DNA of 64,000 nt from Nesterenkonia lacusekhoensis (GTDB lineage: Bacteria > Actinomycetota > Actinomycetes > Actinomycetales > Micrococcaceae), in NCBI RefSeq assembly GCF_017876395.1, contig NZ_JAGINX010000001.1, positions 2,542,001 through 2,606,000 of the forward strand. Reading direction: 5' to 3'. Each line of letters begins with the position of its first letter. The stretch's first letter is position 1. Shown one piece after another: positions 1 through 64,000 of this stretch. Made by a program: the position numbers and the translations under genes. The notes under the pieces were generated by a model that searched no databases, was not told the DNA's origin, and saw nothing but the letters and a program-made list of their open reading frames with translations.

Positions 1-814
1 AGTGATCAACTGAAATCTCCACCGCCGGCAGCACCTGGCGCACCGCGTTGCGGAACGCGGAAGCGGGGTCGATCGCCACGACCTCCAGCTGGTCCAGCCA
101 GGCTTGGGAGCGTTGGTTCAGCCAGCGGGTGATGTTCGCACTGGAGCGGCCATCGACGACGCCGAGGATGTGGCCGGTGTCGGCGTTGACGAAGGTCGAC
201 ATCCACGGTTCAACCCGGCACCACTGAGCAGTCTCGGGGTGCTTGAACCACTTCGCTCGAGCGAAGCGGTGCTCATCGATCCCCAGCGCCCGCACCGGCA
301 CCAGATCAGGATCAGGGATAGTGAGCGTATCGGCTACTACTGCGGCGTTGATCGTTGCCCAGCCCAGCCGGTGACGGGCACAAGCCCGCCAGATCGGCAT
401 CCCCTCATCCAGCACCGCCTCGACAGCGGCGGCCTTCAACCGGGCGGTGCACCGGGCACGGAAGGGCAGCTGGCTGGTGACCTGGGTGAAGGTCCGCCGA
501 GCACAGGCAACCTCGGTGCACAGGAACCGAGGCTTGATGACTATCAGCTCGATGTTCTTGCCGCCGACCCCGAGGTCCTTGACCCGCTGGCGGGTGCGCT
601 GATGCACCCGGGAGGAGATCGCCCCACAGTCTGGGCAGGCCGCCTCGACGCTGTTGGCGACGGCGATGACCCGGCGGCCACCCATCGGCAGATCACACGC
701 TGTGACCACCTGGTAGCCGGGCAGGTTGAACACCACCGAGTCCGGATCCCGAAAGAGCTCGGCAGTGCTGCTGGCAGTGGGCAGGGACAGGTCAGGGCCC
801 GTAGGCTGGAACAT
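1..814 (-). CDS. ISL3-family transposase, N-terminal part (runs off the window)
   Basis: The minus-strand frame from the ATG at 812-814 is open to the window edge and gives about 271 residues. It begins MFQPTGPDLS. A zinc-ribbon region (CPDCG near residue 60, with a second Cys pair CTEVAC near residue 100) precedes a helical DNA-binding stretch, as in ISL3 transposases. The catalytic domain starts with GIDEHRF near residue 182, the expected first catalytic Asp, and reaches AIDPASAF near residue 253, which matches the second conserved Asp region. The last catalytic residue lies outside the window, so intactness cannot be judged. Other frames here are shadows. Its probable right terminal repeat is at 842-858. 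Confidence 0.85.
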   Translation of the reverse strand, partial: MFQPTGPDLSLPTASSTAELFRDPDSVVFNLPGYQVVTACDLPMGGRRVIAVANSVEAACPDCGAISSRVHQRTRQRVKDLGVGGKNIELIVIKPRFLCTEVACARRTFTQVTSQLPFRARCTARLKAAAVEAVLDEGMPIWRACARHRLGWATINAAVVADTLTIPDPDLVPVRALGIDEHRFARAKWFKHPETAQWCRVEPWMSTFVNADTGHILGVVDGRSSANITRWLNQRSQAWLDQLEVVAIDPASAFRNAVRQVLPAVEISVDH

Positions 815-841
815 AGCTCGCGTCCTTCGTGTAGACGATGT

Positions 842-858
842 GATTCCTCGCAGAACCC
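842..858. repeat. Probable right terminal inverted repeat of the ISL3 copy
   Basis: Read on the minus strand this stretch begins GGGTTCTGCGAGGAATC. It resembles, around the core TCTGCG, the sequence GGCTCTGCGGAGAAAAAC at 2725-2742, which lies just beyond the stop codon of the second ISL3 transposase. The spacing (28 nt before the transposase start) suits an ISL3 end. The match is imperfect, and I cannot see the other end of this copy. Confidence 0.45.
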
Positions 859-1001
859 ATCATCCAACAAGGGCGCGAGCCCCTTGACCCACGACACCTC
901 CACGCTTAACCGCGAATGGCCGCTATTCCCGTCTGCCGTTCAGCGCTTGACCGTAACCCTCAGCGAGGGCGTCAGGCTACGACCAGCACTTGAGGACAGC
1001 G

Positions 1002-1036
1002 GAAGAGGACCCCCGCTGGTGGCGGGGGTCCTCTTC
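1002..1036. terminator. Strong hairpin terminator
   Basis: There is a perfect 15-bp stem (arms 1002-1016 and 1022-1036) with a 5-nt loop, starting GAAGAGGACCCCCGC. It lies 44 nt after the stop of the last gene of the minus-strand ArsR/ArsP operon, so it most likely ends that transcript. No long U-tract follows, as is common in actinobacteria. Confidence 0.8.
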
Positions 1037-1079
1037 GTGGTCCCGGTGACGGTGACCGGGGTTTTGGATTTCTGGAGTG

Positions 1080-1247
1080 TCAGCCTTGAACTCTGTCGTC
1101 TTGGCAGCAGCGTCCGTCTTCCCGTTGGGATGCCTCAGCGTTGTCGTTCTGCTGGGTGTCGTCTTCGTCGGTGGGGACGATTTCGACGGTGCAGCAGTCC
1201 GACTGCTCCTTGCTCGAACGTCCGGTGAGCAGGTCTTTCAATCCCAT
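1080..1247 (-). CDS. Small Cys-Cys protein of the ArsR/ArsP operon
   Basis: This 55-residue reading frame starts at ATG 1247 behind a good ribosome-binding site (AAGGAAAGGAA, 6 nt upstream). It begins MGLKDLLTGRSSK and ends in QDDRVQG. It has two vicinal cysteine pairs (Cys18-Cys19 and Cys47-Cys48) in an acidic, probably disordered chain (TDEDD, Gln and Asn rich). It lies 47 nt after the permease stop and before a strong terminator, so it is the third gene of the arsR-arsP operon. Vicinal thiols can bind trivalent arsenicals or soft metals, so a carrier or sequestering role is plausible. That role is inference; I do not recognise a named family. It is too short for most ORF callers. Confidence 0.6.
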   Translation of the reverse strand: MGLKDLLTGRSSKEQSDCCTVEIVPTDEDDTQQNDNAEASQREDGRCCQDDRVQG

Positions 1248-1294
1248 GGTGGTTCCTTTCCTTCAGGGGTGTGCTGGGACGGTTCTGGGTTGGG

Positions 1295-2173
1295 TCAAGC
1301 GGTGATCGAGATGATGTAACCACCACCGATCGCCACGGCCAGGATGGTGATGACGAACGTGGCCAGGAGTCGTGGTTTGAAGATCGCCGCAAGCATCGAC
1401 ACCTCCGGCGGGGAGGCCCCGGCCCCGCCGATCATCAGGGCGAAGATGGGGCCGACGGCCACACCGGCGGACTGTAGGGCGAGGCCGACCGGGAGCATGG
1501 TTTCCAGCCGGATGTAGAGCGGGATGCCGATGACCGCCGCCAGGGGCACGGCCCACCAGATGTTGGCCCCGGCGAACGCGGTGAGCTGGTCCGCGGGGAC
1601 GAAGCTATAGATGCTTGCCCCGATCGCCACGCCGACGAGCATCGGGATGAGCAAGGGTCGCAGATCGGTCCAGGCTTGCCGCAGCGCTCCGGGCATCTCA
1701 CTGCGAAGACCGTTCCATGGCTCAGGCGTCCCCTCTCCCTGTACGCGCACGCGCTTGAGGCTCTTTTCCATGCCCAACGCGCCCCAGGCCCACGGGGCGA
1801 TCAACGACACGGCAAGCGTGAAGATCGTGTAGGTGATCGCAGTCTGCCACCCGAAGATGATGCCGACGCCACCGACGATGATCGGGTTGAGCAAGGGCGA
1901 GGAGATGAGGTACGTCATCGCCGTTTGGAAAGCGACTCCGGCGTTGAGCATCCCGACCAGCATGGGCAGTGTCGAGCAGGAGCAGAACGGCGTCACCGCC
2001 CCCAGGACCAGACCCTTAAGGGGGCTGGGGACGCGGCCGTTGCTCATCCAGTCCCGCATCTTCTCCGGCCCGAATCGCCGATTGACCAATGCGATGGTGG
2101 TGGACACGACGAGGAACAGCGCCAGCAGTTCGCCCAGGATGAGGGCGAAGGTTCCGAGCGTGTCAGTCAGCAT
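1295..2173 (-). CDS. arsP: ArsP/DUF318-family permease
   Basis: The 292-residue membrane protein has about eight hydrophobic segments and a hydrophilic middle loop (residues about 135-160). The family hallmark TPFCSCST follows TM2 and holds the paired Cys that ArsP proteins use to bind trivalent organoarsenicals; SSPLLNP and a second hydrophobic half follow. Known ArsP members export methylarsenite and aromatic arsenicals, while other DUF318 members have unknown substrates, so the substrate here is inferred. The start overlaps the end of the ArsR gene by 11 nt, which indicates translational coupling and one transcript. A small Cys-Cys protein follows. Confidence 0.8.
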   Translation of the reverse strand: MLTDTLGTFALILGELLALFLVVSTTIALVNRRFGPEKMRDWMSNGRVPSPLKGLVLGAVTPFCSCSTLPMLVGMLNAGVAFQTAMTYLISSPLLNPIIVGGVGIIFGWQTAITYTIFTLAVSLIAPWAWGALGMEKSLKRVRVQGEGTPEPWNGLRSEMPGALRQAWTDLRPLLIPMLVGVAIGASIYSFVPADQLTAFAGANIWWAVPLAAVIGIPLYIRLETMLPVGLALQSAGVAVGPIFALMIGGAGASPPEVSMLAAIFKPRLLATFVITILAVAIGGGYIISITA

Positions 2174-2558
2174 CGATCGTCGCCGTACCCGCCGGGATCG
2201 CAGCTTCGGTGCAGCAGGCCTGCTGTCCTGCCGGAGTCAGGGTGGCCAGGTGGGCCAGCCACTGGACCGGGGTAGCCAGTTGCTCGCAGCAGATCGAGAT
2301 CAGGTTCGAGCGACCCTGCGCAGTGGAGGTGACCAGACCGGCCTTGCGCAGAACGGCAACGTGGTGACTGACCAGCGCCTGGCTCAGCCCAGTGGCCTCT
2401 TGCAGTTGCACGTTCGTCTTCTCCCCATCGGTCAGGGACAAAACGATCGTCAAGCGGTTCTCATCGGCCAGCGCCGCCAGGGTCGGCACCAGATAGGCGG
2501 CTTGCTCTCTGGCCGTGAGGTCCGAAGCCACGGCGAGGAGTTGGATCGTTGAGGTCAT
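2163..2558 (-). CDS. ArsR/SmtB-family metalloregulator
   Basis: This 131-residue winged-helix repressor starts ATG at 2558. The helix-turn-helix is seen in LQEATGLSQALVSHHVAVLRK (residues about 52-72), followed by the wing region AGLVTSTAQGRSNLISI. Cysteine pairs occur after the wing (ISICCEQ) and near the C-terminus (QQACCTE). They could form a soft-metal or arsenite site different from the classical alpha3 CxC site. It leads the arsR-arsP-small-protein operon and probably represses it through the inverted repeat just upstream. The inducer is not known. Confidence 0.85.
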   Translation of the reverse strand: MTSTIQLLAVASDLTAREQAAYLVPTLAALADENRLTIVLSLTDGEKTNVQLQEATGLSQALVSHHVAVLRKAGLVTSTAQGRSNLISICCEQLATPVQWLAHLATLTPAGQQACCTEAAIPAGTATIDAD

Positions 2559-2570
2559 GCCTACACACTA

Positions 2571-2586
2571 ACAAGTCATCGCTTGT
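2571..2586. promoter_or_regulatory. Candidate ArsR operator
   Basis: The inverted repeat ACAAG-N6-CTTGT lies 13 nt upstream of the ArsR start codon, where an autorepressed promoter is expected. Half-site length and position fit ArsR-family sites; binding is inferred. Confidence 0.5.
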
Positions 2587-2724
2587 GTCACAAATGGTCG
2601 TCATTGTGTCGCCACTACTGCTCCGCGGCGCTGGAGACCCGGAGGTGTTCGGGAGCGTACGGTCGCCATCGCGGTGTGGTCGACTTCGCACAAGGCGGCC
2701 GGAATGAACACGGTCCAGTCCCCT

Positions 2725-3285
2725 GGCTCTGCGGAGAAAAACGGCTCATCGCAGATGAGGGTGTAGCAGGGGCCTGAATCCTCCAGTGTCCAGCAGCGCT
2801 CGGGTGATGTAGTTGCCCAAGTTCCGGAACCCCAGCGCGGTCCCACGCAGGTGTTCGAGCCGGCCGTTGATCGCCTCAGTGGGTCCGTTCGAGGTGCCGG
2901 GCCGGTCGAAGTAGGCCAGGATGTCCACTGCTCGGTGCTTCAGGGTCCGGCCCAGGCTGATCAGCTCCGGCAACCGCTTGGGCACCCCGCGGCGCAGGGC
3001 ATCGATGACTTCGATGAGTAACTGCTTGCCGGTGCTCGTCTTCGGGTGCCGGTAGACGGCGACGATCTTCTGGTAGATCGCCCAGGTCGCTTCGACCTCG
3101 ACATGCTCATCAGAGGGGAACACGCGGGTGAGCTTCCTATCCTGGGATTCGCTGAACAGATCAGCTCCTGTGCGCAGCGTCCTGCGGGCACCATAGAGCG
3201 GATCCCCAGAACGACCCCGGTGCCCAGTGGTCTGACGTTGAACCCGCTGCCTGGTCCTCTCCAACGCATCCCCGGGACAGTTCAC
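2725..3285 (-). mobile_element. ISL3-family element fragment (transposase C-terminus)
   Basis: The minus-strand frame 2746-3285 encodes the C-terminal part of an ISL3 transposase. It contains DPLYGARRTL, then YFDRPGTSNGPTEAINGRL, which includes the final catalytic Glu region, and ends in HPHLR as family members do. The N-terminal 250 or so residues are absent: homology stops near 3260, where sequence belonging to the neighbouring AbgT-type gene begins. A terminal repeat (GGCTCTGCGGAGAAAAAC, 2725-2742) follows the stop by 3 nt. This is a dead fragment, in the same orientation as the copy at 1-814. Confidence 0.8.
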
Positions 3286-3395
3286 ACCGCCACGCCGTCG
3301 TTCTTCGCCCCGGCCGCTACACCCTCAAACGCGAAGAGCCCAATAAGCTGCCCCACCCCGTCTCGCTCTTCGCTCTGCTGGCCCTGGCGGTCGTC

Positions 3396-4817
3396 GTGCT
3401 CTCCTGGGCGTTCTCCCAGGCCGGTCTGACCGTACAGGACCCGCTCGAAGGGGAAGAGGTCGAGGTCTTCAACCTCCTCTCCTCCGGCGGCATCGAATGG
3501 ATGTTCACCTCCGCGGTGGACAACTTCATCAACTTCGCGCCGCTGGGCGTGGTCCTGGCGACCATGATCGGCATCGGCATGGCCGAGCAGACCGGTCTGA
3601 TCGGAACGCTGCTGCGCAGCTTCATCCTGTCGATCCCCAAGTTCCTGGTGACCTTCGGCATCGTCTTCGCCGGCATCATGTCCTCGGTGGCCTCCGACGC
3701 CGGCTACGTGGTGCTGCCGCCGCTGGCCGCGATCCTCTTCATGGCGCTCGGACGTCACCCGCTGGCCGGCATCGCCGCGGCCTTCGCCGGCGTCTCGGCG
3801 GGCTTCAGCGCGAACCTGCTGCTCTCCGGCACTGACGTCATGCTCGGTGAGCTGACCATCGAGGCCGCCAGCACCATCGATCCCGCCTACGCGGATCAGA
3901 TGAACCTGGCCATGAACTACTGGTTCATCATCGTCTCCACCGCCGTGCTGGTCATCACCGGCACCCTGGTCAGCCAGTTCCTCGTGGAGCCTCGCCTGGG
4001 CACCTGGAAGGGCGAAGGCGTCCTGAAGGGCCAGAACTCCGAGGACCTGACCATCACCTCGGTGGAGAAGCGCGGTCTGATCTGGGCAGGCGTCTCCCTG
4101 CTGGTCACTCTGGGCCTGATGATGCTGCTGATCGTTCCGGAGAACGCCCCGCTGCGCGGTGAGGACGGTGCGGTGGTCCAGTCGCCGTTCATGAGCTCGC
4201 TGGTCGTGGTGATCATCGTGGCCTTCTTCGTCCCCGGCCTGGTCTACGGCATCGTCACCAAGGTGGTCCGCAACGACACCGACGTGGTCGACCACCTCTC
4301 CCGGACGCTGGCCGGTATGGCCATGTTCCTGGTGCTCGCCTTCACCGCCGGGCAGTTCATCGCCTTCTTCGACCAGTCCAACCTGGGGCTGATCCTCTCG
4401 GTGATCGGCGCCGACTGGTTGGAGTCGATCAACATGACCGGCGTGCCGCTGGTCCTGCTGTTCATCGTCTTCGTGGGTGTGGTGAACCTCTTCGTCGGCT
4501 CGGCCTCGGCCAAGTGGGCCATGCTCGCGCCGATCATGGTGCCGATCATGATGCAGCTGGGCATCTCTCCCGAGTTCACTCAGGCGGCCTACCGTGTGGC
4601 GGACTCCAGCACGAACATCCTCTCGCCGCTGATGACCTACTTCGCCCTGATCATCGCGGTGGCGCAGAAGTATGACAAGCGCATCGGCATCGGCTCGCTG
4701 ATCTCGGTGATGCTGCCCTACTCGCTGGCCTTCATGGCGGTCTGGACCCTGATGACGATGGGCTGGATGGGCCTGGACCTGCCGCTGGGGCCGAACGCGC
4801 CGGTCTTCTACGACTGA
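3396..4817 (+). CDS. AbgT-family transporter, 5'-truncated by IS
   Basis: AbgT-family proteins are inner-membrane transporters linked to p-aminobenzoyl-glutamate uptake or sulfonamide/antimetabolite efflux. The frame is open without a stop from upstream of 3276 and encodes the family start region PNKLPHPVSLFALLALAVV at about 3339-3395. No ATG is available there; the first usable start is GTG 3396, in the middle of TM1. The rest is full length, with the family motif region VASDAGYVVLPPL, PLMTYFALI and many membrane segments. The true N-terminus (about 15-30 residues) and the promoter were replaced by the ISL3 fragment, so the gene may be silent or read from an IS-derived start. It can be treated as a probable pseudogene. 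Confidence 0.7.
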   Translation: MLSWAFSQAGLTVQDPLEGEEVEVFNLLSSGGIEWMFTSAVDNFINFAPLGVVLATMIGIGMAEQTGLIGTLLRSFILSIPKFLVTFGIVFAGIMSSVASDAGYVVLPPLAAILFMALGRHPLAGIAAAFAGVSAGFSANLLLSGTDVMLGELTIEAASTIDPAYADQMNLAMNYWFIIVSTAVLVITGTLVSQFLVEPRLGTWKGEGVLKGQNSEDLTITSVEKRGLIWAGVSLLVTLGLMMLLIVPENAPLRGEDGAVVQSPFMSSLVVVIIVAFFVPGLVYGIVTKVVRNDTDVVDHLSRTLAGMAMFLVLAFTAGQFIAFFDQSNLGLILSVIGADWLESINMTGVPLVLLFIVFVGVVNLFVGSASAKWAMLAPIMVPIMMQLGISPEFTQAAYRVADSSTNILSPLMTYFALIIAVAQKYDKRIGIGSLISVMLPYSLAFMAVWTLMTMGWMGLDLPLGPNAPVFYD

Positions 4818-4837
4818 GGTCAGCGGGGCCTGAGCAC

Positions 4838-4904
4838 GATCACCCCGGGTTCCTCCTGAGATCTGGCCTTCTCGGCCGATTCTCGGGATGAGCCCGGGGT
4901 GATC
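4838..4904. repeat. 67-nt palindromic element, family A copy 1
   Basis: The arms are GATCACCCCGGGTTC (4838-4852) and its near-complement at 4890-4904. An inner stem (TCCTGAGA with TCTCGGGA) and a GGCC/GGCC tip extend the fold. It lies between the convergent AbgT-type gene and etfA. A second copy of exactly the same length is at 36745-36811. It could act as a two-way terminator. Confidence 0.8.
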
Positions 4905-4921
4905 TGTGTCCAGTAGGGCGC

Positions 4922-5920
4922 TCAGCCCTTGCGGCGGCGGATCTCCTCCACCATCTGCGGGATGACCTCGAAGAGGTCGCCCACCACGCCGAAGTCGGCG
5001 ATCTCGAAGACCGGAGCGTCCTCGTCCTTGTTGATCGCCACGATCGTCTGGGCGGTCTGCATGCCCGAGCGCTGCTGCACCGCTCCGGAGATGCCCGCCG
5101 AGATGTAGAGCTGCGGGGAGACGGTCACACCGGTCTGACCCACCTGCGCGGCATGGTCGATCCAGCCGGCGTCGGTGGCCGCGCGGGAGGCGCCGATGGC
5201 GGCTCCCAGCTCATCGGCCAGCTCCTCCAGCGGTCCGAAGTCGCCCTCGACGCCGCGTCCGCCGGCCACGACCACGCGGGCCTCGGTCAGGGCGGGACGC
5301 TCGGACTTCTCCAGCTCGGTGCGCTCCAGGATCTCGATCTGGCCCTCGGCGGCCGCCCCGTTGCCGAGGCCGGCGCTGACCGGAAGCGCGGTGACCTCCG
5401 GATCGGCGCCAGGGCTCAGCGCGGCGGCCACCTGGTCGGCGTCGATGCTGTTGGGGCGCAGGGTGACCAGCAGCGGCCGGTCCGCCGCGGCGTCGCTCAG
5501 AGCAGCTGTGGTGGTGTAGGTGCCCGCCAGCACGGGCTTGGTCACGACCGTCTGATCGGCCGAGGACTCCACGCCGATGCCGCCGGTGATCAGCCCGGTG
5601 TCCAGCCGCACCGCCAGGCGCGCCAGCGCATCAGTGGTCTCAGGGATATCGGCGCCCAGCACGACGCCGGCCCCGCTCTCCTGGACCGCGGTCTCCAGCA
5701 GGTCGACCAGGGCGGGGTCGGGCGCGGAGATCTCGCCGTCGCCGGTGTAGACGGTGGCGACCTCAGCGAAGCCCAGTGCCTGGGCGGCGGTCTCACCGGG
5801 GGCGCCGGTCACCACGGCGACCTCGCCGAGGCCGCGGGCTGCGGCCAGCAGCTCCTGCTGTCCGGCGGACAGGGCGCCGTCGGCGGCCAGGGAATCGAAG
5901 AACACGAGGGCAGTGGTCAC
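4922..5920 (-). CDS. etfA: Electron transfer flavoprotein alpha subunit
   Basis: The 332-residue protein forms with EtfB a heterodimeric FAD/AMP electron carrier that takes electrons from acyl-CoA and other dehydrogenases. The C-terminal FAD domain has the family signature region, seen as [19 protein letters not shown], then [33 protein letters not shown] and [27 protein letters not shown]. The start is GTG at 5920; it overlaps the etfB stop by 4 nt (GTGA), so the pair is translationally coupled. No ETF dehydrogenase or oxidoreductase gene is in the window. It is followed by palindromic element A1. Confidence 0.95.
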
Positions 5921-6741
5921 AGCACACGCTCCTTTGCGAGGAACTCCACGATCTTCACGCCGGCATCGCCATCATCGGTGATGATCTCACCGGCGGTGCG
6001 CGGTGGGCGGGCCTCGGCCGAGAGGACCTGAAGCTTCGTCTCGGCCGCGGAGGGCTCACCGGCCACATCGGCCAGCTGCCAGGTGGTCAGCGGCTTCTTC
6101 TTCGCGGCCATGATGGCCTTGAAGTTGGGGTAGCGGGGGTCGTTGGCCTGATCGGTCACCGAGACCACTGCGGGCAGGGCTGCGGCGAGTCTCTGCTGTT
6201 CGGCGTGCCCGGAGCCGGTGGAGACGCGGGTGGCGGTCAGCGGGCCCTCCTCCAGGGAGAGTGCGGTGACCTGGGTGATCAGATGGGCGCCCAGACGCTC
6301 GGCGAGCTGGGCCGGGACTGCGCCGGACTCGCCGTCCTCGGAGGACATGCCGGTCAGCACCAGGGTCTGCGCGTCGCCGTCGAGCTCTGATGCGGCGAGG
6401 ATCTGGTCCACCGCCGCCTTCAGCGCGGCCGAGGTGACGGAGACATCGGCGCCGGTCAGCGCCTCATCCGAGAGGTGGAAGGCGTCGTCGGCGCCGATCT
6501 GCAGGGCCTTCTTCGCCGCGGCGGAGGCGCCCTCGGGGCCGACGGTCAGAGCGGAGACCCGGACCTCGGCCTCTGCGGCCTCTTTGAGCTGCAGCGCAGC
6601 TTCGAGCGGGTACTCGTCGAGCTCGCCGAGGATTCCCTCGCTGCGGTCGATGCGCCGCTGCTCGGTGAACCGGCGCTCGAGCTGAGCATCGGGGACCCAT
6701 TTGACCGGGACGATGATGTGCACTTCAGCCGCATGGGGCAT
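5917..6741 (-). CDS. etfB: Electron transfer flavoprotein beta subunit
   Basis: The 274-residue protein binds AMP and pairs with EtfA. The N-terminus HIIVPVKWVPDAQ is the usual EtfB beginning, and DQANDPRYPNFKAIMAAKKKPL near residue 205 corresponds to the family signature region that contacts dehydrogenase partners (recognition loop). It is transcribed divergently from the CitE-like gene across a 77-nt gap. The gap contains a near-palindrome (TGGAAAC-N9-GTTCCCA, 6781-6803) that might be an operator. The start at ATG 6741 is the only reasonable one upstream of the conserved N-terminus. Confidence 0.95.
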   Translation of the reverse strand: MPHAAEVHIIVPVKWVPDAQLERRFTEQRRIDRSEGILGELDEYPLEAALQLKEAAEAEVRVSALTVGPEGASAAAKKALQIGADDAFHLSDEALTGADVSVTSAALKAAVDQILAASELDGDAQTLVLTGMSSEDGESGAVPAQLAERLGAHLITQVTALSLEEGPLTATRVSTGSGHAEQQRLAAALPAVVSVTDQANDPRYPNFKAIMAAKKKPLTTWQLADVAGEPSAAETKLQVLSAEARPPRTAGEIITDDGDAGVKIVEFLAKERVL

Positions 6742-6818
6742 GTGACGGACCGCCTCACTCTCGACGTGATGGTTCGAGTATGGAAACGTCTCCTATGTTC
6801 CCACGAATAGGAGCTGCG

Positions 6819-7757
6819 ATGTCTGAGTCCGTCATACCCCGTCCGTCCGGCGCGCAGCAGGGGAGGCGATTCTCCCTGGGGCCGGCGCTGCTCTTCTGCC
6901 CCGGAAGCCGCCCGGACCGCTTCTCCAAAGCGGCTGAGCGCTCCGATGCCGTCATCGTGGACCTGGAGGACGCCGTGGTCCCGGGGGAGAAGGAGCAGGC
7001 GCGGCAGAACGTGGTCCAGGCGCTGAACTGGGAGGAGCCCGGCCTGGACCCCGCCACCACGCTGGTCAGGGTCAACACCGCCTCCTCCGGAGAGCTCGAC
7101 GCCGACCTCGACGCCTTGGCGGGCACAGAGCTGGGTCACCTGGTGGTGCCGAAATGCGAGTCCGTGGAGGAGCTCGACGCTCTGGCCGAGCGTCTGCCCG
7201 GAGTGGGGATCATTCCGCAGATCGAGACCCCGCGGGGCGTGCTGGAGGCTGAGCGGCTGGCTCACCACGAGGCAGTGGTGGCGCTGTTCTGGGGCACCGA
7301 GGACCTGATCGCCGGGCTGGGCGGAGTGACCGCGCGTCGTCCCAACGGCACTCCGCGCGGAGTGATCGGGCACATCCGCCACACGGTGCTGCTGACGGCG
7401 GCGGCCTGCGGCATCCCTGCCATCGACACCATCTGCGGCGCGCTCGCGGACTCCCAACGCCTGGCGGTGGAGTCCGAGGACGCAGCGGCGGAGGGTTTCA
7501 TCGCCAAGGCCTGTGTGCACCCGAACCAGGTGGCCACGGTGCGGCGGGCCTATACCCCGGAGGACGCCGATGTGGAGTGGGCCAAGGCGCTGATCGCAGC
7601 CTTCGAGCAGGAAGCCGGCCTGGCCATGGACGAAGGCCGCCACGCTGAGCCGACCGTGGTGGGAGCCTTCAGCTTCCGAGACGAGATGATCGACGCACCG
7701 GTGGTCCTGCAGGCCCAGCGCGTGCTCAGCCGGTACGACGCCACCCGCCAGCGTTGA
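6819..7757 (+). CDS. HpcH/HpaI aldolase / citrate lyase beta-like (CitE) protein
   Basis: This is a TIM-barrel lyase of the CitE-like family, about 312 residues from the preferred ATG 6819, which has AGGAG six bases upstream; an in-frame ATG at 6780 lacks one. Conserved pieces are LFCPGSRPDRFSKA (substrate loop), VIVDLEDAV (Mg-binding Asp/Glu), VRVN, IIPQIETPRG, FWGTEDL and KACVHPNQV. Stand-alone CitE-like proteins cleave or hydrolyse CoA esters such as L-malyl-, beta-methylmalyl- or citramalyl-CoA; the substrate cannot be told here. No citD/citF genes are nearby, so it is not part of a citrate lyase complex. Its stop codon lies inside palindromic element B1. Confidence 0.85.
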   Translation: MSESVIPRPSGAQQGRRFSLGPALLFCPGSRPDRFSKAAERSDAVIVDLEDAVVPGEKEQARQNVVQALNWEEPGLDPATTLVRVNTASSGELDADLDALAGTELGHLVVPKCESVEELDALAERLPGVGIIPQIETPRGVLEAERLAHHEAVVALFWGTEDLIAGLGGVTARRPNGTPRGVIGHIRHTVLLTAAACGIPAIDTICGALADSQRLAVESEDAAAEGFIAKACVHPNQVATVRRAYTPEDADVEWAKALIAAFEQEAGLAMDEGRHAEPTVVGAFSFRDEMIDAPVVLQAQRVLSRYDATRQR

Positions 7758-7822
7758 TTGGGCGAAGAGTTGCCGTCCCAGCGCTGAAACTGCTCTCAGA
7801 CGGCAGTTCTTCGCCCAAACAA
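7754..7822. repeat. 69-nt palindromic element, family B copy 1
   Basis: The arms begin TTGATTGGGCGAAGA and end TCTTCGCCCAAACAA; pairing covers about 25 nt on each side with three mismatches. The left arm overlaps the stop codon of the CitE-like gene. The second copy, also 69 nt, is at 28410-28478. Confidence 0.8.
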
Positions 7823-7909
7823 CTCGGAACGTCCACCGTTCGATTCGTCTCGTCCACACTGTGACGCCGGTTCCCTGCCCTGAGCTGAGCAGGGGTAATG
7901 TCACCCGAT

Positions 7910-8662
7910 ATGACCACTGCACTCATCGCCCTCACCGTCTGCGGCCTCGTGCTGCTGGTCTCGGCCGTTCAGCGCGTGGCCGGATTCGGGTTCGGGCTGG
8001 TCATGGCCCCATTCCTGGTGGTCCTGCTGGATCCCCATGAGGGCGTGATGCTGGCGAATCTCCTGAGCCTGGTCCCGCCGCTGTTCATCATGTGGGAGCT
8101 GCGTTCCCACATCGAGTGGCGGAAGTTCTTCTGGCTCTCCCTGGGTGGGCTGGCGATCATGATGCCCGCCGCGTGGGTCTCGGTGCAGGCGCCGGCCGGG
8201 CCGCTCTACATCGTGGTCGGGGCCGTGGTGCTGGCCGGGCTGGTCACCTCGTCGCTCTTCGCCGGCCGGGTCCACGTGGACGGCGCGGCGCTGCAGACCG
8301 CCACCGGTGTGACCGCCGGAGCCGGGGCGGTCATCGCAGGTGTGGCGGCTCCTCCGCTGACCATCTACGGGATGCTCTCCCGCTGGCCGCTGCTCCCCAT
8401 GATCGCCACGATGCAGCCCTTGTGGGTGGTGATCGCCGCCGCCTCCGTGGGCTCCAAGTGGTACCTGGGCGACGGCGTCGTGCCCGGCCTGCCCTGGTGG
8501 GGCTGGCTGGGAGCGCTGCTGGCGATCCCGCTGGGGATCTGGATCGGGCGGCTGATCCAGAATGCGGTGGACGCCAGAGTGGTGAGCCGCTTTGTGGTGG
8601 GCCTGGCCGTGGCGGGCGCTCTGCTGGCGCTGATCACCGGCGTGCGCATGACGTTCTTCTGA
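7910..8662 (+). CDS. TauE/SafE-family sulfite/organosulfonate-type permease
   Basis: The 250-residue protein has about eight membrane segments in two repeats. Each repeat begins with the family-type Gly-rich helix: QRVAGFGFGLVMAPFL near residue 18 and VTAGAGAVIAGVAAPPLTIY near residue 140. TauE/SafE members export sulfite, sulfoacetate or similar anions or carry unknown substrates; nothing adjacent fixes the substrate. I chose ATG 7910 because TAATGT (7896-7901) sits 8 nt before it, the spacing expected for a leaderless transcript. An in-frame ATG at 7898 has no properly spaced ribosome-binding site. Confidence 0.8.
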   Translation: MTTALIALTVCGLVLLVSAVQRVAGFGFGLVMAPFLVVLLDPHEGVMLANLLSLVPPLFIMWELRSHIEWRKFFWLSLGGLAIMMPAAWVSVQAPAGPLYIVVGAVVLAGLVTSSLFAGRVHVDGAALQTATGVTAGAGAVIAGVAAPPLTIYGMLSRWPLLPMIATMQPLWVVIAAASVGSKWYLGDGVVPGLPWWGWLGALLAIPLGIWIGRLIQNAVDARVVSRFVVGLAVAGALLALITGVRMTFF

Positions 8663-8739
8663 GCCTGCGGGCGGGGTCTTTGGAGCGCGCCGTGAGAGCC
8701 GGACGTGGCGATCTCTCCGCTCTCCGGCATCATGGAGGG

Positions 8740-10089
8740 ATGCTCAGAGCGCGAAGTCCTTGGCTGATCTATCTCTTCGGAGCCCTCGGCGGGCTGAACT
8801 GGGGTTATGACACCGGCGTCATCTCCGCGGCCTTGGTCTATCTGCGGCGCGACTTCGAGTTGAGCAGCTGGGCCGAGGGTGGCGTCGTCACTGCACTGGC
8901 TCTGGGGGCCGTCTTCGGTGCCACGCTGGGCGGCCGGCTCTCCGACGCCTATGGGCGCCGGGTGGTCCTGATGATCACCGCAGTGCTGTTCACTCTTGCG
9001 CCTCTGGGTATGGCGCTGTCCCCGAACACGGAGACCCTCTTCGGCTTCCGGCTGATGGTGGGGCTGGGAACCGGCCTGGCCGCCGTCGTGCTGCCGGTCT
9101 ACCTCTCCGAGATGTCGCCGCGGAAGATCCGCGGACGCGTCACCGCCTTCTACGTGCTGGCCATCGTGATCGGTCAGTTCCTCGGCTTCCTGGTGGGCGT
9201 GGCCTTCGCGCCCATGGAGTCCTGGCGCTGGATGCTGGGGCTCTCCGTGGTGCCCTCGCTGTTCTTCGCCCTGGGACTGCTGGCCGTGCGCGAGACCCCG
9301 CGCTGGCTGGTCCGCCAAGGCCGTGAGCAGGAGGCTCATGAGCTGCTGCTGCGCGACCGCAGCCCTGAGGAGGCGCGCGGCGAGCTGGAAGAGATCCACA
9401 CGGTCCAGCAGCAGGAGGAGCGCGACGGCGTCCGAGGCCTGCGCGCCCTGGCCCAGCGTTGGGTGCTGGCGATCCTGCTGGTCGGCTTTGGCCTCGGTGT
9501 CTTCCAGCAGATCATGGGCATCAACGCCGTGCTCTACTACGCGCCCACCACCCTGCAGAATGTGGGCTTCTCCGACGAGGGCGCCATTGCCTCGAACCTC
9601 ATCATCGGCGCGCTGAACATCCTGGCGGTTTGGGTCGCCATCACCTACACCGACCGCTGGGGGCGCCGGCCCATGCTCCTGGTCGGAGCAGCCGGCACGG
9701 CGATCTCCCTGGCGGTGCTCGCCGCGGTCAACCTGACCATGCCCGCGCCCGAGGGCCTCGGGCCGCTGGGCATCATCACTCTGGGCTGCCTCGGCGTGTT
9801 CATCTTCCTGTTCCAGGTCAGCTGGGGAGCCCTGGTGTGGGTGGTGCTCGGCGAGATCTTCCCGCTGGGTGTCCGCGCGGCCGCCATGGGTGTGGTCACC
9901 GCCGCTCACTGGGTGGCCAACGGTGCGGTCTCGCTGTTCTTCCCCACGGTGCTGGAGGCCTTCGGCGTCGGGTGGGTCTTCGCGGGCTTCGCAGGCATCT
10001 GCGCGGCGGCGTTCCTGTTCACCTGGACCAAGGTCCCGGAGACCAAGGAGCGCTCACTGGAGCAGATCGAACAGTCCTTCCGGCGCTGA
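8740..10089 (+). CDS. MFS sugar porter (sugar:H+ symporter)
   Basis: This is a twelve-helix major facilitator of the sugar-porter subfamily, about 449 residues. Signatures visible are LNWGYDTGVISAAL in TM1, GGRLSDAYGRRVV in loop 2-3, YLSEMSPRKIRGR (the PESPR-like motif), QQIMGINAVLYYAPT in TM7, TDRWGRRPMLL in loop 8-9 and VPETKERSLEQIE at the C-terminus. These predict hexose, pentose or polyol uptake. The start at ATG 8740 directly follows GGAGGG, which is too close to be ideal; an upstream in-frame GTG near 8691 is an alternative. It converges with the HAD-GH65 gene across palindromic element C1. A shared role in sugar use is possible but not shown. Confidence 0.88.
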   Translation: MLRARSPWLIYLFGALGGLNWGYDTGVISAALVYLRRDFELSSWAEGGVVTALALGAVFGATLGGRLSDAYGRRVVLMITAVLFTLAPLGMALSPNTETLFGFRLMVGLGTGLAAVVLPVYLSEMSPRKIRGRVTAFYVLAIVIGQFLGFLVGVAFAPMESWRWMLGLSVVPSLFFALGLLAVRETPRWLVRQGREQEAHELLLRDRSPEEARGELEEIHTVQQQEERDGVRGLRALAQRWVLAILLVGFGLGVFQQIMGINAVLYYAPTTLQNVGFSDEGAIASNLIIGALNILAVWVAITYTDRWGRRPMLLVGAAGTAISLAVLAAVNLTMPAPEGLGPLGIITLGCLGVFIFLFQVSWGALVWVVLGEIFPLGVRAAAMGVVTAAHWVANGAVSLFFPTVLEAFGVGWVFAGFAGICAAAFLFTWTKVPETKERSLEQIEQSFRR

Positions 10090-10108
10090 ACACACTGCCT
10101 GCCGCACC

Positions 10109-10184
10109 TGCGATTCGAGCGGGCTTTTGGCCCTTATGACGCCTTGATCAGGCTGAAAAGGGCGAAAACCCCGCTCGAATCGCA
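10109..10184. repeat. 76-nt palindromic element, family C copy 1
   Basis: The arms begin TGCGATTCGAGCGGG and end CCCGCTCGAATCGCA, with GGCCCTTAT and AAAAGGGC continuing the stem and a small GCCT-TGATC-AGGC tip. It lies between the convergent MFS and HAD-GH65 genes. Copies of identical length are at 50652-50727 (opposite orientation) and 58289-58364. Confidence 0.85.
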
Positions 10185-10217
10185 GTAGGAATCGCAGTGA
10201 ATCGCAGCAGCGGGGGC

Positions 10218-13200
10218 TCAGGCCCCTGTGCGCTGATGCTCGCGGGCCTGATGCTCCAGCTTCACCGTCCACTCCTCGCCGGGGGCCAGCTGCTTGGCCT
10301 TGCCCTCCACGTTGACGTCGATCGGCTCCGCCGAACCCTCGGAGAGCTTCAGGTTCACCTCTTCGTGATCGATGTGCACCACGATCGGCTGGTTGCGGTA
10401 GCGCATCCGGAAGGTGACCTCGGGCAGCTCATCCGGCAGCAGCGGGTGCATCCACAGCGCATCGGCGCGGGTCTCGACGCCGGCATAACACCTGATCACC
10501 ATATCCACGGTCCCGGCCATCATGCCCAGGTGGATGCCTTCGCGGGTGGTGCCGCCCTGGGTGTCGGAGAGGTCGGACTCCAGAGCCTCCTTGAAGAGGT
10601 TCCAGGAGCCGGCGCGGTCGAAGCGCGCGGCGACCCAGGCGTGGACCAGCCGGGAGAGCGTGGAGCCGTGGGAGGAACGGGCCAGGTAGTACTCCACCGT
10701 GTTCCCGAAGTCCTCGATGGTCAGCTCGTAGCCCATGTGGTCCAGGGTGTTGATGAGCTCGTGGGCGGAGAACAGGTAGCAGAGCATGAGCACATCGGCC
10801 TGCTTGGAGAGCTTGTACCGGTTGGTGGCGTCGCCCTCCGCCTGCAGGATCAGGTCCAGGCGGCCGATGTTGCCGTACTTGGCCTTATAGCCCTCCCAGT
10901 CGAACTCCAGCAGATCCTCATAGCCGTCGAACTGGCTGATGACCCCGTCCTCATGGAAGTGCAGGCGCAGCCGCTGGGAGATGTGCTCCCAGTGGTCCAG
11001 CTCGTCCTCGAAGATGTCCAGCCATTCGGAGAGCGGATCGTCCCGGCCGTCGAGCTCCCGCACCAGTTCCGCGGTGTGCCGCAGCATGTAGGAGGTCATG
11101 ACGTTGGTGTACGCGTTGTTCCGCAGGCCGGAGCCCGGGGTCTCCGGATAGCCGTCGTGGTATTCGTCCGGGCCCATGACACCTTCGATGTCGTAGCGGT
11201 CGGACTCGGCGTCGTAGGTGGCCAGCGAGGCGAAGAACCGGCTGATCTCCACCAGCATCTCCGCGCCGTAGTCGGAGAGGAAGGTGTAGTCCTGGGTGAT
11301 CTCGAAGTACTGCAGCACCGAGTAGGCGATCGCCAGGGAGACGTGGCGCTGCCGGTGGGAGTTGTCCGGCATCCACGAGTTCGAGCGTGGGTTCCACAGC
11401 TCGGTGGGAGTCTCCTCGCGGCCGTCGGATCCTGCCTGCCACGGGAACATCGCGCCCTCGTAACCCTCGGCACGCGCCATCGCACGGGCCTCTCCGAGCC
11501 GGCGGGACCGGTAGAGCAGCAGCCCACGGGTCAGCTCTGGGCGACGCAGCGTCAGCATCGGGTACATGAACATCTCGTCCCAGAACAGGTGACCGCGGTA
11601 GCCCTCCCCGGAGAGGCCGCGGGCCGGCAGGGTCGCATCCAGGTCATGGCGGGCGCCGAAGGCGGTCTGCAGCACGTGGAAGGTGTGCAGATTCAGCGCC
11701 AGCTGCTGCCGGGAGGGCTCCGAGCCGATGGAGACGGCGAAGCGGTGCCACAGCACGCCCCACATCTCCTCGTGGTAGGTCAGCAGGGTGCGGAAGCGGG
11801 AGGCCCGCTGGACCTTCTTGACCGCGTTGTGCCAGACGGTGGAGATGGCGTGGTCGTGGGAGTTGGAGACCGCGGCGATCTTCTCGATCCGCACCGGCCC
11901 CCCGGCGTCGAGGTGCAGGGAGATGTCCTGTCCGGCCACCAGATTGCCCTCGTGCACCGGGCGGCGCATCGGACGGGTGTTGCCGTTGGTCATCACCGAG
12001 GTCCGCGTCGCGACGGCGATCTGCACCTTGGACTGGTTGGTCTCGGTCTCCAGCAGGACGGTCTCGCCGTCGACCTCGCGGGAGTCCACCGGGTCGAGGT
12101 GGTTGCCGGCCAGCTCGCGGTCGGCGGCCACGTTCCGGTTGGCCACCCGGCCGTCGATCATGGACCGGACGTTGACGTTGCCGGACCAGTTCTCGGCCTC
12201 GATCTTCATCTCCATGGCGGCCAGCTGCACCCCGGCCAGTGCCTGGAACTGCCGGGTGGTGACCTTGGTGCGCCGCCCGTGGAGGTCCTGGAAGCGGGCG
12301 ATCCGGGTGACCAGACCGCGGCGCATGTCCAGCTCCTGGCAGTAGTCGATGAGCTCTGGGGAGCCGGGCAGCAGCGGGTTTCCCGCCTCCGGGGTGACCT
12401 GGAGGAAGGTCCAGTCCGGGATGTTGACCATATGCTCGGTCTCCACCGTCTTGCCCATGATGTCGGTCTTCAGGCGGTTGAAGACCCCGGCGATGTAGGT
12501 GCCCGGGTAGTGGGTGGCATCGGCCGTGGTTCCGGGGTAGTTGCCTCGGGTTCCCCAATAGCCGTTGGCCATCGAGCACAGCACCTCACGGGTGGGCTCG
12601 TCCTTGGGGTCGAAGCTGTCATAGCTGAGCACCCAGTCCGGGTCATACGGCTTAGTGGTGCGGTTGGCCAGGTTCATCACGGCGAGGTCCTGGACGACGA
12701 CGTCGGCCCCGCCCTCCTTCAGCCGGCACGGGTCATCGCCGCGGTTCAGTCCGACCACCATGCCGAAGTTCCCGGCCCGGCCGGCCTGGACCCCGGAGAC
12801 GGCGTCCTCGACCACGATGGCGTCCTCCGGCTCCACGCGCAGCAGCGCAGAGGCGTGCAGGAACATCGCCGGGCTGGGCTTGCCGGGCAGCCCCAGCTCC
12901 AGGGCATCGGTGCCGTCGACGATCACGTTGAAGGCATCCAGCAGTCCGGCGATCTGCAGCACGTGGCGGCCGTTGCGGGAGGAGGTCACCAGCGCGGTGG
13001 GGATGCCGTCGGCGCGCAGCTGGTGGATCAGCTCCACCGTGGTCTGGAAGACCTCGACGCCGTCGCGCTCGAGCACCTGCTCGAAGAAGCTCTGCTTGCG
13101 GGCGGCCAGGCCGTGGACCGTCAGCGTCTGCGGGGAGTCGCCCGGGTCGCCGTCGGGCACTGGGAGGTTCCGCGCCTTCAGCAGGCTGCGGACTCCGTCC

Positions 13201-13433
13201 TCACGCGGGCGGCCGTCCACGTAGTTGAGGTAGTCCTCGTCCGTGAACTCCGGCTGCGGAGACCCGGCGATCTCCGTCAGCGCGGCGTCGAACAGTTCCT
13301 TCCATGCCTGGGCGTGGACACCGGCGGTGTCGGTGACCACGCCGTCCATGTCGAAGATCACCGCCCGGAAGTGGCGCAGCGCGTGCCGCTTGGCCTCGGC
13401 GCTGTGACGGAAGGGATTCTCAAAGGGATGCAT
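10218..13433 (-). CDS. HAD phosphatase/mutase fused to GH65 glycoside phosphorylase/hydrolase
   Basis: This 1071-residue protein has an N-terminal HAD domain (about 1-240) with motif I VIFDMDGVVTDT, motif II-like LVTSS and motif IV VVEDAVSGVQAGRAG. A full GH65 family enzyme follows (about 270-1050) with WDEMFMYP and MGPDEYHDGYPET, where the Glu of DEYHD is the family's general acid. GH65 enzymes phosphorolyse or hydrolyse maltose, trehalose, kojibiose and similar alpha-glucosides. The HAD domain resembles beta-phosphoglucomutases, so the fusion could release beta-glucose-1-phosphate and convert it to glucose-6-phosphate in one chain. Similar fusions occur in actinobacteria, including the mycobacterial protein annotated OtsB1. 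The exact sugar is uncertain. Confidence 0.88.
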   Translation of the reverse strand: MHPFENPFRHSAEAKRHALRHFRAVIFDMDGVVTDTAGVHAQAWKELFDAALTEIAGSPQPEFTDEDYLNYVDGRPREDGVRSLLKARNLPVPDGDPGDSPQTLTVHGLAARKQSFFEQVLERDGVEVFQTTVELIHQLRADGIPTALVTSSRNGRHVLQIAGLLDAFNVIVDGTDALELGLPGKPSPAMFLHASALLRVEPEDAIVVEDAVSGVQAGRAGNFGMVVGLNRGDDPCRLKEGGADVVVQDLAVMNLANRTTKPYDPDWVLSYDSFDPKDEPTREVLCSMANGYWGTRGNYPGTTADATHYPGTYIAGVFNRLKTDIMGKTVETEHMVNIPDWTFLQVTPEAGNPLLPGSPELIDYCQELDMRRGLVTRIARFQDLHGRRTKVTTRQFQALAGVQLAAMEMKIEAENWSGNVNVRSMIDGRVANRNVAADRELAGNHLDPVDSREVDGETVLLETETNQSKVQIAVATRTSVMTNGNTRPMRRPVHEGNLVAGQDISLHLDAGGPVRIEKIAAVSNSHDHAISTVWHNAVKKVQRASRFRTLLTYHEEMWGVLWHRFAVSIGSEPSRQQLALNLHTFHVLQTAFGARHDLDATLPARGLSGEGYRGHLFWDEMFMYPMLTLRRPELTRGLLLYRSRRLGEARAMARAEGYEGAMFPWQAGSDGREETPTELWNPRSNSWMPDNSHRQRHVSLAIAYSVLQYFEITQDYTFLSDYGAEMLVEISRFFASLATYDAESDRYDIEGVMGPDEYHDGYPETPGSGLRNNAYTNVMTSYMLRHTAELVRELDGRDDPLSEWLDIFEDELDHWEHISQRLRLHFHEDGVISQFDGYEDLLEFDWEGYKAKYGNIGRLDLILQAEGDATNRYKLSKQADVLMLCYLFSAHELINTLDHMGYELTIEDFGNTVEYYLARSSHGSTLSRLVHAWVAARFDRAGSWNLFKEALESDLSDTQGGTTREGIHLGMMAGTVDMVIRCYAGVETRADALWMHPLLPDELPEVTFRMRYRNQPIVVHIDHEEVNLKLSEGSAEPIDVNVEGKAKQLAPGEEWTVKLEHQAREHQRTGA

Positions 13434-13598
13434 CAGGTACCTCTCGGCTGGTGTCAGAGGTCGTCTACTGTCATTTCATGTCCGCGTCCCCATCTTATGC
13501 GCGGGGCTGCGGTCACCCTAGGCAACTTTGGGTTTCGGGCATGTGTCCGGTTCCAGTGTCCTCCTCCCGGGGCCGATGATCCTGCTACCGTTCTTGAT

Positions 13599-14603
13599 AT
13601 GGCGCGGCGGAGCAGCATCGAGCTGACGTTCCTGGAGGTCACCGGAACGTCCAAAGAGACCACAGTGGCCGGCGGCGTCGTCGTCGACTGGATCGATAAG
13701 ACTGCCTACGCCTGTGCCGCCTCCTGGGCGCGTTCGGCCTGTCGGACCTCCTATGTGGGCAATATGCACTTCACCGTGCCGGTCCCGCGGGACACTCCGG
13801 TGACCGTGCAGGCGCGCGTGGTGCACACCGGCAAGACCTCCGTGCATATCCAGACCCGCGTGCTGATCCGGAACACCACGGCCTCGGGCGCGCGAGCCGA
13901 GAGCGCTGAGGGTGAAGGCGCCGGGGGTACCCCCGACGACGTCTGGACCGTGTGCACCGAGTGCTTCATGATCTATGTGGCCGTGGGGGAGGACGGCGAT
14001 CCTGCGCCGGTGGAGCCCTTCGAGCCGCAGACCGAGCTGGAGCGGCGCCGTGACGTCGACGCTTCTCAGCGCATGGTCTACCGGCGTCAGGTGGAGGAGA
14101 CCATCCAGTCCATGCCGGAGGGGATGGGCAGCTCCGAGGCGCTGACCCTGCGTTTCCTGGCCGACACCGAGGATCGGTATCCGGACGGGAAGATGCGCGG
14201 CGGTGCGGTCATGAAGTGGATCGACAAGACTGCTGAGATCTGCGCGGAGCGGTACTGCGGCTATGACGTCGCCGCCGTGCTGACCGGAGGGGTGCGCTTC
14301 TACCGGCCCATCACCATCGGGGATCTGGTGGAGGTGGATGCCCGCCTGGTGCTCACCGGGTCGAAGTCCATGCACGTGCTGGTGCGTGTGCGTGCCGGCG
14401 GACGTCAGGAGCGGAATCCGGAGGTGGTCGCCTACGGTCTGCCCGTGATGGTGGCACCCGACGGCGAAGGCTCCGCCCGGCACATCCCGCCCTGGGAGCC
14501 GATCACCGATGAGGATCACGCCGTGGCCGAGAAGGCCCGTCAGCTGCGGGACCTGCGCAACGCGACGCTGCTGACCCCCAGCCCGCTGGCCTCCTCCAGC
14601 TGA
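13599..14603 (+). CDS. Acyl-CoA thioesterase with tandem hotdog domains
   Basis: The 334-residue protein contains two hotdog-fold thioesterase domains, about residues 1-150 and 165-310. Each carries the acyl-CoA hydrolase pattern: GGVVVDWIDKTAYACA in the first and GGAVMKWIDKTAEICA in the second. Between them is an acidic linker. Such double-hotdog proteins (BACH/YciA-like) hydrolyse medium- or long-chain acyl-CoA. The start at ATG 13599 is preceded by TACCGT (13586-13591) at 7 nt, which is compatible with a leaderless transcript; no Shine-Dalgarno is seen. It is divergent from the HAD-GH65 gene. Confidence 0.88.
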   Translation: MARRSSIELTFLEVTGTSKETTVAGGVVVDWIDKTAYACAASWARSACRTSYVGNMHFTVPVPRDTPVTVQARVVHTGKTSVHIQTRVLIRNTTASGARAESAEGEGAGGTPDDVWTVCTECFMIYVAVGEDGDPAPVEPFEPQTELERRRDVDASQRMVYRRQVEETIQSMPEGMGSSEALTLRFLADTEDRYPDGKMRGGAVMKWIDKTAEICAERYCGYDVAAVLTGGVRFYRPITIGDLVEVDARLVLTGSKSMHVLVRVRAGGRQERNPEVVAYGLPVMVAPDGEGSARHIPPWEPITDEDHAVAEKARQLRDLRNATLLTPSPLASSS

Positions 14604-14659
14604 GCCGCGGGGGCGGGCTTCTGCCGGGGAGGCGATGGGTCCCTTCTAGACTGGACCCG

Positions 14660-15670
14660 ATGACGCATCCAGAGCAGAACCCCTACGGGTACCCTCCACA
14701 GCAGCCCGGTCAGGCCGGGGACTCCGGGCAGCAGCTCGGGCAGCCCGGCCCGTCGTTCCAGCCCCCTGGCCCGTCGCCGGAACAGTTCCAGCCCGGCTAT
14801 CCGGGTCAGGCTCCGCAGCAGTACCAGCCGTACCCGCAGCCGCCCCGGAAGAGGCAGCTCGACGCCGATCCCGGCCGCTTCACCTGGTGGGACGCCGGAG
14901 CCACCCTGCTCTACATCCTCGGGTTCATGACAGGCCTGATCTCCCTGCTGATCTACGTGCTCCCCGGCGTCAGCGATCTGCTCACCAGCGGCGTGCAGGA
15001 GGACCTCAACCTGGCCGCCTTCTTGGGCAACGCCATCAGCTATGGCATCCTCGGCACAGTCGCCATCGTCCTGTCCTTCGGCGCTCTGGTCCGTTCGATC
15101 AGAACCTTCTCGTACCTCTGGTGGCTGAAGCTGCTGCTGATCCCAGTCATCTGGGTGGGCATCCTGGTCTTCAACGCTGCGCTGGTCCTCATCCTCGGAG
15201 AGGAGCCGCAGACCTCACAGAATCAGGAGGGCATCGTCGAGATGCTCGGGGTGGTGCCCTTCCTGGCCGCTTTCGTGGTCATCGGACTGCTGGGCCCTTA
15301 TGTGGAGGAGTACTTCTTCCGGCATCTGTTGATCGGCAAGCTCTCACGGCATGTGAACATCTGGATCTGCGCGGCCATCTCGGTGGTCTCATTCCCGCTC
15401 CTCCATTTCCTGCCGGCACTCGTCGGGGCGGCCGATGACCTGACCTTGGTCGCTGTCCTGCCGTATCTGACCATGGGCCTGGCCTTCACCCTGGCCTACA
15501 TCCTCACCGGGCGCTCACTGATCTACGCCTGGCTGCTGCATGCCTTCAACAACACCATGTCGCTGCTGGTCACCTACTACGTGATGCCCTGGGCCGAGGA
15601 CATGGAGGAGCAGCTGGACCAGCTGGAGCAGGCCGGTCACATCCTGCGCGTGGTGCTGGTCGGCGCATGA
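14660..15670 (+). CDS. CPBP-family intramembrane glutamic protease
   Basis: The 336-residue protein starts with a Pro/Gln/Tyr-rich cytoplasmic tail (residues 1-65, NPYGYPPQQPGQ and similar). About eight membrane helices follow. The CPBP (CaaX protease and bacteriocin-processing, Abi) motifs are present: YVEEYFFRHLLIGKL with the catalytic Glu pair, then FPLLHFLPA, then LLHAFNNT. Actual substrates of actinobacterial members are largely unknown. TAGACT (14647-14652) ends 7 nt before ATG 14660, so the transcript is probably leaderless. Its stop overlaps the MATE gene start by 4 nt (ATGA), implying one operon. Confidence 0.85.
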   Translation: MTHPEQNPYGYPPQQPGQAGDSGQQLGQPGPSFQPPGPSPEQFQPGYPGQAPQQYQPYPQPPRKRQLDADPGRFTWWDAGATLLYILGFMTGLISLLIYVLPGVSDLLTSGVQEDLNLAAFLGNAISYGILGTVAIVLSFGALVRSIRTFSYLWWLKLLLIPVIWVGILVFNAALVLILGEEPQTSQNQEGIVEMLGVVPFLAAFVVIGLLGPYVEEYFFRHLLIGKLSRHVNIWICAAISVVSFPLLHFLPALVGAADDLTLVAVLPYLTMGLAFTLAYILTGRSLIYAWLLHAFNNTMSLLVTYYVMPWAEDMEEQLDQLEQAGHILRVVLVGA

Positions 15671-17007
15671 GCGACCCGCGTCCGCTGCCGCGGCAGATCC
15701 TCGCGCTCGCGGTCCCCGCTCTGGGCGCGCTGCTGGCCGAGCCCCTCTTCCTGCTGGCCGACACCGTCATCATCGGCCGGCTCGGCGTCGAGGAGCTGGC
15801 CGGAGCCGCCCTCGGCATCACCGTGATGCACACGGTCACCGGTCTGATGATCTTCCTGGCCTACTCCACCACGCCGGCCGTGGCGCGCTATATCGGCGCA
15901 GGCCGGCTCAGCAAGGCGCTGGCCGCCGGGCGCGACGGCCTGTGGCTGGCGCTGCTGCTCGGCGTCGGGCTGGCGCTGCTGGGCGCGGTCGCCGGTGAAC
16001 AGCTTCTGGGCCTGATGGGCAGCCACGACTCCGGCGGCCCCGGGGTCCACGCCAACGCCTGGGACTATCTGCTGTGGTCGCTGCCCGGGATCCCCGGGAT
16101 CCTGCTGGTCTTCGCCGCCACCGGCGTGCTGCGCGGGATGCAGGACACCAAGACCCCACTGATCGTGGCCGGAGTCGGCTTCGGCGGGAACATCCTGCTG
16201 AACCTGCTGCTGGTCCACGGTGTCGGGCTGGGTGTGACCGGTGCCGCCGTCGGGACCTCCATCGCCCAGTGGGGGATGGCGCTGACCTATCTGATCATCC
16301 TGGTGCCGCGGCTGGTCGCTCAGAAGGTGGAGCTGGGGCCGGATCGTCTGGGTCTGCGCCGATCCTTCGGCGTGGGGTTCTGGATGTTCCTGCGCACTGT
16401 GAGCCTGCGGGCGGCGATCGTGGCCACCGTCTTCGTGGCCACAGATCTGGGGCCTCAGACCTTGGCCGCCCACCAGGTGGCCTTCACCGTGTTCTCCACG
16501 ATGGCCTTCGCCCTGGACGCGCTGGCCATCGCCGCCCAGGCGCTGATCGGCAAGGAGCTGGGGGCGGCCCGGCGGGAGAGTGCGCGCCATATGGTCCGCG
16601 TGATGATCTGGTGGGGACTGGGCTTCGGCGTGCTGACCGGGGCGCTGCTGGCACTCTTCGCGCCGTTCGGCTCAGGGCTGTTCACGCCCGACGCCGGCGT
16701 CGCCTCCTCCATCACCGCGGCTCTGCTGGTCATGGCGGTGGCCCAGCCGCTGGCCGGCTACGTGTTCGTGCTCGACGGCGTCCTGATGGGGGCCGGTGAT
16801 GTGCAGTACCTGGCCGTGGTGGGCCTGGTGAACCTGGCCGTCTACCTTCCGGTGCTGTGGTGGATCAGCACGCTGGGCCTGGGCGGAACCCAAGCGATCC
16901 TGTGGCTGTGGGTCGGGTTCGCCGTCGTGTTCATGGGTGCGCGCGGGGTGACCTTGGGCGTGCGCGCCGCCGGGGAGCGCTGGATGGTGCTCGGGGAGTC
17001 GCGGTGA
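15667..17007 (+). CDS. MATE-family efflux transporter (DinF-like)
   Basis: The 446-residue protein has twelve predicted membrane segments in two six-helix halves. It opens with RQILALAVPALGALLAEPLFLLADTVIIGRLG, the usual DinF/MATE beginning, and the second half has DLGPQTLAAHQVAFTVFSTM. MATE proteins export cationic drugs or metabolites using Na+ or H+ gradients. It is translationally coupled to the CPBP protease gene upstream (4-nt overlap). A membrane protein of unknown function follows within 25 nt. Confidence 0.9.
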   Translation: MSDPRPLPRQILALAVPALGALLAEPLFLLADTVIIGRLGVEELAGAALGITVMHTVTGLMIFLAYSTTPAVARYIGAGRLSKALAAGRDGLWLALLLGVGLALLGAVAGEQLLGLMGSHDSGGPGVHANAWDYLLWSLPGIPGILLVFAATGVLRGMQDTKTPLIVAGVGFGGNILLNLLLVHGVGLGVTGAAVGTSIAQWGMALTYLIILVPRLVAQKVELGPDRLGLRRSFGVGFWMFLRTVSLRAAIVATVFVATDLGPQTLAAHQVAFTVFSTMAFALDALAIAAQALIGKELGAARRESARHMVRVMIWWGLGFGVLTGALLALFAPFGSGLFTPDAGVASSITAALLVMAVAQPLAGYVFVLDGVLMGAGDVQYLAVVGLVNLAVYLPVLWWISTLGLGGTQAILWLWVGFAVVFMGARGVTLGVRAAGERWMVLGESR

Positions 17008-17031
17008 CCTATGGCGGGTAGAATCGTCCGC

Positions 17032-17586
17032 GTGTCCGTGAAGAAGATCCCAGCCCCGACTGCCCAGGACCTCATCCGCCCGGTGTGGATGCGAGGCCTC
17101 ATCACTCTGGCCTTCGCCATATTCACCACGTTCTGGCAGGACGACACCCTCACGCTGCTGAAGATCTCGCTGGCGGCGTTCTTCGTCCTGGGCGCCACCG
17201 CCGTCTGGGACTACGCCAAGCTCGAGGTGGTCCCGGATTCGCTGCGCGGCATGCTCGCCGTCGGCGCTTCGGTGTGGGTGCTCTCCGGTGTGGCCGCCGT
17301 GTTCGTGGGCGGCAACACTGCGGCGGCCGTCGTCGCCGCCGTCGGCTTCCTCGGTATGGGGGTCGCCGAGCTGGTGGGTGGGCTGCGCAGCCGAGAGGAG
17401 TTCGTCCCTGCGCGGGATCACACCATTCTGGGCGCGGTGGGAACGCTCACCGGTGTGTCCCTGATGGTCGGGAGCCAGCTGGACCCGCACGGAATCCTGG
17501 GCATCTCCGGCATGGGCGTGATCGTGATGGCCGTGCTGCTGCTGATCAGCGGCGGCGGGCTGATCCATGACTCCAAGAAGTCGTGA
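17032..17586 (+). CDS. Small multi-pass membrane protein, unknown function
   Basis: About 184 residues with roughly five or six hydrophobic segments (for example LAVGASVWVLSGVAAVFVGG and GMGVIVMAVLLLISGGGLIHD) and a basic N-terminus. I do not recognise a family. The start is a judgement: ATG 17011 is in frame, but TAGAAT at 17019-17024 ends exactly 7 nt before GTG 17032. That matches the leaderless pattern of several neighbours, so GTG 17032 is preferred. The MATE gene ends just upstream, so it may have both read-through and its own promoter. Confidence 0.6.
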   Translation: MSVKKIPAPTAQDLIRPVWMRGLITLAFAIFTTFWQDDTLTLLKISLAAFFVLGATAVWDYAKLEVVPDSLRGMLAVGASVWVLSGVAAVFVGGNTAAAVVAAVGFLGMGVAELVGGLRSREEFVPARDHTILGAVGTLTGVSLMVGSQLDPHGILGISGMGVIVMAVLLLISGGGLIHDSKKS

Positions 17587-17655
17587 CTTTTTCGACACGT
17601 TGTAGAAGAAGTAGAATCGGGTAGTACACATTCGCGCGTGAACAGAGGATTCTCA

Positions 17656-18039
17656 GTGGCTGACGGAAAGAAAGGCCGCCGCTCCTTCCTGGAGACGGTG
17701 AAGGCTCCGCTGATCTTCTCCGCTGCGCTCGGTCTGGTCGCGGCAGCGGTCACAACCATCGCAGCCTCCGGGGGGACGGAGAACTCGCCGCGCGTGGACC
17801 TGGGTCTGATCGCCTTCGGCATCGCGTTCATCGCCGCCCTGCTGATCGTCTCCATGCTGCAGCTGGCCTCCCGTGAGAACCCTGAGGAGCTCTCCCAGGG
17901 TGCCGGGGTGAACCGAAACTCTGAGGAGCTCTACCGTCAGCAGGTGGCCAAGCGCCGCGAGGAGGCTCGCCGCAAAGAGGCCGAGCGTGCCCGCGAGGCC
18001 GGCGAAGAGCCCAAGTACGGCCGCCGCGACGACGGCTGA
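17656..18039 (+). CDS. Small membrane protein with charged C-terminal tail
   Basis: About 127 residues. Two membrane segments (APLIFSAALGLVAAAVTTI and LGLIAFGIAFIAALLIVSM) are followed by a cytoplasmic tail rich in Arg, Lys and Glu (VAKRREEARRKEAERARE), likely a single long helix. GTG 17656 is preferred because AGAGGA lies 6 nt upstream; an in-frame GTG at 17638 lacks a site. Function is unknown; proteins of this build are common in Micrococcales. It precedes the sigma/kinase genes but has its own 87-nt gap. Confidence 0.6.
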   Translation: MADGKKGRRSFLETVKAPLIFSAALGLVAAAVTTIAASGGTENSPRVDLGLIAFGIAFIAALLIVSMLQLASRENPEELSQGAGVNRNSEELYRQQVAKRREEARRKEAERAREAGEEPKYGRRDDG

Positions 18040-18126
18040 GCAGCCCTTCTCCTCGGCCGCTCCTGTCCCTGCTCCCCTGACCCACGGGAAGCAGGGAGGT
18101 CCACAGGCACGTCATAGACTGGTCCC

Positions 18127-18822
18127 ATGACCCACCCTTACGGTGAGCCTTCGTCCGCGGAAGACCCCGTACCTCACTCTGCAGCAGACCCCGCCCCACA
18201 CTCCGCCTCAGACCTCGTCGCTGAGCTGAAGCGCGCGCTCGACGCCGGCGAGGACAGTGCCGCACGCCGGTTCACCTCCCAGGCCGTGGAGTCGGCAGGC
18301 CTCGACGCCGCCCTGGCTGAACTGGCCTCCCGCGCGGCAGAGAACCCGCTGGCTGTGGAGCTGCTCATCGAAGCCCTCGACGCCTCATGCGTGGTCCGCC
18401 GCTTCGCCGGAGCGGCTCTGTTGGACCACTCCGCCGTGGAGGACGTCAGCCAGGACGCGCTGATCTCCATCGCTTCCTCGGCCGCCTCCTGGGACGGTCG
18501 CGGCAAGGTCACCACCTGGGTGCGCAGCATCGTCCGACGGCGGGTCACCGACCACCTGCGACGCCGGCGCGAGACCACTTCCCTCACCGAAGAGGTCGGC
18601 CCGGCCGAGCGGATGAGCTCCATGGTCGCCTCCCGCGCCACCGTTCAGGACGCGTTGGCCGCCCTGCCGGATCTCTACCGGGATCCGGTCACCCTCCGCG
18701 ACATCGACGGTCTGACCTATGCGGAGATCGCCCAGCGCCTGGACCGCGCCGAGGGCACGGTGAAGGCCCAGATCAGCCGCGGACGAGCCATGGTCGCCGC
18801 CCAGCTGAGCGAGGAGTTCTGA
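18127..18822 (+). CDS. ECF-type RNA polymerase sigma factor
   Basis: The 231-residue protein has a poorly conserved N-terminal extension of about 85 residues. Region 2 follows (SAVEDVSQDALISIASSAASWDG, then TTWVRSIVRRRVTDHLRRR) and then region 4 with its helix-turn-helix (ALPDLYRDPVTLRDIDGLTYAEIAQRL, then AEGTVKAQISRGR). It should direct RNA polymerase to a stress or envelope regulon. No anti-sigma gene is adjacent; instead the stop overlaps the start of a membrane Ser/Thr kinase gene (TGATG), which suggests control by phosphorylation. TAGACT ends 6 nt before ATG 18127, so the message is probably leaderless. Confidence 0.85.
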   Translation: MTHPYGEPSSAEDPVPHSAADPAPHSASDLVAELKRALDAGEDSAARRFTSQAVESAGLDAALAELASRAAENPLAVELLIEALDASCVVRRFAGAALLDHSAVEDVSQDALISIASSAASWDGRGKVTTWVRSIVRRRVTDHLRRRRETTSLTEEVGPAERMSSMVASRATVQDALAALPDLYRDPVTLRDIDGLTYAEIAQRLDRAEGTVKAQISRGRAMVAAQLSEEF

Positions 18823-20096
18823 TGCAGGCGGGCCGTTATCAGCTCCAGGAGGTCATCGGCGTCGGGTCCTTCGCCACCGTGCACCGGGCCCGCGATGAGC
18901 ACCTCGATGACACTGTGGTGGTCAAGATCCTCGCGGAGAACCACAGCCTCAACCCGGAGATCCGGGAACGTTTCATCGCTGAGGGTCGCAGCCTGCGCCG
19001 GGTCAGCAGCCCCCATGTGGTCAGCGTCCATGACATCGGAGAATCCGACCGCCAGCAGCCTTATCTGGTGCTGGCCCATGCCGATCGCGGCACCCTCGCC
19101 CAGCGCGTCACCGAGCTGCGGCGCAGGGGCTGGCGCCCCCGTCGGGAGGATCTGCTGGCCGTGGCCCGGCCGCTGGCCGCCGCCGTCGCAGCAGTGCACC
19201 GCGCCCAGCTGGTCCACCGTGATCTCAGTCCCGGCAATGTCCTGCTGGCCAGCGCCCCCGCCCAGGAGGAGCCTCAGCAGACCCAGGAGGCCGAGCCGCT
19301 GGCATCGGCACTCGTGAGCCCTGACGAACGTCTGCTGCTGGCCGATCTGGGCATGTGCAAGGACCTGGCCATGAACTCCGGGCTCACGGTCTCCGGTGGC
19401 ACTTCCGGCTTTCGTCCGCCCGAACAGCAGGGCACCGGCCTGGTCGACTTCCGCGCCGACATCTGGGCGATGTCCGCCGTGCTGCGCTGGGTGGGCGAGG
19501 AGGCCGACCTCCCTCCGGAGATGGACCGCGCGCTGCGCCGGGTCCTCAAGCGCGGGCTGCAGACAGATCCCCGACGCCGGTACCCCGACGTCGCCGCTTG
19601 GCTGGCTGAGGTGGAGCAGGCGCTGGCGCTGCCCGTCCCTCCCGGTCACTACCCGCCGTCCGTCACGCCCCGCTCGGGTGATCACATCCATTCCGCTGAT
19701 CCCGAGAAGACTGAGGGACCGCGCCGTCGGGCCTCGCCCTGGAAGCGCGGACTGGCCATGGTCGGCGTCGTGCTGTTGGCCGCCGCGCTGGGCCTGTTGG
19801 GAGGGTATCTGCTGCGCGGCTCCGAACAGGACGTGCCGTCCTCCTCTGCGGACGTCTCGGTGGCTATCGACGGGCCTGAGGAAGTCGCCGTCGGGGAGCC
19901 GGCCACGTTCACCGCCCAGGTGGAGGGCGTGGACTCCTGGGTGTGGGTGCTGCCCACCGGCGGGCACCTGGCCGATGAGGAGGAGGCGGTGCTGACGCCC
20001 ACCAGCCCCGGCACCGCCGAGGTCGTCCTGCGCACCCACACTCCGGAGGGCGCTGAACTCGAGGCCAGCCACACCATCGACGTCACGGAGGAGTGA
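18822..20096 (+). CDS. Transmembrane Ser/Thr protein kinase with extracellular PKD-like domain
   Basis: The 424-residue protein has a Hanks-type kinase domain (about 1-265): Gly loop IGVGSFATV, Lys in VVVKIL, catalytic HRDLSPGN, DLG in place of DFG, and GTSGFRPPE in the activation segment. A short linker precedes one membrane helix (GLAMVGVVLLAAALGLLGGY, near residue 315). The outside part, about 85 residues, looks like a PKD/Ig-type beta domain (SWVWVLPTGG, SPGTAEVVLRT, ending HTIDVTEE). It is translationally coupled to the sigma gene. The catalytic Asp, Lys and Asn are present, so it should be active. Phosphorylation of the sigma factor is inference. Confidence 0.85.
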   Translation: MQAGRYQLQEVIGVGSFATVHRARDEHLDDTVVVKILAENHSLNPEIRERFIAEGRSLRRVSSPHVVSVHDIGESDRQQPYLVLAHADRGTLAQRVTELRRRGWRPRREDLLAVARPLAAAVAAVHRAQLVHRDLSPGNVLLASAPAQEEPQQTQEAEPLASALVSPDERLLLADLGMCKDLAMNSGLTVSGGTSGFRPPEQQGTGLVDFRADIWAMSAVLRWVGEEADLPPEMDRALRRVLKRGLQTDPRRRYPDVAAWLAEVEQALALPVPPGHYPPSVTPRSGDHIHSADPEKTEGPRRRASPWKRGLAMVGVVLLAAALGLLGGYLLRGSEQDVPSSSADVSVAIDGPEEVAVGEPATFTAQVEGVDSWVWVLPTGGHLADEEEAVLTPTSPGTAEVVLRTHTPEGAELEASHTIDVTEE

Positions 20097-20262
20097 GGAT
20101 CCGGAGGAGGTTCTGAGAGATTTCTCCTCGATGGTGCAACTTTTCGAGCATCCGCAACGACTCATAGGCGTCACGACAACGATGACCGGGTGCTGCGCCC
20201 GCGCTGAACCACAGATCCCTGCATCACATACCGCTGAATCACACACCGAAGGGACAGAAGCG

Positions 20263-21045
20263 ATGGAGAAGACTCCAGCTCAGACCACACTGCTGCGCGG
20301 TGGGCTCGGAACTGCCGCGCTGGCCATGCTCACGCTGACCGCCTGCTCGGCCGATGAGCCGGCTGAGTTCGAAGAGGGAGAGCCGGCCGGCCAGGTCGAG
20401 GAGACCTCGGAGGAGGACCTCGAGGAGAGCGAGGCCCCGGAGCAGGATGAGGAGGCCGATGACGAGTCCGGCTCCGCCGGACAGGAGGGTCCGTTGGATC
20501 CCGAAGATGCCATCGAGACCATCGTCTATGAGGTTCCGGGGGAGAGCAGCAACAGCGTGGAGGTCGGACTGCATTCGCTGCGCGTCGTCGATGAGGTGAT
20601 GCTCCTGGAGCTGTCCTTCACCGGTGAGTTCTACGACCGTGATGAGCACGCGGTCTTCGGCATGTTCGGCGGGGAGAATCTCTACCCCGTGCTCAACGAT
20701 CGTCAGAACCTCAAGCAGTACACCCTCCTGGGACCCAGTGAGTGGGACACCTGGTCCACCGATGTCGGCGCGTCATCCCTGAGATATGAGAGCGGCCAGA
20801 CCGCTCCGTACTGGGGCTACTATTCCACTCCGATCGATGACATCGACAGCATCACCGTCACCGTGGTGCCAGGGGCCATCGAGTTCGAGGACGTGGAGAT
20901 CGACTGGGACGGCAACGAGCCACGCGGCTCCGAGGGGTCTGAGGACGAGGAGTCTGAGGACGAGAACAGCGCTGACGACAGCGCTGACCAGGACGCCGAT
21001 GCCCGGAGCGGCGCTGACCAGGACGAGCAGGACGAGGAGGAGTGA
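20263..21045 (+). CDS. Acidic lipoprotein, unknown function
   Basis: The 260-residue protein starts at ATG 20263, about 9 nt after AAGGG. A signal peptide ends in the lipobox LTAC near residue 27, so the mature protein is anchored to the outer face of the membrane. An extremely acidic stretch (EEGEPAGQVEETSEEDLEE and on) follows the Cys. A central folded part of about 140 residues with many aromatic residues comes next, then a Glu/Asp/Ser-rich tail ending QDEQDEEE. The next gene, encoding an OmpA-domain protein, starts 3 nt after the stop. The domain is not recognised; a role in sensing or envelope binding with its neighbours is inferred. Confidence 0.75.
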   Translation: MEKTPAQTTLLRGGLGTAALAMLTLTACSADEPAEFEEGEPAGQVEETSEEDLEESEAPEQDEEADDESGSAGQEGPLDPEDAIETIVYEVPGESSNSVEVGLHSLRVVDEVMLLELSFTGEFYDRDEHAVFGMFGGENLYPVLNDRQNLKQYTLLGPSEWDTWSTDVGASSLRYESGQTAPYWGYYSTPIDDIDSITVTVVPGAIEFEDVEIDWDGNEPRGSEGSEDEESEDENSADDSADQDADARSGADQDEQDEEE

Positions 21046-21047
21046 TC

Positions 21048-21641
21048 ATGGCTGCCCGCACATGGCGCACGCACCTGCTCTCCGCCCTGGGCGCCGGATC
21101 CATCGTGGCGGTGGCTTCCGTGGGCCTGGCCTCTGCGGCCCAAGCCGGACAGGCGGAGGATGAGATCCCTCAGGGCCCACCGCCGGAGCCTGAGGGCGGC
21201 ATCTCCCAGGGTGACTTGGACTCTTCGATCATCGTCTGGTCCGGCCATGACAACGTCACCGAGCTGGGTGACAGTGAGTCCGAGGAGGAAGATGTGGTGG
21301 TTCTGGAGACCGACCTGCTCTTCAGCGCGATGGAGTGGGATCTGCCGGAGTCGCCCGCCGCATCCATCACAGCGCTGACCGAGGAGGTGCCGGAGGGCGC
21401 CGTCGTCGACGTGCACGGCCACACCGATTCCAACCCTGTCCCGGAGGCCCATGACTTCGACAACCAGGAGCTCTCCGAGCGCCGCGCCGAGGCGGTCGCC
21501 GATGTCCTGGAGGAGGAGCGCCCGGATCTTGAGCTGGACGTCGAGGGATTTGGGGACGAGGAGCCGGCCGTGACGGAGGATGACGATGATCCGAGCACGT
21601 TCGCGGCGAACCGTCGAGTGGAGATCCGCTACGGCGACTGA
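21048..21641 (+). CDS. Secreted OmpA-domain (peptidoglycan-binding) protein
   Basis: The 197-residue protein starts at ATG 21048 with GAGGAG 6 nt upstream; an overlapping GTG at 21042 is less likely. A signal peptide ends in ASAAQAGQA near residue 35. The C-terminal OmpA-like domain is seen in VDVHGHTDSNPVPE, NQELSERRAEAVADVL and ANRRVEIRY. The Asp of HTDS and the Arg of NRRVEI are the diaminopimelate-binding positions in this fold. It probably holds to cell-wall peptidoglycan; DAP recognition depends on the wall type of the organism. It forms a two-gene unit with the acidic lipoprotein. Confidence 0.85.
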   Translation: MAARTWRTHLLSALGAGSIVAVASVGLASAAQAGQAEDEIPQGPPPEPEGGISQGDLDSSIIVWSGHDNVTELGDSESEEEDVVVLETDLLFSAMEWDLPESPAASITALTEEVPEGAVVDVHGHTDSNPVPEAHDFDNQELSERRAEAVADVLEEERPDLELDVEGFGDEEPAVTEDDDDPSTFAANRRVEIRYGD

Positions 21642-21660
21642 CCCACCTCACCCCATGCGT

Positions 21661-21695
21661 CGGCGGGCCCGGTGCATCATGCACCGGGCCCGCCG
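21661..21695. terminator. Bidirectional hairpin terminator
   Basis: There is a perfect 16-bp stem with a 3-nt loop (arms CGGCGGGCCCGGTGCA and its complement) between the convergent OmpA-domain and CGNR genes. It is placed to stop both transcripts. Confidence 0.85.
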
Positions 21696-21718
21696 TCGTC
21701 TGGGAGAAGAGAGAGATC

Positions 21719-22552
21719 CTACTTCTTAGACTTCTTCTTCCCCTTCTTCTTGGACTTCTTGTCCTTCTTATCGCGCTTCTCCATGAGATCATCGCGCATG
21801 CGGTCGCGGAACTCCTTGGCCGCGACCGAGGACACCGAGGTCGGCTCCTCCAGCTCGGCGGCCTTCTCCGCGGAGGAGGGCTTGCTGCGTCCGGACTTCT
21901 CCTCGGCGGCAGCCTCGCCCGCGGCCGCCGACTTCTTGGCCGCAGCCTCGGAGCCGCCGCGCTTGGCGGACTCGCGCAGAGCGGCCTGACGCGCGCGGTA
22001 GGCCCGGACATGGGCACGGTTGGCGCAGTTGCCGAAGTCGCAGAACAGCTTGGAGCGGTTGCGGGTCAGGTCCACGATCGCGGCGTCGCAGTCGGCGCCC
22101 TTGCAGGTGCGCATACGGCCGGTCTCACCCTGGACCACCAGGAACTGCAGGGCGTTGGCGATGCTGGCCGTCATCACATCGGCCGGCTTGCTGCTGACCG
22201 GGATGGGAACCGCCCGGTAGGCGGATTCGTCGCCTGAGCCCTCAGAGGTGGGGACCACCTTGGTCCCCACGCCTTCGAGCAGGGAGTTCAGCTTCTCGAC
22301 CGGGGCTTCGCCCTCCTCCGCCGTCCAGATGGCCGCCACGCTGCGGCGCAGGTCTCGGACACGGTCCACCTCATCGCGGTCGGCGCCGGAGGCCGTCCAT
22401 CCCAGGGAGGAGTCCCGCGCGGCCACGAACTTCTTCAGCGCCTCGATGCTGGTGAGATCATCGGGGATCGGTTTGGCGCTGTGCTGTCCCTCAGCCGTAT
22501 TCAACAGGTCCACGGCCGCGGTCAGCGCGCGATTGATCTCTGCGTCGAACAT
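21719..22552 (-). CDS. CGNR zinc-finger protein (putative transcriptional regulator)
   Basis: About 277 residues from ATG 22552, which has CAGGAGAAG upstream; the frame could extend to 22624 but without a site. The N-terminal two thirds is the stress-induced ABATE-like region (MFDAEINRALTAAVDLLNT). The CGNR finger comes next: CKGADCDAAIVDLTRNRSK, then CDFGNCANRAHVRAYRAR, which gives four Cys. The last 90 residues are Ala/Lys/Glu-rich and end in a strongly basic lysine tail. That tail is longer than usual for the family and could add non-specific DNA binding. The regulon is unknown. Confidence 0.8.
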   Translation of the reverse strand: MFDAEINRALTAAVDLLNTAEGQHSAKPIPDDLTSIEALKKFVAARDSSLGWTASGADRDEVDRVRDLRRSVAAIWTAEEGEAPVEKLNSLLEGVGTKVVPTSEGSGDESAYRAVPIPVSSKPADVMTASIANALQFLVVQGETGRMRTCKGADCDAAIVDLTRNRSKLFCDFGNCANRAHVRAYRARQAALRESAKRGGSEAAAKKSAAAGEAAAEEKSGRSKPSSAEKAAELEEPTSVSSVAAKEFRDRMRDDLMEKRDKKDKKSKKKGKKKSKK

Positions 22553-22796
22553 GCAGTTCTTCTCCTGACAGGAATAAAGGTGCACCCCCGTCGGAACGGC
22601 GACGGTGGTGCTCTGGTGCAACATGAACAGAGCCGACGGGAGTCAGGTGCACGACTCCTGCGGATCCTCTTCGTCACCTTCAGTCTAGCGGGAGTTTCGG
22701 CACAACACCCGAAACTGTCTTCGGGTATCCGTGCCGCTCACGCTTCGAAGGTCATCACCTGAGGCACCGTAACATCTGGCACTCCACGCCGACTCC

Positions 22797-23306
22797 TCAG
22801 GCGAAGCGCGCGCGCAGCTGCTCCAGAGAGGCGCGGATCCCGCGGGCGTTCTCCTCGGTGACCTTCACGGCGTTCAGGAACCGTCGCACCACCGGCTGCT
22901 GTCCGGAGGCGTCATAGCTCTCCGTCACCTCGGTCCGCACGGCGCCGCCGTCGCCGACGACGGGCGCGAACTCCCAGCGCCACCGGTGGCCGGTGGGCTG
23001 ACGCCACTCCACCACGCCGGTGACGGGCTCGCCGGCGTCGGGAGTCTCCGGCGGTCGGGACTCGGTGACCCGCAGCGTCAGCGCATAGGGCAGGCCGAAC
23101 TTCTTCATGTCCACACGGAAGCGGTCCCCGGTCATCAGCTGTCGGGGCCCGATGGCGCTGGAGCGGACTGTGCCGGAGCCGTCCAGCTCATGGTGACGGT
23201 GCGGGTTCGCCGCGATCGCCCACAGCTGGTGCGCAGGCGCATCCACAGTGATCGTGTAGGTGACGATCTCGGCACCCCGGTCCAGACTCTGTGGTGTGTC
23301 TCCCAT
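22797..23306 (-). CDS. SRPBCC-family (START-like) protein
   Basis: About 169 residues. The N-terminal pattern IVTYTITVDAPAHQLWAIAANPHRHHELDGSGTV is the usual start of polyketide-cyclase/AHSA1-like SRPBCC proteins, and VVEWRQPTGHRWRWEFAPV fits the central sheet of the fold. These proteins bind hydrophobic ligands; no substrate is indicated. The start at ATG 23306 is chosen over 23360 because the fold begins right after it. It is divergent from the membrane protein at 23387. Confidence 0.8.
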   Translation of the reverse strand: MGDTPQSLDRGAEIVTYTITVDAPAHQLWAIAANPHRHHELDGSGTVRSSAIGPRQLMTGDRFRVDMKKFGLPYALTLRVTESRPPETPDAGEPVTGVVEWRQPTGHRWRWEFAPVVGDGGAVRTEVTESYDASGQQPVVRRFLNAVKVTEENARGIRASLEQLRARFA

Positions 23307-23386
23307 ACTGGGCAGTCTACGGAACAGCCCCGGGTTCGGTAACTTGGGTATCCACTGCATCGAGGCGAAGAGAGTGGTGGGCTGTC

Positions 23387-24580
23387 ATGGTGACGATGAG
23401 CAGGCGCGGCCAAGCACGCCGCCTGGCCGCTCGTGTTGCCGTGGAGGAGGCAGGACACCCCACGACGACGACGCCGTCTCAGGTTCGTTCGCAGGCCCGG
23501 CTTCAGATCCTGGTCGAGTCCAGGGCCGTCTGGAGCGCGATCCTGGGCGGAATCATCGGCCTGGCCGTGGGCTTCATCGCCTTCCCGGGAGCCGAGCCGG
23601 CGCTGGCCGGGGACGCATCCATCCAGTTCTACTCCTCGATCGTGGGCGGAGTGACCGCCGGGATCGCCTTCGTGCTGGGCTATTCGCTCAACACCCGGAT
23701 GGCGAACCTCTGGCTGGGTCAGCGGCCCAGGATCCGGCAGCTGCTGGACACCGTGGCGCTGCTGGTGGCCCATTCCTCCATCGCCGTGATGGCGGCCCTG
23801 GGCCTGTTCCGGGTGTTCCAGGAGGCCTTCGTCGGGCTGACGGTGGACTACATCGCCGGTTCCATCCTGCTGGGGATCGTCGGGGCGGGTGCGGCCTATT
23901 TCAGCTTCAACTCCGGGGCGCGGATCAACGCCTTCTCCCTGTCCACTCTGCTGGCGATCTTCATGGCCTCCGGCGTGCTGGTCTCGATGCTCTTCGCGGA
24001 GAACCCGTTCTGGTGGCATGTGATGTTCTCCGAGCTGGGCACCGGTCAGGCCGGGCTGACCAGCTTCTGGACCTTCAACACCACGCTGATCGTCTCCGGG
24101 GTCATCATCACCACCCTGACCGCCTTCATCACCCGGGACCTGGAGATCTGGGTGAACCACCTGACCGAACGCCATGGGCGTCTGAGGCACTTCCGCCGCC
24201 CTCGCGTGCTGGCGGTGCGGGTGACGATGATCGGCATGGGGGCCTCCCTGGCCGGCGTCGGGATGGTGCCGGTGAACGTGCAGAACGAGCTGCACACGCT
24301 GGTCACCGCCTCCTTCGGAGTGTTCTTCCTGGCGCTGCTGATCGGGATGCCCTATTGGCTGCCCGGCTTTCCGAAGACCTTCTACCTGATGTGTCTGCTG
24401 GCCGCGGCCGCGCTGATCTTCGCCGGTTCGCTGTGGCGACCGATCGGCTACTACAACCTGACCTCCCTGGAGCTCATCGCTGCCGGGATCCTCTTCTCAT
24501 GGCTGATCGTGTTCATCCGTCACATCGCAGCGATGCTCGCCCAGGTCACGGCGGCATCCCAGGAGGCTGAGACCCCATGA
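23387..24580 (+). CDS. Multi-pass membrane protein, unknown function
   Basis: About 397 residues. A basic N-terminal tail of about 45 residues (MSRRGQARRLAARVAV) precedes ten predicted membrane helices with few polar residues. I do not recognise a family with certainty; the length and topology do not match a common transporter superfamily. The stop overlaps the start of an FAD oxidoreductase gene by 4 nt (ATGA), so the two are co-translated. It may anchor or supply that enzyme. A second in-frame ATG at 23396 is equally possible as start. Confidence 0.65.
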   Translation: MVTMSRRGQARRLAARVAVEEAGHPTTTTPSQVRSQARLQILVESRAVWSAILGGIIGLAVGFIAFPGAEPALAGDASIQFYSSIVGGVTAGIAFVLGYSLNTRMANLWLGQRPRIRQLLDTVALLVAHSSIAVMAALGLFRVFQEAFVGLTVDYIAGSILLGIVGAGAAYFSFNSGARINAFSLSTLLAIFMASGVLVSMLFAENPFWWHVMFSELGTGQAGLTSFWTFNTTLIVSGVIITTLTAFITRDLEIWVNHLTERHGRLRHFRRPRVLAVRVTMIGMGASLAGVGMVPVNVQNELHTLVTASFGVFFLALLIGMPYWLPGFPKTFYLMCLLAAAALIFAGSLWRPIGYYNLTSLELIAAGILFSWLIVFIRHIAAMLAQVTAASQEAETP

Positions 24581-26175
24581 CTGTCCGCGCCGCCGTCGTC
24601 GGCTCCGGTCCCAACGGTCTGGTGGCCGCCTCTCTGCTCGCTCGGGCGGGCTGGGAGGTCACCGTCTATGAACAGGCCGAGGCGCCCGGCGGGGCGGTGC
24701 GCTCCGGGGAGCTGCTGGCTGAGGGGGTGCTCAGCGACTACGGGGCCTCCGTGTTTCCCTTCCGAGAGAGTTCTCTGGCCTTCCAGGAGCTGTCGCTGGA
24801 GGACTACGGCCTGGACTGGGCGACGCCGGAGATCGCGGCCGCCCATGGGATGGACGGAGCGAAGCCGGGCCGCCCGGGCAGCCCGAGCGGCCCTGGGGAG
24901 CCGGCGCTGCTGCACCGGGACATGGACCTCACTGCCGAGGGGCTGGGGCGCGACGCCGACCGGTGGCGTCGGATCTTCGGCGCGGTGGTGGAGAACTGGT
25001 CTGAGGTGGGCCGCGCTGCGCTGGCCCCTCCGACCAGGCCGTTCTCCAACGGGGGCAGCGCCGATCCGCTGAGCCGGATCAAGGCCTATCTTCAGCTGGG
25101 CGGGCGCGGAGCCTGGCCGGCCACTGCGGTGAACCGGATCTTCCGTGAGGAACGGACCAAAGCCCTCTTCGCAGGTCTGGCCGGCCACGCCACGATGCCG
25201 CTGAGCAACCCGCTCAGCGGCGCCTTCGGCGTGATGATGGGTGCCACAGGACATGTGACGGGATGGCCCTTCGCCCGGGGCGGATCCGGGGAGGTCACCC
25301 GGGCTTTGGCGGCGGACCTTCAGGCCCACGGCGGAGAGCTGCGCACCGGCTTCGAGGTCACCGGGATCAAGGATGTGGCCCTGAGCGGTGCCCGCCGCGG
25401 AGTGCGGCGGAATCTGAAGCGTCGCGGATACCAGATCGAAGGGAACACGGCGGCGGGCGCGCGCCGACGCCGCCGCAGCTCCACCGAGGTGGCTGATGTG
25501 GTGCTGCTGGACCTCACCCCGGCGCAGCTGCTGCAGATGGACGGGCTCCACATGCCGCAGCGCTACCGCCGCGCCATGCGTCGCTGGGACTACGGGCCAG
25601 CTGTGGTGAAGGTGGACTATCTGGTGGACGGGCCCATCCCGTGGGCCCGCGAGGAGCTGGGCCGTGCCGGAACGGTGCATCTGGGCGGTTCCGCGGCACA
25701 GCTGGCCGGGTCGGAGTCTGCCGTGGCGCGCGGAGTCCTGCCGGGCCGGCCCTACGTGCTGCTCACTCAGCCCTCGGTGGCGGATCCGAGCCGCACCGGC
25801 GATCACCGCCACGCGGTCTGGGCCTATGCTCACGTCCCGCAGGGGGTCTCCGCATCCGCTGCTCAGCGGGCCGCCCACCTGGTGGACGCTGAGATCGAAC
25901 GTCAGGCTCCCGGGTTCGGCTCCGAGCTGCTCGCTCGGCGCGTATGGACCCCGCAGGACCTCGAGTCCTGGAACCCGAACCTCGTCGGTGGGGCGATCTC
26001 CGGAGGATCGCCCACGCTGCGCCAGTTCGTCTCGCGGCCGGCGGCTCCGCTGGAGCCCTACACCTCCGGGATGGAGGCGATCTATCTGTGTTCGTCCTCC
26101 ACGCCGCCCGGTGGCGGCGCCCACGGCATGGGCGGCTACAACGCTGCCCAGCGGGTGCTCAGAGAGTACGCGTGA
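24577..26175 (+). CDS. FAD-dependent phytoene-desaturase-like oxidoreductase
   Basis: The 532-residue protein starts with the dinucleotide-binding motif VVGSGPNGLVAASLLARAGWEVTVYEQ, followed by APGGAVRSGEL, as in the phytoene dehydrogenase/NAD(P)-FAD oxidoreductase family (COG1233). The C-terminus GGGAHGMGGYNAAQRVL is the second FAD-contacting motif. An Arg-rich insertion lies near residues 265-310. Members close or desaturate isoprenoids or have unknown substrates; no carotenoid genes are nearby, so the substrate is open. It is coupled to the upstream membrane protein. Confidence 0.82.
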   Translation: MTVRAAVVGSGPNGLVAASLLARAGWEVTVYEQAEAPGGAVRSGELLAEGVLSDYGASVFPFRESSLAFQELSLEDYGLDWATPEIAAAHGMDGAKPGRPGSPSGPGEPALLHRDMDLTAEGLGRDADRWRRIFGAVVENWSEVGRAALAPPTRPFSNGGSADPLSRIKAYLQLGGRGAWPATAVNRIFREERTKALFAGLAGHATMPLSNPLSGAFGVMMGATGHVTGWPFARGGSGEVTRALAADLQAHGGELRTGFEVTGIKDVALSGARRGVRRNLKRRGYQIEGNTAAGARRRRRSSTEVADVVLLDLTPAQLLQMDGLHMPQRYRRAMRRWDYGPAVVKVDYLVDGPIPWAREELGRAGTVHLGGSAAQLAGSESAVARGVLPGRPYVLLTQPSVADPSRTGDHRHAVWAYAHVPQGVSASAAQRAAHLVDAEIERQAPGFGSELLARRVWTPQDLESWNPNLVGGAISGGSPTLRQFVSRPAAPLEPYTSGMEAIYLCSSSTPPGGGAHGMGGYNAAQRVLREYA

Positions 26176-26497
26176 TCCTCCTGGGATCAGCTCCAGATGC
26201 TGGAGATCGGCAGGGACCAGATCTTGTCGGAGATTTCCCCACGGCTTCTGGGAAGCCGCCGGCCTTAGATTGTCGGGCGTAATCCGCGACAGTTGGTGCG
26301 TGGGGAAGAGTTCCGGTCGGCAGGTCGCCGGTGAAGGCTCGGTCGATGAAGGTGCGGGCCCGTTCTGAGCCCAGCAGTTCTCCTTGGGTGAGGCCGTGGT
26401 CGCCTCCCAAGATCGCCAGTGACAATTCAGCACGTACGGTGATGTCAATTCAGCACAGTATCGAGTGAGGATTCAGCACATTCCGAAGGGTGTGTGA
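26176..26497. other. Gene-poor stretch with a possible transposon remnant
   Basis: No recognised gene fills this 322-bp gap. A minus-strand frame starting TTG at 26425 (LAILGGDHGLTQGELLG and on) matches nothing I recognise and reads on into the 3' end of the FAD oxidoreductase gene. Its right part contains the 23-bp-spaced repeats listed separately. The most likely content is the worn end of an IS21-like element. Confidence 0.4.
26425..26479. repeat. Three ATTCAGCAC direct repeats, 23-bp spacing
   Basis: ATTCAGCAC starts at 26425, 26448 and 26471, exactly 23 bp apart. The first two copies extend to CAATTCAGCAC. IS21-family elements carry multiple repeats of this kind inside their ends, where the transposase binds, so this probably marks an IS21-type end. 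No istA or istB is seen in the window. Confidence 0.6.
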
Positions 26498-27274
26498 TCA
26501 GAAGCCGCCGACGGCGAGCAGTCCGGCCACGGCCACCATGGTCACGCCCACGGAGAGATCGATGATCGTCCAGGTCCGTGCGCTGGTGAGGAACCGGGAG
26601 AGTCCGGCCGCGCCCAGGCCCAGCACCGCGAACCATGTGGCGGAGGCCAGCACTGCGCCGGCACCGAACAGCCAGCGTTCGTCGCCGAAGGTGTTGGCCA
26701 TCGTGCCCAGCACCACCATCGTGTCCACCCAGGCGTGCGGGTTCAGCACGGAGACGCTCAGTCCGGTGGCTGCGACGGAGGTGACGGAGGAGACCTTGGT
26801 GACGCGTACGGCCTCCAGCGTGCCGGTGGCCGACCGGGAGTCGGCGTGGGCCCCAGTGGCAGAGTCGGCGTCGGGCGCCTGCCGCGAGTCCGTCTCCCCA
26901 GAGTCCATCTCCACGTGCACTGTCCGCAGCGGCTGCGTGGTGGGGGCGCCGGCCTGCTCAGCGGCACTCTGGCCGGTCAGGTTCAGGTCCTGGCGCGGAC
27001 GGAAGGCGCTGCGGAAGGAGCCTGCGGCGAACCACAGCAGGTAGGCCACGCCGAGCCACCGGATCACGTCGAGCAGCCAGGGAGCGTGGTCCAGCACGAC
27101 GCCGACGCCGGCCACACCCAGCCCGATCAGCAGCAGATCGCCCACCAGGCAGCAGCCGATGGCGAGCATCACGCGGTCGCGGCGCAGGCCCTGGCGCAGG
27201 AGCCAGACACTCTGCGGGCCGATGGCGACGATCAGGGCCAGGCAGGTCAGGAGTCCGGTGAGCAGAACGGTCAT
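26498..27274 (-). CDS. lysE: LysE/ArgO-family amino-acid exporter
   Basis: About 258 residues from ATG 27274. The N-terminus LLTGLLTCLALIVAIGPQSVWLLRQGLRR is the classical LysE start with the GPQ motif; LNPHAWVDTMVVLGTMA in TM4 is the other family signature. A long hydrophilic insertion of about 60 residues (QDLNLTGQ to TLEAVRVTK, Asp/Ser/Thr-rich) separates TM3 from TM4, making the protein longer than typical LysE (about 200-235). It is divergent from an ArgP/LysG-type gene, the arrangement known in Corynebacterium, where LysG with Lys or Arg switches on lysE. Expected role: export of surplus lysine/arginine. Confidence 0.9.
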   Translation of the reverse strand: MTVLLTGLLTCLALIVAIGPQSVWLLRQGLRRDRVMLAIGCCLVGDLLLIGLGVAGVGVVLDHAPWLLDVIRWLGVAYLLWFAAGSFRSAFRPRQDLNLTGQSAAEQAGAPTTQPLRTVHVEMDSGETDSRQAPDADSATGAHADSRSATGTLEAVRVTKVSSVTSVAATGLSVSVLNPHAWVDTMVVLGTMANTFGDERWLFGAGAVLASATWFAVLGLGAAGLSRFLTSARTWTIIDLSVGVTMVAVAGLLAVGGF

Positions 27275-27320
27275 GGCCTCCATTCTTCGGTGAGGCCGCG
27301 ATGAAATCCATCGCATGATC

Positions 27321-27345
27321 CTTCAACATCTGAAGTCTTGCTTCA
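27321..27345. promoter_or_regulatory. Candidate ArgP/LysG operator
   Basis: CTTCA, TGAAG and CTTCA follow one another with 5-nt gaps, so the half sites recur every 10 bp, on one face of the helix. They form two overlapping perfect inverted repeats. The site lies in the divergent lysE/argP promoter region, as expected for a LysR-type activator. Confidence 0.6.
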
Positions 27346-27451
27346 GCAGGGCTAGAATGTGGCAGAGGTGCCGGAGGGCGTCAGGAACGGTGCGGCCTCG
27401 GGAGAGGGTGCGGCGTCGGGACGTTGTTCAGCGTGACCAGGGAGGTTCGAC

Positions 27452-28345
27452 ATGAACACAGATCATCTGCGGGCCTTCGTCACGGCAGTGGACGAGGGCA
27501 CCTTCGAGGCCGCCGCGGCGCTGCTGCGCATCTCAGGCTCGGCTTTCTCCCAGCGCATCAAGGCCCTGGAGAAGGAGGTCGGCCAGGTGCTGGTGACCCG
27601 CACGGTCCCGGTGCACACCACCCCGGCCGGCGAGGACCTGCTGCGTACGGCCCGGCAGATGGTGCTGCTGGAGGACGAGGCTCGCCGCAGTCTGGGATTC
27701 CGCGGCTCCTCGAAGAACTACATGCCTACCACCACGCTCTCGGTGGCGGTCAACGCCGACTCCCTCTACTCCTGGTTCATCCGCGTGCTGCAGGAGGCGG
27801 CCACCTGGGACGACGTCGAGCTGCACCTGTATCCGGAGGACCAGGAGCACACCCACGAGCTGCTGCGGAACGGAACTGTGGTGGCCGCCGTCGCCGAGCA
27901 TCCGACGCCGGTCTCCGGCTGTCGCTCCCTGCCGCTGGGGACCATGCGCTACTGGCCGGTGGCCAGCGTGGAGCTGCTGGACCGGCATCGCGATGAAGCC
28001 GGCGCCCTGAACTGGCAGGCGGTCCCGGTGGTGGACTACTCGATCCGCGACTCGCTCCAGCGCACCGCCCTGCACCGGGTGGGCGTGGACAGCCCTCGGG
28101 TCACCCACCTGATCCCTTCGGTGGAGGCCTATAACGCCGCCGTCGGGTACGGGCTGGGCTGGGGCATGATCCCCGAGGGGATGATGCCCGCCGGAGTCAT
28201 GGAGGGGACTCATGCGGATCTGCAGGTCATCGAGGAGATCGGCCCGGAGGAGTCAGCGCTGCACTGGCAGCACTGGACCACCACGACCCCGGCCCTTGAC
28301 CGACTCACGGCAGCGGTGGGGCGCGCCGCGGCTCGTATGCGTTGA
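27452..28345 (+). CDS. ArgP/LysG LysR-type regulator
   Basis: This 297-residue LysR-type activator has the N-terminal helix-turn-helix LRAFVTAVDEGTFEAAAALLRISGSAFSQRIKALE, whose SGSAFSQRIK segment is typical for ArgP/LysG. An effector domain follows with SVAVNADSLYSWF and VEAYNAAVGYGLGWGMIPE, the ArgP co-inducer pocket region. GGGAGG lies 7 nt before ATG 27452. It should sense Lys/Arg and activate the divergent lysE gene. Confidence 0.88.
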   Translation: MNTDHLRAFVTAVDEGTFEAAAALLRISGSAFSQRIKALEKEVGQVLVTRTVPVHTTPAGEDLLRTARQMVLLEDEARRSLGFRGSSKNYMPTTTLSVAVNADSLYSWFIRVLQEAATWDDVELHLYPEDQEHTHELLRNGTVVAAVAEHPTPVSGCRSLPLGTMRYWPVASVELLDRHRDEAGALNWQAVPVVDYSIRDSLQRTALHRVGVDSPRVTHLIPSVEAYNAAVGYGLGWGMIPEGMMPAGVMEGTHADLQVIEEIGPEESALHWQHWTTTTPALDRLTAAVGRAAARMR

Positions 28346-28409
28346 GGGATCGATTCCACCCCTCGCGCTGGCCCACCCCTCGCGCTCACTCCTTACCCCC
28401 ACTCCTCAG

Positions 28410-28478
28410 TTGATTGGGCGAAGATGGGCCGTCTCAGCGTCGAAAAGCCGCTCAGAGACACCTTCTTCGCCCAAACAA
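28410..28478. repeat. 69-nt palindromic element, family B copy 2
   Basis: The length and outer arms match copy 1 at 7754-7822 (TTGATTGGGCGAAGA and TTCTTCGCCCAAACAA). The inner stem differs. It lies between the convergent ArgP-type and LLM genes. Confidence 0.8.
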
Positions 28479-28548
28479 ATGGTCGGGTGGGGGTCGGGTC
28501 GGGCGATGGGCCGGGCGACGGGTTGGTGTGACCGCCAGGCAACCGGTC

Positions 28549-29649
28549 TCAGGACTCGGAGAGCATGTCCAGCACCAGGGGCTTGACCCGGGTGCCGTAG
28601 AGCTCGATGGCCTCCATCATGTGCTCATGCGCGAGCGAGCCGTTGCCGTACTTCAGGCCGAACCGGGAGATCCCCAGGGACTTCTGCGTCTCCACGATCT
28701 TCTTGGCCACCGTCTCCGGGGATCCCACGAACAGCGCGCCCTGAGCGATCTCCTGCTGGAACTGTTCCCGGCTGGGGTAGCTGTTGCCCCAGCCGCGCTC
28801 CTTGCCGATCTGGTGCATCGACTCGGCCCAGGAGGGGTAGAAGAGCTCCTCGGCGCGCTCGTCGGTCTCAGCCACGAATCCGTGGGAGTGGGAGGCCACG
28901 CGGCGCTCGCCCTCGACGCCGAACTCGGCCAGTGCCCGGTGGTACAGCTCCACCAGCGGGGCGAACCGCTGCGGGGCGCCGCCGATGATCGCCAGCTCCA
29001 GGCCCAGCCCGTGCCGGGCCGCACGGATCACTGAATTGGGGGTCCCGCCCACGGCCACCCAGGTGGGCAGGCCGGCGTCGTGGTCTGTGGTGGGGTAGAT
29101 CCGCTGGTTCTTCAGCCCGGCGCGGGTGCTGCCGGACCAGGTCACCGGGCTCTCGGCGCGCAGCTTGGTGAACAGGTCCACCTTCTCCTCGAAGAGGGTC
29201 TCGTAGTCGGAGAGGTCGTAGCCGAACAGCGGGTAGGACTCGATGAAGGAACCGCGGCCCAGCGAGACCTCGGCGCGGCCGCCGGTCAGCCCATCGATGG
29301 TGGCGAACCGCTGGTAGACCCGCACCGGGTCGTCAGAGGAGAGCACGGTCACCGCAGAGATCAGCTTGATCCGCTCAGTGGCGGCCCCCACGGCGGAGAG
29401 CACGACGTCGGGTGCTGAGATCGCATAGTCGGGCCGGTGGTGCTCGCCGATGCCGATCACATCGAGGCCGGAGGCATCGGCCAGTGTGGCCTCGGCCAGG
29501 ACGTTGCGGAGCACCTCCGGCTGGGAGAGCTGGCGCTCGCCGTCGGGTGTGCTGGTGACGTCGCCGAAGGTGTGGAGGCCGAACTCGAACTGCTCGGCGT
29601 GGCGCTCGGTGCTGATGGAAGCGGGGTGCGAGGTCGTCATGGTGGTCAT
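28549..29649 (-). CDS. LLM-class flavin-dependent oxidoreductase
   Basis: This 366-residue TIM-barrel, luciferase-like flavoenzyme has FGLHTFGDV near the start, IGIGEHHRPDYAISAPDVVLSAVGAATERIKLISAVTVL (the FMN-barrel core) and VGSPETVAKKIVE near the C-terminus. Members oxidise or reduce varied substrates with FMNH2 or F420; nothing here fixes the substrate. The start at ATG 29649 (MTTMTT) has an alternative Met three codons later. The 142-nt region upstream, divergent to the next gene, should contain its promoter. Confidence 0.85.
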   Translation of the reverse strand: MTTMTTSHPASISTERHAEQFEFGLHTFGDVTSTPDGERQLSQPEVLRNVLAEATLADASGLDVIGIGEHHRPDYAISAPDVVLSAVGAATERIKLISAVTVLSSDDPVRVYQRFATIDGLTGGRAEVSLGRGSFIESYPLFGYDLSDYETLFEEKVDLFTKLRAESPVTWSGSTRAGLKNQRIYPTTDHDAGLPTWVAVGGTPNSVIRAARHGLGLELAIIGGAPQRFAPLVELYHRALAEFGVEGERRVASHSHGFVAETDERAEELFYPSWAESMHQIGKERGWGNSYPSREQFQQEIAQGALFVGSPETVAKKIVETQKSLGISRFGLKYGNGSLAHEHMMEAIELYGTRVKPLVLDMLSES

Positions 29650-29791
29650 AACCTCGCACCGCTCCGCATCATTCCTTCAAATCTGAAACAAGCTGGTGGG
29701 GGTGTCCTCGGAATCTGCGGAGATTTTTAGCTGATCCCCAGCCCCGTGTCTATTCTGGGGTAGAGGGTTGAAGACGTGATGGAGGAGTGGC

Positions 29792-31051
29792 ATGGGTGAC
29801 GAGCGGGATCATTGGAGTCGACAGGATCCGAATCAGGACGGTCCCTCGGGGCAGGAAGGCCAGCCCAGTCGATCCCCCCGCGAGGAGAGCAACGCCAACC
29901 AGGGGCAGCAGGAGGTCGAGGACAGCAGCGATTCCGGCCGACGCACGGGCGAGCCGGACAGGCGCAGCGACGACGCCGAAGAGTTCACCATCGTCCTCTA
30001 CTCGGACCCCGGGCGGACATCCTTGTGGGTGCGCCGACTCCTGGAGGATCAGGGCGAAGGCTGGAGCCGGGGCGCGGAGCTTGTGCATAAGCAGGTGCTC
30101 ATCCCGCTGCGCGAGGACTCCACTGTGGACCTCGAGGCTGTGCAGGGTTGGGCACGCGATGACGACGCCGACATCTCCGTGGTCATCACCGAGGTTCCGC
30201 GGATGGCCGGCCGCCGCGTCAAACGCACCGAGCTGCACTTCCGCGACGGACTGGCCGTGATCTCCCTGCCTACGCTGGGACCCATCCGGCTGCGCCACTG
30301 CCTGCGCCGCGAGCTGCGCCGCGCGGTGGACGCGCTGGTCTACGACTCCGCCCAGGAAGCCCGCGAGAAGCGCGCCACGGACCGGGTCTTCGAGCAGCGG
30401 GACCGCGGGCAGAGCGGCACCGCGGGGCAGGAGGGCAGCGGGGATGATCCGGAGACCGTCTACTCCACGACGAATCCGCTGTTCCCCGGCCGCCTCTGGC
30501 TGACCCTGGGCATGGTGGCCTCCAACGAGCCCTTCATGTCGATGCCCAAGCTCTCCGGGATGTTCTCCGCGGCGGCGGCCACCGGTGCCTTCGGCGTCTT
30601 CTTCAGCACTATCTGGGAGATGGCCACCTTCCTGCCCGGGTGGCGCCTGGTGGTGGTCTCCCTCATCGCCATAGCACTGGTGGTGGTCTGGCTGATTCTT
30701 GCCAACCGCCTGTGGGACCGCTCCAGCGGGGTCGGCGGCAAGAAGGAGGCGTTCATGTACAACGCGTCCACCATCACCAGCCTGCTGGTGAGTGTCTCCG
30801 CGCTCTACCTGCTGCTGTTCCTGGGCATCCTGGGCATGGCGCTGCTGCTGATCGATCCCGAATTCATGACTCAGGAGATCGGAGAGGACGCGGCCTTCCT
30901 CAACTACATAGACATCGCATGGCTCTCGGCCTCGATGGGGGTTGTGGCCGGCGCCATCGGGTCCAATTTCGACGACGACGCCGACCTGAAGAACCTGACC
31001 CAGGGCTCCCGTGAGGCCCAGCGCTACCCGCGCGACGAGGCGCAGCGCTGA
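29792..31051 (+). CDS. Membrane protein with disordered N-terminus, unknown function
   Basis: The 419-residue protein starts at ATG 29792 after GGAGGAG. Residues 1-60 are Gln/Glu/Asp/Ser-rich and probably disordered. A soluble domain (about 62-205) begins EFTIVLYSDPGRTSLWVRRLLE and ends in basic helices. Four or five membrane helices follow (for example LVVVSLIAIALVVVWLILA and LYLLLFLGILGMALLLI), then a short charged tail. The family is not recognised. The soluble part has some look of a cyclic, effector-sensing or vWA-like fold, but no motif decides it. Confidence 0.6.
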   Translation: MGDERDHWSRQDPNQDGPSGQEGQPSRSPREESNANQGQQEVEDSSDSGRRTGEPDRRSDDAEEFTIVLYSDPGRTSLWVRRLLEDQGEGWSRGAELVHKQVLIPLREDSTVDLEAVQGWARDDDADISVVITEVPRMAGRRVKRTELHFRDGLAVISLPTLGPIRLRHCLRRELRRAVDALVYDSAQEAREKRATDRVFEQRDRGQSGTAGQEGSGDDPETVYSTTNPLFPGRLWLTLGMVASNEPFMSMPKLSGMFSAAAATGAFGVFFSTIWEMATFLPGWRLVVVSLIAIALVVVWLILANRLWDRSSGVGGKKEAFMYNASTITSLLVSVSALYLLLFLGILGMALLLIDPEFMTQEIGEDAAFLNYIDIAWLSASMGVVAGAIGSNFDDDADLKNLTQGSREAQRYPRDEAQR

Positions 31052-31120
31052 GCTCAGCTGTGCCGCAGAGCAGTGATGTCGCGCTGGCCGCGCCTGCCGC
31101 GCTGGCGGCGTCGGTGGTGA

Positions 31121-31696
31121 CTATTGGGCTGCCAGGTTGATGATCGCGATGCCGAGGAAGGCGCCGATGACGGCCCATACCACGATGGAGACGAACATCC
31201 AGAGCAGCACCGCATTGCGGTTGGCACCGAAGGAGACCATCAGGGGAGCGGTGAACTGGCTGGGCAGCGCCAGCGGTCCCAGCAGGGCCACACCCGGAAC
31301 GCCGAAGCGGTCGAAGGTGCGCTTGGCCTTCTCCCTGCGCTTCTGCTGACGCGGGGTCCTCGGCTTGGGCTCCTGCCGTGCGGTCACTGCGCTGCGGGTC
31401 CCGTGGGCGGCGAAGACCAGTACGGCCACGCAGAGGAAGTTGCCGATGGCCCCCAGCAGCACGGCCAGGAAGAAGGGCATCTCGATCAGTACGCCCACCA
31501 GTCCGGCACCGTAGGCCTCCAGGAGCGGGATCGCGCCGATGGCGATCACGCCCAGCCACTGCACGGCTGCGCCCAGCGCATCAGCCCAGTCGCGCATGGA
31601 GCCGATCCAGGTGTCACCCAGGAGGTCCTCCTGGGTGGGGCCGGTGGAGGCGAGCACGGTCAGCGAGTCGGTCAGTGCAGGCAGTGATTCGATCAT
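31121..31696 (-). CDS. Putative small multidrug export protein (PF06695 type)
   Basis: About 191 residues from ATG 31696. The hydrophobic core (AIPLLEAYGAGLVGVLIEMPFFLAVLLGAIGNFLCVAVLVF), a basic cytoplasmic loop (RTPRQQKRREKAKRTFDRFG) and PGVALLGPLALPSQFTAPLMVSFG are the pattern of the small multi-drug export family. Their transport activity is weakly documented. It is divergent from the TetR/MFS operon, but the 217-nt gap has operators only at the TetR side. The frame extends upstream to 31957 without a convincing start. Confidence 0.7.
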   Translation of the reverse strand: MIESLPALTDSLTVLASTGPTQEDLLGDTWIGSMRDWADALGAAVQWLGVIAIGAIPLLEAYGAGLVGVLIEMPFFLAVLLGAIGNFLCVAVLVFAAHGTRSAVTARQEPKPRTPRQQKRREKAKRTFDRFGVPGVALLGPLALPSQFTAPLMVSFGANRNAVLLWMFVSIVVWAVIGAFLGIAIINLAAQ

Positions 31697-31872
31697 GTCC
31701 TCATTCTTTCGGAGGAGGGGCGCGGCGTCCTCCCCCTGACGGGGGATTCTCGGGATGATCTCGGGCGTCGACGCTCCGGCCGGCCAGCGAGCTCCCGCCC
31801 GCGACGCCCCGGTTGCCACACCCGGCCCGCGGCCCCGTCTGAGGTGCCGCATGTGGCCGAGATCCCAAAAAA

Positions 31873-31913
31873 TGCACTTGTGCAGAATCGGCGCGAGTGC
31901 ATAAAATGCACGA

Positions 31914-31918
<5 letters not shown>
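31873..31918 (+). promoter_or_regulatory. TetR operators overlapping a leaderless promoter
   Basis: Perfect dyads TGCAC-TT-GTGCA (31873-31884) and TGCAC-GA-GTGCA (31907-31918) have centres 34 bp apart. An overlapping dyad GTGCAT-AAA-ATGCAC spans 31897-31911. A promoter TTGTGC / 17 bp / TAAAAT (31879-31884 and 31902-31907) lies inside them. The expected transcription start falls at GTG 31914, the start codon itself. Confidence 0.7.
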
Positions 31919-34123
<2,205 letters not shown>

Positions 34124-34193
34124 CGCTGCGGCTCCAGCGGGACGCCCCGGCAGTCCACCCGCCCTCTTCTCCCGTACATCTGGGCTGAGTACT

Positions 34194-34336
34194 ATATAAG
34201 CCACATGAATCGACGGCCCAGGAGGTGCCTCCACATCAGTGGACTCTGATCAACGCATGCCCCATCGGTATGCACTCTGCTGTGTGAATGTTCTGACCGG
34301 AACCCACGAGGTTCTCCCACCCTGGGAGCGGCATCG
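34194..34336 (+). promoter_or_regulatory. Structured 5' leader of the CNNM operon (candidate riboswitch)
   Basis: A TATATA box at 34194-34199 predicts a transcription start near 34206 and a leader of about 130 nt. Five hairpins stand in series: GGAGG-TG-CCTCC (34221-34232), ATCAG-N6-CTGAT (34235-34250), GCATGCC-N5-GGTATGC (34255-34273), GAACC-N5-GGTTC (34300-34314) and CTCCC-N5-GGGAG (34314-34328). The last right arm, GGGAG, is the ribosome-binding site of the next gene (8 nt before ATG 34337), so the fifth hairpin would hide it. Hairpins 4 and 5 share base 34314 and compete at their base. No known riboswitch consensus is recognised. Confidence 0.55.
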
Positions 34337-35707
34337 ATGATCGCCGCTGTCCTCACCCTGCTTCTGGGCATCGTGGTGGTGCTTGTGATCATCGCGATCA
34401 ACGGCTACTTCGTGGCCCAGGAGTTCGCGTACATGTCGGTGGACCGGAACCGGCTCCGTGCCCAGGCCGAGGCGGGAGACTCCGCGGCCGCGCGGGCGCT
34501 GAAGGTCACCGAGCGGACCTCCTTCATGCTCTCCGGCGCGCAGCTGGGCATCACCGTCACGGGCCTGTTGGTCGGCTATGTGGCCGAACCGCTGATCGGA
34601 CGGTCATTGGGCACTCTGCTGGGCGTCACCGGCATCCCGGCCGCGGCGAGCATCGCTGTCACCACTGTGGGCGTGCTGGCAGTCTCCACAGTGGTGCAGA
34701 TGATCTTCGGTGAGCTGTTCCCCAAGAACTACGCCATCGCCAATCCCGTCCCGCTCGCCAAGGGACTGGCGGCCTCGACCCGCATCTATCTGACGGTCTT
34801 CGGCTGGCTCATCTCCTTCTTCGACCTCTCAGCCAATGCGCTGCTGCGGCTGCTGCGGATCGAGCCGGTGCACGACGTCGACTCCAGCGCCACCGCCGCT
34901 GACCTGGAGCACATCGTCTCCTCCTCCCGCGAGGCCGGCGAGCTGCCCGAGGAGCTCTACCTGGTCCTCGACCGGGTGCTGGACTTCCCCGACCACGACG
35001 TGGAGCACGCCATGATCCCGCGGTCTCGGGCGGGGACGGTGCAGCCGCGCACCACGGTCGGCGAGGTCCGCGAGCTCATGGCCACTGAGCACACCCGCTA
35101 TCCGGTGATCGATGAGGATGACCAGCCGGTCGGCGTCGTGCATCTGATCGACCTGCTGGGTACACAGCTGAGCGACCAGGAGACGGTCTCGGCGCTGATG
35201 CGTGAGCCGATCATCCTGCCCACGCTGATGCCTCTGCCGGATGCCGTGCGGCGCCTGGCTGAGACCAAGGCGCAGATGGGCTGTGTGATCGATGAGTACG
35301 GCGGCTTCGTCGGGGTGATCACCGTGGAGGACCTCGCCGAGGAGATCCTCGGAGAGATCACCGATGAGCACGACGACGGAAGCGATGAGCAGATCCGTGA
35401 GCTCGGCCCGGGGCGCTGGGAGGCCGAGGCGGACATCCACCTGGACGAGGTGGAGCGACGCCTGGGTCACCAGCTGCCCGACGGCGACTACGAGACCGTA
35501 TCCGGACTGCTGATCGCCCAGGAGGGCGGACTGCTGGAAGAGGGTCGGATCATGCAGGTCGAGCTGCCGCCGGACCCGGCCGACTTCGTGGAGGATCCGG
35601 TGCGGCGGGCCGCGGAGATCCACGTGCTCAGCGTGGAGCGCAACGTTCCCTCGAGGATCGAGATCAGGCTGATCGAGGAGCATTCGGAAGAGGGTGATGC
35701 GGCATGA
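34337..35707 (+). CDS. CNNM/CorC-type transporter with CBS pair (hemolysin family)
   Basis: The 456-residue protein has an N-terminal CNNM/DUF21 membrane domain (about 1-200, INGYFVAQEFAYMSVDRNRLRAQAEAG, then LSGAQLGITVTGLLVGYVAEP). A CBS pair follows (about 220-340, ending VIDEYGGFVGVITVEDLAEEILGEI) and then a CorC_HlyC domain (about 365-440, LGPGRWEAEADIHLDEVERRLG). Bacterial CNNM proteins export Mg2+ or Na+-coupled divalent cations with ATP/Mg sensing by CBS. Translation is probably governed by the upstream leader. The stop overlaps the next CNNM gene by 4 nt. Confidence 0.88.
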   Translation: MIAAVLTLLLGIVVVLVIIAINGYFVAQEFAYMSVDRNRLRAQAEAGDSAAARALKVTERTSFMLSGAQLGITVTGLLVGYVAEPLIGRSLGTLLGVTGIPAAASIAVTTVGVLAVSTVVQMIFGELFPKNYAIANPVPLAKGLAASTRIYLTVFGWLISFFDLSANALLRLLRIEPVHDVDSSATAADLEHIVSSSREAGELPEELYLVLDRVLDFPDHDVEHAMIPRSRAGTVQPRTTVGEVRELMATEHTRYPVIDEDDQPVGVVHLIDLLGTQLSDQETVSALMREPIILPTLMPLPDAVRRLAETKAQMGCVIDEYGGFVGVITVEDLAEEILGEITDEHDDGSDEQIRELGPGRWEAEADIHLDEVERRLGHQLPDGDYETVSGLLIAQEGGLLEEGRIMQVELPPDPADFVEDPVRRAAEIHVLSVERNVPSRIEIRLIEEHSEEGDAA

Positions 35708-36723
35708 GTCCGCTGCTGACAGTCCTGGTGACTGCGGGGATCATCGTCCTCTCCGCGTTCTTCGTGATCATCGAGTTCTCGCTGCTGGCTGCCCGGCGGC
35801 ACCGGCTGGAGGACTCTGCCGAGACCAAGGCCACCTCGCGGGCGGCGCTGCGCAGCCTCAACGAGCTGACGGTCATGCTCGCCGGTGCCCAGCTGGGCAT
35901 CACTGCCTGCACCTTCGCGTTGGGTGCGGTGACCAAGCCTGCGGTCCACTATGCGCTGATGCCGGTTCTGGCGGCCTGGAACCTGCCGACCTGGCTGGCT
36001 GATGCCACAGCCTTCGGCGTCGCACTGGTGGGCGTGACCTTCCTGCACCTGGTGGTCGGGGAGATGGCGCCGAAGTCCTGGGCCATCGCTCATCCCGAGC
36101 TCTCCGCACGGATGGTGGCGCTGCCGGCGCGGGCGTTCATCCGGGCTTTCCGGCCCCTGCTGATGTGGATCAACGGGATGGCCAACCGGCTCGTGGCCGC
36201 CACCGGTGTGGAGCCGGTGGACCGTGCCGCGGCCGCCGGGTACGACGCTGAGACCATCGGCGGGCTCGTGGAGCATTCCACGCAGGTCGGTGTCCTGGAT
36301 GAGGCCTCCGGCAGTCAGATCTCCAGCATCATCGGTCTGGAGAAGCTCACCGTGGATGACGTGCTGGCCACCCGCAGTTCGCGCCCCACTGAGGTCCCGG
36401 CAGGCTCCACAGTGGCGCAGGTGCAGCGGGCGGCACAGACCAGCGGGCACCTGCGGATCCTGATGGCTGCGCCCGACGGCGGGATCCCTGCGGTGATCCA
36501 CATCCGCGACACCCTCCGAGCGCCGGCGGAGAGTCCGGCGGCGGAGATGGCGCGCACGCCGCTGGTGGTGGACTCCGGAGAATCGGTCTACGACACCTTC
36601 CAGACGATGCGTGAGAACGGCGAGCAGCTCGCCGTGGTCCAGAGCGAAGGGCGCGCATTGGGCGTGATCACCTGGTCCGATGTGCTCAATCAGGTCTGGC
36701 CCACCGTGGAGCGCCAGCTCTGA
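35704..36723 (+). CDS. Second CNNM-type transporter, shorter, lacking a CorC_HlyC domain
   Basis: The 339-residue protein has a DUF21 membrane domain (IIEFSLLAARRHRLEDSAET, LAGAQLGITACTFALGAVTKP, VVGEMAPKSWAIAHPE) and a degenerate CBS region. It ends soon after LGVITWSDVLNQVWP, without the CorC_HlyC domain that its partner has. The 4-nt ATGA overlap with the first gene suggests equal production, and a mixed dimer with it is plausible since CNNM domains dimerise. Paired long and short CNNM genes are common in actinobacteria. Confidence 0.85.
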   Translation: MSPLLTVLVTAGIIVLSAFFVIIEFSLLAARRHRLEDSAETKATSRAALRSLNELTVMLAGAQLGITACTFALGAVTKPAVHYALMPVLAAWNLPTWLADATAFGVALVGVTFLHLVVGEMAPKSWAIAHPELSARMVALPARAFIRAFRPLLMWINGMANRLVAATGVEPVDRAAAAGYDAETIGGLVEHSTQVGVLDEASGSQISSIIGLEKLTVDDVLATRSSRPTEVPAGSTVAQVQRAAQTSGHLRILMAAPDGGIPAVIHIRDTLRAPAESPAAEMARTPLVVDSGESVYDTFQTMRENGEQLAVVQSEGRALGVITWSDVLNQVWPTVERQL

Positions 36724-36744
36724 GGTGAGCAGTCTTGTCTCCCG

Positions 36745-36811
36745 GATCGCCCCGGGCTTCTCCTGAGATCAGGCGTGATGAGCCGATCTCCGGGAAGAGC
36801 CCGGGGCGATC
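36745..36811. repeat. 67-nt palindromic element, family A copy 2
   Basis: It has the same length and arm design as copy 1 at 4838-4904 (GATCGCCCCGGG and CCCGGGGCGATC). The fifth arm position has changed from an A-T to a G-C pair on both sides. It lies after the second CNNM gene. Confidence 0.8.
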
Positions 36812-36869
36812 TGCGTCTCTGGCCACATCCGGTACTCCGCACCCCTCCCGGAATAACTTCTCCTCCACT

Positions 36870-36896
36870 AAAGTTGAGTATTAGCGACTCAACTTT
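36870..36896. promoter_or_regulatory. HAIR element (HspR-binding inverted repeat)
   Basis: AAAGTTGAGT and ACTCAACTTT form perfect 10-bp arms around 7 nt, matching the HspR-associated inverted repeat TTGAGT-N7-ACTCAA of actinobacterial dnaK and clpB promoters. It lies 42 nt before the clpB start, so clpB should be heat-induced by release of HspR. Confidence 0.9.
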
Positions 36897-36937
36897 TCAG
36901 GTGGAGGCTGATCCACCGCCATCACGGGAGGAGCGAT

Positions 36938-39556
36938 ATGGACGTCAAACTCACCACCAAGTCTCAGGAGGCCGTCTCTGCGGCCGCGATGAACGCCAAC
37001 ACTGCGGGCAATCCGCAGATCGAGCCTGCCCACCTCCTCAAGGCGCTGATGGACCAGCGGGAATCGGTGGCCGTCGCGCTGCTCAAGGCCGCCGGCGCAG
37101 ATCCCGACGCCGTCTCCACCCGCGCCTCCGCGGCGATCAGGTCCCTGCCCTCGACCAGCGGGGACTCGGTCTCCACGCCGCAGTTCTCCCAGGCCGGGCT
37201 CACTGCGATCCAGGCCGCCCAGGCAGAGGCCGATCAGTTCGGCGATGACTTCGTCTCCACCGAGCACCTGCTGCTCGGCGTAGCCGCCGACCGGGGCCCT
37301 GCAGGCCGCGCACTCTCCGAGAACGAGGCCACGCTCGAGGCGCTGAAGGCCGCGCTGCCGGGCATCCGCGGGGACCGTAAGGTCAACACGCCTGACCCGG
37401 AGGGCACTTTCGATGCTCTGGGCAAGTTCGGCACGGACCTGACCCAGCTCGCCAAGGATGGCAAGCTGGACCCGGTCATCGGCCGCGACGCCGAGATCCG
37501 CCGCGTGGTCCAGGTCCTCTCCCGCCGCACCAAGAACAACCCGGTGCTCATCGGTGAACCGGGCGTGGGCAAGACGGCCGTGGTCGAAGGTCTGGCCCAG
37601 CGCATCGAGCAGGGGGATGTCCCGGATGCGCTCAAGGGCAAGACGCTGATCTCGCTGGACTTGGGTGCGATGGTCGCCGGCTCCAAGTACCGCGGTGAGT
37701 TCGAGGAGCGGCTCAAGGCCGTCCTGGATGAGATCAAGTCCGCCGACGGGCAGATCATCAGCTTCATCGACGAGATCCACACTGTGGTCGGCGCCGGCGG
37801 CGGCTCCGAGGGTGCCATGGACGCGGGCAACATGCTCAAGCCCATGCTCGCCCGCGGCGAGCTGCGGCTCATCGGTGCCACCACCCTGGACGAGTACCGC
37901 GAGAACATCGAGTCCGACGCCGCCCTGGAGCGCCGTTTCCAGCAGGTCTACGTGGGGGAGCCCTCCGTGGAGGACGCGGTGGCCATCCTGCGCGGCATCA
38001 AGGAGAAGTACGAGGCCCACCACGGCGTCGAGATCTCCGACGCCGCCCTGGTCTCCGCCGCCAGCCTCTCCGACCGCTACATCACCAGTCGTCAGCTGCC
38101 GGACAAGGCCATCGACCTGATCGATGAGGCCGCCTCCCGGCTGAAGATGGAGATCGACTCGGACCCGGTGGAGATCGATGAGCTGCGCCGCGCCGTCCAG
38201 CGCCTGGAGGTCGAGCGTCAGTGGCTCACCAAGGAGGAGGACCCCGCCTCCCGCGAGCGCCTGGCCGCGCTGCAGGAGGAGCTGGCCAATAAGAAGGAAC
38301 AGCTCGGTGAGCTCGAGGCCCGGTGGGAGACCGAGAAGGGTGCCCATAACCGAGCCGGCGAGCTGCGTGCCACCCGCGATGAGCTGAAGTCCCAGGCGGA
38401 GAAGGCTCAGCGCGACGGTGACTTCGCTGAGGCCTCACGCCTGCTCTACGGGGAGATCCCTGAGCTGGAGAAGGAGCTCGCCGCGGCGGAGGCCGCTGAG
38501 GCGGCCCCGGTCTCCGACAGTGACGCACCTGAGCGCATGGTTCCCGAGAAGGTGGATTCCGATGCCATCGCCGAGGTCATCTCGGCCTGGACCGGCATCC
38601 CCGCCGGGCGGCTGATGGCCGGCGAGACCGAGAAGCTGCTCCAGATGGAGGAGCTGCTGGGCTCTCGGCTCATCGGACAGCACCAGGCCGTGCAGTCGGT
38701 CTCCGACGCCGTCCGCCGTGCCCGCACCGGCGTGGCTGATCCGGACCGTCCCACCGGCAGCTTCCTGTTCCTGGGACCGACCGGTGTGGGCAAGACGGAG
38801 CTGGCCAAGGCGCTCGCGGAGTTCCTCTTCGACGACGAGCGCTCCATGGTCCGCATCGACATGTCCGAGTACTCGGAGAAGCACTCCGTGGCTCGACTGG
38901 TCGGTGCGCCTCCGGGCTACGTGGGCTTCGACGAGGGCGGGCAGCTGACCGAGGCTGTGCGGCGTCGTCCCTACTCCGTGGTGCTGCTGGACGAGGTGGA
39001 GAAGGCCCATCCCGAGGTCTTCGACATCCTCCTGCAGGTCCTCGACGATGGCCGGCTCACCGATGGGCAGGGCCGCACTGTGGACTTCCGGAACGTGGTG
39101 CTGATCCTGACCTCCAACCTGGGCAGCCAGTTCCTGGTGGACCAGTCCGAGGAGGAGAGCGCTCGGCGTGAGAAGGTCATGAGCGTGGTCAACGCCTCGT
39201 TCAAGCCGGAGTTCCTGAACCGGCTGGATGACATCGTGATGTTCGATCCGCTGTCCATGGAGCAGCTGACCTCGATCGTGGATCTGCAGATCAGCTCTCT
39301 GCAGGAGCGTATGGCCTCCCGCCGGCTCACGCTGGAGGTCACCGACGCAGCCAAGGAATGGTTGGGCTTCACCGGCTACGACCCGGCCTATGGCGCTCGT
39401 CCGCTGCGGCGGCTGGTCCAGCGCGAGATCGGCGATCAGCTGGCCAAGCTGCTGCTGTCCGGTCAGGTCGAGGACGGGGACACCGTCCTGGTGGACCGTG
39501 CCGACCTCTCCCTCGAGGAGGATTCGGCGCACGGGTTGTCCGTGGTCCGCAAATAG
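36938..39556 (+). CDS. clpB: ATP-dependent disaggregase ClpB
   Basis: This 872-residue Hsp100 chaperone works with DnaK to dissolve protein aggregates. Domains in order: N domain (about 1-145), NBD1 with Walker A GEPGVGKT near 205 and Walker B ISFIDEIH, the coiled-coil middle domain (about 405-520), and NBD2 with GPTGVGKTE near 611, Walker [16 protein letters not shown] and sensor-type [13 protein letters not shown] near the end. GYVGFDEGG is the substrate pore loop. The ribosome-binding site GGGAGGAG precedes ATG 36938. The upstream HAIR element indicates HspR control. Confidence 0.97.
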
Positions 39557-39596
39557 GGGCCTCCGCTGCGGGAAGCCCCGACGCAGTCTGCCGGCC

Positions 39597-40184
39597 TCAG
39601 AGGTGTACACCCTCGCGGGCCAGCAGGCTGCGCTTGGTGCCCACCCCGCCGAAGCCATAGCCGCCCAGCCCGCCGTCGGACCGGATGACCCGGTGGCAGG
39701 GCACGGCGAAGGCGACCAGGTTGTTCGCGCAGGCGCTGGCCGCAGCCCGATGGGCCTGCGGTCGGCCTGCCATCTGGGCCAGCTCGGCGTAGGAGACGGT
39801 CTCCCCGGCGGGGACCTCGCGCATGGCTGCCCAGACGTCCTGGCGGTAGGCCGAGCCCGGCTGCTCCACAGCGATCCGGTCGAAGGCGGTGGGCTCGCCC
39901 TCGCTGTAGGCGAGCACCGCCTCGGCCACGGCGCCCCGGTCAGTGGGCAGCGGGTTCATCTCTCGGGCCGCGGTCTGCGGGGCGGTGGTCTCCAGCCGCT
40001 CCATCATGTGTTCCAGCAGCCTCCCGATGGCGGCGACCTCCGGCTCCTGGCCCTGCGGGCGGGCCAGTCCGGCCGCGCGGATGGTCTCATCCTCCGGGGA
40101 GTGGATCACCACCATGGATCCCAAGTCGTCGCCCAGGGAGGCAGTCGACCAGCGCAGCTCGGGCAGGAAGTCGGCGTCGCTCAT
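39597..40184 (-). CDS. ogt: Methylated-DNA--[protein]-cysteine S-methyltransferase
   Basis: The 195-residue protein repairs O6-alkylguanine by moving the alkyl group to its own Cys. The active site AFAVPCHRVIRSDGGLGGYGFG is near residues 158-180, and the DNA-recognition helix region YAELAQMAGRPQAHRAAASACANN precedes it. The N-terminal half is long and divergent. The start overlaps the stop of the septum-formation-type gene by 4 nt, so the two are co-translated. Confidence 0.92.
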   Translation of the reverse strand: MSDADFLPELRWSTASLGDDLGSMVVIHSPEDETIRAAGLARPQGQEPEVAAIGRLLEHMMERLETTAPQTAAREMNPLPTDRGAVAEAVLAYSEGEPTAFDRIAVEQPGSAYRQDVWAAMREVPAGETVSYAELAQMAGRPQAHRAAASACANNLVAFAVPCHRVIRSDGGLGGYGFGGVGTKRSLLAREGVHL

Positions 40185-41119
40185 TCGGTCTCCTCAGTCT
40201 CTTCGACGTCGGTCTCGCCGCCGCCGTCCTCATCGTCGGTCTCTGCGGAGGAGTCCTCCTCAGGGTCCTGCACGAAGTTGCCGTTCATCTGTTCGCCGTC
40301 TGCGCGCTGGAGCAGGCAGTTGACCCGACGGTCATCCTCCCAGGTGCTCTGATCCGGGTGCACCACCACGCCTTCGAGCGGGTGGTAGCCAGCTGTGGCC
40401 TCCTGGTCCAGCACCTCCTGCTGGGCGGCGTCGCAGAGGGCCATGGCCTGTTCCCGCACGGCGTCCTCGCCGGGGTGCTCGTCTCCGTCCAGGTCCTCCC
40501 AGTGGATGAGCTGGGCGTCATAGTCCCAGTCGCAGGAGATGATGGTCGCCGGGGAGAGATCGTCCTCGGGATCGAAGTCACGCAGGCAGTCGCCGGCCGC
40601 CCATTCCTCCGGCGGGGCTTGGGCGAGGATGATGCCGTTGGTGGCCTCCTCTGCGCGGGTCTGCTCCACCGGCTCTTCCTCATCCTCCCGGCCCAGGAAC
40701 CACCAGAGGGCGCCGCCGGTCAGCACGATCACCAGCACCGCGGCCAGGACGAACGGCACAGCGCTCAGCCGTTCAGCGGGTACGTCCCCGGCGGCCTCGC
40801 GGCGGCTCCGGCGGGAGGAGCCGGTGCCGGTGTCAGATGCAGCTGTGTCGGAGGTCTCGGCGTCGGGCGTCTCAGGCTCGTCCGAATCCTCCTCAGCGGC
40901 GGACGCATCGGCGGCCTCGGGATCTTCGGCGCGGCTCTCGGAGCCCTCGCCGAGGGACTCAGTCTCCTCAGGCGGCTCCGTACGCGAGTCGGCGTCGTCG
41001 GGGGACTGGGTGCCGGTCTCCTTAGTTCTGTTCTGATCAGTCCTGTCGTGGGCTGTGCCGTCGAGCGGAGTCTGCTTCTCGGCGTCGTCGCGGCGGTCTG
41101 GCCCTCCGGGCTGCGTCAT
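40181..41119 (-). CDS. Septum-formation-family membrane protein (PF13845-like)
   Basis: The 312-residue protein has a very acidic N-terminal cytoplasmic stretch (residues 1-115, Asp/Glu/Ser/Thr), one membrane helix (VPFVLAAVLVIVLTGGALWWFLG, near 122-144) and an extracytoplasmic domain with AAGDCLRDF, ISCDWDYDAQLIHWEDLD, CDAAQQEVL and VNCLLQRADG. The Cys pattern and AGDCL start fit the actinobacterial Septum_form domain, which is often found on membrane proteins or kinases. The C-terminus is again acidic. Role in septation is by family name only. Confidence 0.7.
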   Translation of the reverse strand: MTQPGGPDRRDDAEKQTPLDGTAHDRTDQNRTKETGTQSPDDADSRTEPPEETESLGEGSESRAEDPEAADASAAEEDSDEPETPDAETSDTAASDTGTGSSRRSRREAAGDVPAERLSAVPFVLAAVLVIVLTGGALWWFLGREDEEEPVEQTRAEEATNGIILAQAPPEEWAAGDCLRDFDPEDDLSPATIISCDWDYDAQLIHWEDLDGDEHPGEDAVREQAMALCDAAQQEVLDQEATAGYHPLEGVVVHPDQSTWEDDRRVNCLLQRADGEQMNGNFVQDPEEDSSAETDDEDGGGETDVEETEETE

Positions 41120-41421
41120 GGTGGTCCTGTTCCTCCCGAGGCTCCCGCTGGTGCTGCTCTCCTATGGTAGTCGCATCACCGGTCGCAGTCTGCGGGGGTT
41201 GAGCTGGATCGTTCCGGAGTTTCAGGTGAGATTCGCAAGGGTCCCGGTGGGATCGGTGCGGGCCCCGGAGACATTCTCCGGGGAGCCCCGTGGCGTCGTG
41301 GAACGGGGAATGAGAATGCTGATAGCCTTGTTAGCACGAAACACTAGACAGTACAGTTCCTCCCGCGATGAACCCTGCCCGGCATCGCGCGGACCTAGAG
41401 ATGACAGAGGGGGTCTCGCTC
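41120..41421. other. 302-bp intergenic region between divergent genes
   Basis: This holds the promoters of the septum-formation-type gene (minus) and DUF3073 (plus). A CCGGAG-ACATT-CTCCGG hairpin (41266-41282) is the only clear structure. The stretch 41300-41360 is notably A/T-richer (TTAGCACGAAACACTAGACA) and is the likely DUF3073 promoter. I see no gene. Confidence 0.5.
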
Positions 41422-41601
41422 ATGGGGCGCGGCCGTCAAAAGGCGAAAGCAACCAAGCAGGCGCGGGAAATCAAGTACTTCACCCCGAACACCGATCTGT
41501 CGGCTCTCGAGCGGGAGCTGGCAGAGGCGCGTGGTGAGAACACTGATGGCGCCCAGGAGTCGGACGACTACGACGACGACTACGACCCCTACGGTCGTTG
41601 A
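41422..41601 (+). CDS. DUF3073 protein
   Basis: This 59-residue protein starts MGRGRQKAKATKQAREIKYF, the conserved DUF3073 beginning, and ends in an Asp/Tyr-rich tail (DDYDDDYDPYGR). AGAGGGGG precedes ATG 41422. The family is restricted to actinobacteria, is usually located beside purM, and has no known function. Here purM is 9 kb away. Its stop codon overlaps the sirtuin TTG start. Confidence 0.9.
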   Translation: MGRGRQKAKATKQAREIKYFTPNTDLSALERELAEARGENTDGAQESDDYDDDYDPYGR

Positions 41602-42548
41602 ACCTCCCTACCTCTGCCGAGCGCGCACACCAGGCGGCTCTGCGGTCCATCGCCCGAGTGGTGACGGAGACGGTCCCGCCGCAGGATCCTGAGAAGGCCC
41701 GCAGCGGAATCCTCTCCCTCCTCCATGAGGGCGATGTTCTGTGTGTGACGGGAGCCGGCGTCTCCACCGATTCGGGGATCCCCGACTACCGCGGCCCGCA
41801 GGGCTCGCTGCATCGGCACCGGCCGATGACCTATCAGGAGTTCCAACACGACGCCGCCGCGCGCCACCGCTATTGGGCGCGCAGCTTTGTGGGGTGGCGC
41901 CAGATGCACGGCACAGCGCCCAACCGATCGCATGAGCTGCTGGCTCAGTGGCAGTCCCGGGGGATGCTGACCGGACTGGTCACCCAGAACGTGGATGGTC
42001 TGCACCGACAGGCGGCTGAGGCCCTGAACCCTGGCACTGCCGAGGACATCGTCACTCTGCACGGGGACCTGGACACTGTGGTCTGCCTGGTCTGCGGCAA
42101 CTCCGAGCACCGCCCCAGCCTGGATGTTCGGCTGGAAGAGGCCAATCCCGGTTACGCCGAGGCCGCTTGGCAGGCCGCGGAGAACATCAACCCCGACGGC
42201 GACGTCACCCTGGCCGACTCCTGGGTCCAGGAGTTTGTGATGGTCTCCTGCCGGGTCTGCGGATCCCAGAAGCTCAAACCTGACGTGGTCTACTTCGGTG
42301 AGAACGTCCCGGCCGAGCGCAAGGCCGCCGTGGATCGGCTGACCGATCAGGCCTCCGCCCTGCTGGTGGTGGGCAGCTCCATGGCCGTGATGAGCGGATT
42401 CAAGATCGCACTGACCATGCACCGTGCCGGCAAGCCCGTGGCGGTGATCAACGGCGGTCCCTCCCGCGCCGATGCCAAGGCCCAGTGGCGCTGGCGCACG
42501 CGGATCACCCCGGCTCTGGAGGAGCTGGAGCAGCTGCTCTCCTGCTGA
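41598..42548 (+). CDS. Sirtuin NAD-dependent protein deacylase
   Basis: The 316-residue protein has the sirtuin motifs: VTGAGVSTDSGIPDYRG (NAD binding), TQNVDGLHRQAG-like (TQNVDGLHRQAAEA), the catalytic His in VTLHGDL, two Cys pairs (CLVCG and CRVCG) for zinc, and KPDVVYFGENVP, VVGSSMAV and INGG. An insert of about 40 residues separates the Cys pairs. The start is uncertain: TTG 41598 overlaps the DUF3073 stop (TTGA) and has no strong ribosome-binding site, so termination-reinitiation is likely; a GTG near 41656 is an alternative. Confidence 0.88.
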   Translation: MNLPTSAERAHQAALRSIARVVTETVPPQDPEKARSGILSLLHEGDVLCVTGAGVSTDSGIPDYRGPQGSLHRHRPMTYQEFQHDAAARHRYWARSFVGWRQMHGTAPNRSHELLAQWQSRGMLTGLVTQNVDGLHRQAAEALNPGTAEDIVTLHGDLDTVVCLVCGNSEHRPSLDVRLEEANPGYAEAAWQAAENINPDGDVTLADSWVQEFVMVSCRVCGSQKLKPDVVYFGENVPAERKAAVDRLTDQASALLVVGSSMAVMSGFKIALTMHRAGKPVAVINGGPSRADAKAQWRWRTRITPALEELEQLLSC

Positions 42549-42598
42549 GATGGGTGTCCCCTGTCCAGGGATATCTCTCCCTGTGATCGGCTCTTTGG

Positions 42599-42614
42599 AG
42601 GGGCGGACGCCCCT
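42599..42614 (+). terminator. Short hairpin after the sirtuin gene
   Basis: AGGGGCG-GA-CGCCCCT forms a perfect 7-bp stem about 50 nt after the sirtuin stop. It lacks a U-tract, so terminator function is probable but not certain. Confidence 0.5.
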
Positions 42615-42663
42615 GGAGCGGGGCCCCGATGGGACAGCCTGACAAAAGGTATAGTTTGACCCT

Positions 42664-44262
42664 GTGAGCAGCTTCTCGGAGTACCCCAGCGGACCACTGT
42701 CCGGTCAGATGCCCGTGGTCAGCGCGTCTGACGCCGACCCTCGCCTCCGCCGCACCCCGGAGCTCAGCCGCGGCCGACGCTGGGCGGTGCTTGCTCTGGT
42801 CTCCACCGGGCTGCTGATGATCTCGCTGGACATGACCATCCTCTACACCGCGCTGCCGGTGCTGACCTCCGACCTGGACGCCAGCGCCTCCCAGCAGCTG
42901 TGGATCCTCAACATCTATCCGCTCTTCATGGCGGGACTGCTGCCCGGATCAGGCGCTCTGGGGGACCGGTTCGGGCATAAGCGGGTCTTCCAGGTCGGCC
43001 TGGTCATCTTCGGCGTCGCCTCCACCTGGGCCGCCTTCTCCACGGCCCCGGCCTCGCTGATCGGTGCCCGCGGACTGCTGGCCGTGGGTGGGGCGCTGAT
43101 GCTTCCGGCCACGCTGGCGCTGATCCGCATCACCTTCCGGCAGGAGCGCGAACGCAACGTCGCCATCGCCGTCTGGGCAGGCACCTTCACCCTGGGGATG
43201 GCGTTGGGCCCCATCGTCTCGGGCACGCTGCTGGAGTTCTTCTGGTGGGGCGCAGTGTTCCTGGTCAACGTGCCCATCGTGCTGCTCGCCTCCGTGCTGA
43301 TGGCTGCGCTGGGTCCGGTGAATCTGGCCGATCCGGCCCGCCGGTGGGACGCCGTCTCCTCGGCCCAGGCACTGGTGGGCCTGGCCGCCGCCGTCCTGGC
43401 CATCAAGACCTGGGCTCAGGCCCCACTGGACTGGACGCTGGCCGTGGTCTCCACGGTGGTCGCCGTCGTCGTGCTGACCCTGTTCACCCGGCGTCAGCTG
43501 CGCCTGTCCCGGACCACGGAGCCCCTGGTGGACTTCGCGATGTTCCGCAACGCCGGCTTCTCCGGCGGATTCATCGGTGCGGGTCTGACCACTTTCCTGA
43601 CCGCGGGGGTGCAGCTGGTGATCACACAGCGCTTCCAGCTGATGGAGGGCTTCACGCCGCTGCAGGCCGGACTGCTGGTGACCGCCGTCGCCATCGGGTC
43701 CGTGCCCTTCACCCTGCTGGGCGGTGCGCTGCTGCACCGTCTGGGCCTGCTGCTGCTCATCGGAGGCGGCATGGGCGTAGCCGCAGTGGGCGCCACCTGC
43801 GCTGTGCTGGCCGCCCTGGCGGATTCGCTGCCCGGCCTGGCCGTGTCCCTGGTTGTCATGGGTGCGGGCATGGGTGGTGCGGTCTCGGTGGCCTCCACCG
43901 CGATCATGGGCAACGTGCCGCCGCACCGGGCCGGGATGGCCGCCTCCACGGAGGAGGTCTCCTATGAGTTCGGCAACCTGCTGGGTGTGGCCCTGCTGGG
44001 CGGCCTGCTGACCATGGTCTACACCCGCATGCTGATCCTGCCCGAGGGCGCGGGGGAGTGGTCCTCCGCCTCTCCCTCCGGGGCGCTGTCCTCCGGGAAC
44101 GAGGCAGTGACAGCAGCGGCCTCGGCGGCCTTCGAAGACGCATATCTGGTGGTGCTGATCGCCGTCGCGCTCGTCACGGCGCTGGGGGCGGTCGGCGTCT
44201 CCTGGATCCTGCGCCGCTACACTCCTGGCACCCAGTCCCAGGCCTACCCCGACAACCACTGA
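42664..44262 (+). CDS. DHA2-type MFS transporter
   Basis: This 532-residue, 14-helix transporter has LISLDMTILYTALPVLTSDLDAS in TM1, SGALGDRFGHKRVF in loop 2-3 and ARGLLAVGGALMLPATLALIRITFRQERERN, as in SmvA/QacA-like drug exporters. TATAGT (42650-42655) lies 8 nt before GTG 42664 and no Shine-Dalgarno is present, so a leaderless message is likely. A TetR gene follows 7 nt after the stop and probably regulates it. The substrate is likely cationic biocides or dyes, by family. Confidence 0.88.
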   Translation: MSSFSEYPSGPLSGQMPVVSASDADPRLRRTPELSRGRRWAVLALVSTGLLMISLDMTILYTALPVLTSDLDASASQQLWILNIYPLFMAGLLPGSGALGDRFGHKRVFQVGLVIFGVASTWAAFSTAPASLIGARGLLAVGGALMLPATLALIRITFRQERERNVAIAVWAGTFTLGMALGPIVSGTLLEFFWWGAVFLVNVPIVLLASVLMAALGPVNLADPARRWDAVSSAQALVGLAAAVLAIKTWAQAPLDWTLAVVSTVVAVVVLTLFTRRQLRLSRTTEPLVDFAMFRNAGFSGGFIGAGLTTFLTAGVQLVITQRFQLMEGFTPLQAGLLVTAVAIGSVPFTLLGGALLHRLGLLLLIGGGMGVAAVGATCAVLAALADSLPGLAVSLVVMGAGMGGAVSVASTAIMGNVPPHRAGMAASTEEVSYEFGNLLGVALLGGLLTMVYTRMLILPEGAGEWSSASPSGALSSGNEAVTAAASAAFEDAYLVVLIAVALVTALGAVGVSWILRRYTPGTQSQAYPDNH

Positions 44263-44269
44263 GGTCCTC

Positions 44270-44923
44270 ATGCGACAGTCCAAGCGAACTCTGATCCTCG
44301 AAGCCGGCAGCCGGGTGGTCCAACGCGACGGCGTCACCGCGCTGACCTATGAATCGGTGGCCCAGGAGGCCGGGGTGACCAAGGGCGGGCTGCTCTATCA
44401 CTTCCCCTCGCGTAAGGCCCTGCTGCTGGCCCTGCATGAGCATGTGGCCGGCCAGTGGGAGGCAGCCATGGAGGCCGACGCCGGCGGACCGGCGGCAGAG
44501 GTCGACGCCGATTCCCGGTTCCGCGCCTACGCCCGCCTGCATGAGACCCCGGCCCGTGCGGAGCTGCTGCTCATGCTGGAGGCCAGCGAGCACGAGGCCG
44601 CCGATGCGATCTGGCAGGTGGTGCACAACCGTTGGGCGCCGCCGGTGCCGCAGGCCCGCCGGGACGAGTCCGGGGCGGAAGCGCAGAGCGGTCAGGGGCA
44701 GAGCGGGGAAGAGCAGCCTGGAGAAGAGCAGAGTGGAGAGGCACCCGGCGCCGGATCCGCAGCAGGTCACGACGCCGGCAGCGAGTACGACGCCGAGGCG
44801 GTGCGGGCCTTCCTCGCCCGTCTGGCCGCTGACGGCCTCTGGCTCTATGAGGCGCTGGACAGTGAGGGCCTGGACCCGGCTCTGCACGATCGGCTGCTCC
44901 GCGAGATGACCCGGATGGCCTGA
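44270..44923 (+). CDS. TetR-family regulator downstream of the MFS gene
   Basis: The 217-residue protein begins with the DNA-binding domain TLILEAGSRVVQRDGVTALTYESVAQEAGVTKGGLLYHFPSRKALLLAL. The C-terminal domain resembles the TetR_C_37 type (RAYARLHETPARAELLLMLEAS). A low-complexity insert near residues 140-175 has repeated GQSGEEQPGEEQSGE-like units. It sits 7 nt after the MFS stop, so it is co-transcribed and would act as a feedback repressor. Confidence 0.85.
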   Translation: MRQSKRTLILEAGSRVVQRDGVTALTYESVAQEAGVTKGGLLYHFPSRKALLLALHEHVAGQWEAAMEADAGGPAAEVDADSRFRAYARLHETPARAELLLMLEASEHEAADAIWQVVHNRWAPPVPQARRDESGAEAQSGQGQSGEEQPGEEQSGEAPGAGSAAGHDAGSEYDAEAVRAFLARLAADGLWLYEALDSEGLDPALHDRLLREMTRMA

Positions 44924-45027
44924 GGCGACTGACCTCGACGCCGGCCGTTCACCTGCGGCGGCTGATCCTGTGCACAGCAGCGCGCTCCCTCGATAGGGTA
45001 GGAATGTGGCCCCGACCAGGAGTGCTG

Positions 45028-45426
45028 ATGCCTGAGAAGACCGACCGCGCGCGGAGCACCGCGGAGGAGTCTGAGCTGCTCTTCGGCCGGTCGCGCGCTG
45101 AGCGCTGGTTCTTCGGCGACGTCGTCAAGACGCCGGCACGGGCGAAGTTCCACATCGGGTGGTCGATCGTGACCTTTCTGATCTTCTTCTACAACTCGAT
45201 GAGCTTCTACCCGCCTGAGGGCGGCGCATCGACGTTCTTCTTCGTTGCGCACGTGGCTTTCACGGTCTTCCTGATCCCCTTCGCTATGGCGATCTACGTG
45301 AAGTACCACGACCTCAGAGAGCAGGGCTTCTACGATCGACAGGCGCAGAAGCGGCGCGCACGTGAAGAGCGCGCCCAGAGGATGCTGGCCTTCGCTCGGC
45401 GGGGATCGGGCCGGGCGCGCGGCTGA
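45028..45426 (+). CDS. Small two-helix membrane protein, unknown function
   Basis: About 132 residues from ATG 45028, which has AGGAG 5 nt upstream; an in-frame ATG at 45004 follows a TAGGGT box closely and is possible. Two membrane helices (HIGWSIVTFLIFFYNSMSFY and FVAHVAFTVFLIPFAMAIYV) are followed by a basic tail (RQAQKRRAREERAQRM). I do not recognise a family. Confidence 0.6.
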   Translation: MPEKTDRARSTAEESELLFGRSRAERWFFGDVVKTPARAKFHIGWSIVTFLIFFYNSMSFYPPEGGASTFFFVAHVAFTVFLIPFAMAIYVKYHDLREQGFYDRQAQKRRAREERAQRMLAFARRGSGRARG

Positions 45427-45472
45427 TCCCCGGATACCTGAGATCGGGAAGCAGGAATCCCGGCCGCCCGCC

Positions 45473-46255
45473 TCAGCTCCGGTAGCTGGGCTCCCGGCGC
45501 TTCAGCACGCGCACCACGGTGAAGGTCACAGGGAACAGGATGAACTCCACCAGGCATTTGTAGACCACGCCGAGCACCACGTAGCTGCCGAACTCGGCCC
45601 AGCTCATCAGTGGGAAGAGATCGACGCCGGGGATCACGTTCAGGACTGTGGGGACGGTGCTGAAGGCGATGATGCCGAAGATCGCTGTGTCCAGGCTCTG
45701 CCCGAACACGGAGGAGGACATGATGCGTGCCCACAGATTGGATTCGCCGAACCGCCGCTTCACCCGGACGATCACCAGGCTGTTCATCAGCTGCCCCACC
45801 AGGAAGCCGGCCAATGAGGCCACCAGGATCCGGAGGTAGATCCCGTCCCAGCCGAAGAGCACCTCGAAGGCCTCCTGATTCTCCGTGTCACCCAGGGCGG
45901 GCGAGGCGGTGACCAGACCGAAGACCGCCGCGCCGATCACCATCACTCCGAAGCCCACCAGCACTGCGCGCATGGCCGCCCGGAAGCCGTAGACCTCGGA
46001 GATGATTCCACCGAGCAGGTAGGTCAGCGGGAAGAGGAAGACTCCGCCGTCGACCACCCAGCCACCGAAGTCCATCTGTTTGGTGGCGGCGATGTTGGAG
46101 ATCAGGTAGAAGGCGGTCAGCAGGGCCACCAGCACGGCGTAGTACTGGCTGCCCGGATGCGCGAACGAGGCCCTGCGGCCTTCGAGGGATCGGGGCTCGG
46201 AGGATCTCGTCTCAGAAGAGCGGGGCTCGGAGGAGTGGGCTTCAGAGGAGGTCAT
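45473..46255 (-). CDS. yhhQ: YhhQ-family queuosine precursor transporter
   Basis: The 260-residue protein belongs to the VUT/YhhQ family, whose E. coli member imports preQ0/preQ1. It has LLTAFYLISNIAATKQMDFGGWVVDGGVFLFPLTYLLGGIISEVYG, then GFLVGQLMNSLVIVRVKRRF and RIMSSSVFGQSLDTAIFGIIAF, all family hallmarks. The first 25 residues are a repeat of SSEPRSSETR-like units. The gene starts on the last base of the fused ECF ATPase gene and ends the operon, which also has an ECF S and T component and a nucleoside hydrolase. This points to uptake of queuosine-related bases. Confidence 0.85.
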   Translation of the reverse strand: MTSSEAHSSEPRSSETRSSEPRSLEGRRASFAHPGSQYYAVLVALLTAFYLISNIAATKQMDFGGWVVDGGVFLFPLTYLLGGIISEVYGFRAAMRAVLVGFGVMVIGAAVFGLVTASPALGDTENQEAFEVLFGWDGIYLRILVASLAGFLVGQLMNSLVIVRVKRRFGESNLWARIMSSSVFGQSLDTAIFGIIAFSTVPTVLNVIPGVDLFPLMSWAEFGSYVVLGVVYKCLVEFILFPVTFTVVRVLKRREPSYRS

Positions 46256-47913
46256 CAGGGTCCTTTCGGCTCGGGAGGGTCAGTCTCAGCGGTCGTGCGG
46301 GGGCGGTGCGTCGAGCTGTGGTCGTGCGTCGAGTCCAGACGAACGCGCCGCTGGGCGACCTGCTCGGCCCAGGCCAGGTCGTGGGTGGTGGTCAGCACGG
46401 CCGCCCCGGCGGCGGCGACGTCGCGCAGCAGCCCGGTCAGCCGCTGCATGCCGGGATGGTCGCGGCCCAGCGTGGGCTCATCCAGCAGCAGGACCTGCGG
46501 ACGCAGCAGCAGCGCCGTGGCGATCACCAGGTCCTTCTGCCGGGCAGGTGACAGGTCATAGGGGTGAGACTGGGCCGCCTCCGACAGCCCGGTCCGGTGC
46601 AGCAGCTCCGTGACGACGCCGTCGCGTGCGGCCCGGACCGCCGCGCGGTCCCGACGCCGGTGACGCGGCAGCGGCACAGAACGTTCCAGTTCGGCGCGGA
46701 CGGTGGAGGCCGAGAGCTGGGCGCTCGGATCCTGCCCCACCCACGCCAGCGTGCCCGCGCGCCGGTGGGCCGGCAGTTCGTCGAGTGCGAGCTCTGCGCT
46801 GCAGATCCGTCCGCTGACATCAGCATCGCGGCCCAGGAGGCCCGCCAGGGCACGCAACAGCGTGGATTTCCCCGACCCGTTGGCCCCTTCCAGCGTCACG
46901 ATCTCAGCCGGGGCGAGGCTCAGGCGGAAGTCTTCGAGGGTCGGGGTCCCGCCGCGGGAGACGCTGAGCTCCTCCACGGTGAGCACAGGGCGGACAGCAT
47001 CCACCGCTGAAGGAGCAGCCTGCCCGGCGGCCTCAGCTGGCCCAGCTGACCCGGCTGGCCCGGCTGACTCGGCGACCTCCGATGCGTCTGATCCGCGGGA
47101 ACCGAGCCCGGCGTCGCGGGCTTGCCCTGGGCTCGAACTCATCGGCTGGGCCTGAGTCTGTCCTGGCAGGCTGGACCAGACGCCGAACTCCTCCAGAGTT
47201 CCGTCATCTGCTGAGGAGGCCTCGCCAGCGGGGAGCTCCACCAGCTGCCCCTCCCGCAGGAAGGCTCTGCGCTCGCAGGCCGCGCTGAGCTCATCCTCCT
47301 GATGCCCGGCGATCAGCACCGCCCCACCCTCGGCGCAGTACTGCCGCAGCCCGTGCAGCAGGCGTGTTCGTGCGGCGGCGTCCAAGGAGAGTCCGGGCTG
47401 ATCCAGCACCAGCAGGGCAGGGCGCAGTCCGAGCAGCCCGGCCAGGGCGACGATCTGCCGCTCCCCGCCGGAGAGCGAATCCAACCGCCGGTCCAGCAGA
47501 TGCGCGCCGCCGAGATCAGCCAGTGCCGCTTCCGCCGCATGATCGCAGGCCCCTGTTCCGGCACCGGGCTCAGAGTGGGATTCGCGCCCTCGGAGCCGTC
47601 CGGGAAGCCGCAGCTCATCACGGACATAGCTGGTCATCCCGGTCTGCTGGGCCTCCGGATCATCGCCCAACATCACGACGCCGGACCCAGCCGCCGCAGT
47701 ACGGGTGCCGCTGACCCTGCCGCGGTCCTCCAGCAGTCCTGCCGCCAGCCGACAGAGCGTGGAGGTTCCAGATCCCTGGGCGCCCAGTACGGAGACCATC
47801 TGCCCGGGGGCGATGCGCAGATCCACACCGGAGAGCGCGGCAGATCTGGCACCCCGGTGATGGAAACCGGCCCCGGTCAGCTCCAGGACCGGCTCAGCTG
47901 TGTGATCACTCAC
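46255..47913 (-). CDS. Fused ECF-transporter ATPase (EcfA1-EcfA2), one degenerate site
   Basis: The 552-residue protein holds two ABC ATPase domains joined by an Ala/Gly/Pro/Ser-rich linker (about 265-320). Domain 1 has a changed Walker A, GAQGSGTS (residues 44-51, Thr50 for Lys), a Walker B LLVLDQPG with Gln for the catalytic Glu, and a good signature LSGGE. Domain 2 has normal GANGSGKST and LLLDEPTLG but a poor signature, LSPARQ. So one composite site should be inactive and the other competent. GTG 47913 is preferred (AGGAGG 7 nt upstream) and overlaps the EcfT end by 8 nt. It powers S-component uptake. Confidence 0.88.
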   Translation of the reverse strand: MSDHTAEPVLELTGAGFHHRGARSAALSGVDLRIAPGQMVSVLGAQGSGTSTLCRLAAGLLEDRGRVSGTRTAAAGSGVVMLGDDPEAQQTGMTSYVRDELRLPGRLRGRESHSEPGAGTGACDHAAEAALADLGGAHLLDRRLDSLSGGERQIVALAGLLGLRPALLVLDQPGLSLDAAARTRLLHGLRQYCAEGGAVLIAGHQEDELSAACERRAFLREGQLVELPAGEASSADDGTLEEFGVWSSLPGQTQAQPMSSSPGQARDAGLGSRGSDASEVAESAGPAGSAGPAEAAGQAAPSAVDAVRPVLTVEELSVSRGGTPTLEDFRLSLAPAEIVTLEGANGSGKSTLLRALAGLLGRDADVSGRICSAELALDELPAHRRAGTLAWVGQDPSAQLSASTVRAELERSVPLPRHRRRDRAAVRAARDGVVTELLHRTGLSEAAQSHPYDLSPARQKDLVIATALLLRPQVLLLDEPTLGRDHPGMQRLTGLLRDVAAAGAAVLTTTHDLAWAEQVAQRRVRLDSTHDHSSTHRPRTTAETDPPEPKGP

Positions 47914-48730
47914 CGGAACCACCTCCTGTCCGCAGCTCGATCCCCAGGAGCCCCAGCAGGTCTCCGGCGCCGGGCAGCACCAGCACACCAGTCACCGACG
48001 CCGCGACCAGACCGACGCTGAGCGCCGCAGCGGCCCAGCGCAGCAGCTGTTGGGCGCCGGCGTCGTGATGGTCCTGCAGCGGGGCGGGCCGGGGGCAGCG
48101 CCCGAAGCCCCGCTGGGTGAGGGTGTCGTGACGCTGATCCAGCTGCACCAGCACTGAGGTGAACAGCCCGCCCAGGATTCCGGGCAGCAGTCGCAGCCGA
48201 ACGCAGAGCCGCGTGACGTCCCATCCGCGGGCCGAGCGGGACGCCAACGCATCGGCGGTGCGGTGCCGCAGCAGCGGGATCAGGCTCATCGCCGCCGAGC
48301 AGACGTAGGCGATGCTCAGGGGCAGGCGCAGCCGCGTCATGGCGTCGAAGACCCGCGCGGAGTCGGAGCTGAAACCGAAGAGCGCACAGACGGCGATGAC
48401 CGCGGCGACCCGCAGCCACAGCTGCAGGGCGACGGTCAAACCTTCCGCGGTGACTGCCGCCGGGCCGGCGCTCCAGAGCACAGTCACCTCCTGCCCCGGA
48501 TAGAAGAGCCCCTGGATCAGGCCGACCATGATCAGCATGGGCCCGGCCAGCACTGCCACGGTCAGCAGCCAGCGTCTGAGGCTCACTGCGGAGGACAGCA
48601 CGGCGCAGGCCGCGGCGCAGAGCAGCACAGCGGCCGGAACCAGGGGAGAGGGGATCCCGAAGACCACCAGAAGTCCGCAGAGCAGCAGGACCAGTTCGGT
48701 GGCAGGATGCAGCCCGTTCGGGCGGAGCAT
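47906..48730 (-). CDS. ecfT: ECF transporter transmembrane component EcfT
   Basis: The 274-residue membrane protein has the CbiQ/EcfT layout: HPATELVLLLCGLLVVF at the start, four to five helices, and a cytoplasmic coupling helix with ALASRSARGWD, where the conserved EcfT motif Ala-Arg-Gly is seen as SARG. A second such motif, TLTQRGFGR, lies near residue 207. It joins the S component to the ATPase. Its start follows the S-component stop with no gap. Confidence 0.85.
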   Translation of the reverse strand: MLRPNGLHPATELVLLLCGLLVVFGIPSPLVPAAVLLCAAACAVLSSAVSLRRWLLTVAVLAGPMLIMVGLIQGLFYPGQEVTVLWSAGPAAVTAEGLTVALQLWLRVAAVIAVCALFGFSSDSARVFDAMTRLRLPLSIAYVCSAAMSLIPLLRHRTADALASRSARGWDVTRLCVRLRLLPGILGGLFTSVLVQLDQRHDTLTQRGFGRCPRPAPLQDHHDAGAQQLLRWAAAALSVGLVAASVTGVLVLPGAGDLLGLLGIELRTGGGSGE

Positions 48731-49561
48731 TCAGCGTTCGGGCAGCGAATGCCGGGTGAAGGGATGTCGCCCCAGCAGGCGCAGCGGCAGTGCGCGCAGC
48801 ACCAGCAGGGCCAGCAGGAAGATCAGGGCCTTGTCCGCAGTGTCGGAGAGCAGGCTCTGCAGCGTGGTCGCATAGAGCATCTCCAGCCCTGCCGCCTGCA
48901 TCGTGGCCACCACACCGCCGGTCCCGACGCCGAGCCCGCCGCCGAAGACGAAGGCCGCCACCGGGGCGCCCAGGGCGCCGGCCGGAATGCCGGCGACCAG
49001 TCCGGTCAGCAGAGCGGACCAGACGGCGCGGAACGCTCCGATCCGTGCAGCCCAGCCGGCGGCCGCGCCGATGAAGGCGGCACCTGCGGTGAAGGCGATG
49101 ACTGTGGGGTTGATGGTCACACCCCAGATGACGTTGGTCAGCACTGCGGTCAGTGCGCCGGCGGCGGGTCCGGCGATCACACCGACCACCACGGAGCCCA
49201 GCGAGTCCAGATAGAGGGGGATCGGGGTCATCGTGCCGACGATCTGCCCGACCACGATGTTCAGGGCGATGGCGGCGGGCATGACCGCCAGGATGGTGCG
49301 TGGGATCAGCGGGAGGGTGCCGGCGGCGATCAGCAGGCCGCCGGCCAGATAGCCGAGCATCACCCAGAGGGTGGTGTGGCCGAGGTCGTGGCCCAGAGTG
49401 GCCGGCTGGGTCATCAGCACCGTCAGATAGGTGGCGATGATGACGGCTGCCCCGGCGGCCGTCAGGGCGTGGGCCCACAGCGGGCCGGGTGTCTTGGATT
49501 CTCCGGGATCCGCGGCCATGGCGGCGGACCCCTGCCCAGAGGCGCTGGCAGGGGAGGTCAT
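48731..49561 (-). CDS. ECF transporter substrate-binding (S) component
   Basis: The 276-residue protein has a hydrophilic N-terminal stretch and six or more helices. Key parts are NIVVGQIVGTMTPIPLYLDSLGSVVVGVIAGPAAGALTAVLTNVIWG, typical of S components whose substrate is a base or vitamin, and a Gly-rich stretch FGGGLGVGTGGV. The substrate is inferred from the operon: a nucleoside hydrolase precedes it and a YhhQ transporter closes the unit, so a queuosine-type nucleoside or base is the leading guess. The start overlaps the hydrolase stop by 4 nt (ATGA). Confidence 0.82.
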   Translation of the reverse strand: MTSPASASGQGSAAMAADPGESKTPGPLWAHALTAAGAAVIIATYLTVLMTQPATLGHDLGHTTLWVMLGYLAGGLLIAAGTLPLIPRTILAVMPAAIALNIVVGQIVGTMTPIPLYLDSLGSVVVGVIAGPAAGALTAVLTNVIWGVTINPTVIAFTAGAAFIGAAAGWAARIGAFRAVWSALLTGLVAGIPAGALGAPVAAFVFGGGLGVGTGGVVATMQAAGLEMLYATTLQSLLSDTADKALIFLLALLVLRALPLRLLGRHPFTRHSLPER

Positions 49562-50640
49562 CGTGGTCCTCTCATCAGTGATGTGGTCAGGTGGCTGAGG
49601 AAGGTCTCGGCGTCGATGCTGCGGACGATCTCGGCGTTGGCGGGAAGGTCCCAGCGGCCCAGCCAATCCGCGACGGTCTCGCCGCGGGTCAGCGTTCCGG
49701 TCAGCTCGACCCCGACCGGCGCGACGGCGCTCTCAGCCCAAGGGATTATGCCGGGTTCCGGGCGGGCAGGCGAATTGCGCGCCCACTCCACTGCGGCGGC
49801 CAGCACGTAGGGGTCGTGGATATGGGCGAGGTAACCGTGGCCGTCCGCCTCGTGGCACTCGAAGTAGAAGCGCAGCGCCTCGGCCAGCTGTTCCAGGAAG
49901 GCGCTCCAGCCCGGGGTGGTCTCTGCGGAGGTGATCTGCTCCAGGCGCTGCGGGGTCAGGGTCACCGCCTCAGTGGCTTCGATGGGGCCGAGCACCGGCA
50001 GGTGGGCGCTCTCACGCTGCGCAGCCTCCCCGAAGGCTTCGAACACCTGCTGGGCGGCCTCCGGGTCGTAGGTGATGTTCCATTCGGTGGTGGGCCGGGT
50101 GTTGCCCCGATAGTTGAAGGCACCGCCCATGATGAACAGTCGGCGGATCAGCCGCGGCAGCTCGGGCTCCAGCTCCAGCGCCAGGGCCAGGTTGGTGCAC
50201 GGGCCGGTCACGACGCCGATCAGCTCACCCGGGTGCTGCCGGGCCGCGTCCACCCAGGCCCGGGCGGCGTCGAGGTGGGGGCCGCCGGAAGGGCCGTCGG
50301 TGGGGTTGCCAGGGGAGCCGCCGCCGTCGGGAGCGGGGAAGGTGGGGAGCTGGATGTCGGGGAGCTGGGCGTAGCCCGCACCGGTGTCCCCATGGGTCTC
50401 TTCGGCGTACTCGCTGGCTCCGGCCAGCGGGTGCTCGGCGCCGCGGTGCACCGGCAGATCGCTGCGCCCGGCGAGCTCGAGCCAGCCCAGCGTGTTCTTG
50501 ACGACCTGTGCGGTGGAGACGTTGCCGCCGCTGGCTGCGATGCCGGTGATCGTCACATCGGGTTGGCAGAGGAGATAGCCCAGCGCGACGGCGTCGTCGA
50601 TGCCTGGGTCACAGTCCAGGAACAGCGGAATGGATGTCAT
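49558..50640 (-). CDS. Inosine-uridine-type nucleoside hydrolase (QueK-like candidate)
   Basis: The 360-residue protein starts with IPLFLDCDPGIDDAVALGYLL, the Ca-binding DxDPGxDD motif of ribonucleoside hydrolases. It also has VTGPCTNLALALELEP, FIMGGAFNYRGNTRPTTEWNITYDPEAAQQVF and a late HIHDPYVLAAA motif. It is longer than common family members through inserts near residues 85-105 and 205-240. It is the first gene of the ECF/YhhQ operon, so it probably frees a base from the imported nucleoside. In Clostridioides difficile a related hydrolase (QueK) cleaves queuosine; the same job here is inference. Element C2 lies directly upstream. Confidence 0.85.
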   Translation of the reverse strand: MTSIPLFLDCDPGIDDAVALGYLLCQPDVTITGIAASGGNVSTAQVVKNTLGWLELAGRSDLPVHRGAEHPLAGASEYAEETHGDTGAGYAQLPDIQLPTFPAPDGGGSPGNPTDGPSGGPHLDAARAWVDAARQHPGELIGVVTGPCTNLALALELEPELPRLIRRLFIMGGAFNYRGNTRPTTEWNITYDPEAAQQVFEAFGEAAQRESAHLPVLGPIEATEAVTLTPQRLEQITSAETTPGWSAFLEQLAEALRFYFECHEADGHGYLAHIHDPYVLAAAVEWARNSPARPEPGIIPWAESAVAPVGVELTGTLTRGETVADWLGRWDLPANAEIVRSIDAETFLSHLTTSLMRGPR

Positions 50641-50651
50641 CTCCCCATTCT

Positions 50652-50727
50652 GGCGGTTCGAGCGGAGTTTCGGCCCTTTTCAGCCGATTTCGACGATCAT
50701 AAGGGCCAGAACCCCGCTCGAATCGCC
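50652..50727. repeat. 76-nt palindromic element, family C copy 2 (inverted)
   Basis: The arms GGCGGTTCGAGCGGAG and CCCCGCTCGAATCGCC pair with two mismatches. Its reverse complement aligns with copies 1 and 3, including TTCGAGCGGGGTTCTGGCCC. It fills the gap between purM and the nucleoside hydrolase gene, both on the minus strand. Confidence 0.85.
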
Positions 50728-50730
50728 TGC

Positions 50731-51933
50731 TCAGGCGTAGGAGCCGCGCAGCAGCACGCCGCCGCCGTCCACGCCCTTGGCGCCCTGGACGAAGTCATCG
50801 CCCGCGCCGGTGACGTCCTCCGGTGAGTATTCGGCGATCTCGCCCATTACCCAGGCGCTCTGACCTGCGGCGCTGAGGTGAGCCACGGCCTCGTCCGCCT
50901 TCTCCGGAGCCACGACGGTGACCATGCCCACGCCGAGGTTCAGCGTGCGTTCCAGGTCCGCCTGGGGTACGCCGCCCAGCTCTGCGATCACGTTGAACAC
51001 GGCCGGCCAGGACCAGGTGGAACGGTCCACTGTGGCCATGAGCCCGTGGGGCAGCACGCGGGCCAGGTTCGCGGCCAGGCCGCCTCCGGTGACGTGGCTG
51101 AAGCCGCGCACGGGCAGATCCCCACCGAGGCCCTCAGAACGCTCCGCGTTCTCAGGGAACCCTCCCTCGGCGGAGGCCCCTGATATGTGTCCCTCAGCGG
51201 GATCGCCGTTGAGCGCGGTGATCAGGTCCAGGCAGGGCTGGGTGTAGAGGCGGGTGGGCTCCAGCAGCTCCTCACCCAGGGTGCGGCCGAACTCCGGCAC
51301 CTGGCGGGACCAGTCCCATCCGGCCGCGGAGATGACCCGGCGGACCAGGGAGTACCCGTTGGAGTGGATGCCGGAGGCCTTCATGCCGATGACCACGTCA
51401 CCGGCGCGGACCCGCTCCGGGCCGAGCACTGCGGAGGAGTCCACCACGCCGGTGGCGGCACCGGCGACGTCGTACTCGTGCTCACCCAGCAGGCCCGGGT
51501 GCTCGGCGGTCTCCCCGCCGACGAGGGCCGTGCCGGCCTCAGCGGAGGCCTTCGCGATGCCGGAGACGATGTCGGCGATGCGTGTGGGCTCAACCTTGCC
51601 GCAGGCGATGTAGTCGGTCATGAACAGCGGCTTGGCGCCCATGACCACGATGTCGTCGACCACCATGCCCACCAGGTCGAAGCCGATGGTGTCGTGCTTG
51701 TCCATCGCCTGAGCGATCGCCACCTTGGTGCCCACACCGTCGGTGGAGGTGGCCAGCAACGGGTGCGGCAGCCGCTTGAGCTCGGAGGCGTCATACAGGC
51801 CGGCGAAGGCCCCGACGCCGCCCATCACCTGGGGGCCGTGGGTGGCCTCGATATGAGCCTTCATCAGCTCGACGGCGCGGTCCCCGGCCTCCACGTCCAC
51901 ACCGGCGGAGGCATACGTGATGGGTTCGCTCAA
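50731..51933 (-). CDS. purM: Phosphoribosylformylglycinamidine cyclo-ligase
   Basis: The 400-residue protein makes aminoimidazole ribonucleotide from FGAM. It has ITYASAGVDVEAGDRAVELM, ATSTDGVGTKVAIAQ, GFDLVGMVVDDIVVMGAKPLFMTDYIACGKV, ALVGGETAEHPGL and VTGGGLAANLARVLP, all PurM signatures. It is about 50 residues longer than usual because of an insert around residue 250 (AEGGFPENAERSEGLGG). The start is TTG at 51933, 3 nt after the purF stop, with GAGAAGG inside the purF end as ribosome-binding site. Confidence 0.95.
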   Translation of the reverse strand: MSEPITYASAGVDVEAGDRAVELMKAHIEATHGPQVMGGVGAFAGLYDASELKRLPHPLLATSTDGVGTKVAIAQAMDKHDTIGFDLVGMVVDDIVVMGAKPLFMTDYIACGKVEPTRIADIVSGIAKASAEAGTALVGGETAEHPGLLGEHEYDVAGAATGVVDSSAVLGPERVRAGDVVIGMKASGIHSNGYSLVRRVISAAGWDWSRQVPEFGRTLGEELLEPTRLYTQPCLDLITALNGDPAEGHISGASAEGGFPENAERSEGLGGDLPVRGFSHVTGGGLAANLARVLPHGLMATVDRSTWSWPAVFNVIAELGGVPQADLERTLNLGVGMVTVVAPEKADEAVAHLSAAGQSAWVMGEIAEYSPEDVTGAGDDFVQGAKGVDGGGVLLRGSYA

Positions 51934-51936
51934 GGG

Positions 51937-53505
51937 TCAGACCTTCTCTTTCAGCGGGGGTTCGTTCTCATCCAGCTCGAACTCGGAGTCCGGACCGGGC
52001 TCGCAGCCGGTCTGGGCGCGCTTCTTCATCCCGGGCAGCGAGGGCTGCTCCAGCAGCATCTTGCCGCGGCGCTCCTCCGGGGGGAGCTCGATGGGGTACT
52101 CCCCGGAGAAGCAGGCGGTGCACAGCGACGAGCGCGGCTGACCGGTGGCGGCGATCATGCCGTCCTCGGAGATGTAGGCCAGCGAATCCGCTCCGACGGC
52201 CTGGGTGATCTCGTCCATCGTGGCGCCGTTGGCGATCAGCTCGGCGCGGGTGGCGAAGTCGATTCCGTAGAAGCAGGGCCACTTGATCGGCGGTGAGGAG
52301 ATCTTCACGTGGACCTCCTTGGCACCGGCCTCCTTGAGCATCCGCACGATGGCCCGCTGCGTGTTGCCGCGGACGATGGAGTCGTCTACGACCACCACAC
52401 GCTTGTCCTTGACCACGTGGGCCTGCACGTTGAGCTTCAGCCGGATGCCCAGCTGTCGCAGCGTCTGGGAGGGCTGGATGAAGGTCCGGCCCACATAGGA
52501 GTTCTTGATGAAGCCCTGGGCGAAAGGCAGCCCGGACTCTTCGGCGTAGCCCACCGCCGCGGGTGTGCCGGATTCGGGGACCGGGATCACGATGTCGGCG
52601 TCGTGGGAGTCCTCGCGGGCCAGCTGGCGGCCCATATCGACGCGGGACTCGTAGACCGAACGACCGTTGATCGCGGCGTCGGGGCGGGCCAGATAGACGT
52701 ATTCGAAGACGCAGCGGGCCGGGGCCGACTCGGCGAATCGGTGGGAGCGCACCCCGTCGGCGTCGATGGCGATGAACTCACCGGGCTCGATCTCTCGGAT
52801 GACGGAGGCGCCTACGGTGGCCAGAGCTGACTGCTCGGAGGCGACCACCCAGCCCCGGTCCAGCCGTCCCAGCACCAGCGGGCGCACGCCCTGCGGGTCG
52901 CGGGCGGCGTACAGGGTGTTCTCGGTCATGAAGACCAGGCAGAACGCGCCCTTCAGAGTGGGCAGCAGGTTCAGCGACTGCTCCTCCAGGTCCTCGCCGG
53001 GCTGATCCTTCAGCAGGGCGGTGACCAGCGCGGTGTCGGTGGTGTTGCCGTGGCCCAGCTCTCCGAAGGACGGTTTGGTGCCGTGGCGTTCCACCAGCCG
53101 GTCGTAGAGGTCGGCGGAGTTGGTCAGGTTTCCGTTGTGTCCCAGTGCCACAGTGCCGAAGGGGCTGTCGCCCAAGGTGGGCTGGGCGTTGGACCACTGG
53201 TTGCCGCCGGTGGTGGAGTAGCGGCAGTGTCCGACGGCGATATGACCGTTCAGCGCGGTCAGCGTGGACTCGTCGAAGACCTGCGAGACCAGGCCCATGT
53301 CCTTATACACACGGATGGACTGCCCGTCGGAGGCGGCGATCCCCGCGGACTCCTGGCCGCGGTGCTGCAGCGCGTAGAGGCCGTAGTAGGCGAGCTTGGA
53401 GACCTCCTCGCCCGGGGCCCAGACGCCGAAGACTCCGCATTCGTCCTGCGGAAGGGGATCCTCGTCCAGGAGGTTGTGGTTGAGCCGGCCGTCAGCTCGG
53501 GTCAT
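51937..53505 (-). CDS. purF: Amidophosphoribosyltransferase
   Basis: The 522-residue first enzyme of purine synthesis makes phosphoribosylamine from PRPP and glutamine. The propeptide ends before Cys23 (CGVFGVW), the glutaminase nucleophile. HCRYSTTGGNQWSNAQP, GHNGNLTN and VVVVDDSIVRGNTQRAIVRML (PRPP loop) follow, as do Cys residues near the end (SLCTACFSGEYP) that may bind an Fe-S cluster as in B. subtilis PurF. AAGGAG precedes ATG 53505. It heads the purF-purM pair. Confidence 0.96.
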   Translation of the reverse strand: MTRADGRLNHNLLDEDPLPQDECGVFGVWAPGEEVSKLAYYGLYALQHRGQESAGIAASDGQSIRVYKDMGLVSQVFDESTLTALNGHIAVGHCRYSTTGGNQWSNAQPTLGDSPFGTVALGHNGNLTNSADLYDRLVERHGTKPSFGELGHGNTTDTALVTALLKDQPGEDLEEQSLNLLPTLKGAFCLVFMTENTLYAARDPQGVRPLVLGRLDRGWVVASEQSALATVGASVIREIEPGEFIAIDADGVRSHRFAESAPARCVFEYVYLARPDAAINGRSVYESRVDMGRQLAREDSHDADIVIPVPESGTPAAVGYAEESGLPFAQGFIKNSYVGRTFIQPSQTLRQLGIRLKLNVQAHVVKDKRVVVVDDSIVRGNTQRAIVRMLKEAGAKEVHVKISSPPIKWPCFYGIDFATRAELIANGATMDEITQAVGADSLAYISEDGMIAATGQPRSSLCTACFSGEYPIELPPEERRGKMLLEQPSLPGMKKRAQTGCEPGPDSEFELDENEPPLKEKV

Positions 53506-53782
53506 TCTGACTCCTTGTCGCGGAGTAGGTGCGGGTGCGACGGCGGGAGCGCCGTTCCAGGAACAACCAGATGCCGGCCGCGACCGACACCGTTGCCAGG
53601 GAGAGCACAAGGGTGAGGTAGCCGATCGATGCGGCCAGCGCGTAGTCCTCGGCGGGGCCGGTGATCAGCACGACGACGACGGCGGCCACCAGCGCTACAA
53701 GCACTCCGGCCACCAGGAAGGGGACCAGCTTGGGCGTGGGGCGGACCGTCACCTGGCGATCGGCGGGGACCTGAGAAGACAT
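53492..53782 (-). CDS. Small two-helix membrane protein upstream of purF
   Basis: The 96-residue protein has two membrane segments (VPFLVAGVLVALVAAVVVVLI and IGYLTLVLSLATVSVAAGIWLFL) and a basic C-terminus (ERRSRRRTRTY). Its end overlaps the purF start by 14 nt, so it is in the same transcript. Similar small proteins are found next to purF in other actinobacteria; the function is unknown. Confidence 0.7.
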   Translation of the reverse strand: MSSQVPADRQVTVRPTPKLVPFLVAGVLVALVAAVVVVLITGPAEDYALAASIGYLTLVLSLATVSVAAGIWLFLERRSRRRTRTYSATRSQNDPS

Positions 53783-53891
53783 GTCTTCAGTCTACCGGCC
53801 TGTGGGGATCCCTGCTGTCCCGGAGCATCTGCGCAGGTCTGTGCCCGCTGCGTCAGGTGTGTCCGGTTGAGGCACGTGTGCCCGTCTGTGC

Positions 53892-54242
53892 TCAGCCGCG
53901 GTCAGCGCGCCGGGTGGGTTGCGAGCCGTCTCCGGTGCGCTGTTCGGCGTCCTCGACCTGCTGCTCTGCCTGTTCGAGGAGGCTGCCGCTCAGCGGAGTG
54001 ATGAGCTCGGCGATGTCGGTCTCCAGCGTCTGGGCCAGCTGCAGCAGCACGCCCAGGCGTGGATTGGCCGGAGTCTGCTTGGCCTGATCGCTCAGGCCGC
54101 GCTCGAGCAGACTCAGATGTTGGAGGGAGATATCTGTCTCCAGGGCCACCTGCTCCAGAGAGAAGTGCCGCTCCTGTCGCAGCTGCCGCAGGCGCGCGCC
54201 GAAGGCGACGGCTTGCTCGGCGCTGGGTCTGGGATGCGGCAC
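53892..54242 (-). CDS. XRE-family transcriptional regulator
   Basis: The 116-residue protein starts with GTG 54242. A single Cro/C1 helix-turn-helix domain is seen in FGARLRQLRQERHFSLEQVALETDISLQHLSLLERG, followed by NPRLGVLLQLAQTLETDIAELI, the usual domain end. A short polar tail follows. Targets are unknown; it may be autoregulated from the A/T-richer 54243-54300 region. Confidence 0.85.
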   Translation of the reverse strand: MPHPRPSAEQAVAFGARLRQLRQERHFSLEQVALETDISLQHLSLLERGLSDQAKQTPANPRLGVLLQLAQTLETDIAELITPLSGSLLEQAEQQVEDAEQRTGDGSQPTRRADRG

Positions 54243-54347
54243 CCACCTACTAAAGGCCGCAGGTCAGCCAAAAGTCTTCAAGGTAAACATGGAAAATGTG
54301 GCGATCGAGGCGGCTGTGGGGCCGTGGTCGAGGCACCTGTGGCCGTG
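54243..54347. promoter_or_regulatory. Likely promoter region of the XRE gene
   Basis: This stretch is A/T-richer than its surroundings (AAAAGTCTTCAAGGTAAACA at 54259-54278). It lies directly upstream of the XRE start, which suggests its promoter and operator. No exact element is claimed. Confidence 0.35.
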
Positions 54348-54416
54348 ACCTGAGGTACCCGTGGGCGGCAACCTGAGGCGCCCGTGGGCAGTGACCTGAG
54401 GCGCCCGTGGGCGGCG
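54348..54416. repeat. Three 23-bp tandem repeats
   Basis: Units start at 54348, 54371 and 54394, each beginning ACCTGAGG and containing CCCGTGGGC. A weaker half unit precedes them. They lie just after the stop of the SCP_3 gene and upstream of the XRE gene. Confidence 0.75.
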
Positions 54417-54433
54417 CCCGCTGTGGCTGCTGC

Positions 54434-54850
54434 TCAGGCGGGCCCGCGCTCACCGGCGACGTCGGCGTCGGGCCTCAGCCGCAGCAGCGGCAGGACCGCG
54501 CTGAGGTCCGCGCGGATGCCGGAGGCGGAGATCTCCCCGGCCTCAGCGGCCTGCTCCCAGCTGAGGCGGCCCACGGCCAGGTTGAGCCACGTCTGGGCGG
54601 AGAGCTCGACGACGTTCGGGGGAGTGCCGCGGGTATGGCTGGGTCCCTCGACGCACTGGGTCACGCCGAACGGAGGGACCCTGACCTCCACAGAATTGCC
54701 CGGAGCGCGTTCCGCCAGCTCCTCCAGCAGGTAGCGCACTGCAGCGGCGGTCACCTTCCGGCCGGGATCCTCCCCGGAGGCCTGCGACGCCGACCACTGT
54801 CCGACTGCTGCGCGCCCCTCTGCCGCACTGATCCGTCGGCGTGCCATCAC
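54434..54850 (-). CDS. Sterol-carrier-family protein (SCP_3 type)
   Basis: This 138-residue protein is similar to the actinobacterial SCP_3 family. It begins [17 protein letters not shown] and has [30 protein letters not shown] and [14 protein letters not shown] as recognisable cores. It may bind lipids; no direct proof exists for this family. It is usually found near purine genes in Micrococcales, as here. Its start overlaps the asparaginase stop by 4 nt (ATGA). Confidence 0.8.
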
Positions 54851-55860
54851 AGGTGAGCGAGCAGCTCGTCGGAGAGGCGGATGCTGCCGACCTGCTCGCC
54901 GTCGACGCCCCCGGTGATGGGCTTGATGATCTTCTTCAGCACCGGTCCGAGAGCCTCCACCTCGACCACGCCCTGGCCGGCCAGCAGACTCAGCGCCACC
55001 AGGTTTGCGGCGCGCTGGCTGCCGTCCAGGATCTTCACCGCCGCAGCGGTGCCGTCCGGGGCCGCGATCACCAGCACGCCCTCGGCGCCGAGCTTGGCCA
55101 GCAGCCCCAGGTCTTCCATGACCACGGTGTTGGCCTCATTGCGTCCGTGGACCGCCCAGGGGTAGTCGAGCATCGCCTGATTGACGGTGAAGGCGTGGAC
55201 CTCGGCGTCGCGCCGCGAGGTGGCCGAGGCGATCCTTCCGAACCCGCGCGCGAGTCCGGTCAGTGAGATCGACGGCGCGGGGGCGCCGCAGCCGTCGACG
55301 CCGACCACCCCGGGCGCCTCGCCGCAGTACTCCTCGATGACCTCCAGGGCTGACTGCTGCAGGGGGTGCTCCGGCTTGGTGTAGGTCGCCAGGCGCCATC
55401 CCTGCGTGCGCGCGGCCGCCAGGAAGGCCACATGTTTTCCCGAGCAGTTGAAGGCCAGCGGAGTCTTCTGTTTGCCGGCCTCGATGTGGACCTTCAGGTC
55501 CAGCTCACGGGAGGGCAGCGCCGCCGGACATCTCATATCGGACTCGTCCAGGCCCTCATCGGCGAGGACCTGCGCAGCCAGCTCCTGATGCTTGCGGGAT
55601 CCCACATGGGAGCCGCAGGCCAATGCCACCGCCCCCGGGGAGATGAGCGCCCCGGCGCGCAGCGAGGCGATCGCCTGGAAGGGCTTGAGCGTGGAGCGCG
55701 GGAAGGTCGGCTTCTGCGGGGCGCCCACGCTCTGCAGGGTCTGGCCTCCGGGGCCGATCACCACGGCGGAGCCGATGTGCCGGGACTCCACCGCCCCGGC
55801 CCGGGTGACCACGGCGAGCTCGGCGGATTCTGCGACGGTTGCGGTGTCTGCGCTGCTCAT
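54847..55860 (-). CDS. Asparaginase (thermolabile/II-like, PF06089)
   Basis: The 337-residue protein belongs to the asparaginase II family of the Rhizobium type, which is unrelated to classical AnsA/B. It shows [38 protein letters not shown] with the catalytic Ser-x-x-Lys (RSTLK), [13 protein letters not shown] (SHxG), [11 protein letters not shown] (second SGKH) and [13 protein letters not shown]. The product is aspartate, which feeds purine synthesis, fitting the neighbours. It is divergent from the PurD-PurC gene. Confidence 0.9.
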
Positions 55861-55950
55861 AGGCTCCAGTCTAGGACCGCGCCCTGCCCCGGGTCCGCAC
55901 CTGCACTCGAGCGGCCTCATACCGGGTGTGTTCCGGTTAGGCTGGTGCCT

Positions 55951-58248
55951 GTGAAGGTACTGGTGGTGGGCCCCGGAGGCCGAGAGCATGCGATCATCCG
56001 AGCACTTCTGCGCGATCAGGCGGTGCGGACCGTAGAGGCGGCTCCCGGCAACGCCGGCATCGCCCAGGACGTGACCTGTCACAGGGTCGACGCCGAGGAC
56101 GGCGCAGCCGTGGCCGCCCTCGCCGCCGAGCGCGGCTATGACCTCGTGGTCATCGGCCCCGAGGCCCCGTTGGCGGCAGGAGTCGCCGACGCCGTCCGCG
56201 CCGCCGGCATCCCGGTCTTCGGCCCCTCCGCCCAGGCCGCCGAGCTGGAGGCCTCCAAAGCCTTCGCCAAGGAGATCATGGAGGCCGCGCAGGTTCCCAC
56301 CGCAGGCTCGGTACATGCACAGGACCTCAGCACCGCCGAGGCCGCTCTGGACCGCTTCGGCGCCCCCTACGTGGTCAAGGACGACGGTCTGGCCGCCGGC
56401 AAGGGCGTGGTGGTCACCGAGGGCCGCGCTGAGGCCGTGGCCCACGCGCAGGCCTGCTTCGAGGCCGGCGGCTCTGTGGTCATCGAAGAGTTCCTGGACG
56501 GCCCCGAGGTCTCGCTCTTCGTGCTCTCCGACGGCGAGGACCTGGTCCCGCTGAGCCCCGCCCAAGACTTCAAACGCATCTTCGACGGCGGCCAGGGCCC
56601 CAACACCGGCGGCATGGGCGCCTACACCCCGTTGGACTGGCTGGAGGGCTACACCGAGACCGTCCCTGACGCGGCCCGCACGGATGCTGACGCATCCGCA
56701 CGGGGCCCTGATGTCGGGGGCCCCGAGTCCGGCACCACTTTGGACTTCACCGGCATCGTCATGGAGCGCGTCGCCCGCCCCACGGTGGCTGAGATGGCCC
56801 GCCGCGGAACTCCCTTCGTGGGGGTGCTCTACTGCGGCCTGGCCGTCACCTCCCGCGGCGTGCGCGTGGTCGAGTTCAACGCCCGCTTCGGCGACCCGGA
56901 GACCCAAGCGGTCCTGGAGCGTCTGGCCACCCCGCTGGGCCAGCTGCTGATGGATTGTGCCACCGGAACGCTGGGGCAGCGCCTCCAGCGCGAGGGGACG
57001 GAGTTGGAATGGCGGGACGGCTACGCCGCCGACGTCGTGCTGGCCGCCCAGAACTACCCGGACAGCCCGCGGAAGGGTGACCCGATCAGCGGCCTTCAGG
57101 AAGCTGCGGAGCTGGAGGGCGTGGCCGTGCTCCACGCCGGCACGGCCCGCGCTGAGGATCCCACAGACCCCGACGTCGGCCCGCTGGTCACCGCCGGTGG
57201 GCGCGTGCTCGCCGTGGTGGGCACCGGCTCGACACTGGAGGAGGCGGTGCAGCGCGCCTACGCCGGAGTGGAGAAGATCTCGTGGGAGGGCGCCCAGCAC
57301 CGCAGCGACATCGCCCGCGAGGCCCTGGCCGGTCAGATCAAGGTGGTCCCACAGCTGCCGGGCTGGGTGCACCTGTCCTCCGGCAAGGTCCGTGAGCTCT
57401 ACGCTCCGGCCCCGGGCTCCGCCTGGGACGGCGAGGACGTCATGCTCATGGTGGCCACCGACCGCATCAGTGCCTACGACTTTGCGCTGAGCCCCGGCAT
57501 CCCGGAGAAGGGTCAGATCCTCACCCAGATGAGTCTGTGGTGGTTCGAGCAGCTGGCCGCCGAGGGCATCCCCAACCAGGTGGTGTCCACCGAAGTGCCC
57601 GAGGCGGTGGCCGGCCGGGCCGTCATCGTGCGCCGCCTGCAGATGATCGAGGCTGAGGCCATCGTCCGCGGCTACCTGACCGGTTCCGGCTACGCCGAGT
57701 ACCGGGAGCAGGGGACGGTCACCGGCATCGCCCTGCCGGAGGGTCTGAAGGACGGATCCCGGCTGCCCGAGCCGATCTTCACCCCCTCCACCAAGGCGGA
57801 GCAGGGCGGCCATGATGAGAACATCAGCTTCGCCCAGCTGGAGCAGACCATCGGCGCCGAGCAGGCCGCCCGACTGCGGGATGCAGCGCTGAAGGTCTAC
57901 GCACTGGCTGAGCAGCGGGCGCGTGAGGCCGGCATCATCCTGGCCGACACCAAATTCGAGTTCGGCGTGGACGCCGAGGGTCAGCTGGTGCTCGCCGATG
58001 AGGTGCTCACCCCGGACTCCTCCCGTTTCTGGCCCGCCGAGAGCTGGGAGCAGCACCTGGCCGAGGGTACTGCTCAGCCCAGCTTCGACAAGCAGTACGT
58101 GCGGAACTGGCTGACTTCGCCGGCCTCGGGCTGGGAACGCAGCTCCGGCGTCGTCCCCCCGGCGCTTCCCCAGGACGTGGTCACCGCGACCCGGGAGCGC
58201 TACCTGGACGCCTACCAGCGGCTCACCGGCGAGGCTCTGGAGCTCTGA
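55951..58248 (+). CDS. purD: PurD-PurC fusion (GAR synthetase + SAICAR synthase)
   Basis: The 765-residue protein has PurD in residues 1-455 ([61 protein letters not shown]) and PurC in 466-765 ([68 protein letters not shown]). The first makes GAR, the second SAICAR. The two steps are not consecutive, so direct substrate transfer is not expected. PurD has an insert near residues 240-265. GTG 55951 follows TAGGCT by 7 nt, which suggests a leaderless message. No stop or frameshift interrupts the joint. Confidence 0.92.
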
Positions 58249-58263
58249 CCTCCCTCCCCACTG

Positions 58264-58297
58264 TCCCCACAGGCGATTCGTCCCCACAGGCGATTCG
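58264..58297. repeat. Perfect 17-bp tandem duplication at the edge of element C3
   Basis: TCCCCACAGGCGATTCG occurs twice in direct succession (58264-58280 and 58281-58297). The second copy contributes the outer left arm of element C3. This looks like replication slippage or a target-site trace. Confidence 0.8.
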
Positions 58298-58364
58298 AGC
58301 GGGGTTTTCGCCCTTATGGAAGGGTTTTCGGGCTCAAAAGGGCCAGAACCCCGCTCGAATCGCC
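58289..58364. repeat. 76-nt palindromic element, family C copy 3
   Basis: The outer arms GGCGATTCGAGCGGGGTT and ACCCCGCTCGAATCGCC pair nearly perfectly; the inner part has CCCTTATGG and AAAAGGGCC. It lies between the convergent PurD-PurC and ion-channel genes. Confidence 0.85.
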
Positions 58365-58383
58365 TGGGTGATGGGTGGCGGTG

Positions 58384-59358
58384 TCAGCGGGTGCGGAGGG
58401 ACTCGCTGAGCTGGGCGACCTCGGTCCGCAGCGCGCGGATCTCCTCGAAGAGGATCTCGTTGTCCCGGGTGGGCTCACCCTCGGCATTGCCGAGGCCGGC
58501 ACCACGGCGCCCGACGCCGGCCTCACCGGTCCCGACGCCGGCCACCGCCTCTGCGCGCTCAGCGTCCCCCTCAGCCTGCTCCGCGGCGCCCTCCTCCAGG
58601 TTCTCCTGCGGGTCCTTACCGAGCTTCGCACTGGGCATGTCGTGCAGGGTGTTCATCGCATCGACGATCACCGCGATGATCAGGTTCAGCGCGGTGAAGG
58701 CGGCCAGGATGATGAACGGGATGAAGAACGTCCAGGCCCAGGAGTGCTCGTCCATCGCTGGGCGGACGATGGTCTCCCAGGAGCTCAGCGTGGCGATCTG
58801 GAAGAGGCTGAACAGAGAGGACCCCAGGTTCCCGAAGTATTCGGGCATGGTTTCGCGGAAGAACGTGGTGGCCATGACGGCTGAGACGTAGAAGATCAGC
58901 GCCAGCAGCGCACCGGTGGACAGGATCCCGGGGATGGCGGCCAGCAGCGCCCCGACCACTTTGCGCAGCTGGGGCAGCTGGGAGATCAGCCGCAGGACAC
59001 GCAGCACGCGCAGAGTACGCAGCACCTCCAGGCCTGCTCCGGCCGGAACCAGTGCGACGCCGACCACCAGGAAGTCGAAGACGTTCCAGGGGTCGCGGAA
59101 GAACCGCCACCCGAAGGCGATCAGCTTCAGGAGGATCTCCACCACGAAGATCGCCAGGCAGGCGGTGTCCACGCTGACCAGCACTGTCCCGAAGGAGTCC
59201 ATCAGAGCAGGGGAGGTCTCCATGCCCAGGACTGCGGCGTTGAGCAGGATCACCAGGATGATCAGTCGTTGGATGCGGGTGGATTCGACCCACTCGCCCA
59301 GGATCACTCGGAAGGTGCTGCGAGGGTCAGCGGTCGCGGAGGAGACAGAATCGGCCAT
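58384..59358 (-). CDS. Voltage-gated sodium-channel homologue (BacNav type)
   Basis: The 324-residue protein has six membrane segments. S4 is seen as LEVLRTLRVLRVLRLISQLPQLRK with Arg every third residue. The pore has the filter TLSSWE (residues 190-195) in place of the usual TLESW, then S6 FFIPFIILAAFTALNLIIAVIVDAM. The C-terminal tail is Glu/Ala-rich and ends in a coiled coil (ILFEEIRALRTEVAQLSESL) expected to hold the tetramer. It should be a homotetrameric cation channel; selectivity is uncertain because of the filter change. Confidence 0.88.
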   Translation of the reverse strand: MADSVSSATADPRSTFRVILGEWVESTRIQRLIILVILLNAAVLGMETSPALMDSFGTVLVSVDTACLAIFVVEILLKLIAFGWRFFRDPWNVFDFLVVGVALVPAGAGLEVLRTLRVLRVLRLISQLPQLRKVVGALLAAIPGILSTGALLALIFYVSAVMATTFFRETMPEYFGNLGSSLFSLFQIATLSSWETIVRPAMDEHSWAWTFFIPFIILAAFTALNLIIAVIVDAMNTLHDMPSAKLGKDPQENLEEGAAEQAEGDAERAEAVAGVGTGEAGVGRRGAGLGNAEGEPTRDNEILFEEIRALRTEVAQLSESLRTR

Positions 59359-59416
59359 CTCGGACAGCTTATCCGCACCGAGGTGCCGCGGCTGAAGCGG
59401 GACCGCAGCGCGCCCC

Positions 59417-61285
59417 TCAGGACAGGGAGTTCTGCCAGGCGGAGTGCAGCCGCGCGAAGTAGCCGCCGGCGGCGATGAGCTCCTCCGGGCTGCCGTCTTC
59501 GACGATCCGTCCCTCGTCCACCACCAGCACTCGGTCTGCGATGGCCACAGTGGAGAGCCGGTGGGCGATGATCAGTGCGGTCCGCTGGCCCAGCAGCCGC
59601 TCCAGCCCCTGCTGCACCAGATGCTCGCTGGGCAGGTCCAGGGAGGAGGTGGCCTCGTCGAGGATCAGCACGGCCGGGTCGGCCAGGAACGCCCGGGCGA
59701 AGGACACCAGCTGGCGCTGCCCGGCGGAGAGCCTCCCGCCGCGGGTGGCCACATCGGTGGCGTAGCCCTCGGGCAGCGCCTCGATGAACTCGTGCACCCC
59801 GACGGCGCGGGCGGCTGCGATGATCTCCTCCTCGCTGGCATCCGGGCGGCCCAGCGCGATGTTGTCCCGCACGGAGCCGGAGAACAGGAACGCCTCCTGG
59901 GTCACCATGGCCACGTGCCGGTGGTGGTCCTCCAGGGCGAGATCGCGCAGGTCGATGCCGTCCAGCTTCACGCTGCCGGAGCTGACGTCGTAGAACCGGG
60001 CGAGCAGCTTGGCCAGTGTGGACTTGCCGGCACCGGTGCGTCCCACCACGGCTACGGTCTGTCCGGCAGGGATATGCAGGTCCATCCGCTGCAGCACCAC
60101 CGGGCCGGCGTCGTTCTGCCCGCGGGCCGGGTAGCGGAACTCGGCGTCGGTGAACTCCAGTTCGCCGCGGGCCTCCTCGAGGTGCTGGGGGTCTTCGGCC
60201 TCGGTGACGGTGGGCTCCTCCTCCAGCAGCCCGGAGACCTTCTCCAGCGCGGCGGTGGCCGACTGCAGCGAGTTGTAGAACATCGCGATCATGTCCAGCG
60301 GCTGGAAGGCACGCTTGGTGGCCAGCACCAGCGCCACCAGGACCCCGACGCCGAGGCCCCCGTCCAGGACCCGGAAGCCGCCCCAGAGCAGCACTGCGGT
60401 GACGGTGAGGTTGCCGATCAGCACCAGGGAGGGCTGCATGACGCCGAAGAGTCCGATGGAGCGGACCATGTCATCCCGGTAGGTCTTCGCCAGCCGGTGA
60501 TACTGGCGGGAGCGGGTGCCCTCGCGGCGGAAGGCCTGCACGGCCCGGATGCCGGTCATCGTCTCGACGAAGTGCACGATCATCCGTGCCGAGGAGATGC
60601 GGGTGCGCCGGTAGGCCACCTCGGAGTTCTTCTGGTACCAGCGGGCCAACAACGCGATGGGGATCATCGCGGCCACCAGCAGCAGCCCGGAGCGCCAGTC
60701 CATGAGCCAGATGCTGGCCGCGGTGAAGGTCATGAACACTAGGCCCTGTGCCAGTGAGTTGACCCCGCCGTCGAGCAGCTCGCGCAGCGACTCCAGGTCG
60801 GAGGTCTGCCGGGAGATGACCTTGCCGGAGGTGTAGTCCTCGTGGAAGTCCAGGCTCAGCTGTTGGGTCTTGCGGAAGACCTCACGGCGCAGCCGGTAGA
60901 GCATCTGTTGGGAGGCTTCGGCGGTCATCCGGGTGTAGAGGAAGATCAGTACGGCGGCGATGACCGCGCAGGCGATGTAGGCGATTCCCGGCAGCCACAT
61001 CCCGGAGCTCTGACCCTCGCTGAGCCGCGGCAGCCCCCAGTCGATGGCGAACGCGACGATCAGCGGAGTGGCCGCCTGGCAAGCCTGTGAGACCAGTACG
61101 GCCAGACCGGTCAGCAGCAGCTTCAGCCGCACGCCTTCGGAGAGCCGGACCAGCAGCCACCACGAACGACGGCGGATGAAGCGGCGCTCCTCACGGCTCA
61201 GCTCCACCTGTTCCTCGCCGGCGGTGCCGCGCAGATGCCTGAACCGGTCCTCTGTTGCCCGGTCTTCGGGTGCTTGCTCAGCCAT
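59417..61285 (-). CDS. ABC exporter half-transporter, competent ATPase subunit
   Basis: The 622-residue protein is a type-IV ABC exporter half: a six-helix membrane domain (about 40-330), then an ATPase domain with Walker A GRTGAGKST, signature LSAGQ and Walker B VLILDEATSSLD, and the H-loop IIAHRLST. Its start overlaps the end of the upstream half-transporter gene by 8 nt, so the two form one unit. Its signature is weak (Ala for Gly) while its own Walker motifs are normal, complementary to the partner. Substrates are likely drugs or lipids, by analogy to TM287/288 and BmrCD. Confidence 0.9.
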   Translation of the reverse strand: MAEQAPEDRATEDRFRHLRGTAGEEQVELSREERRFIRRRSWWLLVRLSEGVRLKLLLTGLAVLVSQACQAATPLIVAFAIDWGLPRLSEGQSSGMWLPGIAYIACAVIAAVLIFLYTRMTAEASQQMLYRLRREVFRKTQQLSLDFHEDYTSGKVISRQTSDLESLRELLDGGVNSLAQGLVFMTFTAASIWLMDWRSGLLLVAAMIPIALLARWYQKNSEVAYRRTRISSARMIVHFVETMTGIRAVQAFRREGTRSRQYHRLAKTYRDDMVRSIGLFGVMQPSLVLIGNLTVTAVLLWGGFRVLDGGLGVGVLVALVLATKRAFQPLDMIAMFYNSLQSATAALEKVSGLLEEEPTVTEAEDPQHLEEARGELEFTDAEFRYPARGQNDAGPVVLQRMDLHIPAGQTVAVVGRTGAGKSTLAKLLARFYDVSSGSVKLDGIDLRDLALEDHHRHVAMVTQEAFLFSGSVRDNIALGRPDASEEEIIAAARAVGVHEFIEALPEGYATDVATRGGRLSAGQRQLVSFARAFLADPAVLILDEATSSLDLPSEHLVQQGLERLLGQRTALIIAHRLSTVAIADRVLVVDEGRIVEDGSPEELIAAGGYFARLHSAWQNSLS

Positions 61286-63158
61286 GGGGAGTCTCCTCGA
61301 GCAGCGCGTCCACACCGGCGGCCGCCGCTCCGGTGCTCATCACTCTGCGGTACAGGGCGCTGCTGCCCAACAGCTCGGTATGGGTCCCGACGGCGGCCAC
61401 GCGCCCCTGATGCAGCAGGGCGACCCGATCTGCCAGCATCACCGTGGAGGGGCGATGGGCCACCAACAGCGTCGTGGTGCCCGTCAGCGCCTCGCGCAGC
61501 CGGGCGGTCACCCGCTCCTCGGTGCGCACATCCAGGGCGGAGAGCGGGTCGTCGAGCAGCAGGATGGAGGGCTTGGCGGCGATGGCCCGGGCCAGGGCGA
61601 GGCGCTGACGCTGGCCGCCGGAGAGGCTCAGGCCTTCCTCGCCGATCCGGGTGTCCACACCTTCGGGCAGGTCCTCGACGAAGTCGGCGTCGGCGATCCG
61701 CAGCGCCTCGGCCAGGACCTCCTCCAGCTCCTCACGCGCCGGGGACTGGGCGCGGGCCGGGTGTTGGGGATCGTCGTCGTCGCGCTCATGGACTGTGCCC
61801 AGCAGGACGTTGCCGCGCACAGAGGCGGAGAAGAGAGTGGGGTCCTCGAAGGCCACGGCGATCCTCGAGCGCAGATCGGCCAGGTCGAAGTCGCGCACAT
61901 CTGCACCGTCCACCCGCACGCTGCCGCCGGTGACGTCATAGAGGCGCGGGATCAGGTTCAGCAGAGTGGAGGTGCCGCCGCCGGTGCCGGAGACCAATGC
62001 CATCGTCTCTCCGGGCTCCACGGTCAGGGTGACGCCGTCGAGCAGCTCGGAGCGCCCGTCGGCGGGACCGTCCGGCTCGGCGTCGGGATAGCTGAAGCGC
62101 ACGTCGTCCAGCTCGATCCGGCCGAGCTCCGGCGGGCTGACCGGTTCTCCGCCGTGCTCGGCGGGGGAGGCGATCGTGTTCTCGGTGTCCATGACCTCGA
62201 TGTGTCGGTCGATGGCGGTCTTGGCGGTGAAGGTCATGCCCAGCAGCATGCCCACGCTCTCGATGGGCCCTTTGAGTACGGCCGCGGTGGCGAAGAAGGC
62301 GGCCAGCGCTCCCACGGTGACCCCGGTGGTCTCCTCATGGGCGACCTGCCACAGCCCGATCAGCAGGCACAGTCCGAGGATGGTCTCGGGCAGCAGCACC
62401 ATGGCGGCCAGGAAGCGGGCCAACGTGTGGGCTTTGGAGACTTCCAGGCGGCGCAGCTGATCGGCCTCGGAGGTGAAGCCGGACAGTGCGTGGTTCCCGC
62501 GGCCGAATGCCTTGAGCACCCGGATGCCGTGGACGGACTCCTCCACAGCGGTGGCGACCTCTCCGGCCTGGTCCTGAGAGGCGCGCGAGTAGTGGACGAA
62601 GAGCCGGCGGAACCGCGGCCCGATCACCAGCACCGGCACTGCGGCGAGCAGGAAGACCAGTGTCAGCAGCGGGGAGAGGGTGAACATCAGGGTGAAGCCC
62701 ACCAGCATCGCCACCACAGAGGTCACCAGCATCAGGGCTCCGAAGGCGAACCAGCGGCGCAGCAGGTTCAGGTCTGCGATGGCTCGTGACTGCAGCTGGC
62801 CCGCGCCCCAGGCGGAGTGGAAGGCGGTGGGCAGGTCGGTCAGCCGGTCGAAGAGCCGGGTGCGCATGGCCGTCTCGGCATCGGAGGAGGGTGGGATGAC
62901 GAAGAACCGGCGCATGTAGATCAGTCCGGCCTCCAGGGCCCCCAGCATCAGGATGACCCCGCCGGCGATCCATACGGTGCGGGCGCCTGCCCCCTCGGCG
63001 AGGACCGAGTTCACCAGCACCTGCAGCACCTGCGGGATGGTCAGGGCGACGACGGCGGCGCCGATGGCGGAGATCAGCCCCAGGGCCCAGCGGATGCGGC
63101 GGCCCTCAAGGTAGGGGTCGAGCCGGCGCAGGGTTCTCCAGAGACCATTCTGTTGCAT
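61278..63158 (-). CDS. ABC exporter half-transporter, degenerate ATPase subunit
   Basis: The 626-residue protein has a membrane domain (about 20-310) and an ATPase domain whose Walker A is GTGGGTST (Thr396 instead of Lys). Its Walker B is ILLLDDPLSALD (Asp for the catalytic Glu); the signature LSGGQ is intact. An insert (HERDDDDPQHPARAQSPARE) precedes the signature. It should not hydrolyse ATP at its own Walker site but supplies LSGGQ to the partner. ATG 63158 is near the window end of the operon; the metallophosphoesterase gene ends 7 nt upstream. Confidence 0.9.
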   Translation of the reverse strand: MQQNGLWRTLRRLDPYLEGRRIRWALGLISAIGAAVVALTIPQVLQVLVNSVLAEGAGARTVWIAGGVILMLGALEAGLIYMRRFFVIPPSSDAETAMRTRLFDRLTDLPTAFHSAWGAGQLQSRAIADLNLLRRWFAFGALMLVTSVVAMLVGFTLMFTLSPLLTLVFLLAAVPVLVIGPRFRRLFVHYSRASQDQAGEVATAVEESVHGIRVLKAFGRGNHALSGFTSEADQLRRLEVSKAHTLARFLAAMVLLPETILGLCLLIGLWQVAHEETTGVTVGALAAFFATAAVLKGPIESVGMLLGMTFTAKTAIDRHIEVMDTENTIASPAEHGGEPVSPPELGRIELDDVRFSYPDAEPDGPADGRSELLDGVTLTVEPGETMALVSGTGGGTSTLLNLIPRLYDVTGGSVRVDGADVRDFDLADLRSRIAVAFEDPTLFSASVRGNVLLGTVHERDDDDPQHPARAQSPAREELEEVLAEALRIADADFVEDLPEGVDTRIGEEGLSLSGGQRQRLALARAIAAKPSILLLDDPLSALDVRTEERVTARLREALTGTTTLLVAHRPSTVMLADRVALLHQGRVAAVGTHTELLGSSALYRRVMSTGAAAAGVDALLEETPHG

Positions 63159-63165
63159 ATGACAA

Positions 63166-64000
63166 CTAATGATAGACGGTCAGGAGCGTGGCTTCAGGCG
63201 GACAGTTCAATCTGACCTGTGCCTTGGCCGATGTGCCGATGCCCGCAGAGACATGCAGCGGCACGACATGCCCGTCAGGTGTGCGGATGCTGCTCAGGCC
63301 CTTGGCCTGCCGGCGGGGGAGGTCACAGTTGGTCACCAGGGCGTGTTCACCCGGCAGGCAGATCTGCCCGCCATGGGTGTGTCCGCACAGCACCAGGTCG
63401 GCGCGCTGGCCGCTGCCCGGGTCCTGCCGGGCGAAGTCCTGCAGGGCCGAGCGCACCGGAGCGTGGGCGACGCCGATCCGCAGCGTGGCGCTGCTGCGGT
63501 CAGCTGCGGCTGAGTCTTCCTCGGCGGGCCAGCCTGGGAACTCCGCCAGGTCGATATGCGGATCGTCCACGCCGGAGAACTCCAGGCGATGCCCCGCGAC
63601 CTCGGCGCTCCAGGTGCGGTTGGTCAGGTTCACCCAGCTGCGGTCGCTCAGCTGTTCGAAGAACTCCCGCCAGGGGAGCTCCACGGCATGCTCGTCCAGC
63701 TGGGAGGGCCCCACCAGGTACCGCGCCGGATTCTTCCGCGTGGGCGCGTAATAGTCGTTGGACCCCGGGACGAAGACCCCGGGGATCTCCAGCAGCGGAT
63801 CCAGGGCTTCGAGCACCTCGGGGACCGCGTGATGGTCTGAGAGGTTGTCCCCGGTGTTGACCACCAGGTCCGGTCCCAGCTCGGCCAGGCTGCGGATCCA
63901 TTCCACCTTCTGCCGCTGTCCGGGGACGTGGTGGATGTCGGAGATGTGCAGGATGCGCAGCGGCCTCTGCTCCGGAGTCCGCCGGCGTCCGACCTGGACC
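63166..64000 (-). CDS. Metallophosphoesterase, C-terminal part (runs off the window)
   Basis: The frame is open to the right edge, giving at least 277 residues. The metal-binding motifs run in order: ILHISDIHHVPGQ (DxH), LVVNTGDNLSDH (GDN), VPGSNDYYAP (GSND, GNH-like), GVAHAPV and LCGHTHGGQICLPG (GHTH). This is the calcineurin-like YaeI type that acts on phosphoesters, often lipid or nucleotide. It probably begins outside the window; GTG 63906 is internal. Confidence 0.88.
   Translation of the reverse strand, partial: VQVGRRRTPEQRPLRILHISDIHHVPGQRQKVEWIRSLAELGPDLVVNTGDNLSDHHAVPEVLEALDPLLEIPGVFVPGSNDYYAPTRKNPARYLVGPSQLDEHAVELPWREFFEQLSDRSWVNLTNRTWSAEVAGHRLEFSGVDDPHIDLAEFPGWPAEEDSAAADRSSATLRIGVAHAPVRSALQDFARQDPGSGQRADLVLCGHTHGGQICLPGEHALVTNCDLPRRQAKGLSSIRTPDGHVVPLHVSAGIGTSAKAQVRLNCPPEATLLTVYH

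Follow-up and report, generated by a model that had tools for sequence, protein, structure and literature searches.

A total of five intact open reading frames, tightly packed on the minus strand, occupy positions 45473-50640 of the 64,000-nucleotide stretch of the Nesterenkonia lacusekhoensis genome analyzed here (the window). In gene order, they encode an IunH-type nucleoside hydrolase (NH; 49558..50640, minus strand, 360 aa; PF01156, 268 bits), an ECF S component related to the CD3073 family (48731..49561, minus strand, 276 aa; NF045596, 92 bits), an ECF T component of the CbiQ family (47906..48730, minus strand, 274 aa; PF02361, 61 bits), a fused ECF ATPase with a GTG start and two ABC_tran stretches (46255..47913, minus strand, 552 aa), and a YhhQ/QPTR queuosine-precursor transporter (45473..46255, minus strand, 260 aa; TIGR00697, 94 bits; PF02592, 126 bits). 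Refinement of start codons by overlap with the upstream gene placed the S start at the ATG at 49561 (in an ATGA overlap with the NH stop), the T start at the base directly after the S stop, the ATPase start at the GTG at 47913 (an 8-base overlap with T), and the YhhQ start within a TGATG overlap with the ATPase stop. This confirms the five touching or overlapping genes described in an earlier note on this DNA and locates their overlaps. All 9 related loci encode NH, S, T, and ATPase as a group, and 3 of them have YhhQ adjoining; the five-gene arrangement is not due to chance.

Upstream of the operon in the window are purF and purM, and four related loci (L002, L006, L008, and L010) likewise have purM upstream, at a distance of 0.8 to 1.8 kb. 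Most of the gap between purM and NH is occupied by a palindromic repeat (50652..50727, no strand assigned) with 27-nt arms that are 85% complementary; the gap has a predicted fold of -49.3 kcal/mol (z -5.7), and the window holds three copies of the repeat in all, the others being at 10114-10179 and 58294-58359. The copy next to the operon may act as a terminator for purM or as a regulatory element of the operon. Scans for promoters and terminators returned nothing over chance, and no riboswitch, preQ1 riboswitches included, was detected across 18 kb surrounding the operon (E values up to 5) or in 9 related loci at the gathering score.

The earlier note read the locus as a queuosine or queuine salvage operon in which NH would act as QueK does. 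NH belongs to the IunH family and carries its catalytic residues, with the stretches DCDPGIDDA, THGDTG, GNTRPTTEWN, and HDPY all present and the key residues (DCDPGIDDA-type and HDPY) invariant in a 10-row alignment; a signal peptide was not evident by eye. Judged from its sequence, NH is a cytoplasmic-type nucleoside hydrolase. Family and catalytic residues are consistent with a QueK-like role, with cleavage of queuosine as its putative activity. Among solved structures, the closest to NH is E. coli RihA/YbeK (116 bits), a pyrimidine-specific enzyme, which favors a rival reading in which the ECF transporter imports ordinary purine or pyrimidine nucleosides, NH feeds base salvage, and YhhQ, a queuosine-precursor transporter, has settled at the locus by chance. 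The position of the operon downstream of purF and purM favors that rival as well.

The locus encodes S, T, and a pair of ATPase domains in one unit and so has the parts of an ECF transporter. By motif, one ATP site of the fused ATPase is canonical (GANGSGKST, LLLDEPT, and the partner signature LSGGE) and the other is degenerate (GAQGSGTST, LLVLDQP, and LSPARQ); this pairing of one canonical and one degenerate site recurs in all 12 of the distinct close sequences that were aligned, the window's included. The suggestion that the fused ATPase makes this operon unusual does not hold, because fused forms occur in most of the module's relatives in the same clade that were aligned.

The S component aligned with NF045596, the profile of the CD3073 family, over 167 of 174 profile positions (92.3 bits, E 2.6e-26). 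The score falls below the curated cut-off of 180 bits, indicating a relative of CD3073 rather than a member of its family. Across the order, no genome in the sample of 396 reached that cut-off, and the actinobacterial S proteins thus look like a separate subfamily. At E values up to 0.1, S matched no Pfam family, vitamin or other, the families of QueT and QrtT included. For QrtT, the Pfam family is PF12822 (PMC11130926). The comparison with QueT and QrtT proposed in the earlier note therefore gave way to kinship with the uncharacterized CD3073 family, and a placement of S among vitamin families, which that note had held would count against its reading, did not appear (no Pfam family at E 0.1). 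A vitamin S component was rejected as a candidate since no such family matches. A fold predicted for S by AlphaFold from 10 rows was too poor to serve for a fold search (mean pLDDT 42.8). A plasmid origin was also rejected, as the S protein had no match to plasmid records at E 1e-3. That the importer serves an unrelated vitamin-like compound, its neighborhood being a coincidence, is in accord with the failure of S to reach any curated family cut-off and with its matches to solved structures, which were folate S components only (E 0.6 and 0.8, the level of chance); this is nevertheless a highly improbable reading, given that S is tied to tgt and YhhQ and that an NH match is found at 39 of 39 loci in the S clade that holds the operon.

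YhhQ is well above curated cut-offs (TIGR00697, 94.3 versus 50.95 bits; PF02592, 125.6 versus 27.2 bits). Against NF008406, the equivalog for the E. coli-type preQ0/preQ1 transporter, it scored 42 bits relative to a cut-off of 252, and it was not assigned to that subtype. The gene lies inside the NH-ECF operon in the window's genome and in three Nesterenkonia relatives and occupies two positions: after the ATPase (the window, L002, and L006) and between NH and S (L008). Nine named genomes carry the module; YhhQ was detected in three, each time inside the operon, and had no match in the other six. YhhQ is therefore not a fixed component of the operon. The NH-ECF core appears to be a wider actinobacterial module to which YhhQ was added in one part of Nesterenkonia; the double transporter content remarked on earlier is thus real but, among the genomes seen, confined to that part of the genus.

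The genome encodes tgt outside the operon, as the earlier note would have it. Searches found no match in the genome to queA, queC, queF, queG, or queH, queries that matched 9, 12, 8, 7, and 2 of 14 control genomes, respectively. Of the four genes queC, queD, queE, and queF that had been expected to be missing, queC and queF had no match, but one gene of the PTPS/QueD family is present, with neighbors that by eye resemble glycosyltransferases and a dehydrogenase. A genome with tgt and none of queA, queC, queF, queG, and queH must therefore import a precursor; N. lacusekhoensis seems unable to make queuosine and, for the genes searched, has the profile of a queuosine auxotroph with salvage.

The loop of its TGT reads GGALEKE, with columns judged by eye. 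It differs from GG[LS][AS]G, the substrate-pocket motif given for queuine-using bacterial TGTs in PMC11570991. Among 30 TGT loci (two of which are the same Leucobacter gene), 26 carry GGA[LI][ED]K and four were unmatched by this pattern. The departure from the queuine-type motif counts against the queuosine reading and would suit salvage of preQ1 or preQ0, with preQ1 as the final tRNA base and NH acting on a related nucleoside; preQ1 is reportedly the final tRNA base in Bartonella henselae, and preQ1 transport has been reported for proteins of organisms without queA or queG/H. Against this, free preQ1 or preQ0 gives a nucleoside hydrolase no clear use, and the published preQ1-type motif GGLAVG was not seen in the loop either, which leaves salvage of preQ1 or preQ0 very unlikely.

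Distribution was examined in the 396 genomes of the order, drawn evenly from a larger group, and in the nine named genomes, all nine of which encode tgt. One genome is shared between the two sets (G071, judged from identical coordinates to be the genome of L006). In the order sample, tgt was present in 131 of 135 genomes with YhhQ versus 41 of 261 others, and in 55 of 61 genomes with the S family versus 117 of 335 without it. In the window's own family, all 35 sampled genomes encode tgt, and each encodes YhhQ or the S family. Shared descent is not corrected for in these counts; because nearly all genomes of the module-carrying families have tgt, the associations represent few independent events. 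An aldo/keto reductase gene lies directly before NH in members from the window's own family (three confirmed); it has no known place in queuosine salvage, which counts against that reading. A total of 74 loci had an S match, and 53 of these were rows in the S tree. The 21 left out were eight genome repeats (L012, L014, L017, L030, L031, L034, L039, and L066), eight further f6 loci, all scoring 400 to 428 for S and all from genomes with tgt, a further four from f4, and a second locus (L071) of genome G272. Additionally, the locus of one S-bearing genome (G128) is absent from the tree set, as are four loci with no S match (L042, L044, L060, and L080). The S clade that holds the operon comprises 39 rows (support 99/99), all 39 from tgt-bearing genomes, and a 20-row subclade within the tree that includes the window's module also includes that of Leucobacter chromiiresistens, which belongs to another family and encodes tgt.

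For gene distances, places were available for 112 of the 172 genomes with tgt, 133 of the 135 with YhhQ, and 41 of the 61 with S, and the tgt and YhhQ places, genus counts, and co-occurrence lists were entered by hand. Among the matches listed, 109 genomes had known places for both YhhQ and tgt, and in 73 of them no more than 5.5 kb separated the two genes. The S gene was within 20 kb of tgt in none of 39 genomes checked and less than 20 kb from YhhQ only in the window's genome and G071 (36 genomes, both places known). Like the TGT loop, the distance of S from tgt and the lack of a detected preQ1 riboswitch count against the queuosine reading, as do six S-bearing genomes with no tgt match, one of which (L045) encodes NH beside S.

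The main rival remains uptake of ordinary nucleosides, because remote S relatives lie near genes for ribokinase or purine nucleoside phosphorylase. At 18 S-family loci outside the clade (query loci counted), ribokinase was found at 4, purine nucleoside phosphorylase at 1, and a LacI-type regulator at 6; the remote ribokinase and phosphorylase genes also count against the queuosine reading. The same ribokinase, LacI, and phosphorylase queries matched none of 31 loci in the close clade (two of them from the same genome), contrary to what this rival would suggest. Further, the S family is no stand-in for YhhQ when all families are counted, being present in 15 of 41 genomes with tgt and no YhhQ, much like 40 of 131 with both; only when family f4 is excluded, a choice made after the data were seen, does a substitution hold (6 of 7 versus 40 of 131, p 0.006). 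Ordinary nucleoside salvage does not predict the tie of the S clade to tgt, the module in the six tgt-bearing named genomes without YhhQ, or the entry of YhhQ at two operon positions, and it is considered an unlikely, if serious, alternative.

Two described systems offer a basis for comparison. The queK-qrtT-queL operon of Clostridioides difficile (PMC11477304), which serves queuosine salvage, is under a preQ1 riboswitch and includes QueL and the S component QrtT. In both operons a nucleoside hydrolase is encoded with an ECF S component; unlike that of C. difficile, the Nesterenkonia operon also holds T and the ATPase along with an added YhhQ, its S is CD3073-like rather than QrtT, and no preQ1 riboswitch was found. 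In Chlamydia trachomatis, queuine is used by a direct route of YhhQ/QPTR and TGT (PMC11570991). Nesterenkonia likewise has TGT without QueA and QueG/H and an importer of the YhhQ family, but it adds an ECF importer and a hydrolase, and its TGT loop motif differs.

On balance, the operon probably serves queuosine salvage, with import of the nucleoside and release of its base for reuse, an interpretation drawn from gene content and comparison. The salvage proposed at the outset thus stands as far as tgt, the que genes without a match, and the ties of YhhQ and S to tgt are concerned, and not in its QueT/QrtT-type S component or special ATPase. In this scheme, the ECF importer would take up queuosine nucleoside freed by extracellular tRNA breakdown, NH would cleave it to the queuine base, and YhhQ would import the free base itself. 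TGT would then insert queuine directly into GUN-anticodon tRNAs, as in the Chlamydia route; direct insertion is suggested since searches gave no match to the known enzymes for completing preQ1 on tRNA. With odds close to even, the actinobacterial CD3073-like S proteins could form a further family of nucleoside-specific queuosine importers, each with a dedicated hydrolase, that supplies part of the transport otherwise missing from actinobacteria with TGT and no YhhQ, driven by an ECF ATPase in which one of the ATP sites is dead. The ECF importer and hydrolase would extend a Chlamydia-type route from base to nucleoside, and the operon provides a concrete candidate for two steps, nucleoside uptake and base release, together with a set of genomes in which they could be tested.

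The five genes described in the earlier note as a minus-strand operon are all intact and run from 50640 to 45473 in the order nucleoside hydrolase (NH), ECF S component, ECF T component, fused ECF ATPase, and YhhQ. Every junction touches or overlaps, as had been claimed: NH and S share an ATGA, the gap between S and T is 0, T and the ATPase overlap by 8 bases, and the ATPase and YhhQ meet at TGATG. NH, S, T, and ATPase also occur together in all 9 related loci (8 from Nesterenkonia and 1 from Leucobacter chromiiresistens), all recovered in a single scan of named genomes; the source genome is itself a Nesterenkonia, and among the named relatives found, N. cremea is the closest to it. YhhQ adjoins the NH-ECF genes in 3 of these 9 loci. 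It is positioned 3' of the ATPase in the window and in loci L002 and L006, and between NH and S in locus L008; its start overlaps the preceding gene in the window, L006, and L008, and a gap of ~30 bases, judged by the longest frame, precedes it in L002. That YhhQ turns up at two different sites within this operon argues for a functional link with the NH-ECF genes.

By its motifs, the fused ATPase (46255-47913, minus strand) pairs a canonical ATP site with a degenerate one. Its N-terminal half has lost its Walker A lysine (GAQGSGTST) as well as its catalytic glutamate (LLVLDQP), and in its C-terminal half the signature is degenerate (LSPARQ); the other site is complete (GANGSGKST, LLLDEPT, and LSGGE). 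In an alignment of 12 distinct close sequences (the window and loci L002-L010, L068, and L077), the N-terminal lysine is replaced in all 12 (by isoleucine in L002 and by threonine in the other 11), and every one has glutamine in place of the glutamate; remoter members mostly keep both residues. A literature search returned no paper combining ECF transporter, EcfA, Walker A, and degenerate. Separately, a palindromic repeat of ~66 bp with 22-nt arms is present in three copies in the 64 kb (10114-10179, 50657-50722, and 58294-58359), where shuffled sequence would be expected to give 0 arm matches. Two of the copies sit between apparent convergent gene ends, where they may act as two-way terminators, and the third lies in the gap between purM and NH.

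The earlier note, which read the operon as queuosine or queuine salvage, proposed a search for tgt and for the absence of queC/D/E/F. The source genome does encode tgt and yielded no match to queC or queF, but it carries one PTPS/QueD-family gene (C1:1718474), the neighboring ORFs of which look, by eye, unrelated to queuosine. Matches to queA, queG, and queH were likewise absent from the source genome; as a control, queA, queC, queF, queG, and queH were matched in 9, 12, 8, 7, and 2 of 14 genomes, respectively. Given no match to any of these five genes, the source genome seems to lack both preQ1 synthesis by the known route and completion of preQ1 on tRNA. Across a sample of 396 genomes of the order, 13 encode a QueA-family gene over the cut-off (G004, G065, G107, G121, G135, G136, G164, G177, G201, G257, G315, G333, and G395) and none of the 13 has a tgt match; their QueA-like proteins may have some other role.

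The TGT loop of the source genome reads GGALEKE, and a GGA[LI][ED]K loop was found in 26 of 30 TGT loci examined, including L001:1447-2682. This actinobacterial loop is unlike both the published queuine-type GG[LS][AS]G and the preQ1-type GGLAVG. Alignment to solved TGTs did not bring the two GG pairs together; when anchored by eye on flanking residues, the loop is ~3 residues short of its counterpart in the best solved match. The difference neither proves nor excludes queuine as a substrate. PMC11570991 is the source for both the pocket motifs of TGT and the Chlamydia route.

According to PMC11130926, QPTR/YhhQ and QueT/QrtT were the only two transporter families known beforehand, queuine salvage is predicted for most gut Actinomycetota, and many predicted salvagers carry neither family. 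Two further papers, respectively, class TGT-only genomes in a gut survey as queuine users (PMC6593275) and describe the C. difficile operon queK-qrtT-queL, in which a hydrolase is paired with an ECF S component (PMC11477304). The literature library searched held no paper on CD3073 (the S family NF045596, to which the window's S component is related below the cut-off) or on Nesterenkonia and queuosine. Among the 396 genomes, tgt is encoded by 172, YhhQ by 135, and the CD3073 S family by 61. A total of 131 of the 135 YhhQ-bearing genomes encode tgt, as do 55 of 61 S-bearing genomes versus 117 of 335 S-less genomes, these counts being raw and uncorrected for shared descent; by genus (entered by hand), tgt is found in 13 of 16 S-bearing genera versus 27 of 93 others. 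YhhQ lies ≤5.5 kb from tgt in 73 of the 109 genomes with both places entered, and of the 36 genomes for which S and YhhQ places were both entered, only the window's genome and G071, judged to be the genome holding L006, have the two within 20 kb. Within the window's own family, Micrococcaceae (35 genomes), tgt is present in 35, YhhQ in 30, and the S family in 20, and each genome carries YhhQ, S, or both. When family f4 is excluded, the S family occurs in 6 of 7 tgt-bearing genomes without YhhQ versus 40 of 131 with it; when f4, whose S-family members are remote from the window's S clade, is included, the former value becomes 15 of 41 and there is no real difference. All 9 named genomes encode tgt and 3 encode YhhQ, always within the operon. 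Since the other 6 carry tgt and the NH-ECF module without YhhQ, the module is their sole candidate queuosine importer among those searched for.

In a tree of 53 S sequences, that of the window falls in a clade of 39 rows (support 99/99), all from tgt-bearing genomes and all with an NH match at the locus (~1.9 kb distant in L054); 14 rows fall outside it, and 4 of these are from genomes with no tgt match. A 20-row subclade (100/99) comprising Nesterenkonia, Leucobacter, family f6, and one f11 sequence is separate from the rest of the window's own family, a placement suggesting that the module was transferred between families. The main rival explanation is ordinary nucleoside salvage, with YhhQ a guest in the operon. 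Among 18 loci outside the clade, hits were obtained to ribokinase (4), purine nucleoside phosphorylase (1), and a LacI-type regulator (6), counts that include the loci that supplied the query proteins; with such genes near remote S components, the wider S family appears to be one of nucleoside importers, and the substrate of the window's clade could still be an ordinary nucleoside. In contrast, none of 31 clade loci had a hit to the same proteins. An aldo/keto reductase gene, a result counted against the queuosine reading, was confirmed immediately before NH in three loci of the window's own family (L052, L057, and L063), and a gene similar to it in size and place alone precedes NH in L054, L056, L058, and L065. 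Remote CD3073-like S components near ribokinase or purine nucleoside phosphorylase (loci L041, L069, L070, L076, and L079) suggest a putative role in nucleoside import for catabolism. In L045, a short contig from a genome that is 89% complete and has no tgt match, an NH hit lies beside a remote S.

The five-gene observation of the earlier note is confirmed, and queuosine salvage is, at moderate confidence, the best explanation of the operon. If queuosine salvage is true, the S component would import queuosine without belonging to the QueT/QrtT families.
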